DNA of 64,000 bases from Pseudomonadota bacterium (GTDB taxonomy: Bacteria; Pseudomonadota; Gammaproteobacteria; Steroidobacterales; Steroidobacteraceae). The position numbers were made by a program, and so were the translations under genes. The notes under the pieces were generated by a model that did not search any database, was not told the origin of the DNA, and worked only from the letters and a program-made list of their open reading frames with translations. The stretch lies in contig JAJZDX010000010.1 of NCBI GenBank assembly GCA_021805865.1, positions 1-64,000 of the forward strand. Direction: 5' to 3'. Shown here piece after piece: positions 1 to 64,000 of the stretch (position 1 is its first letter; every line of letters starts with the position of its first letter).

Positions 1-307
1 CGAGCAGCACCCCGTCGCGGTCGGTGAGGATGATGGAGTAGCCGGAGCCGGCCAGCTGGTGGTAGAGGTGGGCCATCTCCGCATCGGCGAGGGCCATCAG
101 CGCTTGGTTGCGCTCCTTGCGGGCGAGACGCTCCTGTCGCGGCAGCACGAACGGCTCGCGCTCGGACTGCGGATCGAGGTGGTACTCGTTGAGACAGCGC
201 AGCCAGGAGCGCTTGATGTACTCGGGCGTGCCCGGCCCCTCGTCACGGATCGTGCCCTGCAACATCGCGTGGATGTGGCGGGCATGTGAGCCCAGCGGCT
301 GCAGCAT
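1..307 (-). CDS. N-terminus of a sigma-54-dependent AcoR-like activator (partial)
   Basis: The start of a gene that runs off the left edge; 102 codons are visible. It begins at an ATG at 307 behind a strong GGAGGGGG ribosome site. The protein opens MLQPLGSHARHIHAMLQG, continues with a stretch containing SWLRC and LDPQ, and ends in HLYHQLAGSGYSIILTDRDG. This opening is typical of GAF-containing, Fis-type sigma-54 activators of the AcoR kind: a helical N-terminus around RSWLRCL, then the first strands of a GAF-like sensor domain. The AAA+ and DNA-binding parts lie outside the window, so the assignment rests on the N-terminus only. It is transcribed away from the lipoprotein gene at 493-2418, in the same direction. 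Confidence 0.7.
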   Translation of the reverse strand, partial: MLQPLGSHARHIHAMLQGTIRDEGPGTPEYIKRSWLRCLNEYHLDPQSEREPFVLPRQERLARKERNQALMALADAEMAHLYHQLAGSGYSIILTDRDGVLL

Positions 308-447
308 GTCGAGTCCCCCTCCGGATCGAAGGGCCATTATGCCATGGTCAAAGCCGATCTTTGGACCGCAGCGTCTATCTTGGCACAACAGCCATGGACA
401 ATGTTCCGGGCCAGATACAGTCGCAGATTGGAGACAATGGAATTACC

Positions 448-470
448 GCGGACCGGTGAAACCGGCCCGC
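448..470 (-). terminator. Hairpin downstream of the lipoprotein gene, possible terminator
   Basis: An inverted repeat (arms 448-457 and 461-470, three-base loop) lies 22 bases beyond the stop of the lipoprotein gene. As minus-strand RNA it forms a 10-pair stem with one G-U pair. The tail that follows is not U-rich, so it may be a Rho-dependent stop or an RNA 3' end stabiliser. The rest of 308-492 shows nothing further. Confidence 0.35.
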
Positions 471-492
471 GCATTGCATGTGGATCGCTCGC

Positions 493-2418
493 CTATTCCA
501 GTGCCACGGCGATTCGCTGGGCGTACAGGGTATTGTTCGCCGAATCGTAGGTGCCGATGGCAACCAGCTTGAAGACCGCGTTCGACCCGTTCAAGGTGCT
601 CGAGAGGTCGCTGAGGAAGCTCGAGGCGCTGCCGAACTCCGAGACGCCGTTTTTGACATTGCCGATCGAGTATTCGACGTTACTGGTGCAGGCTCCGCTC
701 GGGCATCCCGGCAGGATGGTGGGACTCGAGGACAGGCTGGACAATTGCGTACTCTGCGGCCCAGTGCGGATGAGGTCCGTATCGATGCTGGAATTGCCGA
801 GATTCACCACCAGGCCCGAGCTGCCGTAGGTGGTAAAGGGGGACGTGGTGCCTCCGTTCCACTCCACGATCAGGGTGGAGGGCTCCGATGTTCCCGGCGT
901 CACCGCCGAGGCGGTGAAGTCCGGCGGCGCCGAGCCGAAGGGGGTCACGAGGCCATCGGCCGCGAGCAACGTGCTTGAGGCGGTGGCGCTTTCGTCCGTT
1001 GTGCCGGTATCGACCACGTAGCTCGCCGGATTGGCGTCATTCGCACTCGAGATCCCCGTGCCGGCAAAGTTGAAGTCGGTCGGAACGTGTTCCCCGAGCT
1101 CCAGCAGGTCGAGAGTGGCGCTGCCCGCAGTGCCCGCGGTGAGGGTGCCCCAGAGCGTGGTCGGTTTGAGGCGCACTTCGCCGGAGGTCGCATTGAGGGT
1201 CAGCGAGGCGGTGGAGTTGGTCGAGGCGCGCGGGCAGGAGACGCTGCCCTGGCCCGTGGCATAGATGTCCTGGCCGACGGAGATCGACTGGGTGGACAGG
1301 CCGCTCGCGACCGCGCCGTCCTCGGTCACCTTGGTAGAGGGTCCGATATCCACCGTGGCGGATTCGAAGTGAATGGCCGGCGGCTCGCTCGGATAGCCGC
1401 TGCTGATGTCTTGCGGGCAGATATAGGTGGCGCCCCGCAGCGTCAGGGAATTGCCGCTGCGGGCGCTCACGGTCCCGCGCACCTCGTCGGCGCCGGGGCT
1501 GACGGCGCTGGAGCCGACATACACCTGTGTCGCGTTGAAGTCAGGCGTGATGGTCGAGAGATCGCCGATCGTTCCATAGCTGACGATCGTCGAGTCGCTG
1601 CTCAGCTCGCCACTATTGCTTTGCTGCGCAATCTGCGCCAGGCCCGCCGAGCCCGTGTAGGGGGTGCCGTCGATGTCGAAATAAGTGCTGGACGAGGTAT
1701 CCACCGTCAGCGCGCCGAAGGTACCGCTGTAGTAATACGTATCGTCGAGCGGCTTGAGATTTACGGTGAAATTGTTTTTGCTGGTGTCCACGTACACGAA
1801 CAGGCCGCGGGCGCGGATCAGGTTGTTGTCCGCCGGCTGCGCGGTGGCGGTCAGGAACGGCTTGACCGTGACGGTGTTCGTGCTCTGGTCGATCGAATTG
1901 GAGGCCGCCAGGTTGACGTCGATCGCCAGAGGCGTGGACTGGTCGAGGTTGAGCACGAGCGGATGGGCGGGATCGAGCGTGACCGTGAGGGTCTGGAGGC
2001 TGCCGCTGCTCGGTGTGACCACCTTGGCGGCCGTCGAATCGCCCTTGAGGTATACGGTCGCGTTCGAGTAATCGAGCGTAATGCTGACCTTGGTATAGGT
2101 GCCCTGCGGGACGCCGAGGGCGGTGAGCAGCTCGGTGAGGTTGGTCCGCTTGGTGAGATTCACCTGCTCCTCACTGGACAGCGCGGGGTAGGTGAATCCG
2201 TCCTTGCGGGTCAGGATGACCGAGGAGATGCCGACGATGTAGCTGCTGAAATCCCCGGTGGCCACGCCGGTCAGGGTCAGCACCGGCGTACCGTTGTAAA
2301 CCCTCGTGCTGGCACTGCAGCCGGCGAGTGCCACGGCAATCCCGGCGCCCACTACGCAGATGGCGGCGCGCAGAACGCCCCAGACGCCCGTTCTTGCGCG
2401 AGCGCGATCGAAGCTCAT
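493..2418 (-). CDS. Large secreted lipoprotein, DUF4382/DUF5666-like
   Basis: A 641-residue lipoprotein. The chosen ATG (2418) has a GGGGGAGA site just upstream; an ATG 38 codons earlier adds only an unstructured lead. The N-terminus is a signal peptide ending in the lipobox LAGC, so the mature protein is lipidated. After it comes a region (about residues 40-190) like DUF4382: a TLTGVATGDF start, a stretch on a second helper segment ending in VPQGTYTKVSITL, and a conserved-looking strand pattern. Later parts (VRGTVSARSGNSLTLRG and similar) resemble DUF5666 beta repeats. The whole is Ser/Thr/Gly-rich with few charged residues, as in surface-exposed proteins. It has no recognised catalytic motif and function is unknown. 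It stands alone, with nagA 245 bases upstream on the same strand. Confidence 0.75.
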   Translation of the reverse strand: MSFDRARARTGVWGVLRAAICVVGAGIAVALAGCSASTRVYNGTPVLTLTGVATGDFSSYIVGISSVILTRKDGFTYPALSSEEQVNLTKRTNLTELLTALGVPQGTYTKVSITLDYSNATVYLKGDSTAAKVVTPSSGSLQTLTVTLDPAHPLVLNLDQSTPLAIDVNLAASNSIDQSTNTVTVKPFLTATAQPADNNLIRARGLFVYVDTSKNNFTVNLKPLDDTYYYSGTFGALTVDTSSSTYFDIDGTPYTGSAGLAQIAQQSNSGELSSDSTIVSYGTIGDLSTITPDFNATQVYVGSSAVSPGADEVRGTVSARSGNSLTLRGATYICPQDISSGYPSEPPAIHFESATVDIGPSTKVTEDGAVASGLSTQSISVGQDIYATGQGSVSCPRASTNSTASLTLNATSGEVRLKPTTLWGTLTAGTAGSATLDLLELGEHVPTDFNFAGTGISSANDANPASYVVDTGTTDESATASSTLLAADGLVTPFGSAPPDFTASAVTPGTSEPSTLIVEWNGGTTSPFTTYGSSGLVVNLGNSSIDTDLIRTGPQSTQLSSLSSSPTILPGCPSGACTSNVEYSIGNVKNGVSEFGSASSFLSDLSSTLNGSNAVFKLVAIGTYDSANNTLYAQRIAVALE

Positions 2419-2663
2419 CAATCTCCCCCTTCGGTCGGGATGGGTGGTCCGGGACCGCTCGGGATGAGCGTCCGGTAAACGTCTAGTGTATCGTCTTTGA
2501 GCGAAAGGCGCCTCAAGGGTTCCAGTCGGCACTCCGTTCGCTCAAAGAAGGCCGGTCCGCCGCCCCTCCTGAGGCGGGGAGCGCAACTGCGCCTCGGCCG
2601 ATCGGGGGCGCGGGTGACCGATCGGATGTGGCGCGTCCCGGCAGGGTAAAGGCTCGCCTGTCA

Positions 2664-3812
2664 TCACCGGTCCCGGGCCGGCTGCCCGTCGATCCACGTC
2701 TCGAGCACATTGAGGCCGTCGTCTGCGAGCACAAGGTTGGCTCGATAGCCGGGCTCGATGCGGCCAAGCTCGTGCGCCAGGCCCAGGAACTGCGCCGGAT
2801 AGAGGCTTGCCATGCGCACGGCTTCCGCGAGCGGCAGGCCGAGAAGCGCGATGGCGTTGCGCACGCAGCTCGCCATGTCGATGTTGGAGCCCGCAAGCCG
2901 GCCGTCCTCATCGAGGCAGACCGACCCGGAGACGGTGATCTTGCGGCCTTGAAGCCGGAACGAGCGCGTGCCGGTGCCGACGCTCGCCATGGCATCCGTC
3001 ACCAGCATGAAACGGTTCAAGGGCTTGCAGCGCATCGCCAGCCGAAGCACGGCCGGGGCGATGTGCTCGCCGTCGGCGATGACGCCGCACCAGCTGGAAT
3101 CATCTTCGAGCGCCGCGCCCACTACCCCCGGCTCGCGGCTCGTGAGCGGGGACATCGCGTTGAACAGGTGGGTGAATCCCCGCAGACCGTGATGCAGCGC
3201 TTCCACGATCTGCGCGTGAGTGGCGTTGGTGTGACCCGCGGAGACGAGCACTCCGGCGTCGGCGAGCTGCCGGATGCTGTGCGGCGTGGTCATCTCCGGG
3301 GCGAGGGTGACCACGGTGATGCCGCTCGAGAGCGAAGTCAGAAGGCCCATGGCGCTGGTGTCGAGCTCGCGCAGCTTGGCCGGGTCGTGCACGCCCTTGC
3401 GCTCGACATTGAGGAACGGGCCCTCGAGATGGATCCCGAGAACCCCCGGGACGCCGGCCGCCAAGGCTTCGCGAGCCGCTGCGATGGCCTGGGCCACCAC
3501 CTCCAGGTCCGTGCTGATCAGCGTCGGCAAAAAGCCGGTCGTGCCAAATCGCCGGTGGGCGCGGCCGATCTGGCGGATCGCCTGCACCGTGGGCGCCTCG
3601 TTGAACAGCACGCCGCCGCCGCCATTTACCTGGATGTCGATGAATCCCGGCAGCAGCATGCGACCGCCGAGGTCGCGCGGGGTCGCACTGTGGCACCTCG
3701 GGTCCGCCTCCGGCACCACGGCGAGGATTCGTCCATCCGCGATCAGCACACACAGTCCTTCGACGAGTGCCTTGCCACGCAGCACCCGACCGTTGAGAAG
3801 TGCGATAGGCAT
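2664..3812 (-). CDS. nagA: N-acetylglucosamine-6-phosphate deacetylase
   Basis: Cytoplasmic amidohydrolase that removes acetate from GlcNAc-6-P to give glucosamine-6-P for catabolism or wall recycling. At 382 residues it has full family length. Visible motifs in order: LLPGFIDIQVNGGGG, HLEGPFL (metal-binding Glu), SAGHTNAT (metal His), THLFNAMSPL (substrate/metal His), LVTDAM (catalytic Asp) and LAGSNIDM. The ATG overlaps the TGA of the upstream SIS gene by one base, the coupling expected of an intact nag operon. That partner is now only a remnant, so the deacetylase may have been left without its deaminase. It appears intact itself. Confidence 0.93.
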   Translation of the reverse strand: MPIALLNGRVLRGKALVEGLCVLIADGRILAVVPEADPRCHSATPRDLGGRMLLPGFIDIQVNGGGGVLFNEAPTVQAIRQIGRAHRRFGTTGFLPTLISTDLEVVAQAIAAAREALAAGVPGVLGIHLEGPFLNVERKGVHDPAKLRELDTSAMGLLTSLSSGITVVTLAPEMTTPHSIRQLADAGVLVSAGHTNATHAQIVEALHHGLRGFTHLFNAMSPLTSREPGVVGAALEDDSSWCGVIADGEHIAPAVLRLAMRCKPLNRFMLVTDAMASVGTGTRSFRLQGRKITVSGSVCLDEDGRLAGSNIDMASCVRNAIALLGLPLAEAVRMASLYPAQFLGLAHELGRIEPGYRANLVLADDGLNVLETWIDGQPARDR

Positions 3813-4134
3813 CAGACGGTCTCGGTGACTTTGCGCAGGTGAGGGGGGATGTCGGGGTCGAGACCGCGCGCGAGCGACAGGGCGTTCGCCAGGCGATAGA
3901 AGCTCTGGATCAGCAGCATCGGCTCGATCGCCGGGTCCGCCGGCTCGGCCGCGAGCGGCAGGGCCTGCGGGCAGCGGGAGCCGGCGATCAGGACGGCGGC
4001 ATGGCGCGCGGTGAGCTCCATCGCCAGCATCTCGATGCCGGCGCGGGCCTCGTCGTTCTGAGAAAAGATCAGCACTGGAAATCCCGCCTTCACCAGTGCC
4101 ATGGGACCGTGGCGCAGCTCCGCGGCGCTCACCG
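3812..4134 (-). pseudogene. C-terminal remnant of a SIS-domain (GlmS/NagB-II type) aminosugar isomerase
   Basis: About 105 residues match the C-terminal end of the SIS-domain glucosamine-6-P deaminase/isomerase family usually paired with nagA: VSAAELRHGPMALV, FPVLIFSQNDEARAG, IQSFYRLANALSLARG, and the family ending PPHLRKVTETV. A full enzyme is about 340 residues with two SIS domains; the first domain and the start of the second are absent. The frame stays open upstream to an ATG at 4396, but those residues are low-complexity and lie opposite the EIIB remnant, so homology breaks sharply near 4134. Its stop still overlaps the nagA start. I read this as a truncated, non-functional gene left by a deletion. 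Confidence 0.8.
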
Positions 4135-4172
4135 CCACGGCGGTGCCCGAGGCCGCCGCGCTCACAAAGCCG

Positions 4173-4412
4173 GCCATCGAGAAATTACTGGCCGCCCTGG
4201 GCGGGGGGAACAACGTGCGCGCCATCGAGAGCGCCGCCTCGAGACTTCGGGTGTCGGTGGCGCAAGTTGCGGGGGTCGATCCTGCCGCCATCGGGCGTCT
4301 GGGCTTGCGCGGCGCGGCGGTGGTGGCGCCGGATTGCCTGCACGTCACCGTGGGTCCGGCCGCGCAGTCGGCATGCTCGGCGCTGCGGGAGCTCATCGGA
4401 TCGCCCGGCTAG
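4173..4412 (+). pseudogene. C-terminal EIIB fragment of a GlcNAc-type PTS permease
   Basis: On the plus strand, the reading EKLLAALGGGNNVRAIESAA followed by SRLRVSV, GVDPAAIGRLGLRGAAVV and a LHVTVGP segment fits the EIIB domain of glucose/GlcNAc PTS permeases, whose usual core is N-(V/I)-R-x-(V/I)-(D/E)-x-C-x-T-R-L-R. Here the cysteine that carries the phosphate is replaced by alanine (ESAASRLR). The whole membrane EIIC domain is missing: the frame opens only at an ATG at 4101, inside SIS-antisense sequence. The fragment ends with a TAG at 4410-4412 that shares the palindrome CTAG with the stop of the minus-strand aminotransferase. It looks like the surviving 3' end of a nagE-like gene and cannot be active. 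Confidence 0.65.
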
Positions 4413-5590
4413 CCCATCCTTACCATCAGACGCTCGTGTCTGCGCAGTGCGTCGAACAGGGCGTCGATGTCCGACTCATCGTTGTAGAAATGAGCTGAGA
4501 CCCGAAGGTTTCCGTCGCGAGTGGAGGCGAGAATGCCTTCCTGCGCGAGCGCGGCGACCAGGGCCGGGGAGTCGCGGGAGGCGAGCGCGATCATCGCCCC
4601 GTGCTGCTGCGGGGTGGTCCGTGCGTATCCGGCCTCCCGCGCGCGCCGCTTGATCTGCTCGGTGAGGCTGCCGATCCGCTCCTCTATGGCGCCGAGACCG
4701 ATCTCGCGAACGATCCGCAGTCCCTCCTCGGCCATGTACACGTTCGCGACCGGCGGTGTGCCCGCCTCGAAGCGCCGGGCGGTGAGGGAGGGGTGGTGCG
4801 CCGTGGCGTCCATGGCGCCTATGTCCTCCTGAGCGAACCAACCGGTTGCGGCGGGTGAGATCTGCTCGATGAGGCTCGCCGCCACGCAGGCGAAGGCGAT
4901 GCCGGAGGTGCCGAGCAGGTATTTCATCATGCCGCCGAGGATGATGTCCGCGCCGTGATCGCGTGCGCTCTCGCGCGCCGTGCCGATGGCCTGGTAGCTG
5001 TCGACGAGGAGCAACGCGCCATTGCGGTGCGCGATATCGGCGATCTGCGCGATCGGCAGCCGCGCGCCGTTGCGGTAACAGACCTCCGAGGTGGCCACCA
5101 GCAAGGTGCGCTCGTCGACCACCGCGGCGAAGCGCTCGGGGTCGATCCAGCCCTGGCTCGAGGGGATTTGCACGATCTCGGCCCCGCGCGCCGTTTGCGC
5201 ATGCCAGATTTGGCCGTGGGTCGGGAATTCCAGGTCCGTGATGACGATCCGGTTGCGCGAGCTGTCGAAACGCAGGCCGCTGGCGATGGCGTTGAGCGCT
5301 GCGGACACCGAGGAAGTGAGCGCGATTTCCGTGGGCCGCGCTCCGAGGAGCGCGGCGACCGACAGGCGCAGCGTCTCGTAGCGCTCGAGCCAAAGGTCCC
5401 AGGCGCATCCGGACTCCTCTCGGGCTGCGAGATAGGCGCCGAGAGCCGCGGAGACCGATTGCGCCATCGCCGCGTAGGCGCAGCTGTTGAGGTACACCTT
5501 GCGCTTGAGCAGTGGAAAGCCGCCGCGCCAGGCGCTCCAATCGATATCTTGCCCGGGGCGCGGTGCGCCGGCAGGGGTGGGTCGGGACAT
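4409..5590 (-). CDS. Class V aminotransferase (PLP-dependent)
   Basis: A 393-residue fold-type I PLP enzyme of class V (NifS/CsdA/isopenicillin-N-epimerase-like). Visible motifs: VYLNSCAYAAM near the start, TSSVSAALNAIASGL, VITDLEFPTHGQIW, the PLP aspartate in LLVDSYQAIG (about D197) and the Schiff-base lysine in GGMMKYLLGTSG (K223), then ARRFEAGTPP. The cysteine loop of true cysteine desulfurases is not evident, so a desulfurase role is not supported; substrate is unknown. The gene is divergent from the lasso operon with 168 bases between the starts. That could be chance, or it could share the regulatory region. The 3' end touches the EIIB remnant. Confidence 0.8.
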   Translation of the reverse strand: MSRPTPAGAPRPGQDIDWSAWRGGFPLLKRKVYLNSCAYAAMAQSVSAALGAYLAAREESGCAWDLWLERYETLRLSVAALLGARPTEIALTSSVSAALNAIASGLRFDSSRNRIVITDLEFPTHGQIWHAQTARGAEIVQIPSSQGWIDPERFAAVVDERTLLVATSEVCYRNGARLPIAQIADIAHRNGALLLVDSYQAIGTARESARDHGADIILGGMMKYLLGTSGIAFACVAASLIEQISPAATGWFAQEDIGAMDATAHHPSLTARRFEAGTPPVANVYMAEEGLRIVREIGLGAIEERIGSLTEQIKRRAREAGYARTTPQQHGAMIALASRDSPALVAALAQEGILASTRDGNLRVSAHFYNDESDIDALFDALRRHERLMVRMG

Positions 5591-5758
5591 GGCGCCGGAA
5601 GGGTACCATCGGGGCCACCGAGGTGGGCGGGATCCTCAATCTGTGCGTGAAATGGCCCGGGTGTACGTCTTTGCTATTGGAGGGCACCATGCTAGAGAGG
5701 GGAGCGGCGGAAGGCGCATCGGGCGAGTCCCGCCTGCGCCTCGGACTGCGACAGGAAA

Positions 5759-6529
5759 ATGGCAGGGACAGGGGGGGATACATCCGTGGACGATGGCGAA
5801 GCACCGTACCTGCTCGCGCCGCACGTGCATCTGTGCGTCTGCGGCCGGCACGTTGTGCTGATGGACCTGCGGCGCGACCGATACATCGCGGCCCAGCCGG
5901 CGCATCTGCTGGCCGGCTGGGTGAGCGGTTGGCCGGGAGCCGAGGCGGCGGCCGAGTCCGCCTCCGGGACCGGGCGGGAGGGCCCGCGCGGCTCACGCGC
6001 TCCGGCTCTGCTCTCGAAGCTGCTCGCGCAGGGCATGCTGGTGGAAGGCGCGGGGGCGGGCCGGCCCGCCACTCCGCTCGCTCTCCCGGTCGCGCAACGC
6101 ACCCTGCTCGAGTTCGATTTCGACCGGCCGCCGATGGCGCGCGCCGCTGACCTCCGGCGCTTTGCTCTCGCCTGGGCGCGGGCGCGGTCCTCCCTCGCGA
6201 TGCGCCCCATCCACTCCATCGTCGCCGGCGTGCGGGCGCGCAAGGCGCATCAGCTCCAGGCGGCGCACGGGTCCGATCCGCAGCGCGAGCGCGCGTTGCT
6301 GATGACCTTCGTGCACCTGCGCCCGCTTTTCTATACCGTCCGGCGCGCGTGTCTGCTCGACTCGCTGACGTTGGTGCACTTCCTCGCCGCCTCCGGAGCG
6401 TATCCCGAGTGGGTATTCGGTGTCAGGACGGCGCCTTTTGATGCGCATTGCTGGGTTCAGCGGGGCGAGGTGCTGTTCAACGACACTCCGGATCGCGTCC
6501 GCCAGTACTCGCCCATCCTGCAGGTGTAG
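5759..6529 (+). CDS. Lasso peptide B protein: fused RRE (PqqD-like) and leader peptidase
   Basis: A 256-residue two-domain protein. Residues about 17-95 resemble a PqqD-type RiPP recognition element (YLLAPHVHLCVCGRHVVLMD, then the helical LLSKLLAQGMLVEG), which binds the precursor leader. Residues about 110-256 resemble the transglutaminase-like lasso B2 peptidase, with a likely Cys-His-Asp triad at C198 (RRACLLDSL), H230 (FDAHCWVQ) and D242 (FNDTPDRV). In many other lasso systems, mainly Gram-positive ones, these are two proteins; the fused form is usual in proteobacteria. It would cut after the leader and hand the core to the cyclase. A GTG at 5786 behind a run of Gs is an alternative start. 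Its stop is two bases from the cyclase start, so translation is probably coupled. Confidence 0.88.
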   Translation: MAGTGGDTSVDDGEAPYLLAPHVHLCVCGRHVVLMDLRRDRYIAAQPAHLLAGWVSGWPGAEAAAESASGTGREGPRGSRAPALLSKLLAQGMLVEGAGAGRPATPLALPVAQRTLLEFDFDRPPMARAADLRRFALAWARARSSLAMRPIHSIVAGVRARKAHQLQAAHGSDPQRERALLMTFVHLRPLFYTVRRACLLDSLTLVHFLAASGAYPEWVFGVRTAPFDAHCWVQRGEVLFNDTPDRVRQYSPILQV

Positions 6530-6531
6530 TC

Positions 6532-8364
6532 ATGTTTCGTTATGTCGCCTGGACCTGGAACGACGAGGACCCGGACGCCCGCCGACAGGCGCTCGCGCTG
6601 CTCTTGCCGTTCCCGGGCGGCTGGCAGACGGTGCTGCACGGGCGCGGCATCGAGGTGCGCTGCGCTGGCCTGCGGCCCGGCTCATGCGAGGTGTATCGGC
6701 TCGCCGGCGGCGAGGGCGTGGTGTTGGGCAGGCTCTTTGCGAGGGGGCCGGCCGGCTCGAGGCCTGCGCCGGCCGCCTTCGGCGAGCGCGACAGCCGCTC
6801 GCTGCTCGCAAGCGGCGGCCGCCGTCTGGTCGAGGAGTACTGGGGCCGTTACGTGGCGTTTTTGCGCGCGGCCGGCACGCACACCAGATGGGTGGTGCGC
6901 GATCCGTCCGGCGGCCTGCCCTGCTATACGCTGCGTCACGGCGCGGTGGATCTGTACTTCTCGTGGATCGAGGATGTGCTGCCGCTTTGCGCAATGCCCC
7001 TGACGGTCGACTGGTCCTATCTCATCGCGGGCCTGTGCCGGATGCGCGAGCACTGCGCCCGGACCGGGCTGCGCGAGGTGAGGCAGGTGCTGGCGGGGGA
7101 GTGTGTCGAGATCCGTCCGGGCTCTGTGGCGCGGCGCTTTTACTGGGACCCTCTCTCGATCGCCGCGGACGTGCTCGAGGACGCCCGGCAGGCCGCCGAA
7201 GCGATGAGCCAATGTGTCAGGGACGTGGTGCGCGCATGGGCGGGTTGCTACCGCGGCGTGCTGCTGTCGCTCTCGGGAGGACTCGATTCATCGATCATCC
7301 TCGCAAGCCTCGCCGGTGCGGCGGGTCCGCGGCTGCACTGTTATCACTACTATCCGCTGGAGGCGGATCTCGACGAGCGCCGTTTCGCGCGCGCCGCAGC
7401 GGCGGCCGCCGGCCTGACTCTGATCGAGCGGCCGCGGCCGGCGGGGTTCAGCCTGCAGCCGCTGCTTTCGATCCATCCCACGCCGGAGCCGACCAACTAT
7501 CCGTACTATCTGGAACACAGCCGTTCGGAAGCCGCACACGCCGCCGAGTCAGGCGCGGAGGCGGTGTTCATCGGCTACGGGGGGGACCAGCTCTTCTACC
7601 AGGAGTGTGCGCTGTGGGCCCCGGAGGCCTTTCTGCGCCGGCGCGGCCTGCGGCCCGGGTGGGCCCGCGTGCTGCTTGAGTCGGCGCGGATGGATGAAGT
7701 GTCCGTGTGGCGGGTATTGGCAGCCACGCTCGGCGCCTGTGTCGGGCACCGCCGGTGGAGTCCTGCGCGGGAGGCGGGCAGGGGCCGGCCCCTGCTGTCC
7801 CGTGCGGCGGTGGTCGAGGCGATCCGGGCTCAGGAGTGCCTTCACCCGTTGTTGCGTCCGCGGCGCGGCGCGCCGAGCGGAAAGCTCTTCCACGCTCATC
7901 AGATCGTCGCGCCGTTCGACTTTTACGACCCGCTCGGCGCGCCGGCCGACCCGGAGCGGGTCGCGCCGCTGCTGTCACAGCCGTTGATGGAGTTGTGCCT
8001 TCGCATACCGATCGACGTGCTGACAACGGGCGGCTGGGACCGGGCAATCGCACGGCGGGCTTTTTACGAGCAACTGCCGCCCGCGGTCCGCAACCGCCGG
8101 AACAAGGGCGGCATGGAGGCGCAACTGCGGCTCACCGTCGAGCGCAACCGCGGCTTGCTGCGCGAGCTGCTGTGGCAGGGCGGGTTGGTTCGCGAGGGGC
8201 TGCTCGATCCGGGGCGGCTCGAGCTCGCACTCTCGGGCCGGGCGCAGATCGAGACCGAGTCCGCAGAGCTGCTGGAGTACGCCGGCGTCGAGGCGTGGGT
8301 GCGGCGTTGGATGAACAGGATCTCGTCACCGGACCGCCCCCTGTGGCAGACTTCATCCGCTTAA
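6532..8364 (+). CDS. Lasso peptide cyclase (asparagine synthetase-like C protein)
   Basis: A 610-residue homologue of asparagine synthetase B. It would adenylate the side-chain carboxylate of the ring Asp and let the core N-terminus attack, closing the macrolactam. The N-terminal glutaminase-like half is degenerate: the protein starts MFRYVAW with no Cys2 nucleophile, as in known lasso cyclases. It keeps the EEYWGRYVAF and VVRDPSGGLPCY motifs. The ATP-pyrophosphatase signature is SLSGGLDSS at about residues 246-254, followed by HCYHYYPLEADLDERRFA and GYGGDQLFYQE. The ATG at 6532 is chosen because it follows the B stop directly. The TonB-dependent receptor starts 12 bases downstream, making a B-C-receptor operon. 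Confidence 0.9.
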   Translation: MFRYVAWTWNDEDPDARRQALALLLPFPGGWQTVLHGRGIEVRCAGLRPGSCEVYRLAGGEGVVLGRLFARGPAGSRPAPAAFGERDSRSLLASGGRRLVEEYWGRYVAFLRAAGTHTRWVVRDPSGGLPCYTLRHGAVDLYFSWIEDVLPLCAMPLTVDWSYLIAGLCRMREHCARTGLREVRQVLAGECVEIRPGSVARRFYWDPLSIAADVLEDARQAAEAMSQCVRDVVRAWAGCYRGVLLSLSGGLDSSIILASLAGAAGPRLHCYHYYPLEADLDERRFARAAAAAAGLTLIERPRPAGFSLQPLLSIHPTPEPTNYPYYLEHSRSEAAHAAESGAEAVFIGYGGDQLFYQECALWAPEAFLRRRGLRPGWARVLLESARMDEVSVWRVLAATLGACVGHRRWSPAREAGRGRPLLSRAAVVEAIRAQECLHPLLRPRRGAPSGKLFHAHQIVAPFDFYDPLGAPADPERVAPLLSQPLMELCLRIPIDVLTTGGWDRAIARRAFYEQLPPAVRNRRNKGGMEAQLRLTVERNRGLLRELLWQGGLVREGLLDPGRLELALSGRAQIETESAELLEYAGVEAWVRRWMNRISSPDRPLWQTSSA

Positions 8365-8376
8365 GCGGCAGGGAAC

Positions 8377-11370
8377 ATGGATCAAACCAAGCAAGCCTCA
8401 AGGGGCGAGGATACGAGGCCTCTTCGCGCGGGGGGATCGCGCCGCGCCTGGCTGGCATTGGCGGCGCTGCTCAGCGCTCCGGCCTGGGCCAATGGGCCGG
8501 TGCAGCGGTTCCACCTTCCCTCCGAGCCCTTCCCGCAGGCCATACTCGATTTCTACCATCAGTCGGGTGTCCAGGCGATCTACGCGGCGACACCGCGGGT
8601 CGAGAGGATCCGGACCCGGGAGGTCTCCGGCCTGATGAGCAGCGCCACTGCCCTGGCGCGGATGCTGCGGGGCACCGGCCTCACATTCTTATTCGACAGC
8701 GAGCGCTCGGTCATCATCCGGCCCGCATCGCCCGCGAGCGTCCGGCGGGCGCCGGCCGCGCGCGCGCCGGCCGCGCGCCGTGCCGACCGCGCCCCGTCCA
8801 ATCCGCAACCGGGTGGCGGCGAGCTGCGGGAGGTGGAGGTGACCGGCAGTCTCATTCGCGGCGTACAGGATGTGTCGGCCCCGCTCCTTTACATAAGGCA
8901 TCAGCAGCTGTCGGAGGCGGACTACGCCACGGTGCAGGACGCGCTCTACGAGTTGCCGCTGGTGTCGATGGATGGACCGCGGGAGGACCTGGGTGTCGAT
9001 GACAACTACCAGTATGGGGCCGGCATCAACCTGCGCGGCCTCGGGGTGGGGGCCACGCTCGTGCTGGTCAACGGTTACCGCCAGCCGCTCGGGGGACTGA
9101 CGGGCGATTTCGTCGACGTGTCGACCATCCCGTGGAGCGCCGTCAAGCGCATCGAGGTGTTGCCTGATGGCGCCTCGGCGCTGTACGGCTCGGACGCGAT
9201 CGCCGGCGTGGTCAACATCATCATGCGCAATCGGTTCAAGGGCGCGGAAACCGGCGTCAAGTACACCACGGCGCCGGACGGGCGTGCCGAGACAATGGTC
9301 TCGCAGCTGCTCGGCGCCGGCTGGAAGGGCGGGCACGCCATGCTGGCCTACGAATATTCCGATGCCACGCCGCTCGCGGCGGCGAACCGGCTGTATGCAG
9401 CCAACGCCGACAAGATTCCCTACGGCGGCACCAATTACGACAGCTACTACAGCAACCCGGGCAACATCCTCGATCCCCAGACCTTGCTGCCGGCCTATGG
9501 TATTCCCGCCGGCCAGGACGGCAAGACGCTGACCGCGGGCGATCTCACCTCGACCATCAATCTGCAGAACCCCTTCGCCCAGTTCCAGATCTTTCCCGAG
9601 CGCACCGCACACGAGTTTTACGCCGCGGCTTCGCAGGACCTGACCGCCGCGCTGAAGGTGTTCGTGCAGGCCCGATACGCCCGGCGGAACACGCAGCTGA
9701 GCACCCGGCCGGACCAGCAGGTGCTGACCGTGCCCGCGACCAACCCCTTCTACGTCAATCCCTATGCGGGCGTGCCGTACACGCTGGTCGCCTACAGCTT
9801 CCAGAGCGACTTCGGGCCGACCCGATTTGCTTCCCGCTCGCGCGTGTACATGGGCACGCTCGGCGTCACGGCTCGGATGGGCGCCGGGTGGGAGGCCACG
9901 TTGAGCGAGTCCATCGGCAACCAATCCCTGCTCGACGATGAATACAACGTGCCTGATCCCCAGCAGCTCGCGGCCGCCCTGGCCGACTCCAATCCAACCA
10001 CCGCGTTCGATCCCTTCGGCAACGGCTCATTCACCAACCCGGCCACCCTGGCCCTCATCCGCCGCGACTACCGGCTGCATTCGAGCGATGGCATCGAGGA
10101 GACCGATCTCGTCGCGGACGGGCCCCTGATGCGATTGCCGGCGGGGGAGGCGAAGCTCGCCGTGGGCGTGGAGCGAAGGAGCGAGACACTGCATCAGGAG
10201 GTGCCGGATCCGCAAGGGATCCTGACCGCCGAGCGCTACGGGCGCCATGTCTGGTCGGTGTTCTCCCAGCTGGACGTGCCGCTCGCGGGGGATCCGCGCA
10301 ACCGGCGCGCGACCCCGCGGCTGATGCTCGGCCTCGCGGGCCGGTACGATCACTACAGCGATTTCGGCGGCACCTTCAATCCCACCGCGCGCCTGCAGTG
10401 GACCGTGGCGCACTGGTTGAAGTTGCGCGGCAGCTGGGGCCGCTCGTTCCGGGCGCCCAAGCTCGATGATCTCTACGACACCTCGCAAAACGTCGCCTTC
10501 ATGACGGTGCTGTCCGATCCGAAGTCCTCCACCGGCCGATCCCTGGTGCTGGGGGAGCAGGGGACCAACCCGAACCTGCGCCAGGAGACCGCCCAGACCT
10601 GGACGGTGGGGATCGACGTGGCGCCCGGGCGGGGATCGGAGGTGTCGCTGACTTACTACGCGATCGACTACTTCAACCGCATCGTGCAACCCGCCGCCGC
10701 CGACCCTCTCGGTATCCTCGAGCATGCGGCCGAGTGGGCGGCGGTGATCAAACGCGATCCCACCCCAGCGCAGATCGCGGCGGTGTGCGAAAGCCCCGAG
10801 TTCGTCGGCTCAGTGGTGAGCTGTCTGGCGAGCCGGCCGGCGGCCATCATCGATCTGCGCCTCGCCAATCTGGCCGCCACCCGCACCAGTGGGCTTGACC
10901 TGGAAGCCCATGAGCGTTTCGCGAGCCGGTGGGGTCAATTCGCCTTCGGGCTCGAAGGCAACTACGTGTTCCGCTTTCTGCAGACGGCGACTCCGGCCTC
11001 CCCGCCGGTCAGCATTTTGAATACCGTGGCCAACCCGTTGGCACTGCGGTTGCGGGGCACGGTCGGATGGAGCCGCCATGGGCCGCAGTGCCCGGGCTGG
11101 AGGCTGCACCTGGCCGTCAATTACACCGGTGCGTATCGCAATCCCGCAAGCGCCACGCTGTCGAACGTGTCAGCCTGGACCACGGTGGATGCCCAGGTGG
11201 CCTACCGGATGGCCGGCGTGCTTCGGTCGGGCAGCACAGACCTGGCGGTGAACGCGGTAAACGTCCTGAACCACTCTCCACCCTTCGTCGACAGCCAATT
11301 CGGCTACGACATCGCCAACTTCCAGGCCCTCGGGCGCGTGCTCAGCCTGGACCTGACCGAGAGATGGTAA
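8377..11370 (+). CDS. TonB-dependent receptor with N-terminal STN signalling domain (FecA-like transducer)
   Basis: A 997-residue outer-membrane receptor. The signal peptide ends about AWANG. Next, at about residues 45-110, is an STN (secretin/TonB N-terminal) domain: FHLPSEPFPQAILDFYHQSG, a segment with SALARML-like helix, and FLFDSERSVIIRP. After an Ala/Arg-rich linker come the TonB-box area and plug: EVEVTGSLIRG, GINLRGLGVGATLVLVNGYR, and VLPDGASALYGSDAIAGVVN. The barrel fills the rest and ends in an aromatic strand, LSLDLTERW. STN domains contact FecR-type anti-sigma factors, and a fecI/fecR pair lies just downstream. The ligand is unknown; the neighbouring lasso peptide, or a metal complex of it, is an obvious candidate. 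Its stop is 5 bases from the convergent precursor stop. Confidence 0.9.
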   Translation: MDQTKQASRGEDTRPLRAGGSRRAWLALAALLSAPAWANGPVQRFHLPSEPFPQAILDFYHQSGVQAIYAATPRVERIRTREVSGLMSSATALARMLRGTGLTFLFDSERSVIIRPASPASVRRAPAARAPAARRADRAPSNPQPGGGELREVEVTGSLIRGVQDVSAPLLYIRHQQLSEADYATVQDALYELPLVSMDGPREDLGVDDNYQYGAGINLRGLGVGATLVLVNGYRQPLGGLTGDFVDVSTIPWSAVKRIEVLPDGASALYGSDAIAGVVNIIMRNRFKGAETGVKYTTAPDGRAETMVSQLLGAGWKGGHAMLAYEYSDATPLAAANRLYAANADKIPYGGTNYDSYYSNPGNILDPQTLLPAYGIPAGQDGKTLTAGDLTSTINLQNPFAQFQIFPERTAHEFYAAASQDLTAALKVFVQARYARRNTQLSTRPDQQVLTVPATNPFYVNPYAGVPYTLVAYSFQSDFGPTRFASRSRVYMGTLGVTARMGAGWEATLSESIGNQSLLDDEYNVPDPQQLAAALADSNPTTAFDPFGNGSFTNPATLALIRRDYRLHSSDGIEETDLVADGPLMRLPAGEAKLAVGVERRSETLHQEVPDPQGILTAERYGRHVWSVFSQLDVPLAGDPRNRRATPRLMLGLAGRYDHYSDFGGTFNPTARLQWTVAHWLKLRGSWGRSFRAPKLDDLYDTSQNVAFMTVLSDPKSSTGRSLVLGEQGTNPNLRQETAQTWTVGIDVAPGRGSEVSLTYYAIDYFNRIVQPAAADPLGILEHAAEWAAVIKRDPTPAQIAAVCESPEFVGSVVSCLASRPAAIIDLRLANLAATRTSGLDLEAHERFASRWGQFAFGLEGNYVFRFLQTATPASPPVSILNTVANPLALRLRGTVGWSRHGPQCPGWRLHLAVNYTGAYRNPASATLSNVSAWTTVDAQVAYRMAGVLRSGSTDLAVNAVNVLNHSPPFVDSQFGYDIANFQALGRVLSLDLTERW

Positions 11371-11375
11371 GGGGA

Positions 11376-11549
11376 TCAGTAGTACTGCCAGCCAAGCCCG
11401 CTGTCGACTTTATAGCCGAAGATGCCGCCTTGGGTGTCGGAGACCTTGCCGAGCTCCGTCAGGCTCCCCGCCTCCTCGTCTCGAGCAGCCTGCTCAACCT
11501 GATGCGTCTCGCTCATCTGCAGCCGGTCGTCATTCTGGGGAGTATTCAT
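11376..11549 (-). CDS. Lasso peptide precursor, antisense to the operon
   Basis: A 57-residue peptide that has every hallmark of a lasso precursor. The ATG at 11549 has an AGGAG site about ten bases upstream; an upstream ATG at 11582 would include that site and is less likely. The leader (residues 1-40) ends SLTELGKVSDTQ, with the LxxLG pattern read by RRE domains and the key threonine at position -2. The predicted core (residues 41-57, coding 11429 down to 11379) is GGIFGYKVDSGLGWQYY: Gly1 for the ring, Asp9 at the permitted ring-closing position, and bulky Trp14, Tyr16 and Tyr17 as likely plugs. It lies convergent to the receptor gene and divergent from the sigma factor gene, unlike the usual precursor-first order. 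Confidence 0.87.
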   Translation of the reverse strand: MNTPQNDDRLQMSETHQVEQAARDEEAGSLTELGKVSDTQGGIFGYKVDSGLGWQYY

Positions 11550-11610
11550 GGCTCCGCTTCTCCTGCCGTTACCGCACAACACCAGTTACCCGCGCCGGAT
11601 CGGCGGTCGC

Positions 11611-11637
11611 GATGGCCGCCCGCGCAGGCGTATTTCC
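11611..11637 (-). promoter_or_regulatory. Candidate FecI-type promoter for the lasso precursor
   Basis: On the minus strand a GGAAAT box (11637-11632), the -35 sequence favoured by FecI-like sigma factors, lies about 80 bases ahead of the precursor start. Fifteen to seventeen bases further on is a GCCATCGC region where the -10 would fall; it does not clearly match a known FecI -10. The placement between the precursor and the sigma factor gene fits regulation by that sigma factor. This is inference from one motif. The remainder of 11550-11796 shows no other gene. Confidence 0.3.
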
Positions 11638-11796
11638 CGGAGCATACGCTCAAGCACCTCTTCGGGCACGCTCGCGGCACGTCCGGCCACATTATGTTCA
11701 ATGATAGCTTAGCGCAGCGGGCGCAGCTCGCAAAATCTTTCGCCGGGGGTGGGGGATGGGCTTCGCTGCGGCATCTAAGTACGCAAGGAATAGGGA

Positions 11797-12366
11797 ATGG
11801 ACAAGACATTGGGCGAAGTGAGACGTTTCCCCGGAACGGGGGGGGGCAACGATTTTTTTGCGCGGCTGTGCCGGACCCACGAGGCGCAGCTGCTCGCCTA
11901 CCTCACCCAGATGCTCGGCAGAGCGGATCTGGCCCGTGAGGTGGCTCAGGATGCCTATGAGAAGCTGCAAAGGATGTATCGCCCGGAGCAGCTGCAGTTT
12001 CCGCGCGCGATGCTGTTCAAGATCGCGACCAATTTCGCCCTCATGCGGCTTCGGCGGCGGCAACTGGAGAGCACGCTGTTCGCGGGACCCGGGGGAATGG
12101 AGGAGGTCCCCGACCAGGATCTGGGTCCGGAGCGCAGAGTCCTGGCCGATCAGATCGGACAGCACCTGGTACAGGTCATCAAGGGGCTGCGCCCGACTTT
12201 GCGTGAGGTGTTCGTCATGGCGCATGTGCAGGGCAAATCGCGCAAGGAGATCGCCGGTCGGCTCGGTATCTCGGAGAAGCGGGTGGATAAGCGCATGACC
12301 CGGGCACTGAAGCAGTGTCGTACGAGGTTGTCGTCCCAAGGCATTGATCTAGCGGAGGTCGATTGA
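11797..12366 (+). CDS. FecI-like ECF sigma factor
   Basis: A 189-residue extracytoplasmic-function sigma factor. Region 2 is seen at about residues 22-85 (FFARLCRTHEAQLLAYL, DLAREVAQDAYEKLQR, FPRAMLFKIATNFALMRLRRR) and region 4 at about 125-180 (LRPTLREVFVMAHVQGKSRK, then EIAGRLGISEKRVDKRMTRAL with the helix-turn-helix). The spacing and the DLAREVAQDAY motif match the FecI group. The ATG at 11797 follows an AAGGAA site. The stop overlaps the start of the fecR-like gene by four bases, the usual sigma/anti-sigma coupling. Expected to direct RNA polymerase to lasso-locus promoters when the STN receptor is engaged. Confidence 0.9.
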   Translation: MDKTLGEVRRFPGTGGGNDFFARLCRTHEAQLLAYLTQMLGRADLAREVAQDAYEKLQRMYRPEQLQFPRAMLFKIATNFALMRLRRRQLESTLFAGPGGMEEVPDQDLGPERRVLADQIGQHLVQVIKGLRPTLREVFVMAHVQGKSRKEIAGRLGISEKRVDKRMTRALKQCRTRLSSQGIDLAEVD

Positions 12367-13397
12367 GCTTCGGCGGATTCCTTTCCGGCTGGCGGTGCCG
12401 CCGTGTGCGCAGGCAGGCGGCGGCGTGGGTGAGCGCCATGGATGAGCCCTTCGCCCCGGAGCGCCAGCGCGCCTTTACGGCGTGGCTCGCCGAGCCGCTG
12501 CATGCACGGGAATTTCGCGAGTTGCGGGCCGTATGCGATGTCGCGGCCGATCTCACGGGTGCTGCGGAGGCTGAGGTGCTGGAGAGCATCGCCGACACGG
12601 CCTCCTGCGAGCGCCCGCGGGCGGGGCTTCTGTGGCTTTCCGCGGTGACGGTGCTTGCCGTGTTCGCCGCCCTGACGGTCGGGTGGCTGTGGTTGAACGA
12701 CCAGGGATATCTGCCTCGAATGTATCGGACCGGGGTCGGGCAGATGCACAGCGTCGTGCTGCCTGACGGCAGTGTCGCCTACCTCAACACGCGTACACGG
12801 ATGGAATGGATAGGCAGTCCCGAGAATCGGCGCGTTCGGCTGCTCGGCGGCGAGGTGTTCTTCGAGGTGGTGCACGACCCGAGCCGCCCGTTCCGTATCC
12901 TGCTTGCACACAGCGAGGTGCGGGTGCTCGGTACGCGATTCGACGTGTACCAGAAGTCGGACGGCAATGTCGTTGTCACCGTGGTGAGCGGCAAGGTGTC
13001 GGTCGAGGGGCTCGGCAGCATGCCGGCCGCACGGCCGTCCTGGAGCCGCCGACTGACGAGCAACGAGCAGATCGAGTACTCCCCGGTGGGCCTGGTGGCC
13101 GATGTCCACCCCGTGCGCGCCCTGAGCGTCATTCGCTGGCGCCAGGGCATGATCGAGACCCGGGGAGAGCGGCTGTCGCGATTCATCGGCAATCTCAGCC
13201 GCTACACGTCCCAGCGCATTGTCATCGCCGATCCGCGTGCCGCGCGGATGCGGATCGGCGGAGCGTTCAGCGTTCGCAACGTCGACGCCACGCTCGAGCG
13301 CATTGCACGAATCGAGCCCATCACCGTCACTCATCAGGACGGGGAGATCATTGTGGGGTATCGATCGCTTCGGGAAAACGGGGGGTCCATACCCTGA
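12363..13397 (+). CDS. FecR-like anti-sigma factor/transducer
   Basis: A 344-residue inner-membrane regulator. The start is a TTG overlapping the sigma factor TGA. The N-terminal cytoplasmic part (residues about 15-75: RRQAAAWVSAMDEPFAPERQ and LAEPLHAREFRELR) is the DUF4880-type sigma-binding domain. A single membrane helix follows (WLSAVTVLAVFAALTVGWLWL). The periplasmic FecR domain is at about 120-220 (HSVVLPDGSVAYLNTRTRM, VRLLGGEVFFEV, VRVLGTRFDVY, VVSGKVSVEG). The C-terminus (LSRFIGNLSRYTSQRIVIAD) resembles the STN-interacting tail. It should hold or activate the sigma factor according to signals from the receptor encoded at 8377-11370. Confidence 0.9.
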   Translation: MSFGGFLSGWRCRRVRRQAAAWVSAMDEPFAPERQRAFTAWLAEPLHAREFRELRAVCDVAADLTGAAEAEVLESIADTASCERPRAGLLWLSAVTVLAVFAALTVGWLWLNDQGYLPRMYRTGVGQMHSVVLPDGSVAYLNTRTRMEWIGSPENRRVRLLGGEVFFEVVHDPSRPFRILLAHSEVRVLGTRFDVYQKSDGNVVVTVVSGKVSVEGLGSMPAARPSWSRRLTSNEQIEYSPVGLVADVHPVRALSVIRWRQGMIETRGERLSRFIGNLSRYTSQRIVIADPRAARMRIGGAFSVRNVDATLERIARIEPITVTHQDGEIIVGYRSLRENGGSIP

Positions 13398-13416
13398 CCT
13401 TTGGGAAGATCGAGCC

Positions 13417-13446
13417 CGGTGCCGGGGGAGAGTCGGACCGTTTTTT
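13417..13446 (+). terminator. Probable intrinsic terminator after the sigma/anti-sigma operon
   Basis: Twenty bases past the fecR stop, arms 13417-13424 and 13434-13440 pair with one bulged base and are followed by six Ts (13441-13446). The stem is short, so efficiency is uncertain. It separates the lasso locus from csrA. Confidence 0.45.
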
Positions 13447-13487
13447 GGAATCGTTCTTTGGAATCAACACCTACAGAGGAACAGCAG

Positions 13488-13718
13488 ATGCTCATACTTA
13501 CAAGGCGGGTCGGCGAGACCGTGATGATCGGGGACGAGGTCACCATTACGGTGCTTGGCGTCAAGGGCAATCAGGTCCGTATCGGCATCAACGCGCCGAA
13601 ACACGTCGCGGTCCACCGCGAGGAGATCTACGAGCGAATCAAGAGGGAGCAGCGTGCCGCGGCCTCGAACGGGGAGCCGCCGCCGCCTGTTCCGAGCTTC
13701 GCGCCCCCGGGGAACTGA
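13488..13718 (+). CDS. csrA: Carbon storage regulator CsrA/RsmA
   Basis: A 76-residue RNA-binding translational regulator that binds GGA motifs in mRNA leaders. The canonical sequence is complete: [50 protein letters not shown]. The functional Arg44 equivalent lies in VAVHREEIY. The tail after KREQRAAAS is Pro-rich ([15 protein letters not shown]) and longer than the 61-residue E. coli protein. The ATG at 13488 has an AGAGGA site. In many gammaproteobacteria csrA is near alaS and tRNA genes; here it directly follows the lasso regulatory genes and is followed by a non-coding stretch and a GGDEF gene. Confidence 0.97.
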
Positions 13719-13903
13719 GCCGGTCCGGTGCAGCGGCTGCATCATTGAGAAGTACGGAGCGGCCCCCCCTGCGTGCCTCGAGCAGCGCGACGCGCAGGCC
13801 CGGACTGTCCCTTCCCGGACACCCGCCCGGCGGAGCGAAGCGGCGCTTTCACTGAAAGGCACTGCCTCGACACCGGTGCCTCTGCGGGGGGCAAACCGAG
13901 CCG

Positions 13904-13938
13904 GCGGACCGCCACGGGCCATGCCCGTGGCGGTCCGC
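13904..13938. repeat. Perfect 16-bp inverted repeat with three-base loop
   Basis: Arms 13904-13919 and 13923-13938 are exact reverse complements around the loop CAT; the left arm reads gcggaccgccacgggc. No U-tract follows on either side, so it is not a standard intrinsic terminator. It may end csrA transcription, act as a REP-like element, or bind a dimeric protein. Confidence 0.75.
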
Positions 13939-13967
13939 GATCCTGTCGCGCACCGCATCGAGGGGGG

Positions 13968-13996
13968 TTCAACACCTTCTCCGAGGGTGCTATATT
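13968..13996 (+). promoter_or_regulatory. Predicted sigma-70 promoter of the GGDEF gene
   Basis: TTCAAC (13968-13973), a 17-base spacer and TATATT (13991-13996) stand 40 bases before the ATG at 14036. The -10 matches consensus at five of six positions; the -35 is weaker. The local AT-rich patch in an otherwise GC-rich region supports it. Confidence 0.5.
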
Positions 13997-14035
13997 TGCG
14001 ACAATAAGTAAAAACAACCGCTCAGCATCCACCGC

Positions 14036-15067
14036 ATGCGCTACCAGCAATCGAGGGAAGAAAGCGCCGCCATTCTGCGTCGAGCCCTGCAGCTCATGTC
14101 ACCCCACCGGGCCGGATACCATCCTTTGAGTTACGCGGTCTGGTACGAGCACGTCGCCGAGCTCAATCCGGCGCTCACCCAGGAACTCGAGAAGCTGCTC
14201 TCTTCCGAGGGCCTGCTGTCGGATGTGGAGATCTGCCGCCTGCACGCGCTGCACATTGCCGCCCGAGACATTGCGACGTTCGAGCTCGCACGCAGCGAGC
14301 TGCGCGAGCTGCTCGGCAGGTCCGAGCAGGACACCCTGCAGGCGGAGACCACGGTACAGCGCTTCACCCGCTGTCTGGAAGAAGCCAATCAACGGCTCAG
14401 CGGCCCGGAAGGTGCGCAAGCGGCTCCCCGAGTGATTTCCGACGTGCTGGAGCGGGCGTGGCAGGTGCAGTCGACGTTGAAGAGCCTGCACGAGCAGCTC
14501 ACCCGGCAGCGCGAGGAGGTCGCCGTGGTGATGGAGCGCCTGGAGCGGGCGCAGACCGAGCCGCTGCGCGATCCGCTCACAGGATTGAACAACCTCTACG
14601 GCTTCAAGCGCGCGGTGGAGGTGCGAGAGGATCCGGCCGATTTGTCGGAAGTGGCCTTCCTGGCCGTGGACGTCGATAATTTCAAGCGCGTCAACGACAC
14701 CCATGGCCATGTGATCGGCGACAAGGTGCTGAAGAAGATCGCCGAGATCTTGTCCGAGCAGCTCTCGGCCGAGGATGTCGCCGCCCGTGTGGGAGGGGAT
14801 GAGTTCGTGGTCTTCATGCCCGGCAGGACACTGTCGGCGGCCGCCTCGCTGGCCGAGAAGATCCGCGCGAGCGCCCAGCGTACCTTGATCGTGCGGGCCG
14901 ACGGCACCCGTTTCGCCGGAGAGGTGACCTTGTCGATCGGCGCGGCGGCCGGCCGGCCGAGCGATACGCTGGAGTCCTTGCGTCACAACGCAGATGTCGC
15001 TCTCTACAGCGCCAAAGCCGCCGGCCGCAATCGCGTGGCGCTCGCTCCGGACAGCGTCCCCTGCTGA
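14036..15067 (+). CDS. Diguanylate cyclase (GGDEF protein)
   Basis: A 343-residue soluble protein. Residues about 1-165 are a helical N-terminal region (PLSYAVWYEHVAELNPALTQ, later a coiled stretch LKSLHEQLTRQREEVAVVME) that probably senses or dimerises. The GGDEF domain is at about 175-338, with DPLTGLNNLYGF, FLAVDVDNFKRVNDTHGHVI, the active-site loop RVGGDEFVVF, and VTLSIGAAAG. The active site is intact, so c-di-GMP synthesis is expected. The inhibitory I-site, normally RxxD five residues ahead of GGDEF, reads SAED, so its arginine is absent. No membrane segment or signal peptide is seen. The TGA is followed immediately by an 18-base hairpin sequence shared with sdaA. Confidence 0.92.
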   Translation: MRYQQSREESAAILRRALQLMSPHRAGYHPLSYAVWYEHVAELNPALTQELEKLLSSEGLLSDVEICRLHALHIAARDIATFELARSELRELLGRSEQDTLQAETTVQRFTRCLEEANQRLSGPEGAQAAPRVISDVLERAWQVQSTLKSLHEQLTRQREEVAVVMERLERAQTEPLRDPLTGLNNLYGFKRAVEVREDPADLSEVAFLAVDVDNFKRVNDTHGHVIGDKVLKKIAEILSEQLSAEDVAARVGGDEFVVFMPGRTLSAAASLAEKIRASAQRTLIVRADGTRFAGEVTLSIGAAAGRPSDTLESLRHNADVALYSAKAAGRNRVALAPDSVPC

Positions 15068-15235
15068 GAGCCCGTCGGGCTCAGGCTCGCCTGCTGCGGC
15101 CTTTTCCGCTGAGCGCTTCCGGGCGCCTCGCACGCGCCTTCCGTCGCGGCAGGGCGGCCGGTTCGCGCATCGGGCACGGCCGCGCCTCGCGAGGCGACCC
15201 GCCCGGGCGAGGGTGTCCCTGAGCCCGACGGGCTC
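15068..15235. repeat. Identical 18-base hairpin repeats abutting two convergent stop codons
   Basis: The sequence gagcccgtcgggctcagg follows the cyclase stop directly (15068-15085). Its exact reverse complement (15218-15235) sits directly beyond the sdaA stop on the other strand. Each copy contains the palindrome GAGCCC-GTC-GGGCTC. Thus both genes end in the same hairpin, one on each strand. The 132 bases between hold no gene. Confidence 0.85.
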
Positions 15236-16603
15236 CTAGCACTCCGGCACGTTCACCGCGAGCCCTCCCTGCGAGGTTTCCTTGTAGATCGTCGACATGT
15301 CCTCGCCGGTCTGGCGCATGGTGAGGATCACGTGATCGAGCGAAACCTTGTGGGTGCCGTCGCCGCGCATCGCCAGGCGGGCGGCGTTGATCGCCTTGAT
15401 CGCGCCCATGGCGTTGCGCTCGATGCACGGAATCTGTACCAGCCCGCCCACCGGATCGCAGGTCAGCCCGAGGTTGTGCTCCATGCCGATCTCGGCGGCG
15501 TTTTCCACCTGCTCGTTGCTGCCCTGGAGCGCCGCCACCAGGCCCGCCGCCGCCATGGAGCAGGCGACGCCCACCTCGCCCTGGCAGCCCATCTCCGCGC
15601 CCGAGATCGAGGCATTCTGCTTGTAGAGCATGCCGATGGCCGCCGCCGTGAGCAGGAAGCGGATCACACCGTCTTCGCTCGCGCCGGGCTCGAAGCGCCG
15701 GTAGTAGTGCAACACCGCCGGCACGATGCCGGCTGCACCGTTGGTCGGAGCGGTGACCACGCGGCCGCCGGCGGCATTCTCCTCATTCACCGCGAGCGCA
15801 AACGCATCCACCCAGTCCATGGCCTCGAGCGGCCGGGCAGCGGCGCTCTCGGTGAGCTGCCGGTACAGTTTCGGCGCGCGGCGGCGCACCTTCAGGGGAC
15901 CGGGGAGTACGCCGTTCTGGCGAAATCCCCGCTCGACACAGGCCTGCATCACCTGCCAGATGCGCAGCACCCCCGAGCGCACTTCGTCCTCCCCCGCCCA
16001 GGCGCGCTCGTTGGCCAGCATCATCTCGAAGATCTCCAGGCCGTTCTCGCGGCACTGGTTGAGCAGCTCGCGGGCGTTGTGGAAGGGGTAGGGGGCGGGT
16101 GCGCGCATGGCGGCCTCGTGCGCCTGCGTTTCGCCGGCGCGCACGATGAAGCCGCCGCCGATGGAGTAGATATCCTCCTCGCGCAGGCGCTGTCCGCCGG
16201 CCCCGCTCGCCGTGAAGCGCATGCCGTTGGAGTGCTGCGGCAGGCGCTCACTGCGCAGAAGCAGCAGATCGTTCTTCTCATCGAACTGGATCTCTTGGCG
16301 ATCGAGCAGGCGGATGCGGCCGCTGGCGCGGATGCGCTGCAGGGCCGGCTCGATGCGGTCGGGGTCGATCGTCTCGGGCTCGGCTCCCGTGAGACCCATC
16401 AGCACCGCCCGATCGGTGCCATGACCGAGGCCGGTCAGGGCGAGCGAGCCGTACAGGCGCACGGTGAGCGTCTCGACCGAGGCAAGCAGATCTTCCTGCT
16501 CGAGGCTCAGCAGGAACTCGCGCGCGGCGCGCATCGGGCCCATGGTGTGCGAGCTCGACGGTCCGATGCCGATCTTGAAGATGTCAAACACGCTAAGAGA
16601 CAT
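15236..16603 (-). CDS. sdaA: L-serine ammonia-lyase, iron-sulfur dependent
   Basis: A 455-residue single-chain serine deaminase that makes pyruvate and ammonia from L-serine in the cytoplasm. The N-terminal beta domain starts [20 protein letters not shown], the substrate/cluster motif of the family, followed by [11 protein letters not shown]. In the C-terminal alpha domain the 4Fe-4S ligands are expected at the cysteines of [38 protein letters not shown]. Family length and both domains are complete. The gene is convergent with the GGDEF gene and shares its 3' hairpin. No obvious operon partner. Confidence 0.96.
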
Positions 16604-16763
16604 TCAGTGAACCTCGCGCCCGTGGTGATATACGGGACGTTGCATTGCGATCAGGGGCACGGTGCGGTCGTAGCCTCACCGCCGGGCTGCCGATCATGAC
16701 GACTGGACCCATTATCGGGCGCAGCGGTCCCTGAGGACTTGTCTTGCCGCGACAGCGGCCGGA

Positions 16764-17180
16764 TCAGGCACGACCGCGCAGGCGGCGCAGCTCGCGCCGC
16801 TGATGCTTGTCCGGGCGCTCCTGCGGCCGGGGGGCGAGCGCCGCCGCCAGGCGCATGCGGCCGGCCATTTCGGCTCGGTGCGCCTGGCTGGCATCGGTTT
16901 CCTGGTAACAGCGCAGCGCCTCGGGAGCGGGTCCCCGCCGTGCCGGGATATCCGCCACCACGCACTCGAACTCCATCGCTCCACGCAGGAAGCTCACCCG
17001 GTCTCCCGGGCGCAGCGCGTGTGCCGGCTTCACCCGCTGGCCATTGACGTGCACCTTGCCGCCGCTCACCGCCTGGGTGGCGAGGGAGCGGGACTTGAAG
17101 AGGCGCACCCCGAAGAGCCAGCGATCGACTCGTGCCGCGCCGCCCCCGGTGCCCTCCACAGGTGCCTCGTGCGGACTCAT
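16764..17180 (-). CDS. hslR: Ribosome-associated heat-shock protein 15 (S4 domain)
   Basis: A 138-residue S4-domain RNA-binding protein. The motif RVDRWLFGVRLFKSRSLATQ, then AVSGGKVHVNGQRVKPAHAL and LRPGDRVSFL, is the S4 fold of Hsp15, which binds stalled 50S subunits carrying nascent chains. The C-terminal tail is basic and ends RRELRRLRGRA. The ATG at 17180 is chosen since it gives the usual short lead before the S4 domain; no clear ribosome site is seen there, and an in-frame ATG 20 codons upstream exists. The 160 bases between it and sdaA show no gene. Confidence 0.85.
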   Translation of the reverse strand: MSPHEAPVEGTGGGAARVDRWLFGVRLFKSRSLATQAVSGGKVHVNGQRVKPAHALRPGDRVSFLRGAMEFECVVADIPARRGPAPEALRCYQETDASQAHRAEMAGRMRLAAALAPRPQERPDKHQRRELRRLRGRA

Positions 17181-17390
17181 GAGCGCATATGGTACCGGGC
17201 CGGCGGACCGGCGGGGCTGCGCAATCCTCCAGGCTCCCATAAAATCCCCCAGCGGTAGAAAATCCTATACTTGCCCGTTCGTGTCGGCGTACAATGCGCG
17301 CCTTCGCGGCGCCTCGGTCGCGCGGGGATCGGAGTGGCTACGCCCTCGGGGCGAGCGCCCCGAAGCCTGTTTCAACAGGACAATAGCCAG

Positions 17391-17420
17391 AAAGCCCCCC
17401 GAGGGGCTTTTTGCGTTTTT
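17391..17420 (+). terminator. First intrinsic terminator in the rimP leader
   Basis: Arms AAAGCCCC (17391-17398) and GGGGCTTT (17403-17410), loop CCGA, followed by TT-GCG-TTTTT. A textbook stem and U-rich tail, inside the leader and about 90 bases before the rimP start. Confidence 0.8.
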
Positions 17421-17460
17421 ATGGTTGACCCGAACCGGCCGGGGCCGTTTGGGCATGGGG

Positions 17461-17485
17461 TGGGCCGTGGGGCCCATTCTTTTTA
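17461..17485 (+). terminator. Second intrinsic terminator in the rimP leader
   Basis: Arms TGGGCC (17461-17466) and GGCCCA (17471-17476), loop GTGG, then TTCTTTTT (17477-17484). It lies only 26 bases before the rimP ATG, so read-through must be controlled for the operon to be expressed. Confidence 0.7.
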
Positions 17486-17510
17486 TGGGGCCGGGGGCGA
17501 GGGAGCATCG

Positions 17511-17963
17511 ATGTCTGCGACGTTGCGAGAGCGGCTCATTGCCCTCATGGAGCCCCTGATCGGGCGGCTCGGCTACGAGCTCGTGGACCTCGAGCACGGC
17601 GCGGGCCGGGGGAGCGCCGTGGTGCGGCTTTACATCGATCGTCCGGGCGGGGTGGGTATCGAGGACTGTGAGCGCGTCAGCCGCGAGGTGTCGGCGCTGC
17701 TCGACGTAGAGGATCCCATACCGACGGCCTACGCCCTCGAGGTGTCCTCGCCGGGCTTCGACCGGGTGCTGCGCACGAGGGCGCATTTCGAGCGCTTCGC
17801 GGGCTCCCGGGTAACCGTGGAGCTCGCCGCCGCGCGCGCGGGACGGCGCCGTTACACCGGGACGCTGCTCGCGGTGGGCGACTCGGGGATCGAGCTCGAG
17901 GTCGACGGCGAGCGGGTCACGTTGGGTTTTGCGGAAGTGGCCAGGGCCAGGTTGTCAGGTTAG
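17511..17963 (+). CDS. rimP: Ribosome maturation factor RimP
   Basis: A 150-residue factor for 30S subunit maturation. The sequence MSATLRERLIALMEPLIGRL, then YELVDLEHG, VVRLYIDRPGGVGIEDCERV and VSSPGFDRVLR is the canonical N-terminal domain. The C-terminal Sm-like barrel ends in LGFAEVARARL. The ATG at 17511 has a GGGAG site. First gene of the conserved rimP-nusA-infB-rbfA-truB cluster, preceded by a leader with two terminators. Confidence 0.96.
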   Translation: MSATLRERLIALMEPLIGRLGYELVDLEHGAGRGSAVVRLYIDRPGGVGIEDCERVSREVSALLDVEDPIPTAYALEVSSPGFDRVLRTRAHFERFAGSRVTVELAAARAGRRRYTGTLLAVGDSGIELEVDGERVTLGFAEVARARLSG

Positions 17964-18018
17964 GTTGGCGAGTCGAGCGAGTGGCCCGCACGGGCTGGCG
18001 GTTGCAGAGGTGACAGTA

Positions 18019-19515
18019 GTGAACAAGGAAATCCTGATGGTTGTGGATGCCGTCTCCAACGAGAAGGGCGTCGACAAAGAAGTGATTTTCGAGGCGCTCG
18101 AGGCCGCGCTCGCCTCCGCCACGCGCCGCAAGCACGGCGAGGAATGGGACGTGCGCGTGGCCATTGATCGAAAGAGCGGCGATTACGAGACATTTCGCCG
18201 CTGGAAAGTCTTCGCGGACGACTCCAGCGAGCTGCAGGCGCCCGATCGGGAGCTGCGCATGGAGGATGCTCGAGACCTCGATGCGAAGGTCGAAGTCGGC
18301 GGCTTCGTCGAGCAGCCGATGGAATCGGTGTCCTTCGGGCGCATCGCGGCCCAGCAAGCCAAGCAGGTCATCGTCCAGAAGGTGCGCGAGGCCGAGCGCC
18401 AGCAGGTGGTCGACGCCTATCACGATCGCATCGGCACGCTCGTGAGCGGCGTCGTCAAGCGAGTCGATCGCAACGGCATCTACATCGATCTCGGCTCCAA
18501 TGCGGAGGGTTTCGTGTCGCGCAGCGACATGATCCCGCGCGAGCAGGCCAAGGCTCAGGACCGCATCAAGGCCTACCTGCGCGAGGTGCGCTCCGAGCTG
18601 CGCGGGCCGCAGCTGTTTCTCACGCGCACCGCACCGGAGTTTCTCATCGAGCTGTTCAAGCTCGAGGTGCCCGAGGTCGGTCAGGGCCTGATCCATATCC
18701 TCGGTGCGGCGCGCGATCCGGGCGTGCGCGCCAAGATCGCCGTGCGCAGCACCGATTCGCGCATCGACCCGGTGGGCGCGTGCGTCGGCATGCGCGGATC
18801 GCGCGTGCAGGCGGTGTCCAACGAGATCGCCGGCGAGCGGGTGGACATCATTCCCTACGACGAGAATCCGGCGCAGTTCGTCATCAATGCCATGTCGCCG
18901 GCTGAGGTCCTTTCCATCGTCGTCGATGAGGATTCCCACAGCATGGATATCGCAGTTGCCGAGGACAAGCTCTCGCAGGCAATCGGCCGCGGCGGACAGA
19001 ACATCCGCCTGGCGAGCCAGCTCAGCGGCTGGGAGCTCAATGTCATGACCGAGTCGGACGCCGAGGCGAAGAGCGACTCCGAGGCCAAGTCATTGGTGCA
19101 GCTGTTCATGAAGCAGCTCGATGTCGACGAGGACGTCGCCACCATCCTGGCGCAGGAAGGGTTCTCGACCATCGAGGAAATCGCCTACGTGCCGCAGGGC
19201 GAGCTCGCGTCCATCGCGGAGTTCGACGAGGAGATCGTCAAAGAGCTGCGCAACCGTGCGCGCGATGTGCTTCTCACGCAGGCCATCGCCAGCGAGGAGT
19301 CACTCGATCAGGCCATGCCGGCCGACGATCTGCTGCTGCTCGAGGGCATGAGCCCGGATCTGGCGCTGGCACTTGCGCGTCACGGGGTGCGCACGCGTGA
19401 GGATCTCGCCGAGCAGTCGGTCGATGACCTTTCGGAAATCGAAGGCCTGGCCCCGGAAGAGGCGGGCAAGCTCATCATGACCGCGCGGGCGCCCTGGTTC
19501 GCGCCCGGCCACTGA
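18019..19515 (+). CDS. nusA: Transcription termination/antitermination factor NusA
   Basis: A 498-residue RNA polymerase-binding factor. The GTG start at 18019 follows a GAGGTGA site and gives the family start NKEILMVVDAVSNEKGV. In order: N-terminal RNAP-binding domain (to about 130), S1 domain (RIGTLVSGVVKRVDRNGIYI), KH1 and KH2 (VGACVGMRGSRVQAVSNEIA and DKLSQAIGRGGQNIRLASQL), then two C-terminal acidic repeats (about 360-490, FMKQLDVDEDVATILAQEGF and LLEGMSPDLALALARHGV) as in E. coli. It probably regulates its own operon through the leader upstream. Confidence 0.97.
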   Translation: MNKEILMVVDAVSNEKGVDKEVIFEALEAALASATRRKHGEEWDVRVAIDRKSGDYETFRRWKVFADDSSELQAPDRELRMEDARDLDAKVEVGGFVEQPMESVSFGRIAAQQAKQVIVQKVREAERQQVVDAYHDRIGTLVSGVVKRVDRNGIYIDLGSNAEGFVSRSDMIPREQAKAQDRIKAYLREVRSELRGPQLFLTRTAPEFLIELFKLEVPEVGQGLIHILGAARDPGVRAKIAVRSTDSRIDPVGACVGMRGSRVQAVSNEIAGERVDIIPYDENPAQFVINAMSPAEVLSIVVDEDSHSMDIAVAEDKLSQAIGRGGQNIRLASQLSGWELNVMTESDAEAKSDSEAKSLVQLFMKQLDVDEDVATILAQEGFSTIEEIAYVPQGELASIAEFDEEIVKELRNRARDVLLTQAIASEESLDQAMPADDLLLLEGMSPDLALALARHGVRTREDLAEQSVDDLSEIEGLAPEEAGKLIMTARAPWFAPGH

Positions 19516-19533
19516 CCTCGGGGTGCATGACAT

Positions 19534-22179
19534 ATGGCGGAAGTGACGGTAGCCCAGTTTGCCGAGGTCCTGAAGGTACCCGTGGATCGGCTGCTCGTGC
19601 AGCTCGATGAGGCCGGGATTCAGGTCAGCGGCCCTGAGGATCGCATCAGCGACGATGCCAAGCTGGAGCTCCTGACCCATCTGCGCCGCAGTCATGGTGC
19701 GGGGGCGGCGGCCGAGGGCGATGCCGCGCCCCGTCGCATCACCCTGAAGCGCAAGACGCAGAGCGAGCTGAAGCTGGCGAGCGTACAGGGCCGCTCTCGC
19801 ACCGTCAGTGTGGAAGTGCGCACCAAGCGCACCTACATCAAGCGAGACGTGCTCGAAGAGCAGGCCCGCAAGCAGCACGATGAGCTCGAGCTGAAGCGGC
19901 GGGAGAGCGAGGAGGCCGAGCGTCTCGAGGCCGAGCGTGCCGAGGCCGAGCGCCGCGAGCATGAGCGCCGGGAGAACGAGCGGCTGGAAGCGGAGAATCG
20001 CCGCCGCATCGAGGAGGAAGACGCGGCTCGCAGACGTGCTCAAGAGGAGGCCCGGCGCCAAGCCGAGCAGCATGCCCAGGAGGAGCAGGAGCGTCGCGCG
20101 CGTGAGGACCGGGAGCGCGAGGAGCGCGAGCGCCATGTCCGGGATGAGGCAAAGGTCACCCTGCCGCCCTCGGCGGGGGAGATCGAGGTGCAGGCTCCGC
20201 CGCCGGCACCGCCTCCGGTACCGACCCCGGTCTCGGCACCGACCCCGGTACCGGCCCCGGCGCGCGGCAAGCCCGCGGTGGATGATCGCCATACCCGTTA
20301 CGGCAGGGAAGAGCTGCACGTCGCCACGGATGTCAGCTCGCGTTTCAAGAAAAGGCGTCACGTCAAGACGCGCCCCGTGCCGAGCGCGGGCGAGGGGCGC
20401 CACGGCTTCGAGAGGCCCACCGCCCCGGTGGTGCGCGAGGTCAGCATCGGCGAGACGATCACCGTGGCCGAGCTCGCCCAGAAGATGGCGGTGAAGGCCC
20501 CTGCGGTCATCAAGACACTGATGAACCTCGGAGTCATGGCCACGATCAACCAGCCGCTCGATCAGGACACCGCGCTGCTGGTCGTCGAGGAAATGGGCCA
20601 CACGCCGAAGCTGCTGCAGGAGAACCAGATCGAGACCGATCTGCAGGGCGGGAAGGCGAAGGAGGCCGAACTCGAATCCCGCCCGCCGGTCGTGACCGTG
20701 ATGGGCCACGTCGACCACGGCAAGACCTCGCTCCTCGATTACATCCGCCGCGCCAAGGTCGCGGCCGGCGAGGCCGGCGGGATCACGCAGCACATCGGCG
20801 CCTATCACGTCGAGACGCCCAAGGGAGTTGTGACCTTCATCGACACGCCGGGTCACGCGGCATTCACTGCCATGCGCGCGCGCGGTGCGAAGGCGACCGA
20901 TGTGGTCATCCTGGTGGTTGCGGCCGACGACGGGGTCATGCCGCAGACCATCGAGGCGATCCAGCATGCCCGCGCCGCGGGGGTGCCGATCGTCGTGGCG
21001 GTCAACAAGGTCGATAAAGGCGGGGCGGATCCGGATCGGGTGCGCACCGAGCTTGCCAAGCAAGAGGTCATCCCCGAGGAGTGGGGCGGGCAGAACATGT
21101 TCGTCAACGTCTCGGCGCACACCGGGCAGGGGATCGATGCGTTGCTCGAGGCGGTGCTGCTGCAGGCGGAGGTGCTCGAGTTGCGCGCCCAGCGCACCGG
21201 GCTCGCGAGCGGTGTGGTGATCGAATCGAGCATCGAGAAGGGCCGTGGCGCGGTGGCCACCGTGCTCGTGAAGAAGGGCACGCTGCGCCTCGGCGATCCC
21301 ATCATCGCCGGTCCCGAGTTCGGCCGTGTGCGCGCGATGTTCGATGAGAACGGCCGGCCGGTGGAGGAAGCCCCGCCTTCGATGCCGGTGGTGGTGTTGG
21401 GTCTTTCCGGCGCACCGAACGCGGGAGACGAGATCCTTGCGCTCGAGAGCGAGCGCAAGGCGCGCGAGGTGGCGCTGTATCGCCAGGGCAGGTCCCGCGA
21501 TGTGAAGCTTGCGCGTCAGACGACGCGCGCAGAGGATGTGTTCTCGCAGTTGGGCGAGGAAAAAGCGGGTGTCGTTGCGGTCCTCGTCAAGGGAGATGTA
21601 CAGGGCAGCGTCGAGGCGTTGCGCGAGGCGCTCACCAAGCTCTCGACGGAGGAGGTGCAGGTGAAGCTGGTCGCGAGCGGCCTCGGAGGCATCACCGTCT
21701 CGGACGTACAGCTCGCTGCGGCCTCGAAGGCGCTCATCATCGGCTTCAACGTCCGCGCCGATTCCGGAGCGCGCGAGGCCATGAAGGAAACCGGCGTCGA
21801 AGTGCGCTACTACAGCATCATCTACGAAGCCATCGACGACGTGAAGCAGATGATGACCGGGCTTCTGCGCCCGGAAATCAAGGAACAGATCGTGGGCGTC
21901 GCGCAGGTGCGCGAGGTGTTCCGCTCCAGCAAGTTCGGTGTCGTCGCGGGCTGCCTCGTGACCGAGGGCTTCGTGAAGCGCAACAACCCCATCCGCGTGC
22001 TGCGCGACAACGTGGTGATCTTCGAAGGCGCGCTGGAGTCTTTGCGCCGCTTCAAGGACGATGTCGGGGAGGTGCGTGCGGGAACCGAGTGCGGTATCGG
22101 CGTGAAGAACTACCAGGATGTGCGTGTGGGCGATCAGATCGAGTGCTTCTCGCGCGTCGAGGTTGCACGGACCCTTTGA
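19534..22179 (+). CDS. infB: Translation initiation factor IF-2
   Basis: An 881-residue initiation GTPase. The N-terminal IF2-N domain ([20 protein letters not shown]) is followed by a long charged Glu/Arg/Ala-rich coil (about residues 100-210) and a Pro/Ala linker ([20 protein letters not shown]). The second IF2-N domain is near 300. The G domain has G1 [14 protein letters not shown]3 DTPGHAAF and G4 [11 protein letters not shown]; beta-barrel domains and C2 (fMet-tRNA binding) follow to [15 protein letters not shown]. Full family length. Nineteen bases after nusA, so one transcript. Confidence 0.98.
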
Positions 22180-22188
22180 GCGGCGCGC

Positions 22189-22563
22189 ATGAGTCAGTCG
22201 AGCTCCAGAGGACGAAAGATCGAGGCGCAGCTGCAGCGAGTGCTCGCGGCACTGATCGCCCGTGAGGTCAAGGATCCGCGGGTCGGCAACGTGACCATCA
22301 CTGCGGTCAGTCTTTCGGCCGACATGGGGCTCGCCCGCGTGTTTTTCGTTCCCTTCGCCCGCACGCATCCGCCCGAGGAGGTGCGCCGCGGCCTGACCCA
22401 CGCGGGGGGATTCCTGCGCGGGGAGGCCGGCCGCTCGCTCGGGCTGCGGCATGCGCCGAGGCTCGAGTTCGTACTGGATGACACGGCCGAGAGAGCCGCC
22501 GGGCTCACCGGTCTGATCGATCGGGCGGTGTCGCAGGATCAGGCCAGGCACAAGCTTTCCTAG
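22189..22563 (+). CDS. rbfA: 30S ribosome-binding factor RbfA
   Basis: A 124-residue KH-like protein needed for late 16S rRNA processing and cold adaptation. The family pattern is clear: RKIEAQLQRVLAALIAREVK, DPRVGNVTITAVSLSADMG, ARVFFVPF, and the C-terminal LRHAPRLEFVLDDTAERA. It lies 9 bases after infB and 21 before truB, the conserved order. Confidence 0.96.
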   Translation: MSQSSSRGRKIEAQLQRVLAALIAREVKDPRVGNVTITAVSLSADMGLARVFFVPFARTHPPEEVRRGLTHAGGFLRGEAGRSLGLRHAPRLEFVLDDTAERAAGLTGLIDRAVSQDQARHKLS

Positions 22564-22584
22564 GGAGCGTCCCGCAGGCCCTCC

Positions 22585-23460
22585 ATGCCCACCGGCATCG
22601 TGTTGCTCGACAAGCCCGAGGGGCTCTCGTCGAATGGCGCGCTGCAGCGCGTGCGCCGGCTCCTCGGGGCGGCAAAGGCGGGCCACGCCGGCAGCCTCGA
22701 CCCGCTCGCGACCGGCATGCTGCCGATCTGCCTCGACGAGGCCACGAAGATCGCCGGGGAGATTCTCTCGAGTCGCAAGCACTATCGGTTCATCATCGAA
22801 CTCGGCGTGCGCACGGCCACCGGCGACCGCGAAGGCGAGATCCTCGAGCGCTGCGCCGTGCCGGAACTCACGGCCGGGCGGCTCGAGGCCGTCCTCGCGG
22901 GATTTGTGGGGCCGGGACGGCAGATTCCTCCGATGTACTCCGCTTTGAAACGCGAAGGCCGGCCGCTGTACGAGCTGGCCCGCTCGGGCGTGGTGGTGGA
23001 GCGCCAGGCGCGGCCCATCGAGATCTTCTCGTTACGACTGCTGGGACGGCAGGGCGGGCGGGTCGAGCTCGAAACCCATTGCTCCAAAGGCACTTATGTA
23101 CGCGCGCTCGCCGAGGATATTGCCCGAGAGCTGGGCACCTGCGGTCACGTCGCGGCGCTTCGACGCTCGAGCGTCGAGCCATTCGATCGGGAGCCGATGC
23201 AGACCCTGCAGTCGATCGCGCTCGCCTGTGAGCGTGGGGAGGCGCCGGCGATCTTGCCGGCGGACTGGCCGCTGAAGCACCTTCCAGGGGCGCACCTCAG
23301 CGCCTTGCAGGCCGGGCGCATCCGCCACGGTCAGCCGGTGCAGATGGGAAGCGGAAACGCCGTCGCCGGAAAGGTCAGGCTATACGAAGAGGGGCGTTTC
23401 ATCGGCCTAGGAGAGGCCGATGGCCGAGGGAGCGTGCGGCCGAAGAGGCTGTTTACTTGA
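22585..23460 (+). CDS. truB: tRNA pseudouridine-55 synthase TruB
   Basis: A 291-residue enzyme that makes pseudouridine 55 in the T-loop of tRNAs. The start GIVLLDKPEGLSSNGALQRV and the catalytic Asp in GHAGSLDPLATGMLPICL are diagnostic. KTYR-type segments follow (SSRKHYRFIIELGVRTATGD, QIPPMYSALKREGRPLYELA). The C-terminal PUA-like part ends GEADGRGSVRPKRLF. Last gene of the rimP-to-truB run; rpsO follows after a 590-base gap that contains a minus-strand gene. Confidence 0.97.
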   Translation: MPTGIVLLDKPEGLSSNGALQRVRRLLGAAKAGHAGSLDPLATGMLPICLDEATKIAGEILSSRKHYRFIIELGVRTATGDREGEILERCAVPELTAGRLEAVLAGFVGPGRQIPPMYSALKREGRPLYELARSGVVVERQARPIEIFSLRLLGRQGGRVELETHCSKGTYVRALAEDIARELGTCGHVAALRRSSVEPFDREPMQTLQSIALACERGEAPAILPADWPLKHLPGAHLSALQAGRIRHGQPVQMGSGNAVAGKVRLYEEGRFIGLGEADGRGSVRPKRLFT

Positions 23461-23522
23461 TTGATTCGCACCGCCTCCGCCCCCGGCCGCAGGGGGCGGG
23501 CGTTGAGAAAACGTCACCGCCT

Positions 23523-23789
23523 TCAAGGAGTCCCTGTGGAGGTGATGTCCGGGTCGAGGCTCTGCAGCGCCCGTGCCAGATTGGTGTGGCCGGTCTGGCG
23601 GATCTGCCGTTGCGAGTACGAGCTGCCGAAGGTCGTGCACGGACTCTTGGAGGGCATGAGGCCGTCTGTGCCGCGGACACAGCCTGCTTGCGTGGCAGCG
23701 AGGCGGCTGTGCGGTCGTGGCGCAGGCAGGCTCGAGCAGGCTGCAAGCGCGAACGCGGTGCCGATGCCGATGAGAATCGATCGGATCAT
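23523..23789 (-). CDS. Small lipoprotein with CVRGTDGLMP/TTFGSSYSQ motif
   Basis: An 88-residue predicted lipoprotein on the strand opposite truB-rpsO. Signal peptide MIRSILIGIGTAFALAAC ends in lipobox LAAC. The mature part has two further cysteines in GCVRGTDGLMPSKSPCTTFG, then SSYSQRQIRQTGHTNLARAL and QSLDPDI. I recall similar short proteins in Xanthomonadales with the pattern CxxTGSRIP...C...GRSYS...TG...AL..LDP, but cannot check this here. The pair of cysteines could form a disulfide. Start choice is by the signal peptide; the ribosome site is weak. Function unknown. Confidence 0.6.
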   Translation of the reverse strand: MIRSILIGIGTAFALAACSSLPAPRPHSRLAATQAGCVRGTDGLMPSKSPCTTFGSSYSQRQIRQTGHTNLARALQSLDPDITSTGTP

Positions 23790-23970
23790 GACCAAGGCAT
23801 CATAGCGCAGAAAATCGTCCGGATCGATCTGCGCGGCGCGATCCCTGCGATCGAGGCCTGCGGCCTCGCCGGTAGAGCCAAACGCTCTTAAATCCGCTCC
23901 CGGCGTCTTCGCTTGGCGGCCCAGAGCCCCGGTGCGATGAAAAAGCTTACGGGACAAGCGGACTTGAACT

Positions 23971-24000
23971 TGTGGTGGAGGCGTCTCACCGGGTAGAATT
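23971..24000 (+). promoter_or_regulatory. Predicted sigma-70 promoter of rpsO
   Basis: TTGTGG (23971-23976), 18-base spacer, TAGAAT (23995-24000). The transcript start would be some 45 bases before the rpsO ATG, leaving an AT-rich leader where S15 could bind its own mRNA as it does in E. coli. Confidence 0.5.
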
Positions 24001-24051
24001 GCGGGCTTATTTAAAAGGGTACTTGATACAGTTACTTAGGACCATTGTGCA

Positions 24052-24321
24052 ATGGCTTTAACCACTGAGAAAAAAAGCGGGATTCTGTCCCAATACCGGC
24101 GCGGACCCGCTGATACCGGCTCCCCCGAGGTTCAGGTTGCGCTGCTTTCCGAGCGCATCAGCGGCCTGGGCGCGCATTTCACTTCGCATCAGCGCGATCA
24201 TTCCTCGCGCCGCGGGCTGGTGAAGCTCGTGAACCAGCGACGCAAGCTCCTCGACTATCTCAAGGCGACGAAGCCGCAGAAATACCAGGAGCTCGTGGAG
24301 CGCCTGGGGCTCCGCCGCTAA
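24052..24321 (+). CDS. rpsO: 30S ribosomal protein S15
   Basis: An 89-residue primary 16S rRNA-binding protein of the central domain. The family core is complete: GSPEVQVALLSERISGLGAH, FTSHQRDHSSRRGLVKLVNQ, RRKLLDYLKATKPQKYQELV, ending ERLGLRR. The conserved His and Asp-His residues of the H22 binding loop (HQRDHSSRRG) are present. Followed by a terminator and pnp, the usual rpsO-pnp pair. Confidence 0.98.
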   Translation: MALTTEKKSGILSQYRRGPADTGSPEVQVALLSERISGLGAHFTSHQRDHSSRRGLVKLVNQRRKLLDYLKATKPQKYQELVERLGLRR

Positions 24322-24331
24322 CCACACCAGG

Positions 24332-24364
24332 GGGCCGCCGAACAGCGCGGCCCTTTGATTTTTT
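24332..24364 (+). terminator. Intrinsic terminator between rpsO and pnp
   Basis: Arms GGGCCGC (24332-24338) and GCGGCCC (24347-24353) followed by TTTGATTTTTT (24354-24364). Position matches the rpsO terminator of enterobacteria that partly ends transcription before pnp. Flanking ACCAGGG/CCCTGGT could form a competing outer stem. Confidence 0.75.
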
Positions 24365-24405
24365 ACCCTGGTGTTTTCGCCCGAACCTATCACGAGGACC
24401 GAAGC

Positions 24406-26493
<2,088 letters not shown>

Positions 26494-26534
26494 TGTTGGC
26501 GTAGTATTCGGTTACACGCTGCGCGCGGGACTTG

Positions 26535-26562
26535 CGGGGTTCGCCCAAAGCGGCGAGCCCCG
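26535..26562 (+). terminator. Hairpin after pnp, possible terminator
   Basis: Arms 26535-26545 and 26552-26562 form an 11-pair stem with one G-U pair, 41 bases past the pnp stop. The tail TTCATCG is not U-rich, so it may instead protect the 3' end. It separates pnp from convergent gluQ. Confidence 0.45.
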
Positions 26563-26594
26563 TTCATCGATAAGGCGCTTCGCGCCGGCGGAAG

Positions 26595-27494
26595 TCACCC
26601 GCCGCTTGGGAGAGCCTGTTCCCGGATGCCGTGGAAGGCGTGGGGATTCCAGTGCGAGATGGCCCAGGCGAGTACCTCGGGCGCCGGGGCGCCGGAGAGT
26701 GCCGCCGGCGGGGCCTGGTTGAGCAGCCCGAGCACCGTCAATAGCTGCGAGCCGGCCCGCGCGGGCGCAATGGCCACGGAGCGGCGGGATTTGGCAAGCT
26801 TGGCGCCGCCCGGCTCGGTGATCAGAGGCAGATGTCCGTAGCGGGGCGTCGGCAGCCCCAGGGCCCGTTGCAGTGCAATCTGCCAGCCGGTGCTCTCCAG
26901 CAGGTCCGCGCCGCGCACGACGTCCGTGACTCCTTGGAGGGCGTCATCCACGACGACCGCGAGCTGGTAGGCGATCACGCCGTCCCGGCGCCGCACGACG
27001 ACATCCCCGAGCGAGCCGGGCGAGAAGGTGATGGAACCCTGAAAACGGTCTTCGGCCGCAATCACGACGCTCTCCATCCTGAACCGGGTCGAGGTGGGGC
27101 CCGCTCGGCGGGGGCCTGGGCGGCAGGTTCCTGGATAGACGCGGGAGTCGGGGCCCGCCTGCCGGGAGGCGCGATCCGTGAGCATGCCTCGAGAGCAGCT
27201 GCACTCGAACGTCGCCCCGGCGTCCTGCAGCACTGCGAGTGCCTGCAGATAATGGGCGGTGCGCCGGCTCTGATACTCGATCTCACCGTCCCAGTGCAGG
27301 CCGAAGCGCTCCAGCGTTCTCAGGATCTCATCGGCGCTGCTGCGGATGATCCGCTCGTGGTCGAGGTCTTCCATCCGGACCAGCCAGCGGCCTCCGCGGT
27401 GGCGCGCATCGAGGAAGCTGCCGGTGGCGGCAAGCAGCGAGCCCAGGTGCAGGGAGCCGGTGGGGGAAGGAGCGAAGCGGCCCGTGTAGCCATC
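26595..27494 (-). CDS. gluQ: Glutamyl-Q tRNA(Asp) synthetase, start codon apparently lost
   Basis: The reading frame from 27494 encodes GYTGRFAPSPTGSLHLGSLL at its N-terminus, the HIGH-type nucleotide motif of GluQRS, then RWLVRMEDLD, a zinc-type FECSCSRGM and YPGTC, and GGAKLAKSRRS, the KMSKS counterpart. The enzyme glutamylates queuosine on tRNA-Asp. In this frame there is no ATG, GTG, TTG or CTG between the in-frame stop (27596-27594) and the HIGH motif. An ATG at 27493 sits one base out of frame. The first in-frame ATG (27374) would delete the active site. So either one base was lost just after the start or a rare start is used. It overlaps nothing but begins 20 bases past dksA, same strand. 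Confidence 0.75.
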   Translation of the reverse strand, partial: DGYTGRFAPSPTGSLHLGSLLAATGSFLDARHRGGRWLVRMEDLDHERIIRSSADEILRTLERFGLHWDGEIEYQSRRTAHYLQALAVLQDAGATFECSCSRGMLTDRASRQAGPDSRVYPGTCRPGPRRAGPTSTRFRMESVVIAAEDRFQGSITFSPGSLGDVVVRRRDGVIAYQLAVVVDDALQGVTDVVRGADLLESTGWQIALQRALGLPTPRYGHLPLITEPGGAKLAKSRRSVAIAPARAGSQLLTVLGLLNQAPPAALSGAPAPEVLAWAISHWNPHAFHGIREQALPSGG

Positions 27495-27513
27495 GCCTGC
27501 CGCGGAACGGTGG

Positions 27514-28311
27514 CTAGCGATAGCGGTCGTCGCGGTCGCCGTATTGCTTTTCCCGTCGTTCCCGGCGCTCCTGGGCCTCGAGGCTGAGGGTGGCTACAGG
27601 ACGGGCTTCCAGACGCTTGATGCCGATTTCCTCCCCGGTTTCCAGGCAGTAGCCGTAGGTGCCGTCCTCGATGCGCTTGAGGGCCTCGTCGATCTTGCGG
27701 ATAAGCTTGCGCTCGCGGTCGCGCGTGCGCAGCTCCAGGCTGAATTCCTCTTCCTGGGTGGCCCGGTCCGAGGGGTCGGGAAAGTTGGCCGCCTCGTCCT
27801 TCATGTGAGAGACCGTGCGGTCGACTTCGACCATGAGGTCGCGCTTCCAGCTGTTGAGGATGTTGCGGAAGTGGTCGAGCTGCTCCTTGCTCATGTACTG
27901 CTCCCCGCGCTTGGGGATATAAGGCTGGACGTTGCGCGGGCCCGCAAGCAGGCTTCCGGGCTCTATCGTCTCGGTGTCCTCGCCATCCGATGCGGCGCCG
28001 CTCACCGGGGCCGGGGGAGCCGTGCGCGTGCGGGCGGCACTCTCTGGCGCATTGGTCGTTCCCGGCGCATGAGCGCCGGGCTTGCGGATTTCTTCAACTA
28101 CGTCCGTCATGTGGTGAGCAGTCGCGTCGGGGGCCGTGCGGCGGATTTCCCGCGCCGCAGCCTCCGCTTTGTGGTGAACCGGTGGGGCCGCCTTGTGCTC
28201 GGCAGCGCGTTTGTGGGCCGCGGGCTTCTTGGCGGCGGGCCTGGCGGGGGGTTTGCCAGGTGCGGCCTTTCTACCCTTCGCAGCCTTCGGCGCGGGTTTT
28301 TTGGCCGGCAT
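27514..28311 (-). CDS. dksA: RNA polymerase-binding factor DksA, long N-terminus, degenerate zinc finger
   Basis: A 265-residue ppGpp cofactor of RNA polymerase. The C-terminal 140 residues match DksA: KRGEQYMSKEQLDHFRNILN, coiled coil tip region FPDPSDRATQEEEFSLELR, RDRERKLIRKIDEALKRIE. The first about 125 residues are an Ala/Lys/Pro-rich tail (start MPAKKPAPKAAKGRK) like histone-H1-type linkers; E. coli DksA is only 151 residues. The zinc-finger region reads YGYCLETGEEIGIKRLEARP then VATLSLEAQE: of four usual cysteines only the first remains (then Thr, Ser, Ala). That resembles zinc-independent DksA2-type proteins. A GGAG site and a TATAAT promoter precede the ATG. Confidence 0.95.
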   Translation of the reverse strand: MPAKKPAPKAAKGRKAAPGKPPARPAAKKPAAHKRAAEHKAAPPVHHKAEAAAREIRRTAPDATAHHMTDVVEEIRKPGAHAPGTTNAPESAARTRTAPPAPVSGAASDGEDTETIEPGSLLAGPRNVQPYIPKRGEQYMSKEQLDHFRNILNSWKRDLMVEVDRTVSHMKDEAANFPDPSDRATQEEEFSLELRTRDRERKLIRKIDEALKRIEDGTYGYCLETGEEIGIKRLEARPVATLSLEAQERRERREKQYGDRDDRYR

Positions 28312-28351
28312 CAGTTGCTCCTAAAGCATTAAGCCTCGTGCAGGACGCGCG

Positions 28352-28379
28352 ATTATACCGGCGCGCTAGGCGCTGTACA
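28352..28379 (-). promoter_or_regulatory. Sigma-70 promoter of dksA
   Basis: On the minus strand TGTACA (28379-28374), 16-base spacer, and a perfect TATAAT (28357-28352), 40 bases before the dksA ATG. The best -10 box seen in the window. The gap to queF holds nothing else. Confidence 0.65.
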
Positions 28380-28423
28380 GTCTCAATATGCGACGGCGCT
28401 AGCGCCGAAAGGAAGTAAACTGG

Positions 28424-28819
28424 TTAGGGAAGGATTGCCGGCGGGGCCGGCGTCCAGCCCGCCTGACGTCGCTCCACGATCACGCGGGTGTAGATCCCCC
28501 CGCGTACCTTGAAGCGCGCCTCGAGCCGCAGAAACCGGGGCGAGAGCTCCCCGGCGAGATCGTCGGCCATTTCGTTGGTCACCGCCTCGTGGAACACGCC
28601 CCGATCTCGGAAAGACCAGATATAGAGCTTGAGGGACTTCAGCTCCACGCACTTTGAGTCCGGCACGTAGGCGAGCTTCAGGGTGGCGAAGTCCGGCTGG
28701 CCGGTCAGCGGGCACAGGCAGGTGAATTCCGGGATGCGCATGCGGATGGTGTAATCCTGTCCGGGGCGCGGATTGGGGAAGGTCTCGATCGTGGCGGAAG
28801 GCTGTGAGGGCATGGGCAA
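28424..28819 (-). CDS. queF: 7-cyano-7-deazaguanine (preQ0) reductase, short form
   Basis: A 131-residue NADPH-dependent nitrile reductase that makes preQ1 in queuosine synthesis. The catalytic cysteine lies in [20 protein letters not shown]; the substrate Glu and helix [20 protein letters not shown] follow, with the His-Glu pair. This is the single-domain YkvM-type, about half the length of the E. coli enzyme. Its presence fits the nearby gluQ, since GluQRS needs queuosine-modified tRNA. Divergent from smc. Confidence 0.95.
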
Positions 28820-28906
28820 TTACTCTACACTAGCCGCGCTCGCTGCGGCGATCACAAGTCCGCCAGGCTCCAGGGCGGCCATTCAAGAGACCGGAAGACA
28901 CAGCAG

Positions 28907-31900
28907 ATGCGGCTGACCAAGATCAAGCTCGCCGGCTTCAAATCCTTCGTCGATCCGACCCAAGTCAGCTTTCCCAGCAATCTCACCGGCGTCGTCGGGC
29001 CGAATGGTTGCGGCAAATCGAACGTCATCGACGCGGTGCGCTGGGTGATGGGAGAGCTCTCGGCCAAGCACCTGCGCGGCGACAACATGGCGGATGTGAT
29101 CTTCAACGGCTCCTCGGCCCGCAAGCCCGTCGGCACCGCCTCGGTCGAGCTGGTCTTCGACAACTCCGACGGCAAGATCGGCGGTCCCTACGCGAGCTAC
29201 AACGAGATCTCCCTCAGGCGCCAGGTCGCTCGCGATGGCTCCTCCGGTTACTACATCAACGGAGCGCGCTGCCGCCGCAAGGACATCACCAATCTGTTCC
29301 TTGGTACGGGCCTCGGCGCGCGCAGCTACGCCATCATCGAGCAGGGCACCATCTCGCGCATCATCGAGGCGAAGGCCGAGGATATGCGCGCTTTCGTCGA
29401 GGAAGCCGCCGGCATCTCCCGCTACAAGGAGCGCCGTCGGGAGACCGAGAGCCGCATCGCCGATACGCGCGAGAACCTCGAGCGGCTGCAGGATGTGCGC
29501 GACGAGGTCGAGAAGCAGATCCGCCACCTGCAGCGCCAGGCGGCGACCGCCCGGCGCTATCAGGGGCTGAAGGAGGATGAGCGGCGCGTGAGCGCGGAGC
29601 TGCTGGCGCTGCGCATACGAGAGCTCGACAGCGGCGCCGAGGTGCACGACAGCGCGACCCGCGAGCGCGAGCTGGAGATGCAATCGGCGCTCGCCGATCA
29701 GCGGTCCGCCGAGGCGGCCATCGAGAGCCAGCGCGCGCAGCACGCGACTTCCACCGAGCGGCTCTCGGCCGTCCAGGCCCGTCATTACGAGATTGGCTCG
29801 GAGATCTCCCGTCTCGAGCAGGCGATCCAACATACCCGGCAGCTGCGCGAGCGCCAGCGTGCCGATCTCGCCCAGGCGAGCGCGACGCTGGCGGAGCTCG
29901 GCGCGCACATCGAGCGCGACGAGCGTGAGCTCGCCGCCGTCCGCGAGGATCTCGGCGCCTCGCTCCCGCAGCTCGAGGACGCCCGGCGTGCCGAGCAGGC
30001 GATGGCGCAGGCGCTCGAGACGAGCGAGGGGGAGCTTGCCGCCTGGCAGGAGCGTTGGGAGCGGTTGAACGGTGCGCTCGGGGGCGCCGACCGCACCACT
30101 CAGGTCGAGCGGGCGCGCATCGAGCAGCTCGAGAATCAGCTGCGCAGCCTCCAGGCTCAGATCGAGCGGCTTGCCCTCGAGCGCGACGCGCTCGCCGCCC
30201 GGGACCTGAGCGAGCAGCTCGATCTGCTCACCGGCCAGGAGGCCGAGGCGCGCGCCGCCGGCGAGATGCTCTCGGAGAATCTGCGGCTCGCCGTGGAGCG
30301 TGTGCAGGGCGCACGGACCGAGCAGCTTGCCGCGGAAAAGGAGCTCGAGGCGGCCCGCGTGCAGCGCGAGCGCTCGCGCGCCGAGTGCACCTCGCTCGAG
30401 GCGGTGCAACGGGCCGCGCTCTCGGCAAGCGCCGGGGAGGCGGTCGAATGGCTCTCCGGCGCCGGCCTTGCCGGGCGCCCGCGGCTCGCCGAGCGCCTCA
30501 CGGTCGAGCCCGGCTGGGAGCGCGCGGTCGAGACTGCCCTGGGGGACTACCTCGAGGCGGTGTGTGTCGAGGGGCTCGATGCGCTTGCCGGGCCGCTCGA
30601 GCGGCTCGCCGAGGGGCACCTGACGCTGGTTGAAGATGGCACCGCCTCCACCGCCACCGTGGGCGATACCCTGGCCCGCAAGGTATCGGGGCCGGCCGCC
30701 GCCCTGGCGCAACTGGCGGGCGTGCGTGTCGCGGACGCCCTGGCCGAGGCGCTGCAGATCCGAGCGACGCTCGAGTCCGGACAGTCCGTCATCACCCCTG
30801 CGGGCGAGTGGCTGGGCCGCCATTGGCTGCGCGTCAGCCGCGGCGTCGACCCGCATTCCGGCATCATCGAGCGCGAGCACCGGCTGAAGAGCCTGCGAGC
30901 GGCGGCCGGGGCCACCGAGGATCGCGTGCGTATCGCCGAGGCGCGCCTCGCGCAAGTGCGCGATGCGCTCGCCCAGGCTGAAGTCGAGCGTGACGCCGCG
31001 CAGACACACATTCACGATGCCCATCGGCGCCATGCCGAGCTGACCGGCCGGGTGCAGGCGGCCCGCGCGCGGGCCGAGCAAACGATGCAGCGCCGAGCCC
31101 GCATCGACGAGGAACGTGAGGAGCTCGCGCGGGAGGTCGCCACGGCGCAGGAGGCGCTGCGCCAGGCGCGCGAAGCCCTCGAGCAGGGAGCGATGCGGGT
31201 CTGCGAGCTCAACGTCCAGCGGGAAGCGCTCGAGGAGGAGCGCGAGGTGCGCCGGGAGGGGCTCGCGGCGGCGCGCTCGCGCGCGCAGGCGGCCCAGGTG
31301 GCGGCCCGCGACCTGCTGATCCGGGTCGAGGCGCGCCGCTCGTCGGAGAGCTCGATTGGCTTGAGTCTCGCCCGCATGGGCGAGCAGCGTGCCCACCTGG
31401 TGAGACGGTGCGAGGACCTCGAAGCGGAGCTCGCCGGCGGCGATGCGCCCATCGTCGAGCTCGAGACGCGACTCGATGACATGCTTTCCCAACGGCTGAC
31501 CGTGGAGGCGGATCTCGCCGCGGCGCGTGCGGCTTTGGCGGAGGCCGACACGGCCCAGCGGTCGCTCGAGGAGCAACGCACACAGGCGGAGCGGCGGGTC
31601 GAGCACGCGCGCGAGGCGATGGAGGCGGCCCGGCTCGCGGCCCAGGAGAACCGCATCCGGCGCGAGGGGCTGCTCGAGCAGCTCATCGAGACGCGCTTTA
31701 CGCTCGAGTCGGCCCAGGAGCGCCTGCCCGCCGATGCCCAGGTGCCCGCCTGGGAAGATACCCTGGCGCAGGTTCGTTCCGGGATAGAGAAGCTCGGCCA
31801 GGTGAACCTGGCGGCCATCGATGAGCTGACGGAGCAGACCGAGCGCAAGGAGTACCTCGACCGGCAGTTCACCGATCTGACCTCGGCGCTCGAGACGCTC

Positions 31901-32407
31901 GAGGAGGCGATGCGGCGCATCGACAAGGAGACGCGCAGCCGCTTCGAGGACACCTTCGAGAAGATCAACGCCGGCATGAAGGAGAAATTCCCGCGCCTGT
32001 TCGGCGGCGGACACGCGTATCTGGAGCTGGTGGGCGAGGATGTGCTCAATGCCGGCGTGGCGGTGATGGCGCGCCCGCCGGGGAAGAAGAACAGCACCAT
32101 CCATCTGCTCTCGGGCGGGGAGAAGGCGCTCACCGCCGTGGCGCTGGTGTTCTCGATCTTCGATCTGAACCCTGCGCCGTTCTGCCTGCTCGATGAGGTG
32201 GATGCGCCGCTCGATGAGGCCAACATCGGCCGCTTCTGCGACATCGTGCGCGAGATGTCGCGGCAGGTGCAGTTCATCTTCATCACCCACAACAAGACCA
32301 CCATGGAACTCGCCTCGCAGCTGCTCGGCGTGACCATGCACGAGGCGGGGGTCTCGAGGCTCGTGGCCGTGGATGTGGATGAGGCGGTTCGGCTGGCTGC
32401 GGTTTGA
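28907..32407 (+). CDS. smc: Chromosome segregation protein SMC
   Basis: A 1166-residue condensin ATPase. N-terminal head: MRLTKIKLAGFKSFVDPTQV with Walker A VGPNGCGKSNVIDAVRWVMG. Long coiled coils (about 170-500 and 660-1000) flank a hinge near 510-650 (LSGAGLAGRPRLAERL to VSGPAAALAQLAGV). The C-terminal head has the signature LLSGGEKALTAVALVF, Walker B FCLLDEVDAPLDEAN and the H-loop FIFITHNKTTMELA. Works with ScpA and ScpB, encoded at 38940-40773. First of smc-zipA-ligA. Confidence 0.97.
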   Translation: MRLTKIKLAGFKSFVDPTQVSFPSNLTGVVGPNGCGKSNVIDAVRWVMGELSAKHLRGDNMADVIFNGSSARKPVGTASVELVFDNSDGKIGGPYASYNEISLRRQVARDGSSGYYINGARCRRKDITNLFLGTGLGARSYAIIEQGTISRIIEAKAEDMRAFVEEAAGISRYKERRRETESRIADTRENLERLQDVRDEVEKQIRHLQRQAATARRYQGLKEDERRVSAELLALRIRELDSGAEVHDSATRERELEMQSALADQRSAEAAIESQRAQHATSTERLSAVQARHYEIGSEISRLEQAIQHTRQLRERQRADLAQASATLAELGAHIERDERELAAVREDLGASLPQLEDARRAEQAMAQALETSEGELAAWQERWERLNGALGGADRTTQVERARIEQLENQLRSLQAQIERLALERDALAARDLSEQLDLLTGQEAEARAAGEMLSENLRLAVERVQGARTEQLAAEKELEAARVQRERSRAECTSLEAVQRAALSASAGEAVEWLSGAGLAGRPRLAERLTVEPGWERAVETALGDYLEAVCVEGLDALAGPLERLAEGHLTLVEDGTASTATVGDTLARKVSGPAAALAQLAGVRVADALAEALQIRATLESGQSVITPAGEWLGRHWLRVSRGVDPHSGIIEREHRLKSLRAAAGATEDRVRIAEARLAQVRDALAQAEVERDAAQTHIHDAHRRHAELTGRVQAARARAEQTMQRRARIDEEREELAREVATAQEALRQAREALEQGAMRVCELNVQREALEEEREVRREGLAAARSRAQAAQVAARDLLIRVEARRSSESSIGLSLARMGEQRAHLVRRCEDLEAELAGGDAPIVELETRLDDMLSQRLTVEADLAAARAALAEADTAQRSLEEQRTQAERRVEHAREAMEAARLAAQENRIRREGLLEQLIETRFTLESAQERLPADAQVPAWEDTLAQVRSGIEKLGQVNLAAIDELTEQTERKEYLDRQFTDLTSALETLEEAMRRIDKETRSRFEDTFEKINAGMKEKFPRLFGGGHAYLELVGEDVLNAGVAVMARPPGKKNSTIHLLSGGEKALTAVALVFSIFDLNPAPFCLLDEVDAPLDEANIGRFCDIVREMSRQVQFIFITHNKTTMELASQLLGVTMHEAGVSRLVAVDVDEAVRLAAV

Positions 32408-32424
32408 CGCTCTGGGGGCATGCC

Positions 32425-35561
<3,137 letters not shown>

Positions 35562-35563
35562 GA

Positions 35564-35587
35564 GCCCCGGGTCCGAAGACCCGGGGC
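35564..35587. terminator. Bidirectional hairpin between ligA and the parvulin gene
   Basis: Perfect ten-pair stem (35564-35573/35578-35587). As minus-strand RNA the loop is C(UUCG)G, an exceptionally stable tetraloop, followed by TCTTACTT. Plus-strand tail is CCGCTTTC. It sits 2 bases after the ligA stop and 25 beyond the convergent parvulin stop, so it likely ends both. Confidence 0.65.
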
Positions 35588-35611
35588 CCGCTTTCGGCAT
35601 CCGCCCTCGAA

Positions 35612-36505
35612 TCAGCCCGCGTTGGCCGGCGCGGCGGGAACGGCCGGCGGGCCGGCCTCACCCTTGGTCAGCTGGTCGGTCTGGGTGTCGAGATAGGTCA
35701 CGACCTTGCCCTTGCCGATCAGCGTGTCGGTGTAGGCGCGGAACTGCTTGGCCTCGACGATCTGCACCAGGCGCTGCTTGACCTGGGCGAACGGCGGCGG
35801 CGTCAGCGGCCGGGTGCCGAGCAGCTTGATGACGTGCCAGCCGTACTGCGTGTGCACCGGGGTGTGGGTGTACTCACCGATCTTCAACCGGGCGAGGGCG
35901 TCGGAGAAGGGCTTGACCATGTGATTGAGGGTGAACCAGCCGAGATCCCCGCCATTGGCCTTGGAGGGGTCGATGGAGTATTTCTTGGCCAGCATGGCGA
36001 AGTTCTCACCGTGCTCGAGGTCCTGGATGACCTTTTCGGCGAGCGTCTTGCTCTTTACCAGGATGTGCTCGGCGTGGTACTCGATCTTCGGCATCTGCGC
36101 CACCTCGGCGTTGTATTCGGCCTGCAGCTGCGCATCGCTCGGCGTCTTGCCGGCGAGGAACTTGTCCGAGGCCGCCTGCTCGAGGATGTGCAGGCGAGAG
36201 AGCCGGAGGAGCGAGGCGGTGCTCGGCTGCTTCTGCAGCCCTTCCTTCGTCGCCTGCTGCGCCACGGCTTCCGCGCGGATCAGGCTGTCGAGCACCATGG
36301 CGCGCTGGCGCGGCGTCAAGGCGCTCGAGTCGCGGCCGCCGGTGATCCCCTTGATGTAGAACTCGTAGAAGTCCTGGCTGATCGGCGTCCCGTTGACCGT
36401 GGCCACCACGGAGGTGGAGGGCTTGCCCGGCGCGGAGGACTGGGGATGGCACGCGGCGAGGGTCGCCAGGGCGCACACGAGGCAGAGGATCCTGAGTTGC
36501 TTCAT
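35612..36505 (-). CDS. Periplasmic parvulin-type peptidyl-prolyl isomerase lipoprotein
   Basis: A 297-residue PpiC-type foldase. The ATG at 36505 starts MKQLRILCLVCALATLAAC, a signal peptide with lipobox LAAC. A SurA/PrsA-like helical N-terminal domain (VVATVNGTPISQDFYEFYIK, QRAMVLDSLIRAEAVAQQAT) precedes the rotamase domain (EYHAEHILVKSKTLAEKVIQ, FAMLAKKYSIDPSKANGGDL, GWFTLNHMVKPFSDALARLK, THTPVHTQYGWHVIKL). The tail is Pro/Ala-rich. Likely helps fold outer-membrane or periplasmic proteins. bolA lies 83 bases upstream, same strand. Confidence 0.9.
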   Translation of the reverse strand: MKQLRILCLVCALATLAACHPQSSAPGKPSTSVVATVNGTPISQDFYEFYIKGITGGRDSSALTPRQRAMVLDSLIRAEAVAQQATKEGLQKQPSTASLLRLSRLHILEQAASDKFLAGKTPSDAQLQAEYNAEVAQMPKIEYHAEHILVKSKTLAEKVIQDLEHGENFAMLAKKYSIDPSKANGGDLGWFTLNHMVKPFSDALARLKIGEYTHTPVHTQYGWHVIKLLGTRPLTPPPFAQVKQRLVQIVEAKQFRAYTDTLIGKGKVVTYLDTQTDQLTKGEAGPPAVPAAPANAG

Positions 36506-36588
36506 GAGAGGCTCGTTCGGTTGTGGTGGGGCAAAGTTGTGGTGGGGCAGAAGATGCAAAGATCGGCCGGCCGTATACCGGCGGGCCG

Positions 36589-36867
36589 TCAGGGAGCCGG
36601 CGGCGCGGTGGCGGAGATGTTCAGCGCATGGATGCCGTGACGCATCAGCGGCGCGAGCGCCTCGTAGACCATGCGGTGCCGTTCGAGCGGCGGCCGGCCC
36701 GCGAATGAGCGTGATACCAGCGCTACGCGGAAGTGTCCTCCGGATCGGGCTCCCGCGTGGCCGGCGTGCCGGGCGCTGTCGTCGAGGACTTCGAGCGACA
36801 GCGGCGAGAAGGCACGTTCCAAGGCGGTGCGGATCTCGTTGATCGTGGTTTGGGGTGAGGCGCTCAT
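36589..36867 (-). CDS. bolA: BolA family protein
   Basis: A 92-residue BolA-type protein (class II KH-like fold) that partners monothiol glutaredoxins in Fe-S handling. Seen: IRTALERAFSPLSLEVLDDS, ARHAGHAGARSGGHFRVALV, and the HRMVYEALAPLMRHGIHALN helix with the conserved His. Length is typical. It is divergent from yciO. Confidence 0.92.
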   Translation of the reverse strand: MSASPQTTINEIRTALERAFSPLSLEVLDDSARHAGHAGARSGGHFRVALVSRSFAGRPPLERHRMVYEALAPLMRHGIHALNISATAPPAP

Positions 36868-36944
36868 CCGCCCGGGCGGTCGCAGGTACTGTTCAAGGTT
36901 GCGTATGATATCGCACTCGTGCTCCTCCCGGAGCGGACGAGCAC

Positions 36945-37595
36945 ATGAGCCAATATCTCGAGCTTCACCCCGTCACGCCCCAGGCCCGCCTGATCCGCAT
37001 GGCGGCCGAGATCGTGCGCGGCGGCGGCATCATCGCCTATCCCACCGACTCCTGCTACGCGCTCGGCTGGCATCTGGGCGAGCCGCAAGCGATCGAGCGG
37101 GTGCGGCGCATCCGCCGCGCGGACCGGCACCACCATTTCACCCTGGTTTGCGCGGATCTCGCCGAGGTCGGCCGGTTCGCCCGAATCGAGACCTGGCAAT
37201 TTCGGATGCTGCACAGCTGCCTGCCGGGGCCATACACTTTTCTGCTCAAGGCCACGCGCGAGACGCCCCGGCGCCTGCAGCACGAGCGGCGGCGCACCAT
37301 CGGGGTGCGCATCCCGGATCACCCGGTGCCGCGGCTGCTGCTCAAGGAGCTTGGCGAGCCGCTCATGAGCAGTACGCTGCTGCTGCCGGAGGAGTCCTCT
37401 CCGCTTACCTCGGGCCGAGAGATCCAGCAGCGCCTCGAGAACGAGATCGATGCGGTGCTCGATGGGGGGGATTGCGGTGTGGAGCCGACCACGGTGGTGG
37501 ACCTGTCGGTGACGCCGCCGGTGCTCATCCGCGCGGGGAAGGGACCGTTGGCTGCAATCACGGCCACCCGCCCTGCGAGCCACCGTCCCTGGTGA
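36945..37595 (+). CDS. yciO: YciO/Sua5/TsaC family protein
   Basis: A 216-residue YrdC-domain protein. Seen: QARLIRMAAEIVRGGGIIAY, PTDSCYALGWHLGEPQAIER, VRRIRRADRHHHFTLVCADL, then CLPGPYTFLLKATRETPRRL, TIGVRIPDHPVPRLLL and VDLSVTPPVLIRAGKGP. The KRxR-type nucleotide site fits YciO, whose relation to threonylcarbamoyladenylate synthesis is weaker than that of TsaC. It has no SUA5 C-terminal domain. The position before trpS and scpA is the usual one in this group. Confidence 0.88.
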   Translation: MSQYLELHPVTPQARLIRMAAEIVRGGGIIAYPTDSCYALGWHLGEPQAIERVRRIRRADRHHHFTLVCADLAEVGRFARIETWQFRMLHSCLPGPYTFLLKATRETPRRLQHERRRTIGVRIPDHPVPRLLLKELGEPLMSSTLLLPEESSPLTSGREIQQRLENEIDAVLDGGDCGVEPTTVVDLSVTPPVLIRAGKGPLAAITATRPASHRPW

Positions 37596-37718
37596 TCGCT
37601 TCCGGCCTGCCCGTCCAAGCGGGCCGGCCCGCGCGGCTGCTCGCCGCGGTCGCGGCTTGCCCTGGGGGAGGGGGCGAACACGGTATACTGAGCGTTTGGG
37701 AATGCGAGAACAGCTTCG

Positions 37719-38933
37719 ATGAGCACACCTCACCCCGGCGGCCGCGTCCTGTCCGGCATGCGGCCCACGAGCCGGCTGCACCTGGGCAATTACCACGGAG
37801 CGCTTCGCAACTGGGTGCGCCTGCAGTACGAGCACGAGTGCTTTTTCTTCATCGCCGACTGGCACATGCTGACCACCGGCTACGAGGACACCGCCCGGCT
37901 GCCGGAGTTCGTGCACGAGGTGCTGATCGATTGGCTGGCGGCGGGTCTCAATCCCGGGGTGGCGACGTTGTTCGTCCAGTCGCACGTGCCCGAGCACGCC
38001 GAGCTGCACCTGCTGTTGTCCATGATCACCCCCCTCGGCTGGCTTGAGCGGGTGCCGAGCTACAAGGACCAGCAGGAGCAGCTCAAGGACAAGGATCTGG
38101 CAACCTATGGATTCCTGGGGTATCCGCTGTTGCAAAGCGCAGACATCCTCATTTACCGGGCGCAGCACGTGCCCGTGGGCGAGGATCAGGTGGCGCATGT
38201 GGAGCTCACGCGCGAGACCGCACGTCGTTTCAACCATCTCTATGGCCGCGAGCCTGATTTCGAGGAGAAGGTCGAGCGCGCCATCAAAAGCCTTGGCGGA
38301 CGCAATACCACGCTCTACCGCCAGCTGAGGCGCAAGTTCCAGGAGGCCGGCGACCAGCAGGCCCTCGAGCGTGGCCGCGCGCTCGTGCACAGCAACAACC
38401 GCCTGACCGTGGCCGACCGCGACCGATTGCTCGGCTACCTGGAGGGCACGGGCATCACCATCCTGCCCGAGCCCCAGGCGCTGCTCACCGAGACGCCCAA
38501 GGTCCCGGGGCTCGACGGGCGCAAGATGTCCAAGTCCTACGGCAACACCATCGAGCTGCGCGAGGACCCGCAGTCGGTCGAGCGCAAGCTTCGGGCCATG
38601 AAGACCGATCCGGCGCGGGCGCGGCGCACCGATCCGGGCGAGCCCGAGCGCTGTCCGGTGTGGGACTTGCACAAGATCTACTCCGGCGAGGACACCCGCA
38701 ATTGGGCGGCCGAGGGCTGTCGCACGGCGGGCATCGGTTGCCTGGAGTGCAAGCAGCCGGTCATCGAGAAGATCGTCGCGGAAGTCACCGAGATGCGGCA
38801 CCGCGCGCAGGAGTACATCGAGAATCCCGAGCTGCTGCGTGACATCGTGGCGGAGGGCTCGGAGAAGGCGCGCGATGCGGCCCGGGCGACGCTGGAAGAG
38901 GTGCGCCGGGCCATGCACCTGCGCAGCGACTGA
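37719..38933 (+). CDS. trpS: Tryptophanyl-tRNA synthetase
   Basis: A 404-residue class I synthetase. HIGH-type motif TSRLHLGNYHGALRNWV, tRNA and Trp pocket region CFFFIADWHMLTTGYED, VPVGEDQVAHVELTRETARR, and KMSKS in GRKMSKSYGNTIELRED are present. It is longer than the 334-residue E. coli enzyme: an insertion of about 60-70 residues (around 195-260, IKSLGGRNTTLYRQLRRKFQ and a charged stretch) is seen, as in Xanthomonadales-type enzymes. A TATACT box at 37684-37689 may be its promoter -10. Confidence 0.96.
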   Translation: MSTPHPGGRVLSGMRPTSRLHLGNYHGALRNWVRLQYEHECFFFIADWHMLTTGYEDTARLPEFVHEVLIDWLAAGLNPGVATLFVQSHVPEHAELHLLLSMITPLGWLERVPSYKDQQEQLKDKDLATYGFLGYPLLQSADILIYRAQHVPVGEDQVAHVELTRETARRFNHLYGREPDFEEKVERAIKSLGGRNTTLYRQLRRKFQEAGDQQALERGRALVHSNNRLTVADRDRLLGYLEGTGITILPEPQALLTETPKVPGLDGRKMSKSYGNTIELREDPQSVERKLRAMKTDPARARRTDPGEPERCPVWDLHKIYSGEDTRNWAAEGCRTAGIGCLECKQPVIEKIVAEVTEMRHRAQEYIENPELLRDIVAEGSEKARDAARATLEEVRRAMHLRSD

Positions 38934-38939
38934 GCCGCC

Positions 38940-40001
38940 ATGGATCCGAAGCCTGAATTGTCGATCGTACCGGATGCCCCGGACCCCGCGCGGGAGCCCG
39001 ATCCGCACAGGAACGGGCCGGAGCAGGTCGAGATGCCTTTCGCCGTCGTCAACGGCGAGCCGGTCACGGTGCTGCCGCGCGACCTGTACATCCCCCCGCA
39101 GGCGCTCGAGGTGTTCCTGGAGGCCTTCGAAGGGCCGCTCGATCTGCTGCTGTACCTCATCCGCCGGCAGAACCTCGACATCCTGGACATCCCGCTCGCC
39201 GAGATCACCCGGCAGTACATGAAGTACATCGAGCTGATGCAGGAGCTGCAGCTCGAGCTCGCTGGCGAGTACCTCGTGATGGCCGCGACGCTCGCGGAGA
39301 TCAAGTCGCGCATGCTGCTGCCGCGGCCGAAACTTTCCGGCGAGGGCGTGGAAGAGGATCCGCGGGCGGAGCTCGTGCGGCGGTTGCAGGAGTACGAGCG
39401 CTTCAAGCGCGCGGCGGAGGACATCGATGCGCTGCCGAGGCTCGAGCGCGATCACTGGACCGCCGCGGCGGAGCTCAAGGACCGCCAGGTGGTGAGGGCC
39501 CTGCCACAGATCACGCTCAAGGAAATGCTGGTGGCATTTCAGGAGGTCGTGGTGCGCGCGCAGATGTTCGCGCACCATCACATCCAGCGCGAAGTGCTGT
39601 CGGTGCGCGAGCGCATGGGCAACATTCTCGCCTCGCTCGAGCAGTCGAGCTTCGTGGACTTCACGCGCCTGTTCAAGCCCGAGGAAGGCCGCATGGGGGT
39701 GACGGTCACCTTCATGGCGATCCTCGAGCTGGTGCGCGAGGGGCTGATCGACATCGTGCAATCCGAGCCCTACGCTCCGCTGCATGTGCGGGCGGGGGGC
39801 CGCGGGCGCAGCCTGCACCTCGTCACCGACAACTCCGGGTCGCAGACCGAAGAGGGCCCGGTGCCGGATGAGCCGCCCGCCGATGAGCCTGCGATGGAAG
39901 AGTTGCCGGGAGCCATTTTTGAGGCGGCGAAGCCGCAGCCCCCCAGGAGCGAAGCTCAGGATGAGCCGGGTCATTCTCCCCAAGAGACGTCCGATGAGTG
40001 A
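38940..40001 (+). CDS. scpA: Segregation and condensation protein A
   Basis: A 353-residue kleisin that bridges SMC heads. The family start is seen at about residue 55: LEVFLEAFEGPLDLLLYLIR, then RQNLDILDIPLAEITRQYMK, and EYLVMAATLAEIKSRMLLPR. The C-terminal winged helix is near VTVTFMAILELVREGLIDIV. An N-terminal tail of about 50 residues and an acidic C-terminal tail extend it. It overlaps scpB by eight bases. Confidence 0.95.
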   Translation: MDPKPELSIVPDAPDPAREPDPHRNGPEQVEMPFAVVNGEPVTVLPRDLYIPPQALEVFLEAFEGPLDLLLYLIRRQNLDILDIPLAEITRQYMKYIELMQELQLELAGEYLVMAATLAEIKSRMLLPRPKLSGEGVEEDPRAELVRRLQEYERFKRAAEDIDALPRLERDHWTAAAELKDRQVVRALPQITLKEMLVAFQEVVVRAQMFAHHHIQREVLSVRERMGNILASLEQSSFVDFTRLFKPEEGRMGVTVTFMAILELVREGLIDIVQSEPYAPLHVRAGGRGRSLHLVTDNSGSQTEEGPVPDEPPADEPAMEELPGAIFEAAKPQPPRSEAQDEPGHSPQETSDE

Positions 40002-40773
40002 GTTTTATCTGAGGAATGTGATCGAGGCGGCGCTGCTGGCCGCCGGCCGGCCGCTCAAGCGCGAGGAGCTCGCGCAGCTGTTCGATGAGTCGGCCCGCCC
40101 GAGCGAGGAGGCGCTGCGCCAGGCGATCGACGCCCTCGCCGCAGAGTACGATGGACGAGGCATCGAGCTGAAGGAGACCGCCTCGGGGCTGCGCATCCAG
40201 GTGCGCCGCGAGTTTGCCGCCGAAGTCTCGCGGCTCTGGCCCGAGCGGCCGGCGCGCTACTCGCGGGCGCTGCTCGAGACGCTGGCCCTCATCGCCTACC
40301 GCCAGCCGATCACCCGGGGGGAGATCGAGGACGTGCGTGGCGTCGCCGTCAATCCCAACATCGTCAAGACGCTGCTCGAGCGCAACTGGGTGCGGATCGT
40401 CGGCCACCGCGACGTCCCCGGCCGTCCCGAGCTTCTCGGCACCACGCGCGATTTCCTCGATTATTTTGGCCTCGCGAGTCTCGATCAGCTGCCGCCGCTG
40501 TCGGAGCTGAAGGCGGTGGGCGATCTGAACCTGCAGCTCGATCTGCCCGCCGCCGGGCAGGCCGCCGCAGAGGGCTGCGAAGCCGCAGAGGGCTCCAGGG
40601 TGGATGCCGCGCCGGTCTGCGCCGGGAGCGACTCCTGGGGCGGGGCGGGCGAAGGGCGAGAGGATCCTGCGGAGGCGGGAGAGAGTGGAGAGAGCGGAGA
40701 GAGTGAGGCTTTCGATGCGCCGGAATCGCCGGCCCGCACGATGCTCGCCGCCCCAGACGATGCGCCCGAGTGA
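39994..40773 (+). CDS. scpB: Segregation and condensation protein B
   Basis: A 259-residue winged-helix partner of ScpA. ATG at 39994 gives MSEFYLRNVIEAALLAAGRP, then LKREELAQLFDE, and the second winged helix ALLETLALIAYRQPITRGEI, EDVRGVAVNPNIVKTLLERN, PELLGTTRDFLDYFGLASLD. The last 85 residues are a Gly/Glu/Ser-rich tail (GESGESGESEAF) with no fold. Start overlaps scpA; end overlaps the rluB-like gene. Confidence 0.95.
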   Translation: MSEFYLRNVIEAALLAAGRPLKREELAQLFDESARPSEEALRQAIDALAAEYDGRGIELKETASGLRIQVRREFAAEVSRLWPERPARYSRALLETLALIAYRQPITRGEIEDVRGVAVNPNIVKTLLERNWVRIVGHRDVPGRPELLGTTRDFLDYFGLASLDQLPPLSELKAVGDLNLQLDLPAAGQAAAEGCEAAEGSRVDAAPVCAGSDSWGGAGEGREDPAEAGESGESGESEAFDAPESPARTMLAAPDDAPE

Positions 40774-41557
40774 TCCGGTCGGGCGCCGGTCGGGCCGCCG
40801 CGCCGCCCATCACAGTGAGCCTGCGGCAGAGCCTGAACGGCTGCAGAAGGTGCTCTCGCAGGCCGGTCTCGCCTCGCGCCGCGAGGCCGAGGACTGGATT
40901 CGGGCGGGGCGGCTGAGCGTCAACGGCCGGCCGGCCACGCTCGGCATGAAGGTCGTCCCGGGCGATCAGGTGCGCCTCGACGGCCGCCTCATCCGCCAGC
41001 GCGAGCCGCACAGCGGTGGCCGCACGTTCATCTACCATCGCTCGAGCGGCGAGAGCCTCGACAAGCCCGCGACGGATGAGGCGGGCGCGATGGCATTGTT
41101 GTCACGCCTGCCCAGGCGCGCCGGGCGGCGTTTCGTGGTGGTGAGCCCCATGCCGAGGATCGACGGGGGACTGGAGCTGATCTGCGGCGATGGGGAGCTC
41201 GCTTCGAGGCTGCAGCGAGGCGTGCGCCGTTGGGTGAGCGACTTCAGCGTGAGGATCCGTGGCGAGCTCACCGAGTCACAGCGCCAGGGGATCCTGGCAG
41301 GCGTGCTCGACAGCGGTGAGCGTCTGCAGGTGCTCGGCTGCGAGGGCTCCGGGGGCGAGGCCGCCAACCGCTGGTACGCGCTCACCGTGCAAGGCGCCAG
41401 CGGCAAGGAGGCGCGGCAGCTGCTCGAGCGCCAGGGCGCGCTCGTCAGTCGGGTGGTGCGCACCCGGCTCGGCACTCTGGTGCTCGATCGCTCCCTCCCC
41501 CGGGGACACTTTCGAGCGCTCGAGGCTCAGGAGCTCGAGGGGCTGCTCGCCGCTTGA
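40760..41557 (+). CDS. rluB: RluB/RsuA-family pseudouridine synthase, divergent
   Basis: A 265-residue protein in the usual rluB place after scpB. The S4 domain is normal: RLQKVLSQAGLASRREAEDW, IRAGRLSVNGRPATLG. The synthase domain is divergent. The family catalytic motif G-R-L-D-x-x-T-x-G-L-L-L-x-T-x-D-G-E-L reads PRIDGGLELICGDGELASRL, so the Asp is kept but the loop after it is shortened by about three residues and the Thr is lost. The usual NKP-G motif reads YHRSSGESL. Later segments (NRWYALTVQGASGKEARQLL, SRVVRTRLGTLVLDRSLPRG) are recognisable. Activity on 23S rRNA is therefore uncertain. Confidence 0.75.
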   Translation: MRPSDPVGRRSGRRAAHHSEPAAEPERLQKVLSQAGLASRREAEDWIRAGRLSVNGRPATLGMKVVPGDQVRLDGRLIRQREPHSGGRTFIYHRSSGESLDKPATDEAGAMALLSRLPRRAGRRFVVVSPMPRIDGGLELICGDGELASRLQRGVRRWVSDFSVRIRGELTESQRQGILAGVLDSGERLQVLGCEGSGGEAANRWYALTVQGASGKEARQLLERQGALVSRVVRTRLGTLVLDRSLPRGHFRALEAQELEGLLAA

Positions 41558-41624
41558 GCGGCCGTCGGCGCATCGCTGCGGCGAGAGCTCCCGCCGTGCC
41601 TGAACATGGCTCCGAGATCCGCAA

Positions 41625-42386
41625 CTACGGCGACGCGGGCGCCTCGGGAGACGCGTCGCGCACGAAGTGCGCCAGGTAATTCACCGCGGGGTCCGTCGTC
41701 AGGCGGGCGGTTCCGGTCAGGGGATTGAGCACGATGCCGGCGAGGGCGCGGGCACTCAGGCCGGCCGAGCGGGCCCAGCCGGCGAGCTCGCTCGGGCGGA
41801 TGAAACGCTCATATTCGTGGGTGCCGCGCGGCACGAGCGAGAGCAGGTACTCGGCCCCGAGAATGGCCACGAGAAAGGATTTGGGGTTGCGGTTCAGAGT
41901 GGAAATGAACACCGAGCCCCCGGGCCGCACCAACGCGGCCAGCGTCGCGAGCATCTTCTGCGGCCGGGGTACATGCTCGAGCATTTCCATGCAGGTGAGC
42001 ACATCGAAGCTTGCGGGGGCGCTTTCCGCGAGGTCTTCGGCGGCGGCCACCCGGTAATCGATCGACAGGCCGTGGGCGCTCGCGTGCATGCGGGCGACCT
42101 CGATCATCCCCGGAGCCAGATCGATCGCCGCAACCCTCGCGCCCTCTCGCGCGAGCGACTCGGCGAGCAGTCCACCCCCGCAGCCGACGTCGAGTACGCG
42201 AGCGCCGGCCAGGGCGCATCGCTCAGCCACGAAGCGCAGCCGGACCGGATTCAGCAGATGCAGCGGTCGGAACTGTCCGTGCTCGTCCCAGAAGCGCTCC
42301 GAGAGGGCATCGAACTTGGCGAGCTCGCCCTGCTCGGCGTTTCGGCCGCGGGCGTCCGGACCGGGACGGTGTGATGCGGTTGCCAT
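41625..42386 (-). CDS. ubiG: Ubiquinone biosynthesis O-methyltransferase
   Basis: A 253-residue SAM methyltransferase that does both O-methylations in ubiquinone synthesis. Seen: ELAKFDALSERFWDEHGQFR, PLHLLNPVRLRFV, SAM motif I RVLDVGCGGGLLAESLAREG, DLAPGMIEVARMHA, TCMEMLEHVP and FISTLNRNPKSFLVAILGAE. The ATG at 42386 is chosen over one 19 codons earlier because homology begins soon after. Divergent from gyrA, convergent with the rluB-like gene. Confidence 0.95.
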   Translation of the reverse strand: MATASHRPGPDARGRNAEQGELAKFDALSERFWDEHGQFRPLHLLNPVRLRFVAERCALAGARVLDVGCGGGLLAESLAREGARVAAIDLAPGMIEVARMHASAHGLSIDYRVAAAEDLAESAPASFDVLTCMEMLEHVPRPQKMLATLAALVRPGGSVFISTLNRNPKSFLVAILGAEYLLSLVPRGTHEYERFIRPSELAGWARSAGLSARALAGIVLNPLTGTARLTTDPAVNYLAHFVRDASPEAPASP

Positions 42387-42582
42387 ACGAACCCTCGAAC
42401 CCCTTGGATCGCGGCCCGAGGCGCCGGCCGCGTTGCAACCCATTATCGGTCATCTTGCGCCCCGGCGCAGCGCCGAATGTACCTGCCGTGCTAACATCGC
42501 GGTTTTGGTGCTTCCCGAGAGCCAAGGCCCGAGAGCTTGATGTCTGCCATTCCCGCCTCCGCCCCGGTCCGTTTCCCGGCCC

Positions 42583-45186
42583 ATGTCTGAGATAGCGCGC
42601 GAAGTCCTGTCGGTCAGCCTCGAAGAGGAAATGCGGCAGTCCTACCTCGATTACGCCATGAGCGTGATCGTCGGGCGCGCCCTGCCCGATGTGCGCGATG
42701 GCCTGAAGCCGGTGCATCGGCGCGTGCTGTACGCGATGCGCGAGCTCGGCAACGACTGGAACAAGCCGTACAAGAAATCCGCGCGCGTCGTCGGCGATGT
42801 GATCGGCAAATACCACCCGCACGGGGATACGGCCGTCTACGACACCATCGTGCGCATGGCGCAGCCGTTCTCCATGCGCTATCTGCTGGTCGACGGCCAG
42901 GGCAATTTCGGCTCGGTCGACGGCGATACGCCCGCGGCCATGCGCTACACCGAGGTGCGCATGTCGCGCCTGGCGCACGAGCTGCTGGCCGATATCGACA
43001 AGGACACGGTCGATTTCATCCCGAACTACGACGAGTCCGAGCTCGAGCCCTCGGTGCTGCCGACGCGCATTCCGCATCTGCTGGTCAACGGTCAGACCGG
43101 CATCGCGGTCGGCATGGCGACCAACATTCCGCCGCACAACCTCTCCGAGGTGGTCAATGCCTGCCTGGCGCTGCTCGAGGACGCGCAGCTGCCGCTCGGC
43201 GTGCTGATGCAGCACGTGCCGGGGCCGGACTTCCCGACCGGAGGCATCATCAACGGTGCGCAGGAGATCGCCACCGCCTACCGCACCGGGCGCGGACGGC
43301 TCTCGGTGCGCGCCCGTGTCGCCATCGAGGAGATCGGCCGAGGCGATCGGCAGGCGATCGTGGTGACCGAGCTCCCCTACCAGGTCAACAAGGCGCGCCT
43401 GATCGAGCGCATCGCGCAGCTCGTGCGCGAGAAGCAGATCGAGGGCATCGCGGGCGATGGCCTCAGGGACGAGTCGGACAAGGACGGCATGCGCATCGTG
43501 ATCGAGCTCAGGCGCGGCGAGAACGCCGAGGTCGTCCTCAACAACCTCTACGCGCAGACGCCGATGGAGACGGTGTTCGGCATCAACATGGTGGCCCTCG
43601 AGGACGGGCAGCCGAAGCTGATGTCGCTCAAGGAGATGCTGGATGCGTTCATCCGGCACCGCCGCGAGGTCGTCACCCGGCGCACCATCTTCGAGCTCGC
43701 CAGGGCCCGGGAGCGCGCTCACATCCTCGAGGGGCTCGCCGTTGCGCTCGCCAACATCGAGGAGGTGATCGCCCTCATCAGAGCCTCCGCCTCGCCGGCG
43801 CAGGCGCGCGCGGGCTTGGTGGGGCGCCACTGGCGGCCGGGCGTGGTCACGCAGATGCTCGAGCGCGCCGGGGCCGCCTCGACTCGCGCCGGCGCGCTGC
43901 CCGAGGGCAGTGGGCTCTCCGAGTCGGGCTATCGCCTCTCCGAGGCCCAGGCGCAGGCGATTCTCGAGATGCGCCTGCACCGCCTCACCGGGCTCGAGCA
44001 GGACAAGATCATCGAGGAGTACCGCGAGCTCCTTGCTCGCATCGTCGATCTCACCGACATCCTCACCCGACCCGAGCGGCTCATCGAGGTGATCCGCGAG
44101 GAGCTCATCGAAATTCGCGAGAACTACGGCGACGAGCGCCGTACGGAGATCAACCGCGACCAGCTCAATCTCACGACCGAGGATCTGATCGAGCCGCAGG
44201 ACGTGGTGGTGACGCTCTCGCACGGCGGGTACGCCAAGTGCCAGCCGCTCACCGAGTACCAGACCCAGCGGCGCGGCGGGCGGGGCAAGGCCGCCACCGC
44301 GGTCAAGAACGAGGATTTCGTGGAGAAGCTCTTCGTCGCCCACACGCATGACACGGTGCTGTGCTTTTCCAACCGCGGCAAGGTGTACTGGCTGAAGGTG
44401 TATGAGCTGCCGCAGGCCGGGCGCGCCTCGGCGGGCAAGCCCATGGTGAACCTGCTGCCGCTCGAGCAGGGCGAGAAGATCAACGCCCTTCTGCCGGTCA
44501 AGCAGTATGACGAGCAGCACTACGTGTTCATGGCGACCAGTCAGGGCACGGTCAAGAAGACGCCGCTTGCCGCCTTCTCGCGTCCTCGTGCAAGCGGCAT
44601 CATTGCGCTCGATCTTCACGACAACGACCGCCTGATCGGCGTGGCGATCACCGACGGCGAGCGCGAGGTCATCCTGGTCTCGAGCGGCGGCAAGGCCATC
44701 CGCTTCCACGAGCAGGAGGTGCGCCCGATGGGCCGGGACGCCGCGGGCGTGCGCGGCATCCGGCTCGGGGAGGGCCAGGAGCTCATTGCGCTCATCGTGG
44801 TGGCCGAGGGGACCGTGCTCACGGCCTCCGCGGCCGGGTACGGCAAGCGCACGCCGACCGAGGAATTTCCGCCCCAGGGCCGCGGCGGCCAGGGTGTGAT
44901 CGCGATTCAGACGAGCGAGCGCAACGGCGCCACGGTGGCGGCGCTGCAGGTGCTGCCCGGGCAGGAGATCATGCTGATCAGCTCGAACGGCACTCTCGTG
45001 CGCACGCCGGTCGACGAGGTGTCGGTGCTCGGCCGCAACACCCAGGGGGTACGCCTGATCCGCCTCGATGAGGGGGAGCGGCTGGTCGGCCTCGAGCGGC
45101 TCGAGAGCCTGGAGAATGGCGAGGCGGGTGCCGAGGAGCAGCCGGCCGAGAGCGGCGAGGCGCCGGAGGCTGATCCGGGCACCTAG
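42583..45186 (+). CDS. gyrA: DNA gyrase subunit A
   Basis: An 867-residue type IIA topoisomerase subunit. The start [20 protein letters not shown] and the catalytic Tyr in the [14 protein letters not shown] region are normal. The quinolone-determining region reads [20 protein letters not shown]: Thr at the position of E. coli Ser83, as in Pseudomonas wild type, with Asp87 kept, so no resistance change is implied. The GyrA box in the C-terminal pinwheel is QRRGGRGK. The acidic tail is Glu/Ala-rich. Heads the gyrA-serC-serA-pheA-aroA-cmk-rpsA series. Confidence 0.98.
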
Positions 45187-45455
45187 CCCGCTCGACCCTG
45201 AGCCGCTGGCGGGCGGTGCGAGCGGACCGTGCCCCGGAGCGGGTTTTCCGGGGACGCCCGGAACGCCCCTCGCACCGGCCGTTGCGCTGCGTCCCTCGCG
45301 GCACGGTCCTTCACTTCCGCGGCCGCGTTCCTGAGCGCTCTGGGTCCGCCGCCCCGCCCATCGGGCGGGCCAGGATGGCCAAAAGTTCTCAAGCCGGTCC
45401 TGCCGCTTGATACTATCCGCTGTTCCCCGAATTCCACTGCGAGGCGGCCTTCAAG

Positions 45456-46538
45456 GTGCGCGTCTTCAATTTCTCCGCCGGACCCGCGGCGCTGCCGCTG
45501 GAAGTTCTCGAGCAGGCCCGCGACGAGCTCACCGATTGGCAGGGCAGTGGCATGTCTGTCATGGAGGTGAGCCACCGCGGGCAGGCCTTCGTCGAGCTCG
45601 CCGAGCGGGCCGAGACGCGCCTGCGAGCCTTGCTTGCGATTCCGGCCGGCTACAAGGTGCTTTTCCTGCAGGGCGGGGCGACGGCGCAGTTTGCCGCCGT
45701 GCCGCTGAATCTTGCCGCCGCCGGCGCCGCGGCCGACTACCTCAACACCGGCAGCTGGTCTGGCAAGGCGATCGAGGAGGCCGGTCGGCTCGGCGTGAAG
45801 GTCAACGTGGCGGCCGACGAGCAGGCGTCCCATTACACCACCGTGCCGGCCCGGGATGCGCTGCGCCTGGCTCCGGATGCTGCGTATGTGCATTACACGA
45901 CCAACGAGACCATCGGCGGCGTGGAGTTCCCGTATGTGCCCGATACGGGCGCGGTGCCCCTGGTGGCCGACATGTCCTCGAACATCCTGTCGGGCCCGAT
46001 CGAGGCGGGCCGCTTCGGGCTGATCTATGCCGGTGCGCAGAAGAACATCGGCCCCGCAGGGCTCGCCATCGTCATCGTGCGCGAGGACCTGCTCGGCAGG
46101 GCCCGGCCCGCCACCCCCTCGATCCTCGATTACACCCAGATGGCCGCTCATGGCTCGATGCTCAATACCCCGCCGACCTTCGCGTGGTACATCGCCGGGC
46201 TCGTGTTCGAGTGGATCGAGAGGCAGGGGGGGCTTGCGGCGATGGAAGCGCGCAATCGCGCCAAGGCCGAGCTCCTCTATGGCGCCATCGACGCCTCCGA
46301 CTTCTACCGCAATCCGGTGGCGAGGGAGTGCCGATCGCGGATGAATGTGCCCTTTACGCTCGCGCGGCCCGAGCTCGATGCGCCGTTTCTCGCCGCGGCG
46401 CACTCCGCAGGCCTCACGCATCTCAAGGGACATCGCTGCGCCGGCGGCATGCGCGCGAGCCTCTACAACGCGATGCCGATCGGGGGCGTCGAGGCGCTGG
46501 TCGCCTTCATGAGGGAGTTCGAGCGCCGCCACGGGTAA
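45456..46538 (+). CDS. serC: Phosphoserine aminotransferase
   Basis: A 360-residue class V aminotransferase acting in serine and pyridoxal-phosphate synthesis. GTG start behind GAGG. Seen: VFNFSAGPAALPLEVLEQAR, WQGSGMSVMEVSHRG, VLFLQGGATAQFAAVPLNLA, ADMSSNILSGPI with the PLP region, and the lysine in GLIYAGAQKNIGPAGLAIVI. The C-terminal HRCAGGMRASLYNAMPIGGV is typical. Gap 45187-45455 holds GC-rich stems but no gene. Confidence 0.97.
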   Translation: MRVFNFSAGPAALPLEVLEQARDELTDWQGSGMSVMEVSHRGQAFVELAERAETRLRALLAIPAGYKVLFLQGGATAQFAAVPLNLAAAGAAADYLNTGSWSGKAIEEAGRLGVKVNVAADEQASHYTTVPARDALRLAPDAAYVHYTTNETIGGVEFPYVPDTGAVPLVADMSSNILSGPIEAGRFGLIYAGAQKNIGPAGLAIVIVREDLLGRARPATPSILDYTQMAAHGSMLNTPPTFAWYIAGLVFEWIERQGGLAAMEARNRAKAELLYGAIDASDFYRNPVARECRSRMNVPFTLARPELDAPFLAAAHSAGLTHLKGHRCAGGMRASLYNAMPIGGVEALVAFMREFERRHG

Positions 46539-46549
46539 GTCCGGCCTGT

Positions 46550-47719
46550 ATGAAATACCGCATCCTGACGCTCAACCACATCAGCGCCCGGGGGCTCGAG
46601 CGCCTCCCGCGGGAGCGCTACGAGGTCGCCTCCGGCCTCGATCGTCCGGACGCCGTCCTGGTGCGCTCCGCCGACATGCACGGGTGGGCCGTCCCGCGGA
46701 CGCTGCGCGCGGTGGCCCGTGCGGGCGCCGGGGTCAACAACATTCCGGTCGAGGACCTGAGCCGCCGCGGCATCCCCGTGTTCAACGCCTCCGGCGCCAA
46801 CGCCAACGCAGTCAAGGAGCTGGTGCTCGCGAGCCTGTTTCTCGCCGCGCGCAACATCTGTCAGGCCTGGGCTTTCGCACGCACGATCGAGGGCGATGAC
46901 GCCTCGATCGATGCGCAGGTGCACAGCGGCCGGCAGGCGTTCTTCGGCTTCGAGCTCGCCGGGCGCATCCTCGGTGTGGTCGGCCTCGGGGCGGTCGGCG
47001 TCGAGGTGGCCAACGCTGCCGCGGCACTCGGCATGCAGGTGCTGGGCTACGATCCGAAGATCACCGTGCAGCGCGCCGGGCAGCTCTCCTCGGGCGTCGA
47101 GCAGGCTCTCTCGCTCGATGACCTGTTCGCGCGCTCGGACTTCGTCACGGTGCACGTGCCGCTCAACGAGCAGACCCGCGGACTCGTCAACGGATACCGG
47201 GTGAAGCTCATGCAGAAGGGCGGGGTGCTGCTGAACTTCTCGCGGCCCGGCATCGTCGACGATCCCCAGGTGATCGCCGCGCTCGATGGCGGGCGGCTGC
47301 ACGCCTATGTCTGTGACTTCCCGAGCAACCTGCTGAAGGATCATCCCCGGGTGATCACCCTGCCGCACCTCGGCGCCTCGACCGCCGAGGCGGCCGACAA
47401 CTGCGCCATCATGGTCGCCGATCAGCTGCGCGATTTCCTGGAGAACGGCAACATCCGCAACAGCGTGAACTACCCCGAGGCGCTGCTGCCCCGGCTGCCC
47501 GGAGCCACGCGCCTCGCCATCGTCAACCGCAACGTGCCGAACAGGTTCGGGCGGATCTGCACGTGTCTCGCGGACGCGGGGCTCAATATCGAGGACCTGC
47601 TCAACAAGTCGCGGGGCGAGTACGCTTACACGCTGATCGACCTCGACGGGGCGGCCGGCGAGGAGGTGCTCGGGAAGCTGCGTCTCATCGACGGTGTCCT
47701 CGCGGCATACATCATCTGA
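46550..47719 (+). CDS. serA: D-3-phosphoglycerate dehydrogenase with ACT domain
   Basis: A 389-residue enzyme, first step of serine synthesis. Start MKYRILTLNHISARGLERLP. Substrate domain then the NAD fold GRILGVVGLGAVGVEVANAA, catalytic segment LLNFSRPGIVDDPQVIAALD, and the His-containing HPRVITLPHLGASTAEAADN. The C-terminal ACT domain (IVNRNVPNRFGRICTCLADA, GLNIEDLLNKSRGEYAYTLI) probably senses serine. Eleven bases after serC, so the two serine genes are co-transcribed. RSRG-type oddities are absent. Confidence 0.95.
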   Translation: MKYRILTLNHISARGLERLPRERYEVASGLDRPDAVLVRSADMHGWAVPRTLRAVARAGAGVNNIPVEDLSRRGIPVFNASGANANAVKELVLASLFLAARNICQAWAFARTIEGDDASIDAQVHSGRQAFFGFELAGRILGVVGLGAVGVEVANAAAALGMQVLGYDPKITVQRAGQLSSGVEQALSLDDLFARSDFVTVHVPLNEQTRGLVNGYRVKLMQKGGVLLNFSRPGIVDDPQVIAALDGGRLHAYVCDFPSNLLKDHPRVITLPHLGASTAEAADNCAIMVADQLRDFLENGNIRNSVNYPEALLPRLPGATRLAIVNRNVPNRFGRICTCLADAGLNIEDLLNKSRGEYAYTLIDLDGAAGEEVLGKLRLIDGVLAAYII

Positions 47720-47724
47720 CGAAC

Positions 47725-48864
47725 ATGACACGAAAGACCTCCACCCGCAAAGCGCAAGTACGCGCCGGCACCACTGCAGCCGGCGAGGCACTGACCGCGG
47801 TGCGCGACCGGATCGATGCGGTCGATGAGAAGATCCATCAGTTGCTGAACGAGCGGGCGCGCCTCGCCCAGCAGGTCGGCCTCTCCAAGAGCCGCGAAGG
47901 CAGGACGGTGGATTTCTACCGTCCGGAGCGCGAGGCCGAGGTGCTGCGCAGGGCGCGCGAGCGCAATCGCGGGCCGTTGCGCGACGAGGAGGTGATGCGG
48001 CTCTTTCGCGAGATCATGTCGGCGTGCCTCGCGCAGCAGGAGCCGCTGAAGGTCGCCTACCTCGGGCCCGAGGCCACCTTCAGCCAGACCGCCGTGCTGA
48101 CCCACTTCGGTCACTCGGTGCGCTCGCTCCCGCTCGGCTCGATCGATGAGGTCTTTCACGAGGTGGAGTCGGCGGCGGCCGATTTCGGGGTGGTGCCGAT
48201 CGAAAACTCCACCGAGGGCACCGTCAACCACACCCTCGATCGCTTCCTCACTTCCCCGCTGAGGATCTGCGGCGAGGTGGAGCTGCGCATCCACCATCAC
48301 CTGATGGGCAACATGAGCGCGTTGGGGCGCATCATGCGCATCTGCTCGCACCCGCAGTCGCTCGCCCAGTGCCGCGTCTGGCTGCACGAGCACCTGCCCG
48401 AGGTCGAGCAGATCCCGGTCTCGAGCAACGGCGAGGCCGCGCGACGAGCGCGCGACGAGCGCGGCACGGCGGCCATTGCCGGGGAGACGGCCGCCGAGGT
48501 CTATGGCTTGAAGGTGCTCGCGGCGCAGATCGAGGATCGCGGCGACAACACCACGCGCTTCCTCGTGCTCGGCCGCAGGCTCCTCGCCGCAAGTGGCCGG
48601 GATCGCACGACGCTTCTGGTGTCGGTCGGACACACCGATGCGCCGGGGGCGCTTCACCGGCTGCTCGAGCCCCTGGCACGCCACCGGGTGAGCATGACGC
48701 GCATCGAGTCACGCCCCTCGCACCGGCGCAAGTGGGATTATGTCTTCTTCATCGACGTGGACGGGCACGCCGAGGAGCCGCACGTGGCGCGTGCGCTCGC
48801 CGCGTTGAAGCAGCGTGCCTCGCTGTTCCGGTTGCTCGGCTCTTATCCGCGGGCAGTTCTTTGA
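47725..48864 (+). CDS. pheA: Bifunctional chorismate mutase/prephenate dehydratase (P-protein)
   Basis: A 379-residue enzyme that takes chorismate to phenylpyruvate. Chorismate mutase domain at about 20-105 (LTAVRDRIDAVDEKIHQLLN, ERARLAQQVGLSKSREGR). Prephenate dehydratase at about 110-290 (KVAYLGPEATFSQTAVLTHF, VVPIENSTEGTVNHTLDRFL, and the Thr-Arg-Phe motif DNTTRFLVLGR). ACT domain with ESRPSHRRKWDYVFFIDVDG gives phenylalanine feedback. It begins five bases past serA. Confidence 0.97.
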   Translation: MTRKTSTRKAQVRAGTTAAGEALTAVRDRIDAVDEKIHQLLNERARLAQQVGLSKSREGRTVDFYRPEREAEVLRRARERNRGPLRDEEVMRLFREIMSACLAQQEPLKVAYLGPEATFSQTAVLTHFGHSVRSLPLGSIDEVFHEVESAAADFGVVPIENSTEGTVNHTLDRFLTSPLRICGEVELRIHHHLMGNMSALGRIMRICSHPQSLAQCRVWLHEHLPEVEQIPVSSNGEAARRARDERGTAAIAGETAAEVYGLKVLAAQIEDRGDNTTRFLVLGRRLLAASGRDRTTLLVSVGHTDAPGALHRLLEPLARHRVSMTRIESRPSHRRKWDYVFFIDVDGHAEEPHVARALAALKQRASLFRLLGSYPRAVL

Positions 48865-48873
48865 GGCCGGGAA

Positions 48874-50205
48874 GTGAGCAGCATGACGGTGAGTGACAAA
48901 GGGACGCATTACCGAGTCGCCCCCGGGGGCGAGGTCTCCGGGCAGATCACGGTGCCCGGCGACAAGTCGATCTCGCACCGGGCGCTGATGCTCGGGGCGC
49001 TCGCCGAGGGAGAGACCGAGATCACGGGGTTCCTCACCGGGGAGGACTGCCTCTCGACGCTGCGCGCCCTGAGCGCGCTCGGCGTGCGCATCGAGCACCT
49101 CGAGCCCGAGCGCATCCTGGTGCATGGGGTGGGCGTAGAGGGATTGCGCGCGGCTCCCTCTGCGCTCGATATGGGCAATGCCGGCACGGCGATGCGCTTG
49201 TTCATGGGCCTGCTCGCCCCCCAACGGTTCGATTCGGTGCTGATCGGGGACGAGTCGCTCATGCGCCGCCCCATGGAGCGTGTGGCCGGACCGCTTCGCG
49301 CGATGGGCGCGCGCATCGAAACTCGCGACGGACGCCCGCCGGTCCATATCCAAGGCACGCCCGGTCTGAGGGCGATCGATTACCGCCTGCCCGTGGCGAG
49401 CGCGCAGGTGAAATCCGCCGTGCTGCTGGCGGGGCTGCGCGCGAGCGGACGGACCCGCCTGACAGAGCCCGCTCCGGCGCGCGATCACACCGAGCGCATG
49501 CTGGAGGCCTTTGGCGTGACGCTCGTGCGCGACGGGTCGAGCGTCTCGCTCGAGGGCGGCCAGCGTCTCAGGGCCACCGCGGTCAGAGTGCCGGCGGACT
49601 TCTCCTCGGCGGCATTCTTCCTGGTGGCGGGCTGTCTTGCCGCCGAGCACGGCCTGCTGTTGCGCAACGTCGGCATCAACCCGACGCGAACCGGACTGTT
49701 GACGCTGCTCGAGCGGATGGGGGCGGATATCCGCCTGCATCCGCACGGCGCCTCCCAGCGCGGCGAGCCCATCGCGGACATCGAGGTGCACAAGTGCCGG
49801 CTGCGCGGTATCGAGGTCCCCGAGGAGCTGGTGCCGCTGTCGATCGACGAGTTTCCGGTCTTTTTCATCGCCGCGGCCCTGGCCGAGGGGGAGACGCTGG
49901 TGCGGGGGGCGCAGGAGCTGCGTGTCAAGGAAAGCGATCGCCTGGCGGCCATGGCTGCGGGGCTGACCCGGCTCGGGGTCGAGAATCGACTGCTCGAGGA
50001 TGGTCTGTGGATGCGCGGGGGCACGGGGTTCACCGGCGGCATCATCGAGAGCCACGGCGATCACCGCATCGCCATGGCCTTTGCGGTGGCGGGGCTCGCC
50101 GCCCGCGGTCCCCTAGAGATCCGGGACGTCGCCAATGTCGCCACCTCCTTCCCGGGCTTCCTCGAGCTTTCGCGGGCGGTGGGCTTGCGGATCGAGGCGG
50201 CGTGA
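48874..50205 (+). CDS. aroA: 3-phosphoshikimate 1-carboxyvinyltransferase (EPSP synthase)
   Basis: A 443-residue shikimate-pathway enzyme. Seen: [75 protein letters not shown], and [33 protein letters not shown]. The [12 protein letters not shown] motif, with Ala after Gly-Thr, is of the class I/II border type; glyphosate sensitivity is not predicted here. GTG at 48874 or ATG at 48883 could start it. Its TGA overlaps the cmk GTG. Confidence 0.97.
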
Positions 50206-50873
50206 GCGTTCCCGTCCTGACCGTCGACGGTCCCAGCGGTTCGGGCAAGGGGACCCTCAGCAGGATCCTGGCGCATCATGCCGGCTGGCACTTGCTCGAC
50301 AGCGGTGCGCTGTACCGCCTGGTGGCCCTGGCAGGGCGCAAGCGTGGACTTGACCAGGACGATATCCAAGGGCATGCGAAACTCGCCGCCGCCATGGACG
50401 TGAGCTTCGGGCTGGAGGCCGAGCATGTCTCGCTCGAGGGGCAGGACGTCACCGACGCCATCCGCACCGAGGAAGCCGGGCAGGATGCTTCGCGAGTCGC
50501 CGCCTGGCCGCCGGTGCGCGAGGCACTGCTCGGGCGCCAGCGCGCCTTCGCCGAGCCCCCGGGGCTGGTGGCCGACGGCCGGGACATGGGTACGGTGGTC
50601 TTTCCGGTGGCCGCGCTGAAGATCTTTCTCACCGCCAGCGCCGAGGAACGGGCGCTCAGGCGCTATAACCAGTTGAAAGAAAAGGGTTCCAGTGCTAGCC
50701 TCTCCGCCCTTTCGCGCGAGATCACCGAGCGCGACGCGCGGGACTCCAGCCGGGCCGTCGCCCCGCTCGTTCCCGCGCGCGACGCTGAGGTGATCGATTC
50801 GACGGGACTGTCGATCGGGGAAGTCGCCGCGCGCGTGATCGAGTTGGGTAGACGGCGCGCGCTCTGGAGGTGA
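50202..50873 (+). CDS. cmk: Cytidylate kinase
   Basis: A 223-residue kinase that phosphorylates CMP and dCMP. GTG start, coupled to aroA by a GTGA overlap. P-loop [59 protein letters not shown], and the lid [19 protein letters not shown] are typical. The 221-base gap after it shows no gene; a short stem near 51060-51085 lies in the rpsA leader. Confidence 0.96.
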
Positions 50874-51094
50874 AATCCCGAGCCCCGCTGTCGCGAGAGC
50901 GAGGAGGTCTGCGAGACCCGCATCGCGAGGGACCGGTGCCTCGGGACACCCTCCCCGGGGAACCGCTCTCGCTGAAGATTTTCCGGTCGGTGCGTGATGA
51001 AGGATCCGCGCGCCATGTTTGTATCTGCCTGGGCCTTAGGGAGACATGGCGCCAGTGAAGTGCACGGCTCCTCACGGACCGTGCGAGTGAAGGT

Positions 51095-52771
51095 ATGACA
51101 GAAAGTTTCGCACAGCTCTTCGAGCAGAGTCTCGCCAATCAACGCATCCGCCCCGGCATGATCCTCACCGGGCTGGTCATCGACGTCACCCCCGATGTGG
51201 TGGTCGTCAACGTGGGCCTGAAGTCCGAGGCGGTCATTCCCCTCGAGCAATTCAAGAATGAGCGCGGGGAGGTCGAGGTCAAGGCCGGTGATGAGGTCGA
51301 AGTCGCCCTCGATTCCGTGGAGGACGGCACCGGCGAGACGCGTCTGTCGCGCGAGAAGGCCAAGCGCGCGCGCACCTGGACGCGGCTCGAGGATGCATTC
51401 AACAAGTCGGAGATCGTCACCGGCATCATCACCGGCCGCGTCAAGGGCGGCTTCACCGTGGAGATCGACAACGTGCGCGCGTTCCTCCCGGGGTCGCTCG
51501 TCGATGTGCGCCCGGTGCGCGATACCGCCTACCTCGAGGGCAAGCCGCTCGAGTTCAAGGTCATCAAGCTCGACCAGAAGCGCAACAATGTCGTGGTCTC
51601 GCGCCGCGCCGTGGTCGAGCAGGAATTCTCCGCCGAGCGCAACGCGCTGCTCGAGAATCTGCAGGAAGGCGCGGTCGTGCGCGGCGCGGTCAAGAACCTG
51701 ACCGACTACGGCGCGTTCGTCGACCTCGGCGGCATCGACGGCCTGCTGCACATCACCGACATGGCCTGGAAGCGCGTCAAGCATCCCTCCGAGGTCGTCA
51801 AGGTGGGCGAGGAGATCGAGGTTCGGATCCTGAAATTCGACCGCGAGCGCTCGCGCGTGAGCCTGGGGCTGAAACAGCTCGGCGCCGATCCGTGGGAGAA
51901 CATCGCCCGGCGCTACCCGGCCCACACCCGCGTGTTCGGCAAGGTCACCAACATCGCCGACTACGGCGCGTTCGTCGAGATCGAGGACGGCGTCGAGGGC
52001 TTGGTGCATGTCTCCGAGATGGACTGGACCAACAAGAACGTCAATCCTGCGAAGGTCGTGCACACCGGCCAGGAGGTCGAGGTCATGGTGCTCGACGTCG
52101 ACGAGGATCGCCGTCGCATCTCCCTGGGGCTCAAGCAGTGCCAGGCCAATCCGTGGAAGGAGTTCGCCGAGAACTACAACCGCGGCGACCACGTGAGCGG
52201 CCAGATCAAGTCGATCACCGACTTCGGCATCTTCATCGGCCTTCAGGGCAACATCGACGGCCTGGTGCACCTGTCCGACATCTCCTGGGACATGCCCGGA
52301 GAGGAAGCCGTGCGCAGCTTTCAGAAGGGCCAGCAGGTCGAGGCCATGGTGCTGTCGATCGACCCGGAGCGTGAGCGCATCAGCTTGGGCATCAAGCAGC
52401 TCGCCAAGGACCCGTTCTCGAGCTACATCGCCGAGAATCCCAAGGGCACCATCGTCAGGGGCGTGGTCAAGGAGGTCGATGCCCGCGGCGCGGTCATCGA
52501 TCTCGGCAATGGCATCGAGGGGCAGCTGCGCGCCTCCGAGCTCGGCCGCGACCGGGTCGAGGATGCGCGCGCGGTGCTCAAGGTGGGCGAGGAGATCGAG
52601 GCGAAGTTCACCGGCGTCGATCGCAAGTCGCGCACCATCTCGCTGTCGATCAAGGCCAAGGAGGCTCACGAGGAGGCCGAGGCGGTGCAGAACTACCGCT
52701 CGACGGAGTCGGCATCCACCGGTACGAGCCTTGGCGATCTGCTCAAGGAGCATATCGGGGATCGAGGCTGA
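51095..52771 (+). CDS. rpsA: 30S ribosomal protein S1
   Basis: A 558-residue mRNA-binding protein. Six S1 motifs in order, for example [100 protein letters not shown] and [20 protein letters not shown]. Full family length. The protein usually represses its own mRNA through its leader. Followed by a strong hairpin and ihfB. Confidence 0.98.
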
Positions 52772-52779
52772 AGCCTGAA

Positions 52780-52813
52780 CGCCGCCGCTCTTTCCTTCGG
52801 AAGAGCGGCGGCG
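52780..52813 (+). terminator. Strong hairpin between rpsA and ihfB
   Basis: Arms 52780-52792 and 52801-52813 are perfect 13-base complements, and the inner bases extend the pairing with one bulge around a TTC loop. No U-tract follows, only AATCCCG. It begins 8 bases past the rpsA stop and ends 13 before ihfB, so it is more likely an mRNA-stabilising or processing stem than a full terminator. Confidence 0.5.
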
Positions 52814-52826
52814 AATCCCGAATGAC

Positions 52827-53129
52827 ATGACCAAGTCTGAGCTCATCGAAATCATTGCGGCCAAGCAGAAGCATCTGCCGGCCAAGGATGTCGAGCTGGC
52901 GCTCAAACAGATCCTCGAGGTCATGAGCGATGCCCTGGCGCAGGGCGAGCGCATCGAGATCCGCGGATTCGGCAGCTTCAGCCTGCATTTCCGTCCGCCC
53001 CGGCAGGGACGCAATCCCAAGACCGGGGAGGCCGTGGCGCTTTCCGGCAAGCACGTGCCGCATTTCAAGGCGGGCAAGGACTTGCGCGAGCGGGTCAACG
53101 ACGGTGCGGGCCAGCCGATACGGGGCTGA
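52827..53129 (+). CDS. ihfB: Integration host factor subunit beta
   Basis: A 100-residue HU/IHF family DNA-bending protein. [40 protein letters not shown], and the beta-arm [20 protein letters not shown] with the intercalating Pro are present; the latter arm sequence marks the beta subunit. The gene after rpsA is conserved. The lapA gene often found next is not seen in 53130-53338. Confidence 0.97.
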
Positions 53130-53338
53130 GCCGCATAGCGTTGTTTCCGCACGTACTCGGGCCCGACGATTCAGTCTCCCATCGACCCGTTCCGTTCCGG
53201 CGCCCCGCTGCGCAGGCGCCTCGGGGCTCACTGCGTGCTCACCCGTGCGGCGCATGCGTCGCGCCCCGCTTCCCCCAGCCCGCCGGGCCTCGCCACAGGC
53301 GCATCCCGCAAGTGCCGCGCTTGGCGCATAATCCGGGG

Positions 53339-54460
53339 GTGATCGAGCTGCCCGCCTACCTGCTCGCATTCTCCTTCGCGGCGATCGGCCTTGCCGCCTG
53401 GCTCCTCGGCCGGCTCACCGGGGCAAAGCGCACCGTGCGGTTGCCGCGCGATTACTACATCGGGCTGGATCACCTCATCAACGATCGCTTCGATCACGCG
53501 GTGGAGGTATTCGCGCGCATGGCCGAGGCAGGCGATGCGGCGGAGATCCAGTTCGCTCTCGGGAGCCTGTTCCGGCGGCGCGGAGAGGTCGATCGGGCGA
53601 TCGCCATTCACACGCGCCTGAGCGAGCAGGGGGCGGCGGCGTTGCGCGACAAGGCCGCCTTCGCCTTGGCGTTGGATTATCTCGGCGCCGGCCTGATGGA
53701 CCGGGCCGAGCGGCTGTTCGAGGAGCTGTCGGCATCGAGGGAGTACCGCAACACCGCGCTCGATCACCTGCTGCGCATCTACGAGGCCCAGGGGGACTGG
53801 GCCAACGCGCTCAAGATCCTGCACGCGCTGCCGGCACAGGTGCAGTCCGAGCGGTGCCGGGTGGCGGCGCACTATCTGTGCGAGCTCGCCGAGCAGGCGC
53901 TCACTCAGGGTGACACCGCCCGGGCGGGCACGCTGTTGCGCCAGGCGCGCACCCATCAGGAAGATCTGCCGCGGGCCGACGTGCTCGCCGGGCGCATCGC
54001 CGAGCTCACCGGGGATCTGCACGGCGCACTCACGCTCTATTTGAAGGTTCTGGAGGAATCTCCCGACCTCGCGATTGAGATCATCCCGCGCGTGCTCGCG
54101 CTCTGGGGGGAGAGGCCACAGGAGGAGATGCTGGGCGAGTTGTGGACACGGCTGCGGCGCGCGGATTCCATCAGCCCCAGGCAGCTCGCGTGGTTGCTCG
54201 CCACGGCGCTGCCGCCCGCGCAGCTGGTGAGACTGCCGGATCTCGCGCTCGATGCCGATGCCGGCTCCGCCGCGGAGGCGAAGTCGCTGGCCATGCTGCT
54301 GAATCGCATCGGGGACACCGGCGGGCGTTACCTGTGCGAGGACTGCGGTCTGCACAGTGTGGGATGGTACTGGCGTTGCCCCAAGTGCCGCGCCTGGGAC
54401 AGCATGCGCCCGGCGGTGTTCAAGTGGGCCGCAAAGCCCGGGGCGCTGGCGATCGGCTAA
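53339..54460 (+). CDS. lapB: Lipopolysaccharide assembly protein B (YciM)
   Basis: A 373-residue inner-membrane regulator that controls LpxC turnover. GTG start gives [20 protein letters not shown], a membrane helix. Then several TPR repeats ([60 protein letters not shown]). The C-terminal rubredoxin-like metal site reads [20 protein letters not shown] with four cysteines. No LapA gene precedes it, unlike in enterobacteria. galU follows 172 bases later. Confidence 0.94.
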
Positions 54461-54632
54461 GACACTGTCTCACGCGGCTTCGCCTGCTGCGCATACCCCT
54501 CGGTCAGGCGAGTGTCCGCCGTCGGTGCGCGGGGACGCCGGTCCTGCGGGGCGGCGGGCGAGGCATTGCGGTGGCGATCCGGCCCCCTGTGCGCGCTACA
54601 CTAAGACCATACGTGATTCTCAGGAGAGCACG

Positions 54633-55679
54633 ATGCGCAGCCCGCCGAAATCGATCATCCGAACCGCCGTGTTCCCGGTAGCAGGCCGCGGCACGCGCTT
54701 TCTGCCCGCCACCAAGGCGAGTCCCAAGGAGATGCTGCCGGTGGTCGACAAGCCGCTCATCCAATACGCGGTGGAAGAGGCGCTCGCGGCCGGGGCGACC
54801 CGCTTGGTGTTCATCACCGGGGCAGCCAAGCGCGCCATCGAGGACCATTTCGACTCCGACCAGGAGCTCGAGCAGCAGCTGCAGCGCCAGGGCAAGAGCA
54901 TGCTGCTCAACCAGCTGCGCAGCGTGCTGCCCTCGTATGCATCCTGCATCTACATCCGCCAGGCGGCGCCCCTGGGGTTGGGACATGCGGTGCTGTGCGC
55001 GCAGCCGGCGGTGGGCTCGGAGCCGTTCTTCGTCCATCTCGCCGATGACCTGATCCGCAGCGACGTCGCGTGCCTGAAGCAGATGGCCGATGTGTACGAG
55101 GCGAAGCGCGCGACCGTGCTCGGCGTGCAGGTCGTGCCGCGAGCGGACACGGACAAATACGGCATCGTCGCGGTCGAGGCGGACAAGTCCGCCACCAGCC
55201 GGGTGCGCAGCATCGTCGAGAAGCCCAAGCCTTCCGTGGCGCCTTCCACCCTCGGCGTGGTGGGCCGATACGTGCTCGCGCCCTCGATATTCGAGCACCT
55301 GGAGAAGATCGGACAGGGCGCCGGCGGCGAGATCCAACTCACCGATGGCATCGCGGCACTGATGCGCGAGGAGGCGGTGTATGCCTACCGCTTCGAAGGC
55401 AAGCGCTATGACTGCGGCAGCAAGCTCGGCTACCTTCAGGCCACTGTCGAGTACGCCCTGGGCCATCCGGAGCTCGGCAAGGAGTTCCGCCGCTACCTGA
55501 ACGGCCTGCAGCGGAACGAGGGGTGGAAGTCCGCGTCGGAGCGCCTCACGGGCGGCGCCGGCCGGCCGCCTGCCAAAGGCAATGGCCACGCGGGCAATCG
55601 CCAGGGCGCGGGTGTCTCAGCCCCGGGGTCGGGGCGGCGGCGACGGGGAGAGCGGACCCCGCCTCCCGCTTCCACCTGA
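54633..55679 (+). CDS. galU: UTP-glucose-1-phosphate uridylyltransferase
   Basis: A 348-residue nucleotidyltransferase making UDP-glucose. ATG at 54633 behind AGGAGA. Seen: [71 protein letters not shown] and [20 protein letters not shown]. The usual enzyme ends near residue 290; here a further 55 residues of Gly/Arg/Pro-rich sequence follow ([20 protein letters not shown]). UDP-glucose feeds envelope polysaccharide. Its upstream gap 54461-54632 holds nothing obvious. Confidence 0.95.
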
Positions 55680-55728
55680 AAGAGCCGAAGCCTGAGGAAG
55701 AATCAGGCGTCTGGGGTCGCGCCATCGG

Positions 55729-57825
55729 CTAGGCGGCCTGTGGAATGCGGTTCGTAGGCGCGGCGCGCCCCACGATGTGCGCCAGCGTGTTGATGCTGTC
55801 GACCAGGCGGTCGCAGATCGCGAGCAGCTCGCCGGAGAGCCCGTCGGCGCCCTCCTTGACCAGCGTGCGCGTCAATTGCCGCTGCAAGGCGCGGATCGGC
55901 GGCAGCTCGACCGGTGCGCGGCGTGCGAGCAGGGCCCCGGCCACTTCCCGCAGGGCCGCCGCACCCTCGAGTGTGAATGCCTGCAGGGGTGCGCCGCCGG
56001 GCATCGCTTCGCGAGCAGGGATCAGCGCCTCGAGAGTCATGATCGCGCGCGCCAGACGGTTGCCGTTGGTCAGCAAGGACTGGGCGAGCTCGGCAAGCGG
56101 CGCCGGCGTGGCCGGCTCGGCGAGCAGGCGCTTCACCGACGCCTCCGCGTTGATTCGCGCGACGCGCGCGCCCTGGCGCGCTTCATGCCGCGCCGGCGCG
56201 CCGCCTTCGGCCATCGAGGCAAGGTAGGTCGCATACGCCTGGAGAGATCGGGCCAGCATCTCCCGCGCGCGCCCCTTCTCCCAGGTCGGCCACAGCCCGT
56301 AGGCGGTGAGCGCGACGACGCTGCCGAGCACGGTGTCGATCAGTCGCGCGATCACGGTCGGCTCCGGCGCCTCCCCGGCGAACGCCAGCAGCAACACCAC
56401 CATGCCGGTGAGGCAAGCGACCGCCACAGCGTAGTGCACGTTGCCGAAGTACCGGAATCCGGCGCACAACAGCGCGAGCACCGCCAGACGGACCCAAGCG
56501 TCGGGCGGCAGCACGTGGATCAGCGCGGTGGTCAGCAACAGACCCAGTACGGTGCCGGCCATGCGCAGCACCCCGTAATTGAGTGTCGCGGCGTAGTCGG
56601 CGCGCAGCACGATCGCAACGGTCATCGGCAGCCAGTAGCCGTGCTCGACCGGTAACAGGCGCCCGAGCCACAGTGCGAACGTGAAGCACACGGCGCTGCG
56701 CACGGCGTGGCGAAACGCGGCCGAGCGGGGCGTGAGGCTGGCGGAGAGGATCGCGAGCGCCGACTGCGGACGCAGCACGCGCGGTAGCTGCAGATCCTCG
56801 ATCGCCGCACGTTGAGCCCCTTGAGTCCCGGCGCGGCCGGCATTGCGCACCGCCGCGGCGAGCTGCCCGGTGAGTGCCTGGAAATGCCGCCACGCCGTCT
56901 CGGGGAGCGCGTGTTCGCGATCAGCCGCGCGGCGCTCGGCCTCTTGCAGGGCCGCGAGCCCTGTTGCCATCGCGCCGCCCGCCTCGCCGCCGGAGAGGGT
57001 GGCCGCGGCCACCGCATCGAGCACTGCGGTACACTCACCGCGCACGAGCGGCCCGACGATGACGCCTGGATCCTCGGCGGTGAGCGCGGTCAGCTCCAGG
57101 CGGATACGCTCGGCGAGCTCGAGCATCACGCCGAAATAATCCATCACCGGTCCGCGCGCCCGATGCGGCCCGAGGAGCGTGTGCTGCAGGGTGGTCATGC
57201 CGTCGGTGAGCTCGAGCGCCATTCCGCTGTCTTGCGCTCGAGCCCGTGCCATGGCGGCGAGCCCCCGGTACACGGCCGCGAGCGCCGCGCGCTCGGGGCC
57301 ATAGCGCTGCAGCGGCCAGGCGGCGATGGAAAGCACGGTGAGCAGCAGCCCGCCAGCGGTGACCTCCGCGGTCAGTTGCAGGGCGGCCGCGAGCGTGGGT
57401 GCCGGCAACGCGGTGGCGATGACGAGCAGCATCATCGCGACCATGCCCACCCGGGCGATGGCATCGCCGAAGACCACGAGCAACGCTCCGGCGAAGCTGA
57501 TGGCGAGGGCGGCGAGGAGCAACGCAGGCAGGTGATGGTTGAGCGTGAGGCCCACGAAGGTCGCCACTCCGGCGGCCGCCGATACCGCAAGCAGGCGCGA
57601 GAGGCGCTGCCGGTATGGCCCGGGCTGGTCGGAGTACATGGTGACCACCGCTCCGATCGCGGCGGCGATTGCGGCCAGCATCCGGCCGCTGCCGATACCC
57701 CAGGCGAGCGGCAGCACCACGGCGGCGGTGTTGCGCAGCAGCACGAGCCAGGGCAGCTGTGCGGGCCCGGTCTGCAGGAGCGTCGTCAGAACATTCTGGC
57801 GCAGGGTGCTGCCGGCGGCCGGCAT
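55729..57825 (-). CDS. FUSC-family membrane protein (aromatic acid exporter-like)
   Basis: A 698-residue membrane protein of the fusaric acid resistance/AaeB type. Two blocks of about five to six membrane segments are seen: residues about 25-180 (LLRNTAAVVLPLAWGIGSGR, LLAALAISFAGALLVVFGDA, VGMVAMMLLVIATALPAPTL) and about 375-530 (RHAVRSAVCFTFALWLGRLL, VAVACLTGMVVLLLAFAGEA). Soluble helical regions follow each. Likely exports organic acids or toxic aromatics, but no adaptor gene is adjacent. It is 38 bases downstream of the histidine kinase gene, same strand. Confidence 0.85.
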   Translation of the reverse strand: MPAAGSTLRQNVLTTLLQTGPAQLPWLVLLRNTAAVVLPLAWGIGSGRMLAAIAAAIGAVVTMYSDQPGPYRQRLSRLLAVSAAAGVATFVGLTLNHHLPALLLAALAISFAGALLVVFGDAIARVGMVAMMLLVIATALPAPTLAAALQLTAEVTAGGLLLTVLSIAAWPLQRYGPERAALAAVYRGLAAMARARAQDSGMALELTDGMTTLQHTLLGPHRARGPVMDYFGVMLELAERIRLELTALTAEDPGVIVGPLVRGECTAVLDAVAAATLSGGEAGGAMATGLAALQEAERRAADREHALPETAWRHFQALTGQLAAAVRNAGRAGTQGAQRAAIEDLQLPRVLRPQSALAILSASLTPRSAAFRHAVRSAVCFTFALWLGRLLPVEHGYWLPMTVAIVLRADYAATLNYGVLRMAGTVLGLLLTTALIHVLPPDAWVRLAVLALLCAGFRYFGNVHYAVAVACLTGMVVLLLAFAGEAPEPTVIARLIDTVLGSVVALTAYGLWPTWEKGRAREMLARSLQAYATYLASMAEGGAPARHEARQGARVARINAEASVKRLLAEPATPAPLAELAQSLLTNGNRLARAIMTLEALIPAREAMPGGAPLQAFTLEGAAALREVAGALLARRAPVELPPIRALQRQLTRTLVKEGADGLSGELLAICDRLVDSINTLAHIVGRAAPTNRIPQAA

Positions 57826-57863
57826 CGTGGTCTCCCATCCAAGCTACGCGCGCGGACCGGCGA

Positions 57864-59183
57864 TTATGGCAGATGGATCGATGCCACGGCGCCGCCGTCC
57901 GGACGGTTGGCGAGGCTCAGCCGTCCGCCGTGCGCCTCGATGATCTCGCGACAGAGGGTGAGTCCCAGTCCCGAGCCGGTGGGCTTGGTGGAGAAGAAGG
58001 GCAGCAGGGCATCGCGCAGCGCCTGCTCGCCGAGGCCGCCACCCCGGTCGGCCACCTCGATCAGGAAACCCTGGGCACGTGTTTGGACACTCACCGTGAT
58101 GGCTTCGGGCGCCGACCCGGACTCGGCGGCGTTCTTCAGCAAGTTGATCATCACCTGCTCGAGCTGCCCGACATCGAAGGCGGCCTGCCGCTCCGGCACC
58201 GGGCCCTCGATCCGGAACGGTGTGGCGCTGGCAAGATGCTCGAGGAAGCCCCGCCAGGCGACGGGCGCGGGCCGCGGCTTCGGCAGCTTGGCGAAGCGCG
58301 CGTAACCGTCAATGAAGGTGCAGAGGTGGGCGGCGCGCTCGCCGATGGTGCAGAAGACCCTCTCGAGCTGCTCGGCCCCGGCCGCCTCGGTCCCGGCGGC
58401 GAGCAGCCTGCCCGAGTGCGCGAGCGAGCTGATGGGAGCGAGCGAGTTGTTGAGCTCGTGCGCGATCACCCGGATCACCTTCTTCCATACGGTGATTTCC
58501 TGTGCACTGAGCTCGCGTGTGAGCTGTTTGAGCAGGATCAGCTGGTGCGGCCGGGCGTGCAGGACAAAGGAGCGCCGGGAAAGGTGGTAGACCTCGCTCT
58601 CGCCGGCCACCTCCATGGTGAACAAGGTGTCGCTCCCGGCCCCGAGCGCCTCGCGCAGCGGCGCGGGCCGCCCGCTGAGCAGCGCGGCGAGCTCCATTCC
58701 CTCGAGTCTGCGTCCGTCGTTGAGCAGCTGGCGGGCGGAGAAGTTGCCGTAGACGATCCGCCCGGTATCGTTGGTGAGCAGCAGGGCGAGCGGCGTCGTC
58801 TGCAGCACCGTGTCGAGCAGCAGCTCGCGCTGGTAGATGTCGAAGCGCTCGCGGCGCAAGAGGCCGCCCAGTGAGTTGTAGGCGTCGACCAGCTCGCGCA
58901 GCTCGCGGGGCCGGGGTGAGGAGATGCTGACGCCGAAGTCGCTGTCACGGAGGCTTGCGATGGCGCTGCTCACGGCTTTGAGGGTGCTGGGCCAGGGGCG
59001 CGTGAGGCGCGCGGCGACCCACCACAGCGGTGCCAGCGTGATCAGTGCCGCGATCGATGCGCCCAGGAGCGGGGAATGCAGCCAGCGGGCGATCGCTGCC
59101 GTCAGCGCTGCGCACAGCACCGCTTCGATCGTCACTGCGGCGGCCACCCGGCCCGCCAGGGATCCGGGAAACACTCGAGTCAT
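57864..59183 (-). CDS. NtrY-like sensor histidine kinase
   Basis: A 439-residue membrane sensor. Two membrane segments at the N-terminus (VAAAVTIEAVLCAALTAAIA and LLGASIAALITLAPLWWVAA) enclose almost no periplasmic loop, so it probably senses within the membrane or cytoplasm. HAMP-like linker (VSSAIASLRDSDFGV) and PAS domain (LDTVLQTTPLALLLTNDTGR) follow. The phospho-His box is VIRVIAHELNNSLAPISSLA; the ATPase has LEQVMINLLKNAAESG, DRGGGLGEQAL and PTGSGLGLTLCREIIEAHGG. Start overlaps the response regulator stop by four bases. Confidence 0.92.
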   Translation of the reverse strand: MTRVFPGSLAGRVAAAVTIEAVLCAALTAAIARWLHSPLLGASIAALITLAPLWWVAARLTRPWPSTLKAVSSAIASLRDSDFGVSISSPRPRELRELVDAYNSLGGLLRRERFDIYQRELLLDTVLQTTPLALLLTNDTGRIVYGNFSARQLLNDGRRLEGMELAALLSGRPAPLREALGAGSDTLFTMEVAGESEVYHLSRRSFVLHARPHQLILLKQLTRELSAQEITVWKKVIRVIAHELNNSLAPISSLAHSGRLLAAGTEAAGAEQLERVFCTIGERAAHLCTFIDGYARFAKLPKPRPAPVAWRGFLEHLASATPFRIEGPVPERQAAFDVGQLEQVMINLLKNAAESGSAPEAITVSVQTRAQGFLIEVADRGGGLGEQALRDALLPFFSTKPTGSGLGLTLCREIIEAHGGRLSLANRPDGGAVASIHLP

Positions 59184-60559
59184 GCGTCGGTCTTCAGGCC
59201 CAGCTTCTCCATGCGGCGATAGAGCGCCTGGCGGGAGAGGCCGAGGTCGCGGGCGGCGCGGGAGACGATGCCGCCGGCGCGTTGCAGGGCCTGTTCGACG
59301 GCACCGCGGTCAAGGGGAGGCTCCTGCTCCTGCGGCCGAGCGGACTCGGGCACCGGGAGGTTGAGAGCCTGGGCGCCGATGACCGGGGTGCCCGAGAGCA
59401 GGCAGGCGCGCCGGATGACGTTGCGCAGCTCGCGGACGTTGCCCGGCCAGGCATGCTGCAGCAAGGCCTGCCCGGCTTCGGCCGAAAGCTCGCGTCCCTC
59501 CTCGAGGAAATGCCGGGCGAGCGGCAGGATATCCTCCCGGCGGCGCGCGAGCGGCGGGATGTCGAGCTCGATTACGTTGAGGCGGTAATACAGGTCCTCA
59601 CGGAAGCGCCCCTCGCGGATGGCGGCGTGCAGATCGGCGTTGGTGGCCGCGATCAGGCGCACCCGCGTGCGCCGCGCGACATTCGAGCCCAGGCGCTCGA
59701 ACTCTCCGGTCTGCAGCACCCGCAGGAGCTTCGCCTGGCCGGCGGGGGAGAGATTGCCGAGCTCATCGAGGAACAGCGTGCCGCCGTCGGCGGCCTCGAA
59801 GCGGCCCACCCGGGCCCTGGCCCCGGTGAAAGCCCCGGCCTCGGTGCCGAACAGCTCCGCCTCGATCAGCTCCTGCGGCAGCGCCCCCAGGTTCACTTTG
59901 AGATACGGTCCCGAGGCGGCCCGCGAGTTGGCCTGGATGATGTCGGCCAGCACCTCCTTGCCCGAGCCATTGGGTCCGGTGATCAGCACCGGCACCTCGG
60001 CGTGCGCCACCTGTGTCGCCATGGACACCAGGGTGTGCATGGCAGCACTTTCGTAGATCGCCCCGCACAGCGCGAAGCGATCCGCCAGGGACTCGCGGGC
60101 CTCATGGCGCTCGCGCCGCAGCCCCGCCGCTTCGTTGCGTGCGTGGCGAAGATCGAGAAGATTGCGCACCGTGGTGAGCAGCCTCGTATCGTCCCAGGGC
60201 TTGGCGAGATAATCGGCGGCGCCGGCCTTCACCAGCTCGACTGCGGTCTCGAGATGCGTCCACGCGGTGAGCAGGACGACGGGCAGGCCCTCGTGACGCC
60301 GGCGGATCTCGTGAAAGAGCGCCACGCCTTCCTCGCCGCTCATCGCCTCGCGGCGGAAGTTCATGTCCTGGATCACGAGATCCACCGCCTCGCGCCCGAG
60401 CGCGCCGAGTCCCTCTTGCGGCGAAGCGGCGCCCAGGACCTGCGCGCCGTGCAGAGAGAACAGGACTTCGAGCGCGGTGCGCACCGCCTCGCTGTCATCG
60501 ATGATGAGCAGCACGCTGTGCGCCAGGCTCGATTGGTGGCGGTGCTCCGGGGTGCTCAT
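59180..60559 (-). CDS. Sigma-54-dependent response regulator (NtrC family)
   Basis: A 459-residue two-component regulator. Receiver domain (VLLIIDDSEAVRTALEVLFS, phospho-Asp in VDLVIQDMNFRREAMSGEEG, VVLLTAWTHLETAVELVKAG, YLAKPWDD). AAA+ domain with Walker A ITGPNGSGKEVLADIIQANS, the sigma-54 contact loop GTEAGAFTGARARVGRFEAA, Walker B GGTLFLDELGNLSPAGQAKL. C-terminal Fis HTH (ALQRAGGIVSRAARDLGLSR). ATG at 60559 is preferred to one 18 codons upstream. Pairs with the kinase that follows; probable target is the ABC operon next door. Confidence 0.94.
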   Translation of the reverse strand: MSTPEHRHQSSLAHSVLLIIDDSEAVRTALEVLFSLHGAQVLGAASPQEGLGALGREAVDLVIQDMNFRREAMSGEEGVALFHEIRRRHEGLPVVLLTAWTHLETAVELVKAGAADYLAKPWDDTRLLTTVRNLLDLRHARNEAAGLRRERHEARESLADRFALCGAIYESAAMHTLVSMATQVAHAEVPVLITGPNGSGKEVLADIIQANSRAASGPYLKVNLGALPQELIEAELFGTEAGAFTGARARVGRFEAADGGTLFLDELGNLSPAGQAKLLRVLQTGEFERLGSNVARRTRVRLIAATNADLHAAIREGRFREDLYYRLNVIELDIPPLARRREDILPLARHFLEEGRELSAEAGQALLQHAWPGNVRELRNVIRRACLLSGTPVIGAQALNLPVPESARPQEQEPPLDRGAVEQALQRAGGIVSRAARDLGLSRQALYRRMEKLGLKTDA

Positions 60560-60611
60560 CGCAGCAATGTTATCGTATCGGCAAGCTGCGGAGACACGCG
60601 GGCCCCCTGAC

Positions 60612-60638
60612 AAAAAAGCGGCCTCCGGAGGAGGCCGC
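60612..60638 (-). terminator. Intrinsic terminator of the ABC transporter operon
   Basis: On the minus strand a GCGGCCTC/GAGGCCGC stem (60638-60631 and 60625-60618, five-base loop) is followed by six Us (60617-60612). It lies about 120 bases past the last permease stop and before the response regulator gene, separating the two operons. Confidence 0.85.
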
Positions 60639-60757
60639 CAAAGGACCTCCCGAGAGGGACGGCCGCGGAGTTCGTGGTATCCAGAACACGGCAGACGGCT
60701 GAAAGTCGCAGTCCGTGCGGGGAAAGGGCAGTGAGCGGCCTCGAAGGCCCTCCGGGC

Positions 60758-61963
60758 TCAGATCGTACGGGTCGCCACCGAGGGCGGGATGCCCGCCGCC
60801 CGGCGCGCCGGCTGCCAGGCGGCGAGCAGCCCGGTGCCCCAGAGCACCACGATGCCGCCGGCGAGATAGGCGAGATCGAGCCGTGGCAGGCCGTAGCGGG
60901 CGGTGAGCCAGTTGCCGACGGCCAATGCCAGCACGGCGCCCGGTAGCGCCCCTGCGGCGAGGATCAGGGAATTCTCCAGCATGAAGTGCCGTACGACGTC
61001 GCGCTTGCGGGCGCCCAAGGCGCGCCGCGTGCCGATCTGCCGGGTGCGGCTGCTCACGTTGAAGGTGGTCAGTCCGAAGATGCCGAGGCAGCAGACCGCC
61101 ACCATCAGGGCGGTGACCGACGTCAGGAAGATCGCCATGTTGCGATTGTTGGCCTCAAATTGCCGTTTCGCGGAGGTGAGCGTCATGGTCTCGGCGATTA
61201 CGGCGTGGCGATGCGAAGCGCCGATGTGCTCTTTCGCCTCACGCAGGACCGTGGCGCGCATTCCCGGCCGGGCGCGCACCAGCAAGCCGTAAAATCCCCC
61301 CTCTCCGGGCATTTCCGGGAGCAGCACGGTGTTGTAGGCGGGAGCGCCGAGCTGCGGGCCCATGAAATCCCGGGTGATGCCGATGATGGTCAGCGGGTCG
61401 TTGTTGTCCTCGTAAACCGCCTGGCCGAGGGCATTGCCGTGCGCAAAGAGCGCACGAGCGAGGGACCGGGTGATGATGACCTCGGAAATCGGCGTGTGCT
61501 TGCCCGCGGGACGGATTTCGCCGGCTCTGAAATTGCGTCCCGCGACCAGGGGGACCTCGAGTGCCCTCAGTCCCTGATCACCCACCTCCAGGAAATTGGC
61601 GGGTAAGGAAGGTGCATCTGTCCCGGGTGAACGCGCAAGGTCCGTGTCCCCGCCGTTCAGGGTGAGAGGGGTCCCCAGGGTCGCCGTGGCGGTGACGACG
61701 CCCGGCAGGCCGCGCAGGTAGGCGAGATCCTCGCTTTCGGCCTGTGCGACCTCGAACCGTTTGGACAGGCCGAGGATGTCGATTTCGAACGTGTCACGGG
61801 TGTCGATTCCCGTGGGCTGCTCGATCTTCTCGATGCGCTGGGCGACGATCCAGGCCGCATTGACCAGCACGGCGAGGGTGATCGCGACCTGCACGGCGAC
61901 GAGAAGCGCGCCGGTCGGGTTGCGGCGCAGCGCGGACAGCAGAGGGCGTATGTTCGTGCTCAT
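60758..61963 (-). CDS. MacB/FtsX-like ABC permease (second)
   Basis: A 401-residue permease. ATG at 61963 with AGGTGA site. N-terminal membrane helix (ALLVAVQVAITLAVLVNAAW), a large MacB-core periplasmic domain (VAQAESEDLAYLRGLPGVVT, ALEVPLVAGRNFRAGEI, ITRSLARALFAHGNALGQAV), then three C-terminal helices (MAIFLTSVTALMVAVCCLGI, ENSLILAAGALPGAVLALAV, LAYLAGGIVVLWGTGLLAAW) around the FtsX motif RTRQIGTRRALGARKRDVVR. Starts 26 bases after the first permease. Substrate unknown. Confidence 0.88.
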   Translation of the reverse strand: MSTNIRPLLSALRRNPTGALLVAVQVAITLAVLVNAAWIVAQRIEKIEQPTGIDTRDTFEIDILGLSKRFEVAQAESEDLAYLRGLPGVVTATATLGTPLTLNGGDTDLARSPGTDAPSLPANFLEVGDQGLRALEVPLVAGRNFRAGEIRPAGKHTPISEVIITRSLARALFAHGNALGQAVYEDNNDPLTIIGITRDFMGPQLGAPAYNTVLLPEMPGEGGFYGLLVRARPGMRATVLREAKEHIGASHRHAVIAETMTLTSAKRQFEANNRNMAIFLTSVTALMVAVCCLGIFGLTTFNVSSRTRQIGTRRALGARKRDVVRHFMLENSLILAAGALPGAVLALAVGNWLTARYGLPRLDLAYLAGGIVVLWGTGLLAAWQPARRAAGIPPSVATRTI

Positions 61964-61989
61964 GGAGTTCACCTGTCCGGGATGGGCGC

Positions 61990-63327
61990 TTACTGGCTCT
62001 TCAAGTGCGTTGCGGGCGACACCTGGCCGATGCGCCAGGCGGGGTACAGGCCGGCGAGCAGCGTGGACAGGGCGGCGAGCGCCAGCGCCCACAGGACGCC
62101 GATCGGATCGAAGTGGGCCACCGCTCCGTAGGCGTTGATGGTGTGGGCGTACATGGCGTGCACGCCCCGCAGCCCCAGTGCGCCGAGCGCAAGACCCAAC
62201 ACCGAGCCGGCGAGCGACAGAATCGCGACCTCGAGCAGGTGCTGCGCGAAGATCTGGCGGCGGCTCGCGCCGAGGGCGCGCCGGATGCCGGCGATGGACG
62301 CGCCGCGCAGGAATTTGGCGAGCAGAACGCCGACGGTATTGATGAGGCAGACCGCGAGGAAGGCGAAGGCGAGCTTGAGCAGCAGCCGGCTGCCGGTGGT
62401 GACCAGGTGATGGATCCTGAGCCACTGGCTCACCTTCCACAGGTGATTGTTGCGGGGCCGCTGGAAGCGGCCGGCCTTGCGCTGCTCGGCCCAATAGGCG
62501 TTCATGAAGTTGAGAAACCGCTCGCGCCGGGCGGCGGTGGGCAATTGCACCCACATCGTGATCCACACGCAGTTGGAGCCGAGCAGCTCCCGGTAGGTGT
62601 GCACCGGCGCCGAGCCCCAGCAGCTCATCGTGCCCATCGGCCAGCGGGCCAGAGTCGGACCCCACCGGAACGGGACGAAAGCGTTCTCCGGCTTGGCGAA
62701 AGCTCCGCCGCCGGACGCAGTGAGATCGTAGAACCTGGGCTGCGGATTCCAGTGGCTCAAGACCCCCACGATGCGAAACCGCAGGTTGTTCCACAGGATC
62801 GTGCGCCCGACGCTGTCGGCACCGCCGAACAGCCTGTCGTTTTCCTTGCGGCCGAGCACGATCACCGGCTCGGGTCCCCGGTCGGCGGCCGCGGCCCACG
62901 GTCCGCCATATTCGAACGGCACGTCGAACATGTGGAAAAAGCCTGCGGTGGTCGCCCGGGTCATGACGGGAAGGGGGCGAGTCTGGCCGGGCGCACCGCT
63001 CAAAGAGCCCAGCAGAAACGCCATCAGCGTCTTGCGCTCAGGGATGTCCGAGCCGTAGAGATACGTCGCATCGCGGTAGGTGAGCATGTCGGGGGCGCGC
63101 TGCGGATGCGAGGGGTCATAGGCGTGATTCGGGTCCCACGAGTCCATGGTGACCGCATACAGCACGTTGTTCTTCCACCAGATCGGATTGCCGGACATGG
63201 TGTGATACACGGTCAGGGTCACGATGCAGGCGGCGATGCCGAAGCCGATGGCTGCCACCATGAGCGCCGTGAGGCCGGGCGTGCGGCGGAAGCTCTTGAT
63301 GGCGAGTCGGAGGTAGTAGCCGAGCAT
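61990..63327 (-). CDS. MacB/FtsX-like ABC permease (first)
   Basis: A 445-residue permease. LGYYLRLAIKSFRRTPGLTA, then helix ALMVAAIGFGIAACIVTLTV, a periplasmic core with FFHMFDVPFEYGGPWAAAAD and IVLGRKENDRLFGGADSVGR, and three C-terminal helices with GASIAGIRRALGASRRQIFA, the cytoplasmic coupling motif. Differs from its neighbour in the core, so the two probably form a heterodimer with one ATPase pair. Twelve bases after the ATPase gene. Confidence 0.88.
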   Translation of the reverse strand: MLGYYLRLAIKSFRRTPGLTALMVAAIGFGIAACIVTLTVYHTMSGNPIWWKNNVLYAVTMDSWDPNHAYDPSHPQRAPDMLTYRDATYLYGSDIPERKTLMAFLLGSLSGAPGQTRPLPVMTRATTAGFFHMFDVPFEYGGPWAAAADRGPEPVIVLGRKENDRLFGGADSVGRTILWNNLRFRIVGVLSHWNPQPRFYDLTASGGGAFAKPENAFVPFRWGPTLARWPMGTMSCWGSAPVHTYRELLGSNCVWITMWVQLPTAARRERFLNFMNAYWAEQRKAGRFQRPRNNHLWKVSQWLRIHHLVTTGSRLLLKLAFAFLAVCLINTVGVLLAKFLRGASIAGIRRALGASRRQIFAQHLLEVAILSLAGSVLGLALGALGLRGVHAMYAHTINAYGAVAHFDPIGVLWALALAALSTLLAGLYPAWRIGQVSPATHLKSQ

Positions 63328-63339
63328 GGGGCTGCCTTT

Positions 63340-64000
63340 TCAATCCGGGGATGTGCCGGCGCGCGCGGCGCGCTGCGATTCGCGCGCCTCGTAGGGCGGG
63401 GAGTCGATCACCAGCCCGTCGACGATGTGGATGTTGCGCTGCGCGCGTCGGGCAAGCTCCGGGTCGTGAGTGACGAGCACGATGGTCGTGCCCATGTCAT
63501 TGATCTTCTCCAGCAGGTCCATGATCTGGCGCGCCATGAGCGAATCGAGGTTGCCCGTGGGCTCATCCGCCAGTATGAGCGCGGGATCACCGGCGATGGC
63601 GCGCGCGATGGCGACGCGCTGCTGCTGGCCGCCGGAGAGCTGGGAGGGCAGGTGCTTCATGCGCGAGGCGAGACCGACGAGATCGAGGGCGCTTTCGATG
63701 CGCTTGCGCCGCTCGTCGGCTTTCATGCGCCGGTAGCGCAGCGGCACATCGACGTTGTCGAACAGGTCGAGGTCGGGGATGAGGTTGAAGCCCTGGAAGA
63801 TGAAGCCGATCTTCTCGTTGCGGATGCGCGAGCGGCCATCATCCGTGAGGCGGCTGACATCACGGCCGTCGAGCTCATAGGTGCCCGTATCGAAGTTCTC
63901 GAGCAGCCCCGCGATGGTGAGGAAGGTGGTCTTGCCCGAGCCCGAGGGGCCGCTCACGGCGACGAACTCTCCTTGCCCGACCCGCAGCGAGAAATCGCGC
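63340..64000 (-). CDS. MacB/LolD-like ABC transporter ATPase (partial)
   Basis: The last 220 residues of an ATPase whose start lies beyond the right edge. Frame begins [20 protein letters not shown] with Walker [22 protein letters not shown]-loop [20 protein letters not shown], signature [20 protein letters not shown], Walker [21 protein letters not shown] and H-loop [13 protein letters not shown]. The pattern is that of the MacB/LolD group. Powers the two permeases downstream. A membrane-fusion protein, if any, would lie outside the window. Confidence 0.93.

Follow-up and report, generated by a model that had tools for sequence, protein, structure and literature searches.

A probable lasso peptide precursor gene that lies apart from its maturation genes and convergent with a TonB-dependent receptor gene

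Lasso peptide clusters of the astexin, benenodin and sphingopyxin type combine a precursor gene (A) and the maturation genes B and C with an isopeptidase gene, a TonB-dependent receptor and a sigma/anti-sigma pair. As laid out in sections of PMC9266682, a GntR-like regulator lies before the precursor gene in isopeptidase clusters, the TonB-dependent transporter and the sigma/anti-sigma pair lie downstream of the isopeptidase gene, receptor and sigma/anti-sigma genes beside lasso genes are a known layout, and the functions of isopeptidase-containing lasso peptides are called enigmatic. The hypothesis that such clusters behave like siderophores is repeated in a passage of PMC11006600, which also presents the sphingocin cluster of Sphingomonas BPH, where A lies within an A-B-C operon and the lasso genes adjoin a divergent isopeptidase and a TonB-dependent receptor. 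Metanodin comes from a Steroidobacterales bacterium in a soil metagenome; its cluster includes an isopeptidase gene, and its precursor was left unannotated by antiSMASH (portions of PMC12670498).

Here, we studied a locus in a 64 kb stretch of DNA, referred to below as the window. It shares with the astexin, benenodin and sphingopyxin type the three lasso genes, a TonB-dependent receptor and a sigma/anti-sigma pair (a trait of isopeptidase-type clusters), and relatives of its A match the benenodin model. It differs in that the cluster contains no isopeptidase gene, C being followed directly by the receptor gene, and in that A lies on the opposite strand, 3' to the receptor gene, instead of ahead of the maturation genes. 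Like the sphingocin cluster it joins lasso genes to a TonB-dependent receptor, whereas its A stands apart from B and C and convergent with the receptor gene. Metanodin probably belongs to the same bacterial family as the window and its precursor was likewise overlooked by an automatic tool; it differs in a ring that begins with Asn, in its isopeptidase, and in an A gene that adjoins B according to a cloning figure legend (PMC12670498). In the accessible text of open-licence PMC papers, we found no precedent for a lasso precursor that lies away from B and C yet beside its receptor.

We consider it likely that A encodes a benenodin-like lasso precursor, and that its peptide and the convergently encoded receptor form a ligand-receptor pair; the peptide would be secreted, recaptured by the receptor and sensed via FecR and FecI, and some non-producing kin may exploit it. 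As judged from the sequences of its precursor, B and C, the system belongs to the lasso class. The locus is made up as follows.

5759..6529, plus strand: B, leader peptidase with a C-terminal transglutaminase-like B2 domain (NF033537)
6532..8364, plus strand: C, asparagine-synthetase-like lasso cyclase (PF00733); putative start at the ATG at 6532, directly after the B stop
8377..11370, plus strand: TonB-dependent receptor with a plug domain and a sub-cut-off match to an STN signaling domain (profile matches)
11376..11549, minus strand: probable lasso precursor gene A, 57 aa (conservation, selection, convergence with the receptor gene)
11379..11429, minus strand: core peptide GGIFGYKVDSGLGWQYY, with a predicted Gly1-Asp9 ring and an 8-residue tail (Gly1, Gly5 and Asp9 columns invariant in 22 rows)
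11430..11549, minus strand: predicted leader peptide, 40 codons, C-terminal LTELGKVSDTQ, Thr at -2 (Thr invariant in 22 aligned rows)
11691..11701, minus strand: TTGAACATAAT element between A and FecI, a putative promoter or operator of A, FecI, or both
11797..12366, plus strand: FecI-like ECF sigma factor (profile matches)
12363..13397, plus strand: FecR-like anti-sigma factor/regulator (profile matches)
13485..13718, plus strand: csrA, a conserved neighbor marking the ancestral site, outside the system (profile match)

The probable precursor gene and its neighborhood

The original prediction had placed a 57-codon gene with this leader and core on the minus strand, convergent with the receptor gene and with the two stops 5 bases apart; the ORF was recovered at 11376-11549, and both the convergence and the spacing were borne out on the window coordinates. 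A thus sits 3' of the receptor gene and is followed by FecI and FecR on the plus strand. The predicted masses were reproduced on recalculation (linear 1908.905; minus water 1890.894; MH+ 1891.901; 2+ 946.454). An alternative GTG start lies 11 codons upstream of the ATG, and the MNTP-type ATG is the start common to the homologues of relatives.

A has the marks of a lasso precursor, namely Thr at -2, a small residue at position 1 and Asp or Glu at positions 7-9. This pattern occurs once in the 64 kb window, and 60 dinucleotide shuffles contain it 1.0 times on average. Within the 10 kb surrounding the locus it likewise occurs once; shuffles of that region average 0.205, and 36 of 200 have at least one match. 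Because the count in 64 kb equals the shuffle mean, the motif was rejected as stand-alone evidence for A, which rises above the chance level because it is conserved in relatives and not because of the motif. The window's A matched no Pfam or NCBIfam model (for the benenodin model NF033522, no match at E<=1). Of the 22 aligned rows, however, 10 matched NF033522 (best 2.6e-7) and 5 matched the subterisin model PF24178 (best 6e-7), both at E<=1. The expectation that A would escape detection held for scanning downstream of B and for NCBIfam and Pfam models; six-frame tools such as RODEO could detect it.

All neighbors named in the original prediction (B, C, the TonB-dependent receptor, FecI and FecR) were confirmed by profile matches. 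The B2 domain of B matches NF033537 at 74.8 bits (cut-off 33), and Cys198, His230 and Asp242, which we take to be its catalytic residues, are invariant. The N-terminal region of B is probably the fused leader-binding (B1, PqqD-like RRE) part; no Pfam match was found in residues 1-130, and an AlphaFold model, with strands followed by helices, was set aside as evidence for a leader-binding domain because its pLDDT of 55.8 is too weak. C matches PF00733 at 1.1e-22 and the lasso-cyclase model NF033535 at 60.1 bits, far under the cut-off of 525, and contains SGGLDSS, presumably the functional motif of asparagine-synthetase-like enzymes. PDB sequence searches with B and with C returned no match.

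The source genome (4.68 Mb in 83 contigs, 98.75% complete) has one B-type match. A single lasso isopeptidase query had no match in the window, and the two homologues in the genome lie on other contigs. Searches for control signals found no Rfam match in the window, no sigma-70-type promoter in 11250-11900, no terminator in the gap between the receptor gene and A, and, judged by eye, no clear motif shared by close relatives upstream of B.

Conservation and relocation of the precursor and receptor genes

The A protein was searched in 148 genomes, and gene profiles served to draw the layout of 61 regions surrounding matches to A or B (genomes are cited by G and loci by L numbers). Homologues were detected in 25 of the 148 (E<=0.001, the window's genome included), all of one genus. 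A tree of B was built from 49 of the 51 matches longer than 150 aa, with two dropped for a short aligned part and shorter fragments never entered; in it, the window's B falls in a clade with 24 rows, each from a different genome and the window's among them (support 95/98). As the original prediction requires, A is kept in relatives along with B and C: a homologue is present in 22 of these 24 genomes. The other two (G019, G039) have contigs that stop shortly behind C, and a search for this type of receptor gave no match in them either. The relatives are draft genomes, many of them fragmented, and some absences may be gaps.

By direct reading of the 22 A-bearing genomes of the B clade, all homologues have Thr-2 and Gly1, and the predicted ring-closing Asp is at position 9 in 21 and at position 8 in G068. 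In the alignment of 22 intact A rows, the Thr-2, Gly1, Gly5 and Asp9 columns are invariant, an invariance that holds for intact rows only, as these rows were chosen and the damaged copies of G029, G048, G056 and G003 were left out, together with G007, G017, G042, a duplicate in G035 and the other-lineage L118. The two A copies of G035 were not counted as separate genes: both lie at contig ends with identical overlapping residues, and they were read as a single gene interrupted by a contig junction.

No rival precursor emerged from a lasso-like pattern scan of the 61 loci (66 matches, duplicates included, among 17,243 ORFs), in which A was the only conserved match at the B-clade loci. Conventional candidate precursors do occur just upstream of B and on the same strand in other B lineages (G009, G038, G055, G056, G058), and isopeptidase homologues lie beside C or the receptor of other B lineages, either at nine other loci or in a twin cluster at the same locus. 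The homologue in G048 matches PDB 5jrk, which we take to be the sphingopyxin I isopeptidase, at 1e-8. The reversed layout of A was seen in one B/C lineage, whose cluster showed no isopeptidase gene.

In wider draws, the A family appeared in 23 of 396 genomes of the order, from 4 genera that all belong to the window's taxonomic family, and in 1 of 369 genomes of the class, the window's own; the family was unseen outside this taxonomic family in the draws made (396 order and 369 class genomes). The weakest order-level match, at 0.0027 in G316, directly precedes a different B gene.

A convergent receptor gene lies within 1 kb of A in 27 of the 30 loci with an A-profile match, and loci outside this set were checked against the layout drawing. 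Of the three exceptions, L118 is an other-lineage precursor, and the other two, L080 (G042, where the orientation of A relative to the receptor is thus out of view) and L089 (G035), lie at contig ends with no receptor in view. With the broken G056 set aside, 24 of 26 loci have 5-70 bases between the two stops; the distance is 197 in G017 and 346 in G045.

This pairing persists where the locus has come apart. In five genomes (G031, G034, G035, G052, G055), the receptor gene and A are found away from B, C, FecI and FecR, which sit on another contig; in G031, A and B are each more than 20 kb from the nearest contig end, which puts a minimum of about 43 kb between them. The five receptors form one clade (SH-aLRT 100), and the B genes of these genomes form, with that of G039, one B clade of 6 rows (100/99). 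FecR is still beside csrA in all five, as in the window, and the relocated pair is flanked by Peripla_BP_2-type and LysR-type genes in all four genomes with enough flanking sequence, the flanks in G035 spanning two contigs. The split layout, with its one origin, is taken as derived because the basal rows (G061, G068, G050, G038) either show the linked arrangement or are compatible with it. Relocation is the strongest pointer that the partner of A, besides B and C, is the receptor, and on phylogenetic grounds the distant B and C of the split clade would act on the relocated A.

A Peripla_BP_2 (BtuF-like) gene lies beside the relocated pair at L087 4725-5693, with matches in L090, L094 and L099. 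Such a neighbor fits a metallophore-like use, adjacency alone being a weak sign.

Selection, decay and the possible role of the receptor

Across 15 pairs with intact core motifs, which share genomes and are thus not independent (one includes G017, whose B and C are out of view), dN/dS of A ranges from 0.20 to 0.64, and dN of the 17-codon core is 0 in 7. Core values are higher in G025/G022 (dN 0.080, dS 0) and in two split-clade pairs (dN/dS 0.77 and 1.41), which fits diversification or relaxation. The 57-codon ORF is a real gene, and these values indicate purifying selection on A in producers. Among G029, G048 and G007, in contrast, where B and C are broken or unseen, A looks relaxed: the three pairs give dN/dS of 2.3-3.3, each from no more than 2 synonymous changes; comparisons of G041 with G029 and with G048 gave 0.64 and 0.74.

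Damage to A accompanies damage to the maturation genes. In G029, B and C are fragmented and Asp9 of A is replaced by Ala; in G048, B and C are fragments and Asp9 is replaced by Gly, with A and the fragments lying on separate contigs, which were taken as neighbors since a single receptor gene is divided between them. A is out of frame in G056, which retains remnants of B and C, and in G003, which has fragments of C and where no B was found. No A was found between the receptor gene and FecI-FecR in G005 and G036, where nearby B and C are only of another lineage and the receptor reading of G036 is split over two frames, so that its integrity is uncertain; in G012 a 3.6 kb contig carries the receptor gene and FecI, and its 75% complete genome gave no B match. 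Taken together, a homologue kept with B and C, no rival ORF, and a core conserved in producers and relaxed or broken where B and C are broken support the original prediction of a lasso precursor, and A is very probably the precursor matured by the B and C encoded at 5759-8364.

These events were placed on a receptor tree of 32 rows, with G061 and G068 as outgroup and G007, G017 and G032 labeled as B/C unseen; the more distant receptors of G004 and G009 were left out, as were a second receptor in G068 and the additional contig pieces from G007 and G038. The tree requires 3 changes for damaged A and 2, possibly 1, for absent A, and 4 when these are pooled without the B/C-unseen rows. Two well-supported losses (G029/G048 and G003/G056) are counted because G007 sits inside the G029/G048 group. 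One or two more are counted for G005, G012 and G036, so that decay or disappearance of A and B/C affected no fewer than two lineages and probably three or four. Where seen whole, the receptor and FecI/FecR stayed constrained in the lineages that lost A and B/C. Receptor dN/dS is 0.20-0.32 in non-producer pairs, slightly above the 0.14-0.23 of five producer pairs; the corresponding values are 0.12-0.33 for FecI and 0.21-0.26 for FecR, each against 0.16 in one producer pair.

It is very improbable that B and C act on another precursor and that A encodes a peptide for immunity or regulation, or is an ORF that arose by chance. The non-significance of the lasso pattern taken alone and the failure of any lasso model to match the window copy would suit such a reading, which is opposed by the conserved Thr-2, Gly1 and Asp9, by purifying selection, by decay together with B and C, and by the lack of any other conserved lasso-like ORF at these loci. 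Less improbable, though still unlikely, is that A is a lasso precursor and that the receptor and FecI/FecR are mere neighbors serving an unrelated nutrient, as their persistence without working A, B and C in several relatives might suggest. Against this, the receptor gene and A remain adjacent and convergent after parting from B/C and FecI/FecR, the exceptions to their pairing (3 of 30 A-profile loci) are two contig ends and one other-lineage precursor, and receptor and sigma/anti-sigma genes occur with lasso genes in a known layout (sections of PMC9266682). Precursor and receptor can be read as acting as a pair, because they stay side by side when separated from B and C, and because the receptor, with FecI/FecR, outlives production.

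Under this ligand-receptor reading, and by inference from known families, B would remove the 40-residue leader after Thr-2/Gln-1 and C would close the 9-residue ring between Gly1 and Asp9, giving a threaded 17-residue lasso of about 1890.9 Da. The peptide would leave the cell, and the TonB-dependent receptor encoded convergently with A would bind and re-import it. Occupancy of the receptor may be signaled through FecR and FecI to the locus, by analogy with FecA-FecR-FecI, the ferric citrate signaling system, with which the locus shares the combination of a receptor (with a weak STN match), FecR and FecI, and from which it differs in that the proposed ligand is a self-made peptide.

The survival of the receptor and its sigma/anti-sigma pair after production was lost in several relatives suggests uptake or sensing, by non-producers, of a peptide that their kin make. 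The contrary view, that they do not exploit kin and that their receptors bind a different ligand or the decay is recent, concerns the ecological part only, is compatible with the ligand-receptor reading, and in our estimation falls only somewhat short of an even chance. TonB-dependent receptors are versatile, some losses look recent (G029/G048/G007, G003/G056), and receptor dN/dS in non-producers is slightly raised; the constraint on receptor, FecI and FecR (0.12-0.33) in the same genomes where A is relaxed or broken, and the repeated losses, argue the other way. More tentatively, and with less confidence than doubt, we suggest that precursor and receptor may evolve and move together as one ligand-receptor cassette, which can part from the enzymes producing the ligand. 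The lasso peptide may be a diffusible shared good or signal in the genus, and receptor-only relatives could be listeners or cheaters, under selection to go on sensing or importing a peptide that they have ceased to produce.

Comparative genomics here favors the receptor as the peptide's partner, and matched producers, split producers and receptor-only relatives provide material for testing a siderophore-like or signaling role. Precursor searches should cover the region convergent with the receptor gene, as well as receptor loci without B and C.

A putative control element and other lasso loci

TTGAACATAAT has its only exact copy in the 4.68 Mb source genome between A and FecI, and when up to one mismatch is allowed the window contains a single match, compared with 0.03 on average in shuffles. 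Exact or one-mismatch copies number 15 in the 925,539 bases of 66 loci, where equal base frequencies predict about 16 per Mb, and all 15 lie in or by the FecI-A stretch, or the FecI-receptor stretch where A has been lost. The exact element is upstream of 9 of 25 A genes; the split clade lacks it, as do the linked G022, G023, G025, G038, G042 and G050. It may serve FecI, because the A-less G005 (one mismatch), G012 and G036 keep it.

The source genome holds two further FecI-FecR-receptor-isopeptidase loci. In L161 (G000:C79:14000-29805), the locus spans 3739-10399, and no A, B or C was found in 15.8 kb; it may serve to consume lasso peptides that other bacteria produce. In L162 (G000:C81:119000-129547), the locus spans 3036-10425 and is followed by a partial C near the contig end; this is probably a second lasso cluster whose B has fallen in an assembly gap.

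Elsewhere, B or a remnant of it has an extra FecI-like sigma gene upstream in L077, L109, L111, L112 and L151; none was seen in the window. Other-lineage precursors with a possible 7-residue ring (Glu7) lie upstream of B at L118 7686-7862 and L105 7926-8042. Six loci (L084, L085, L086, L098, L110, L117) carry two B/C sets a few kb apart and facing away from each other, as back-to-back twin lasso clusters; one set is broken in L098, and by the tree the two sets belong to different B lineages in L084, L085, L086 and L110.
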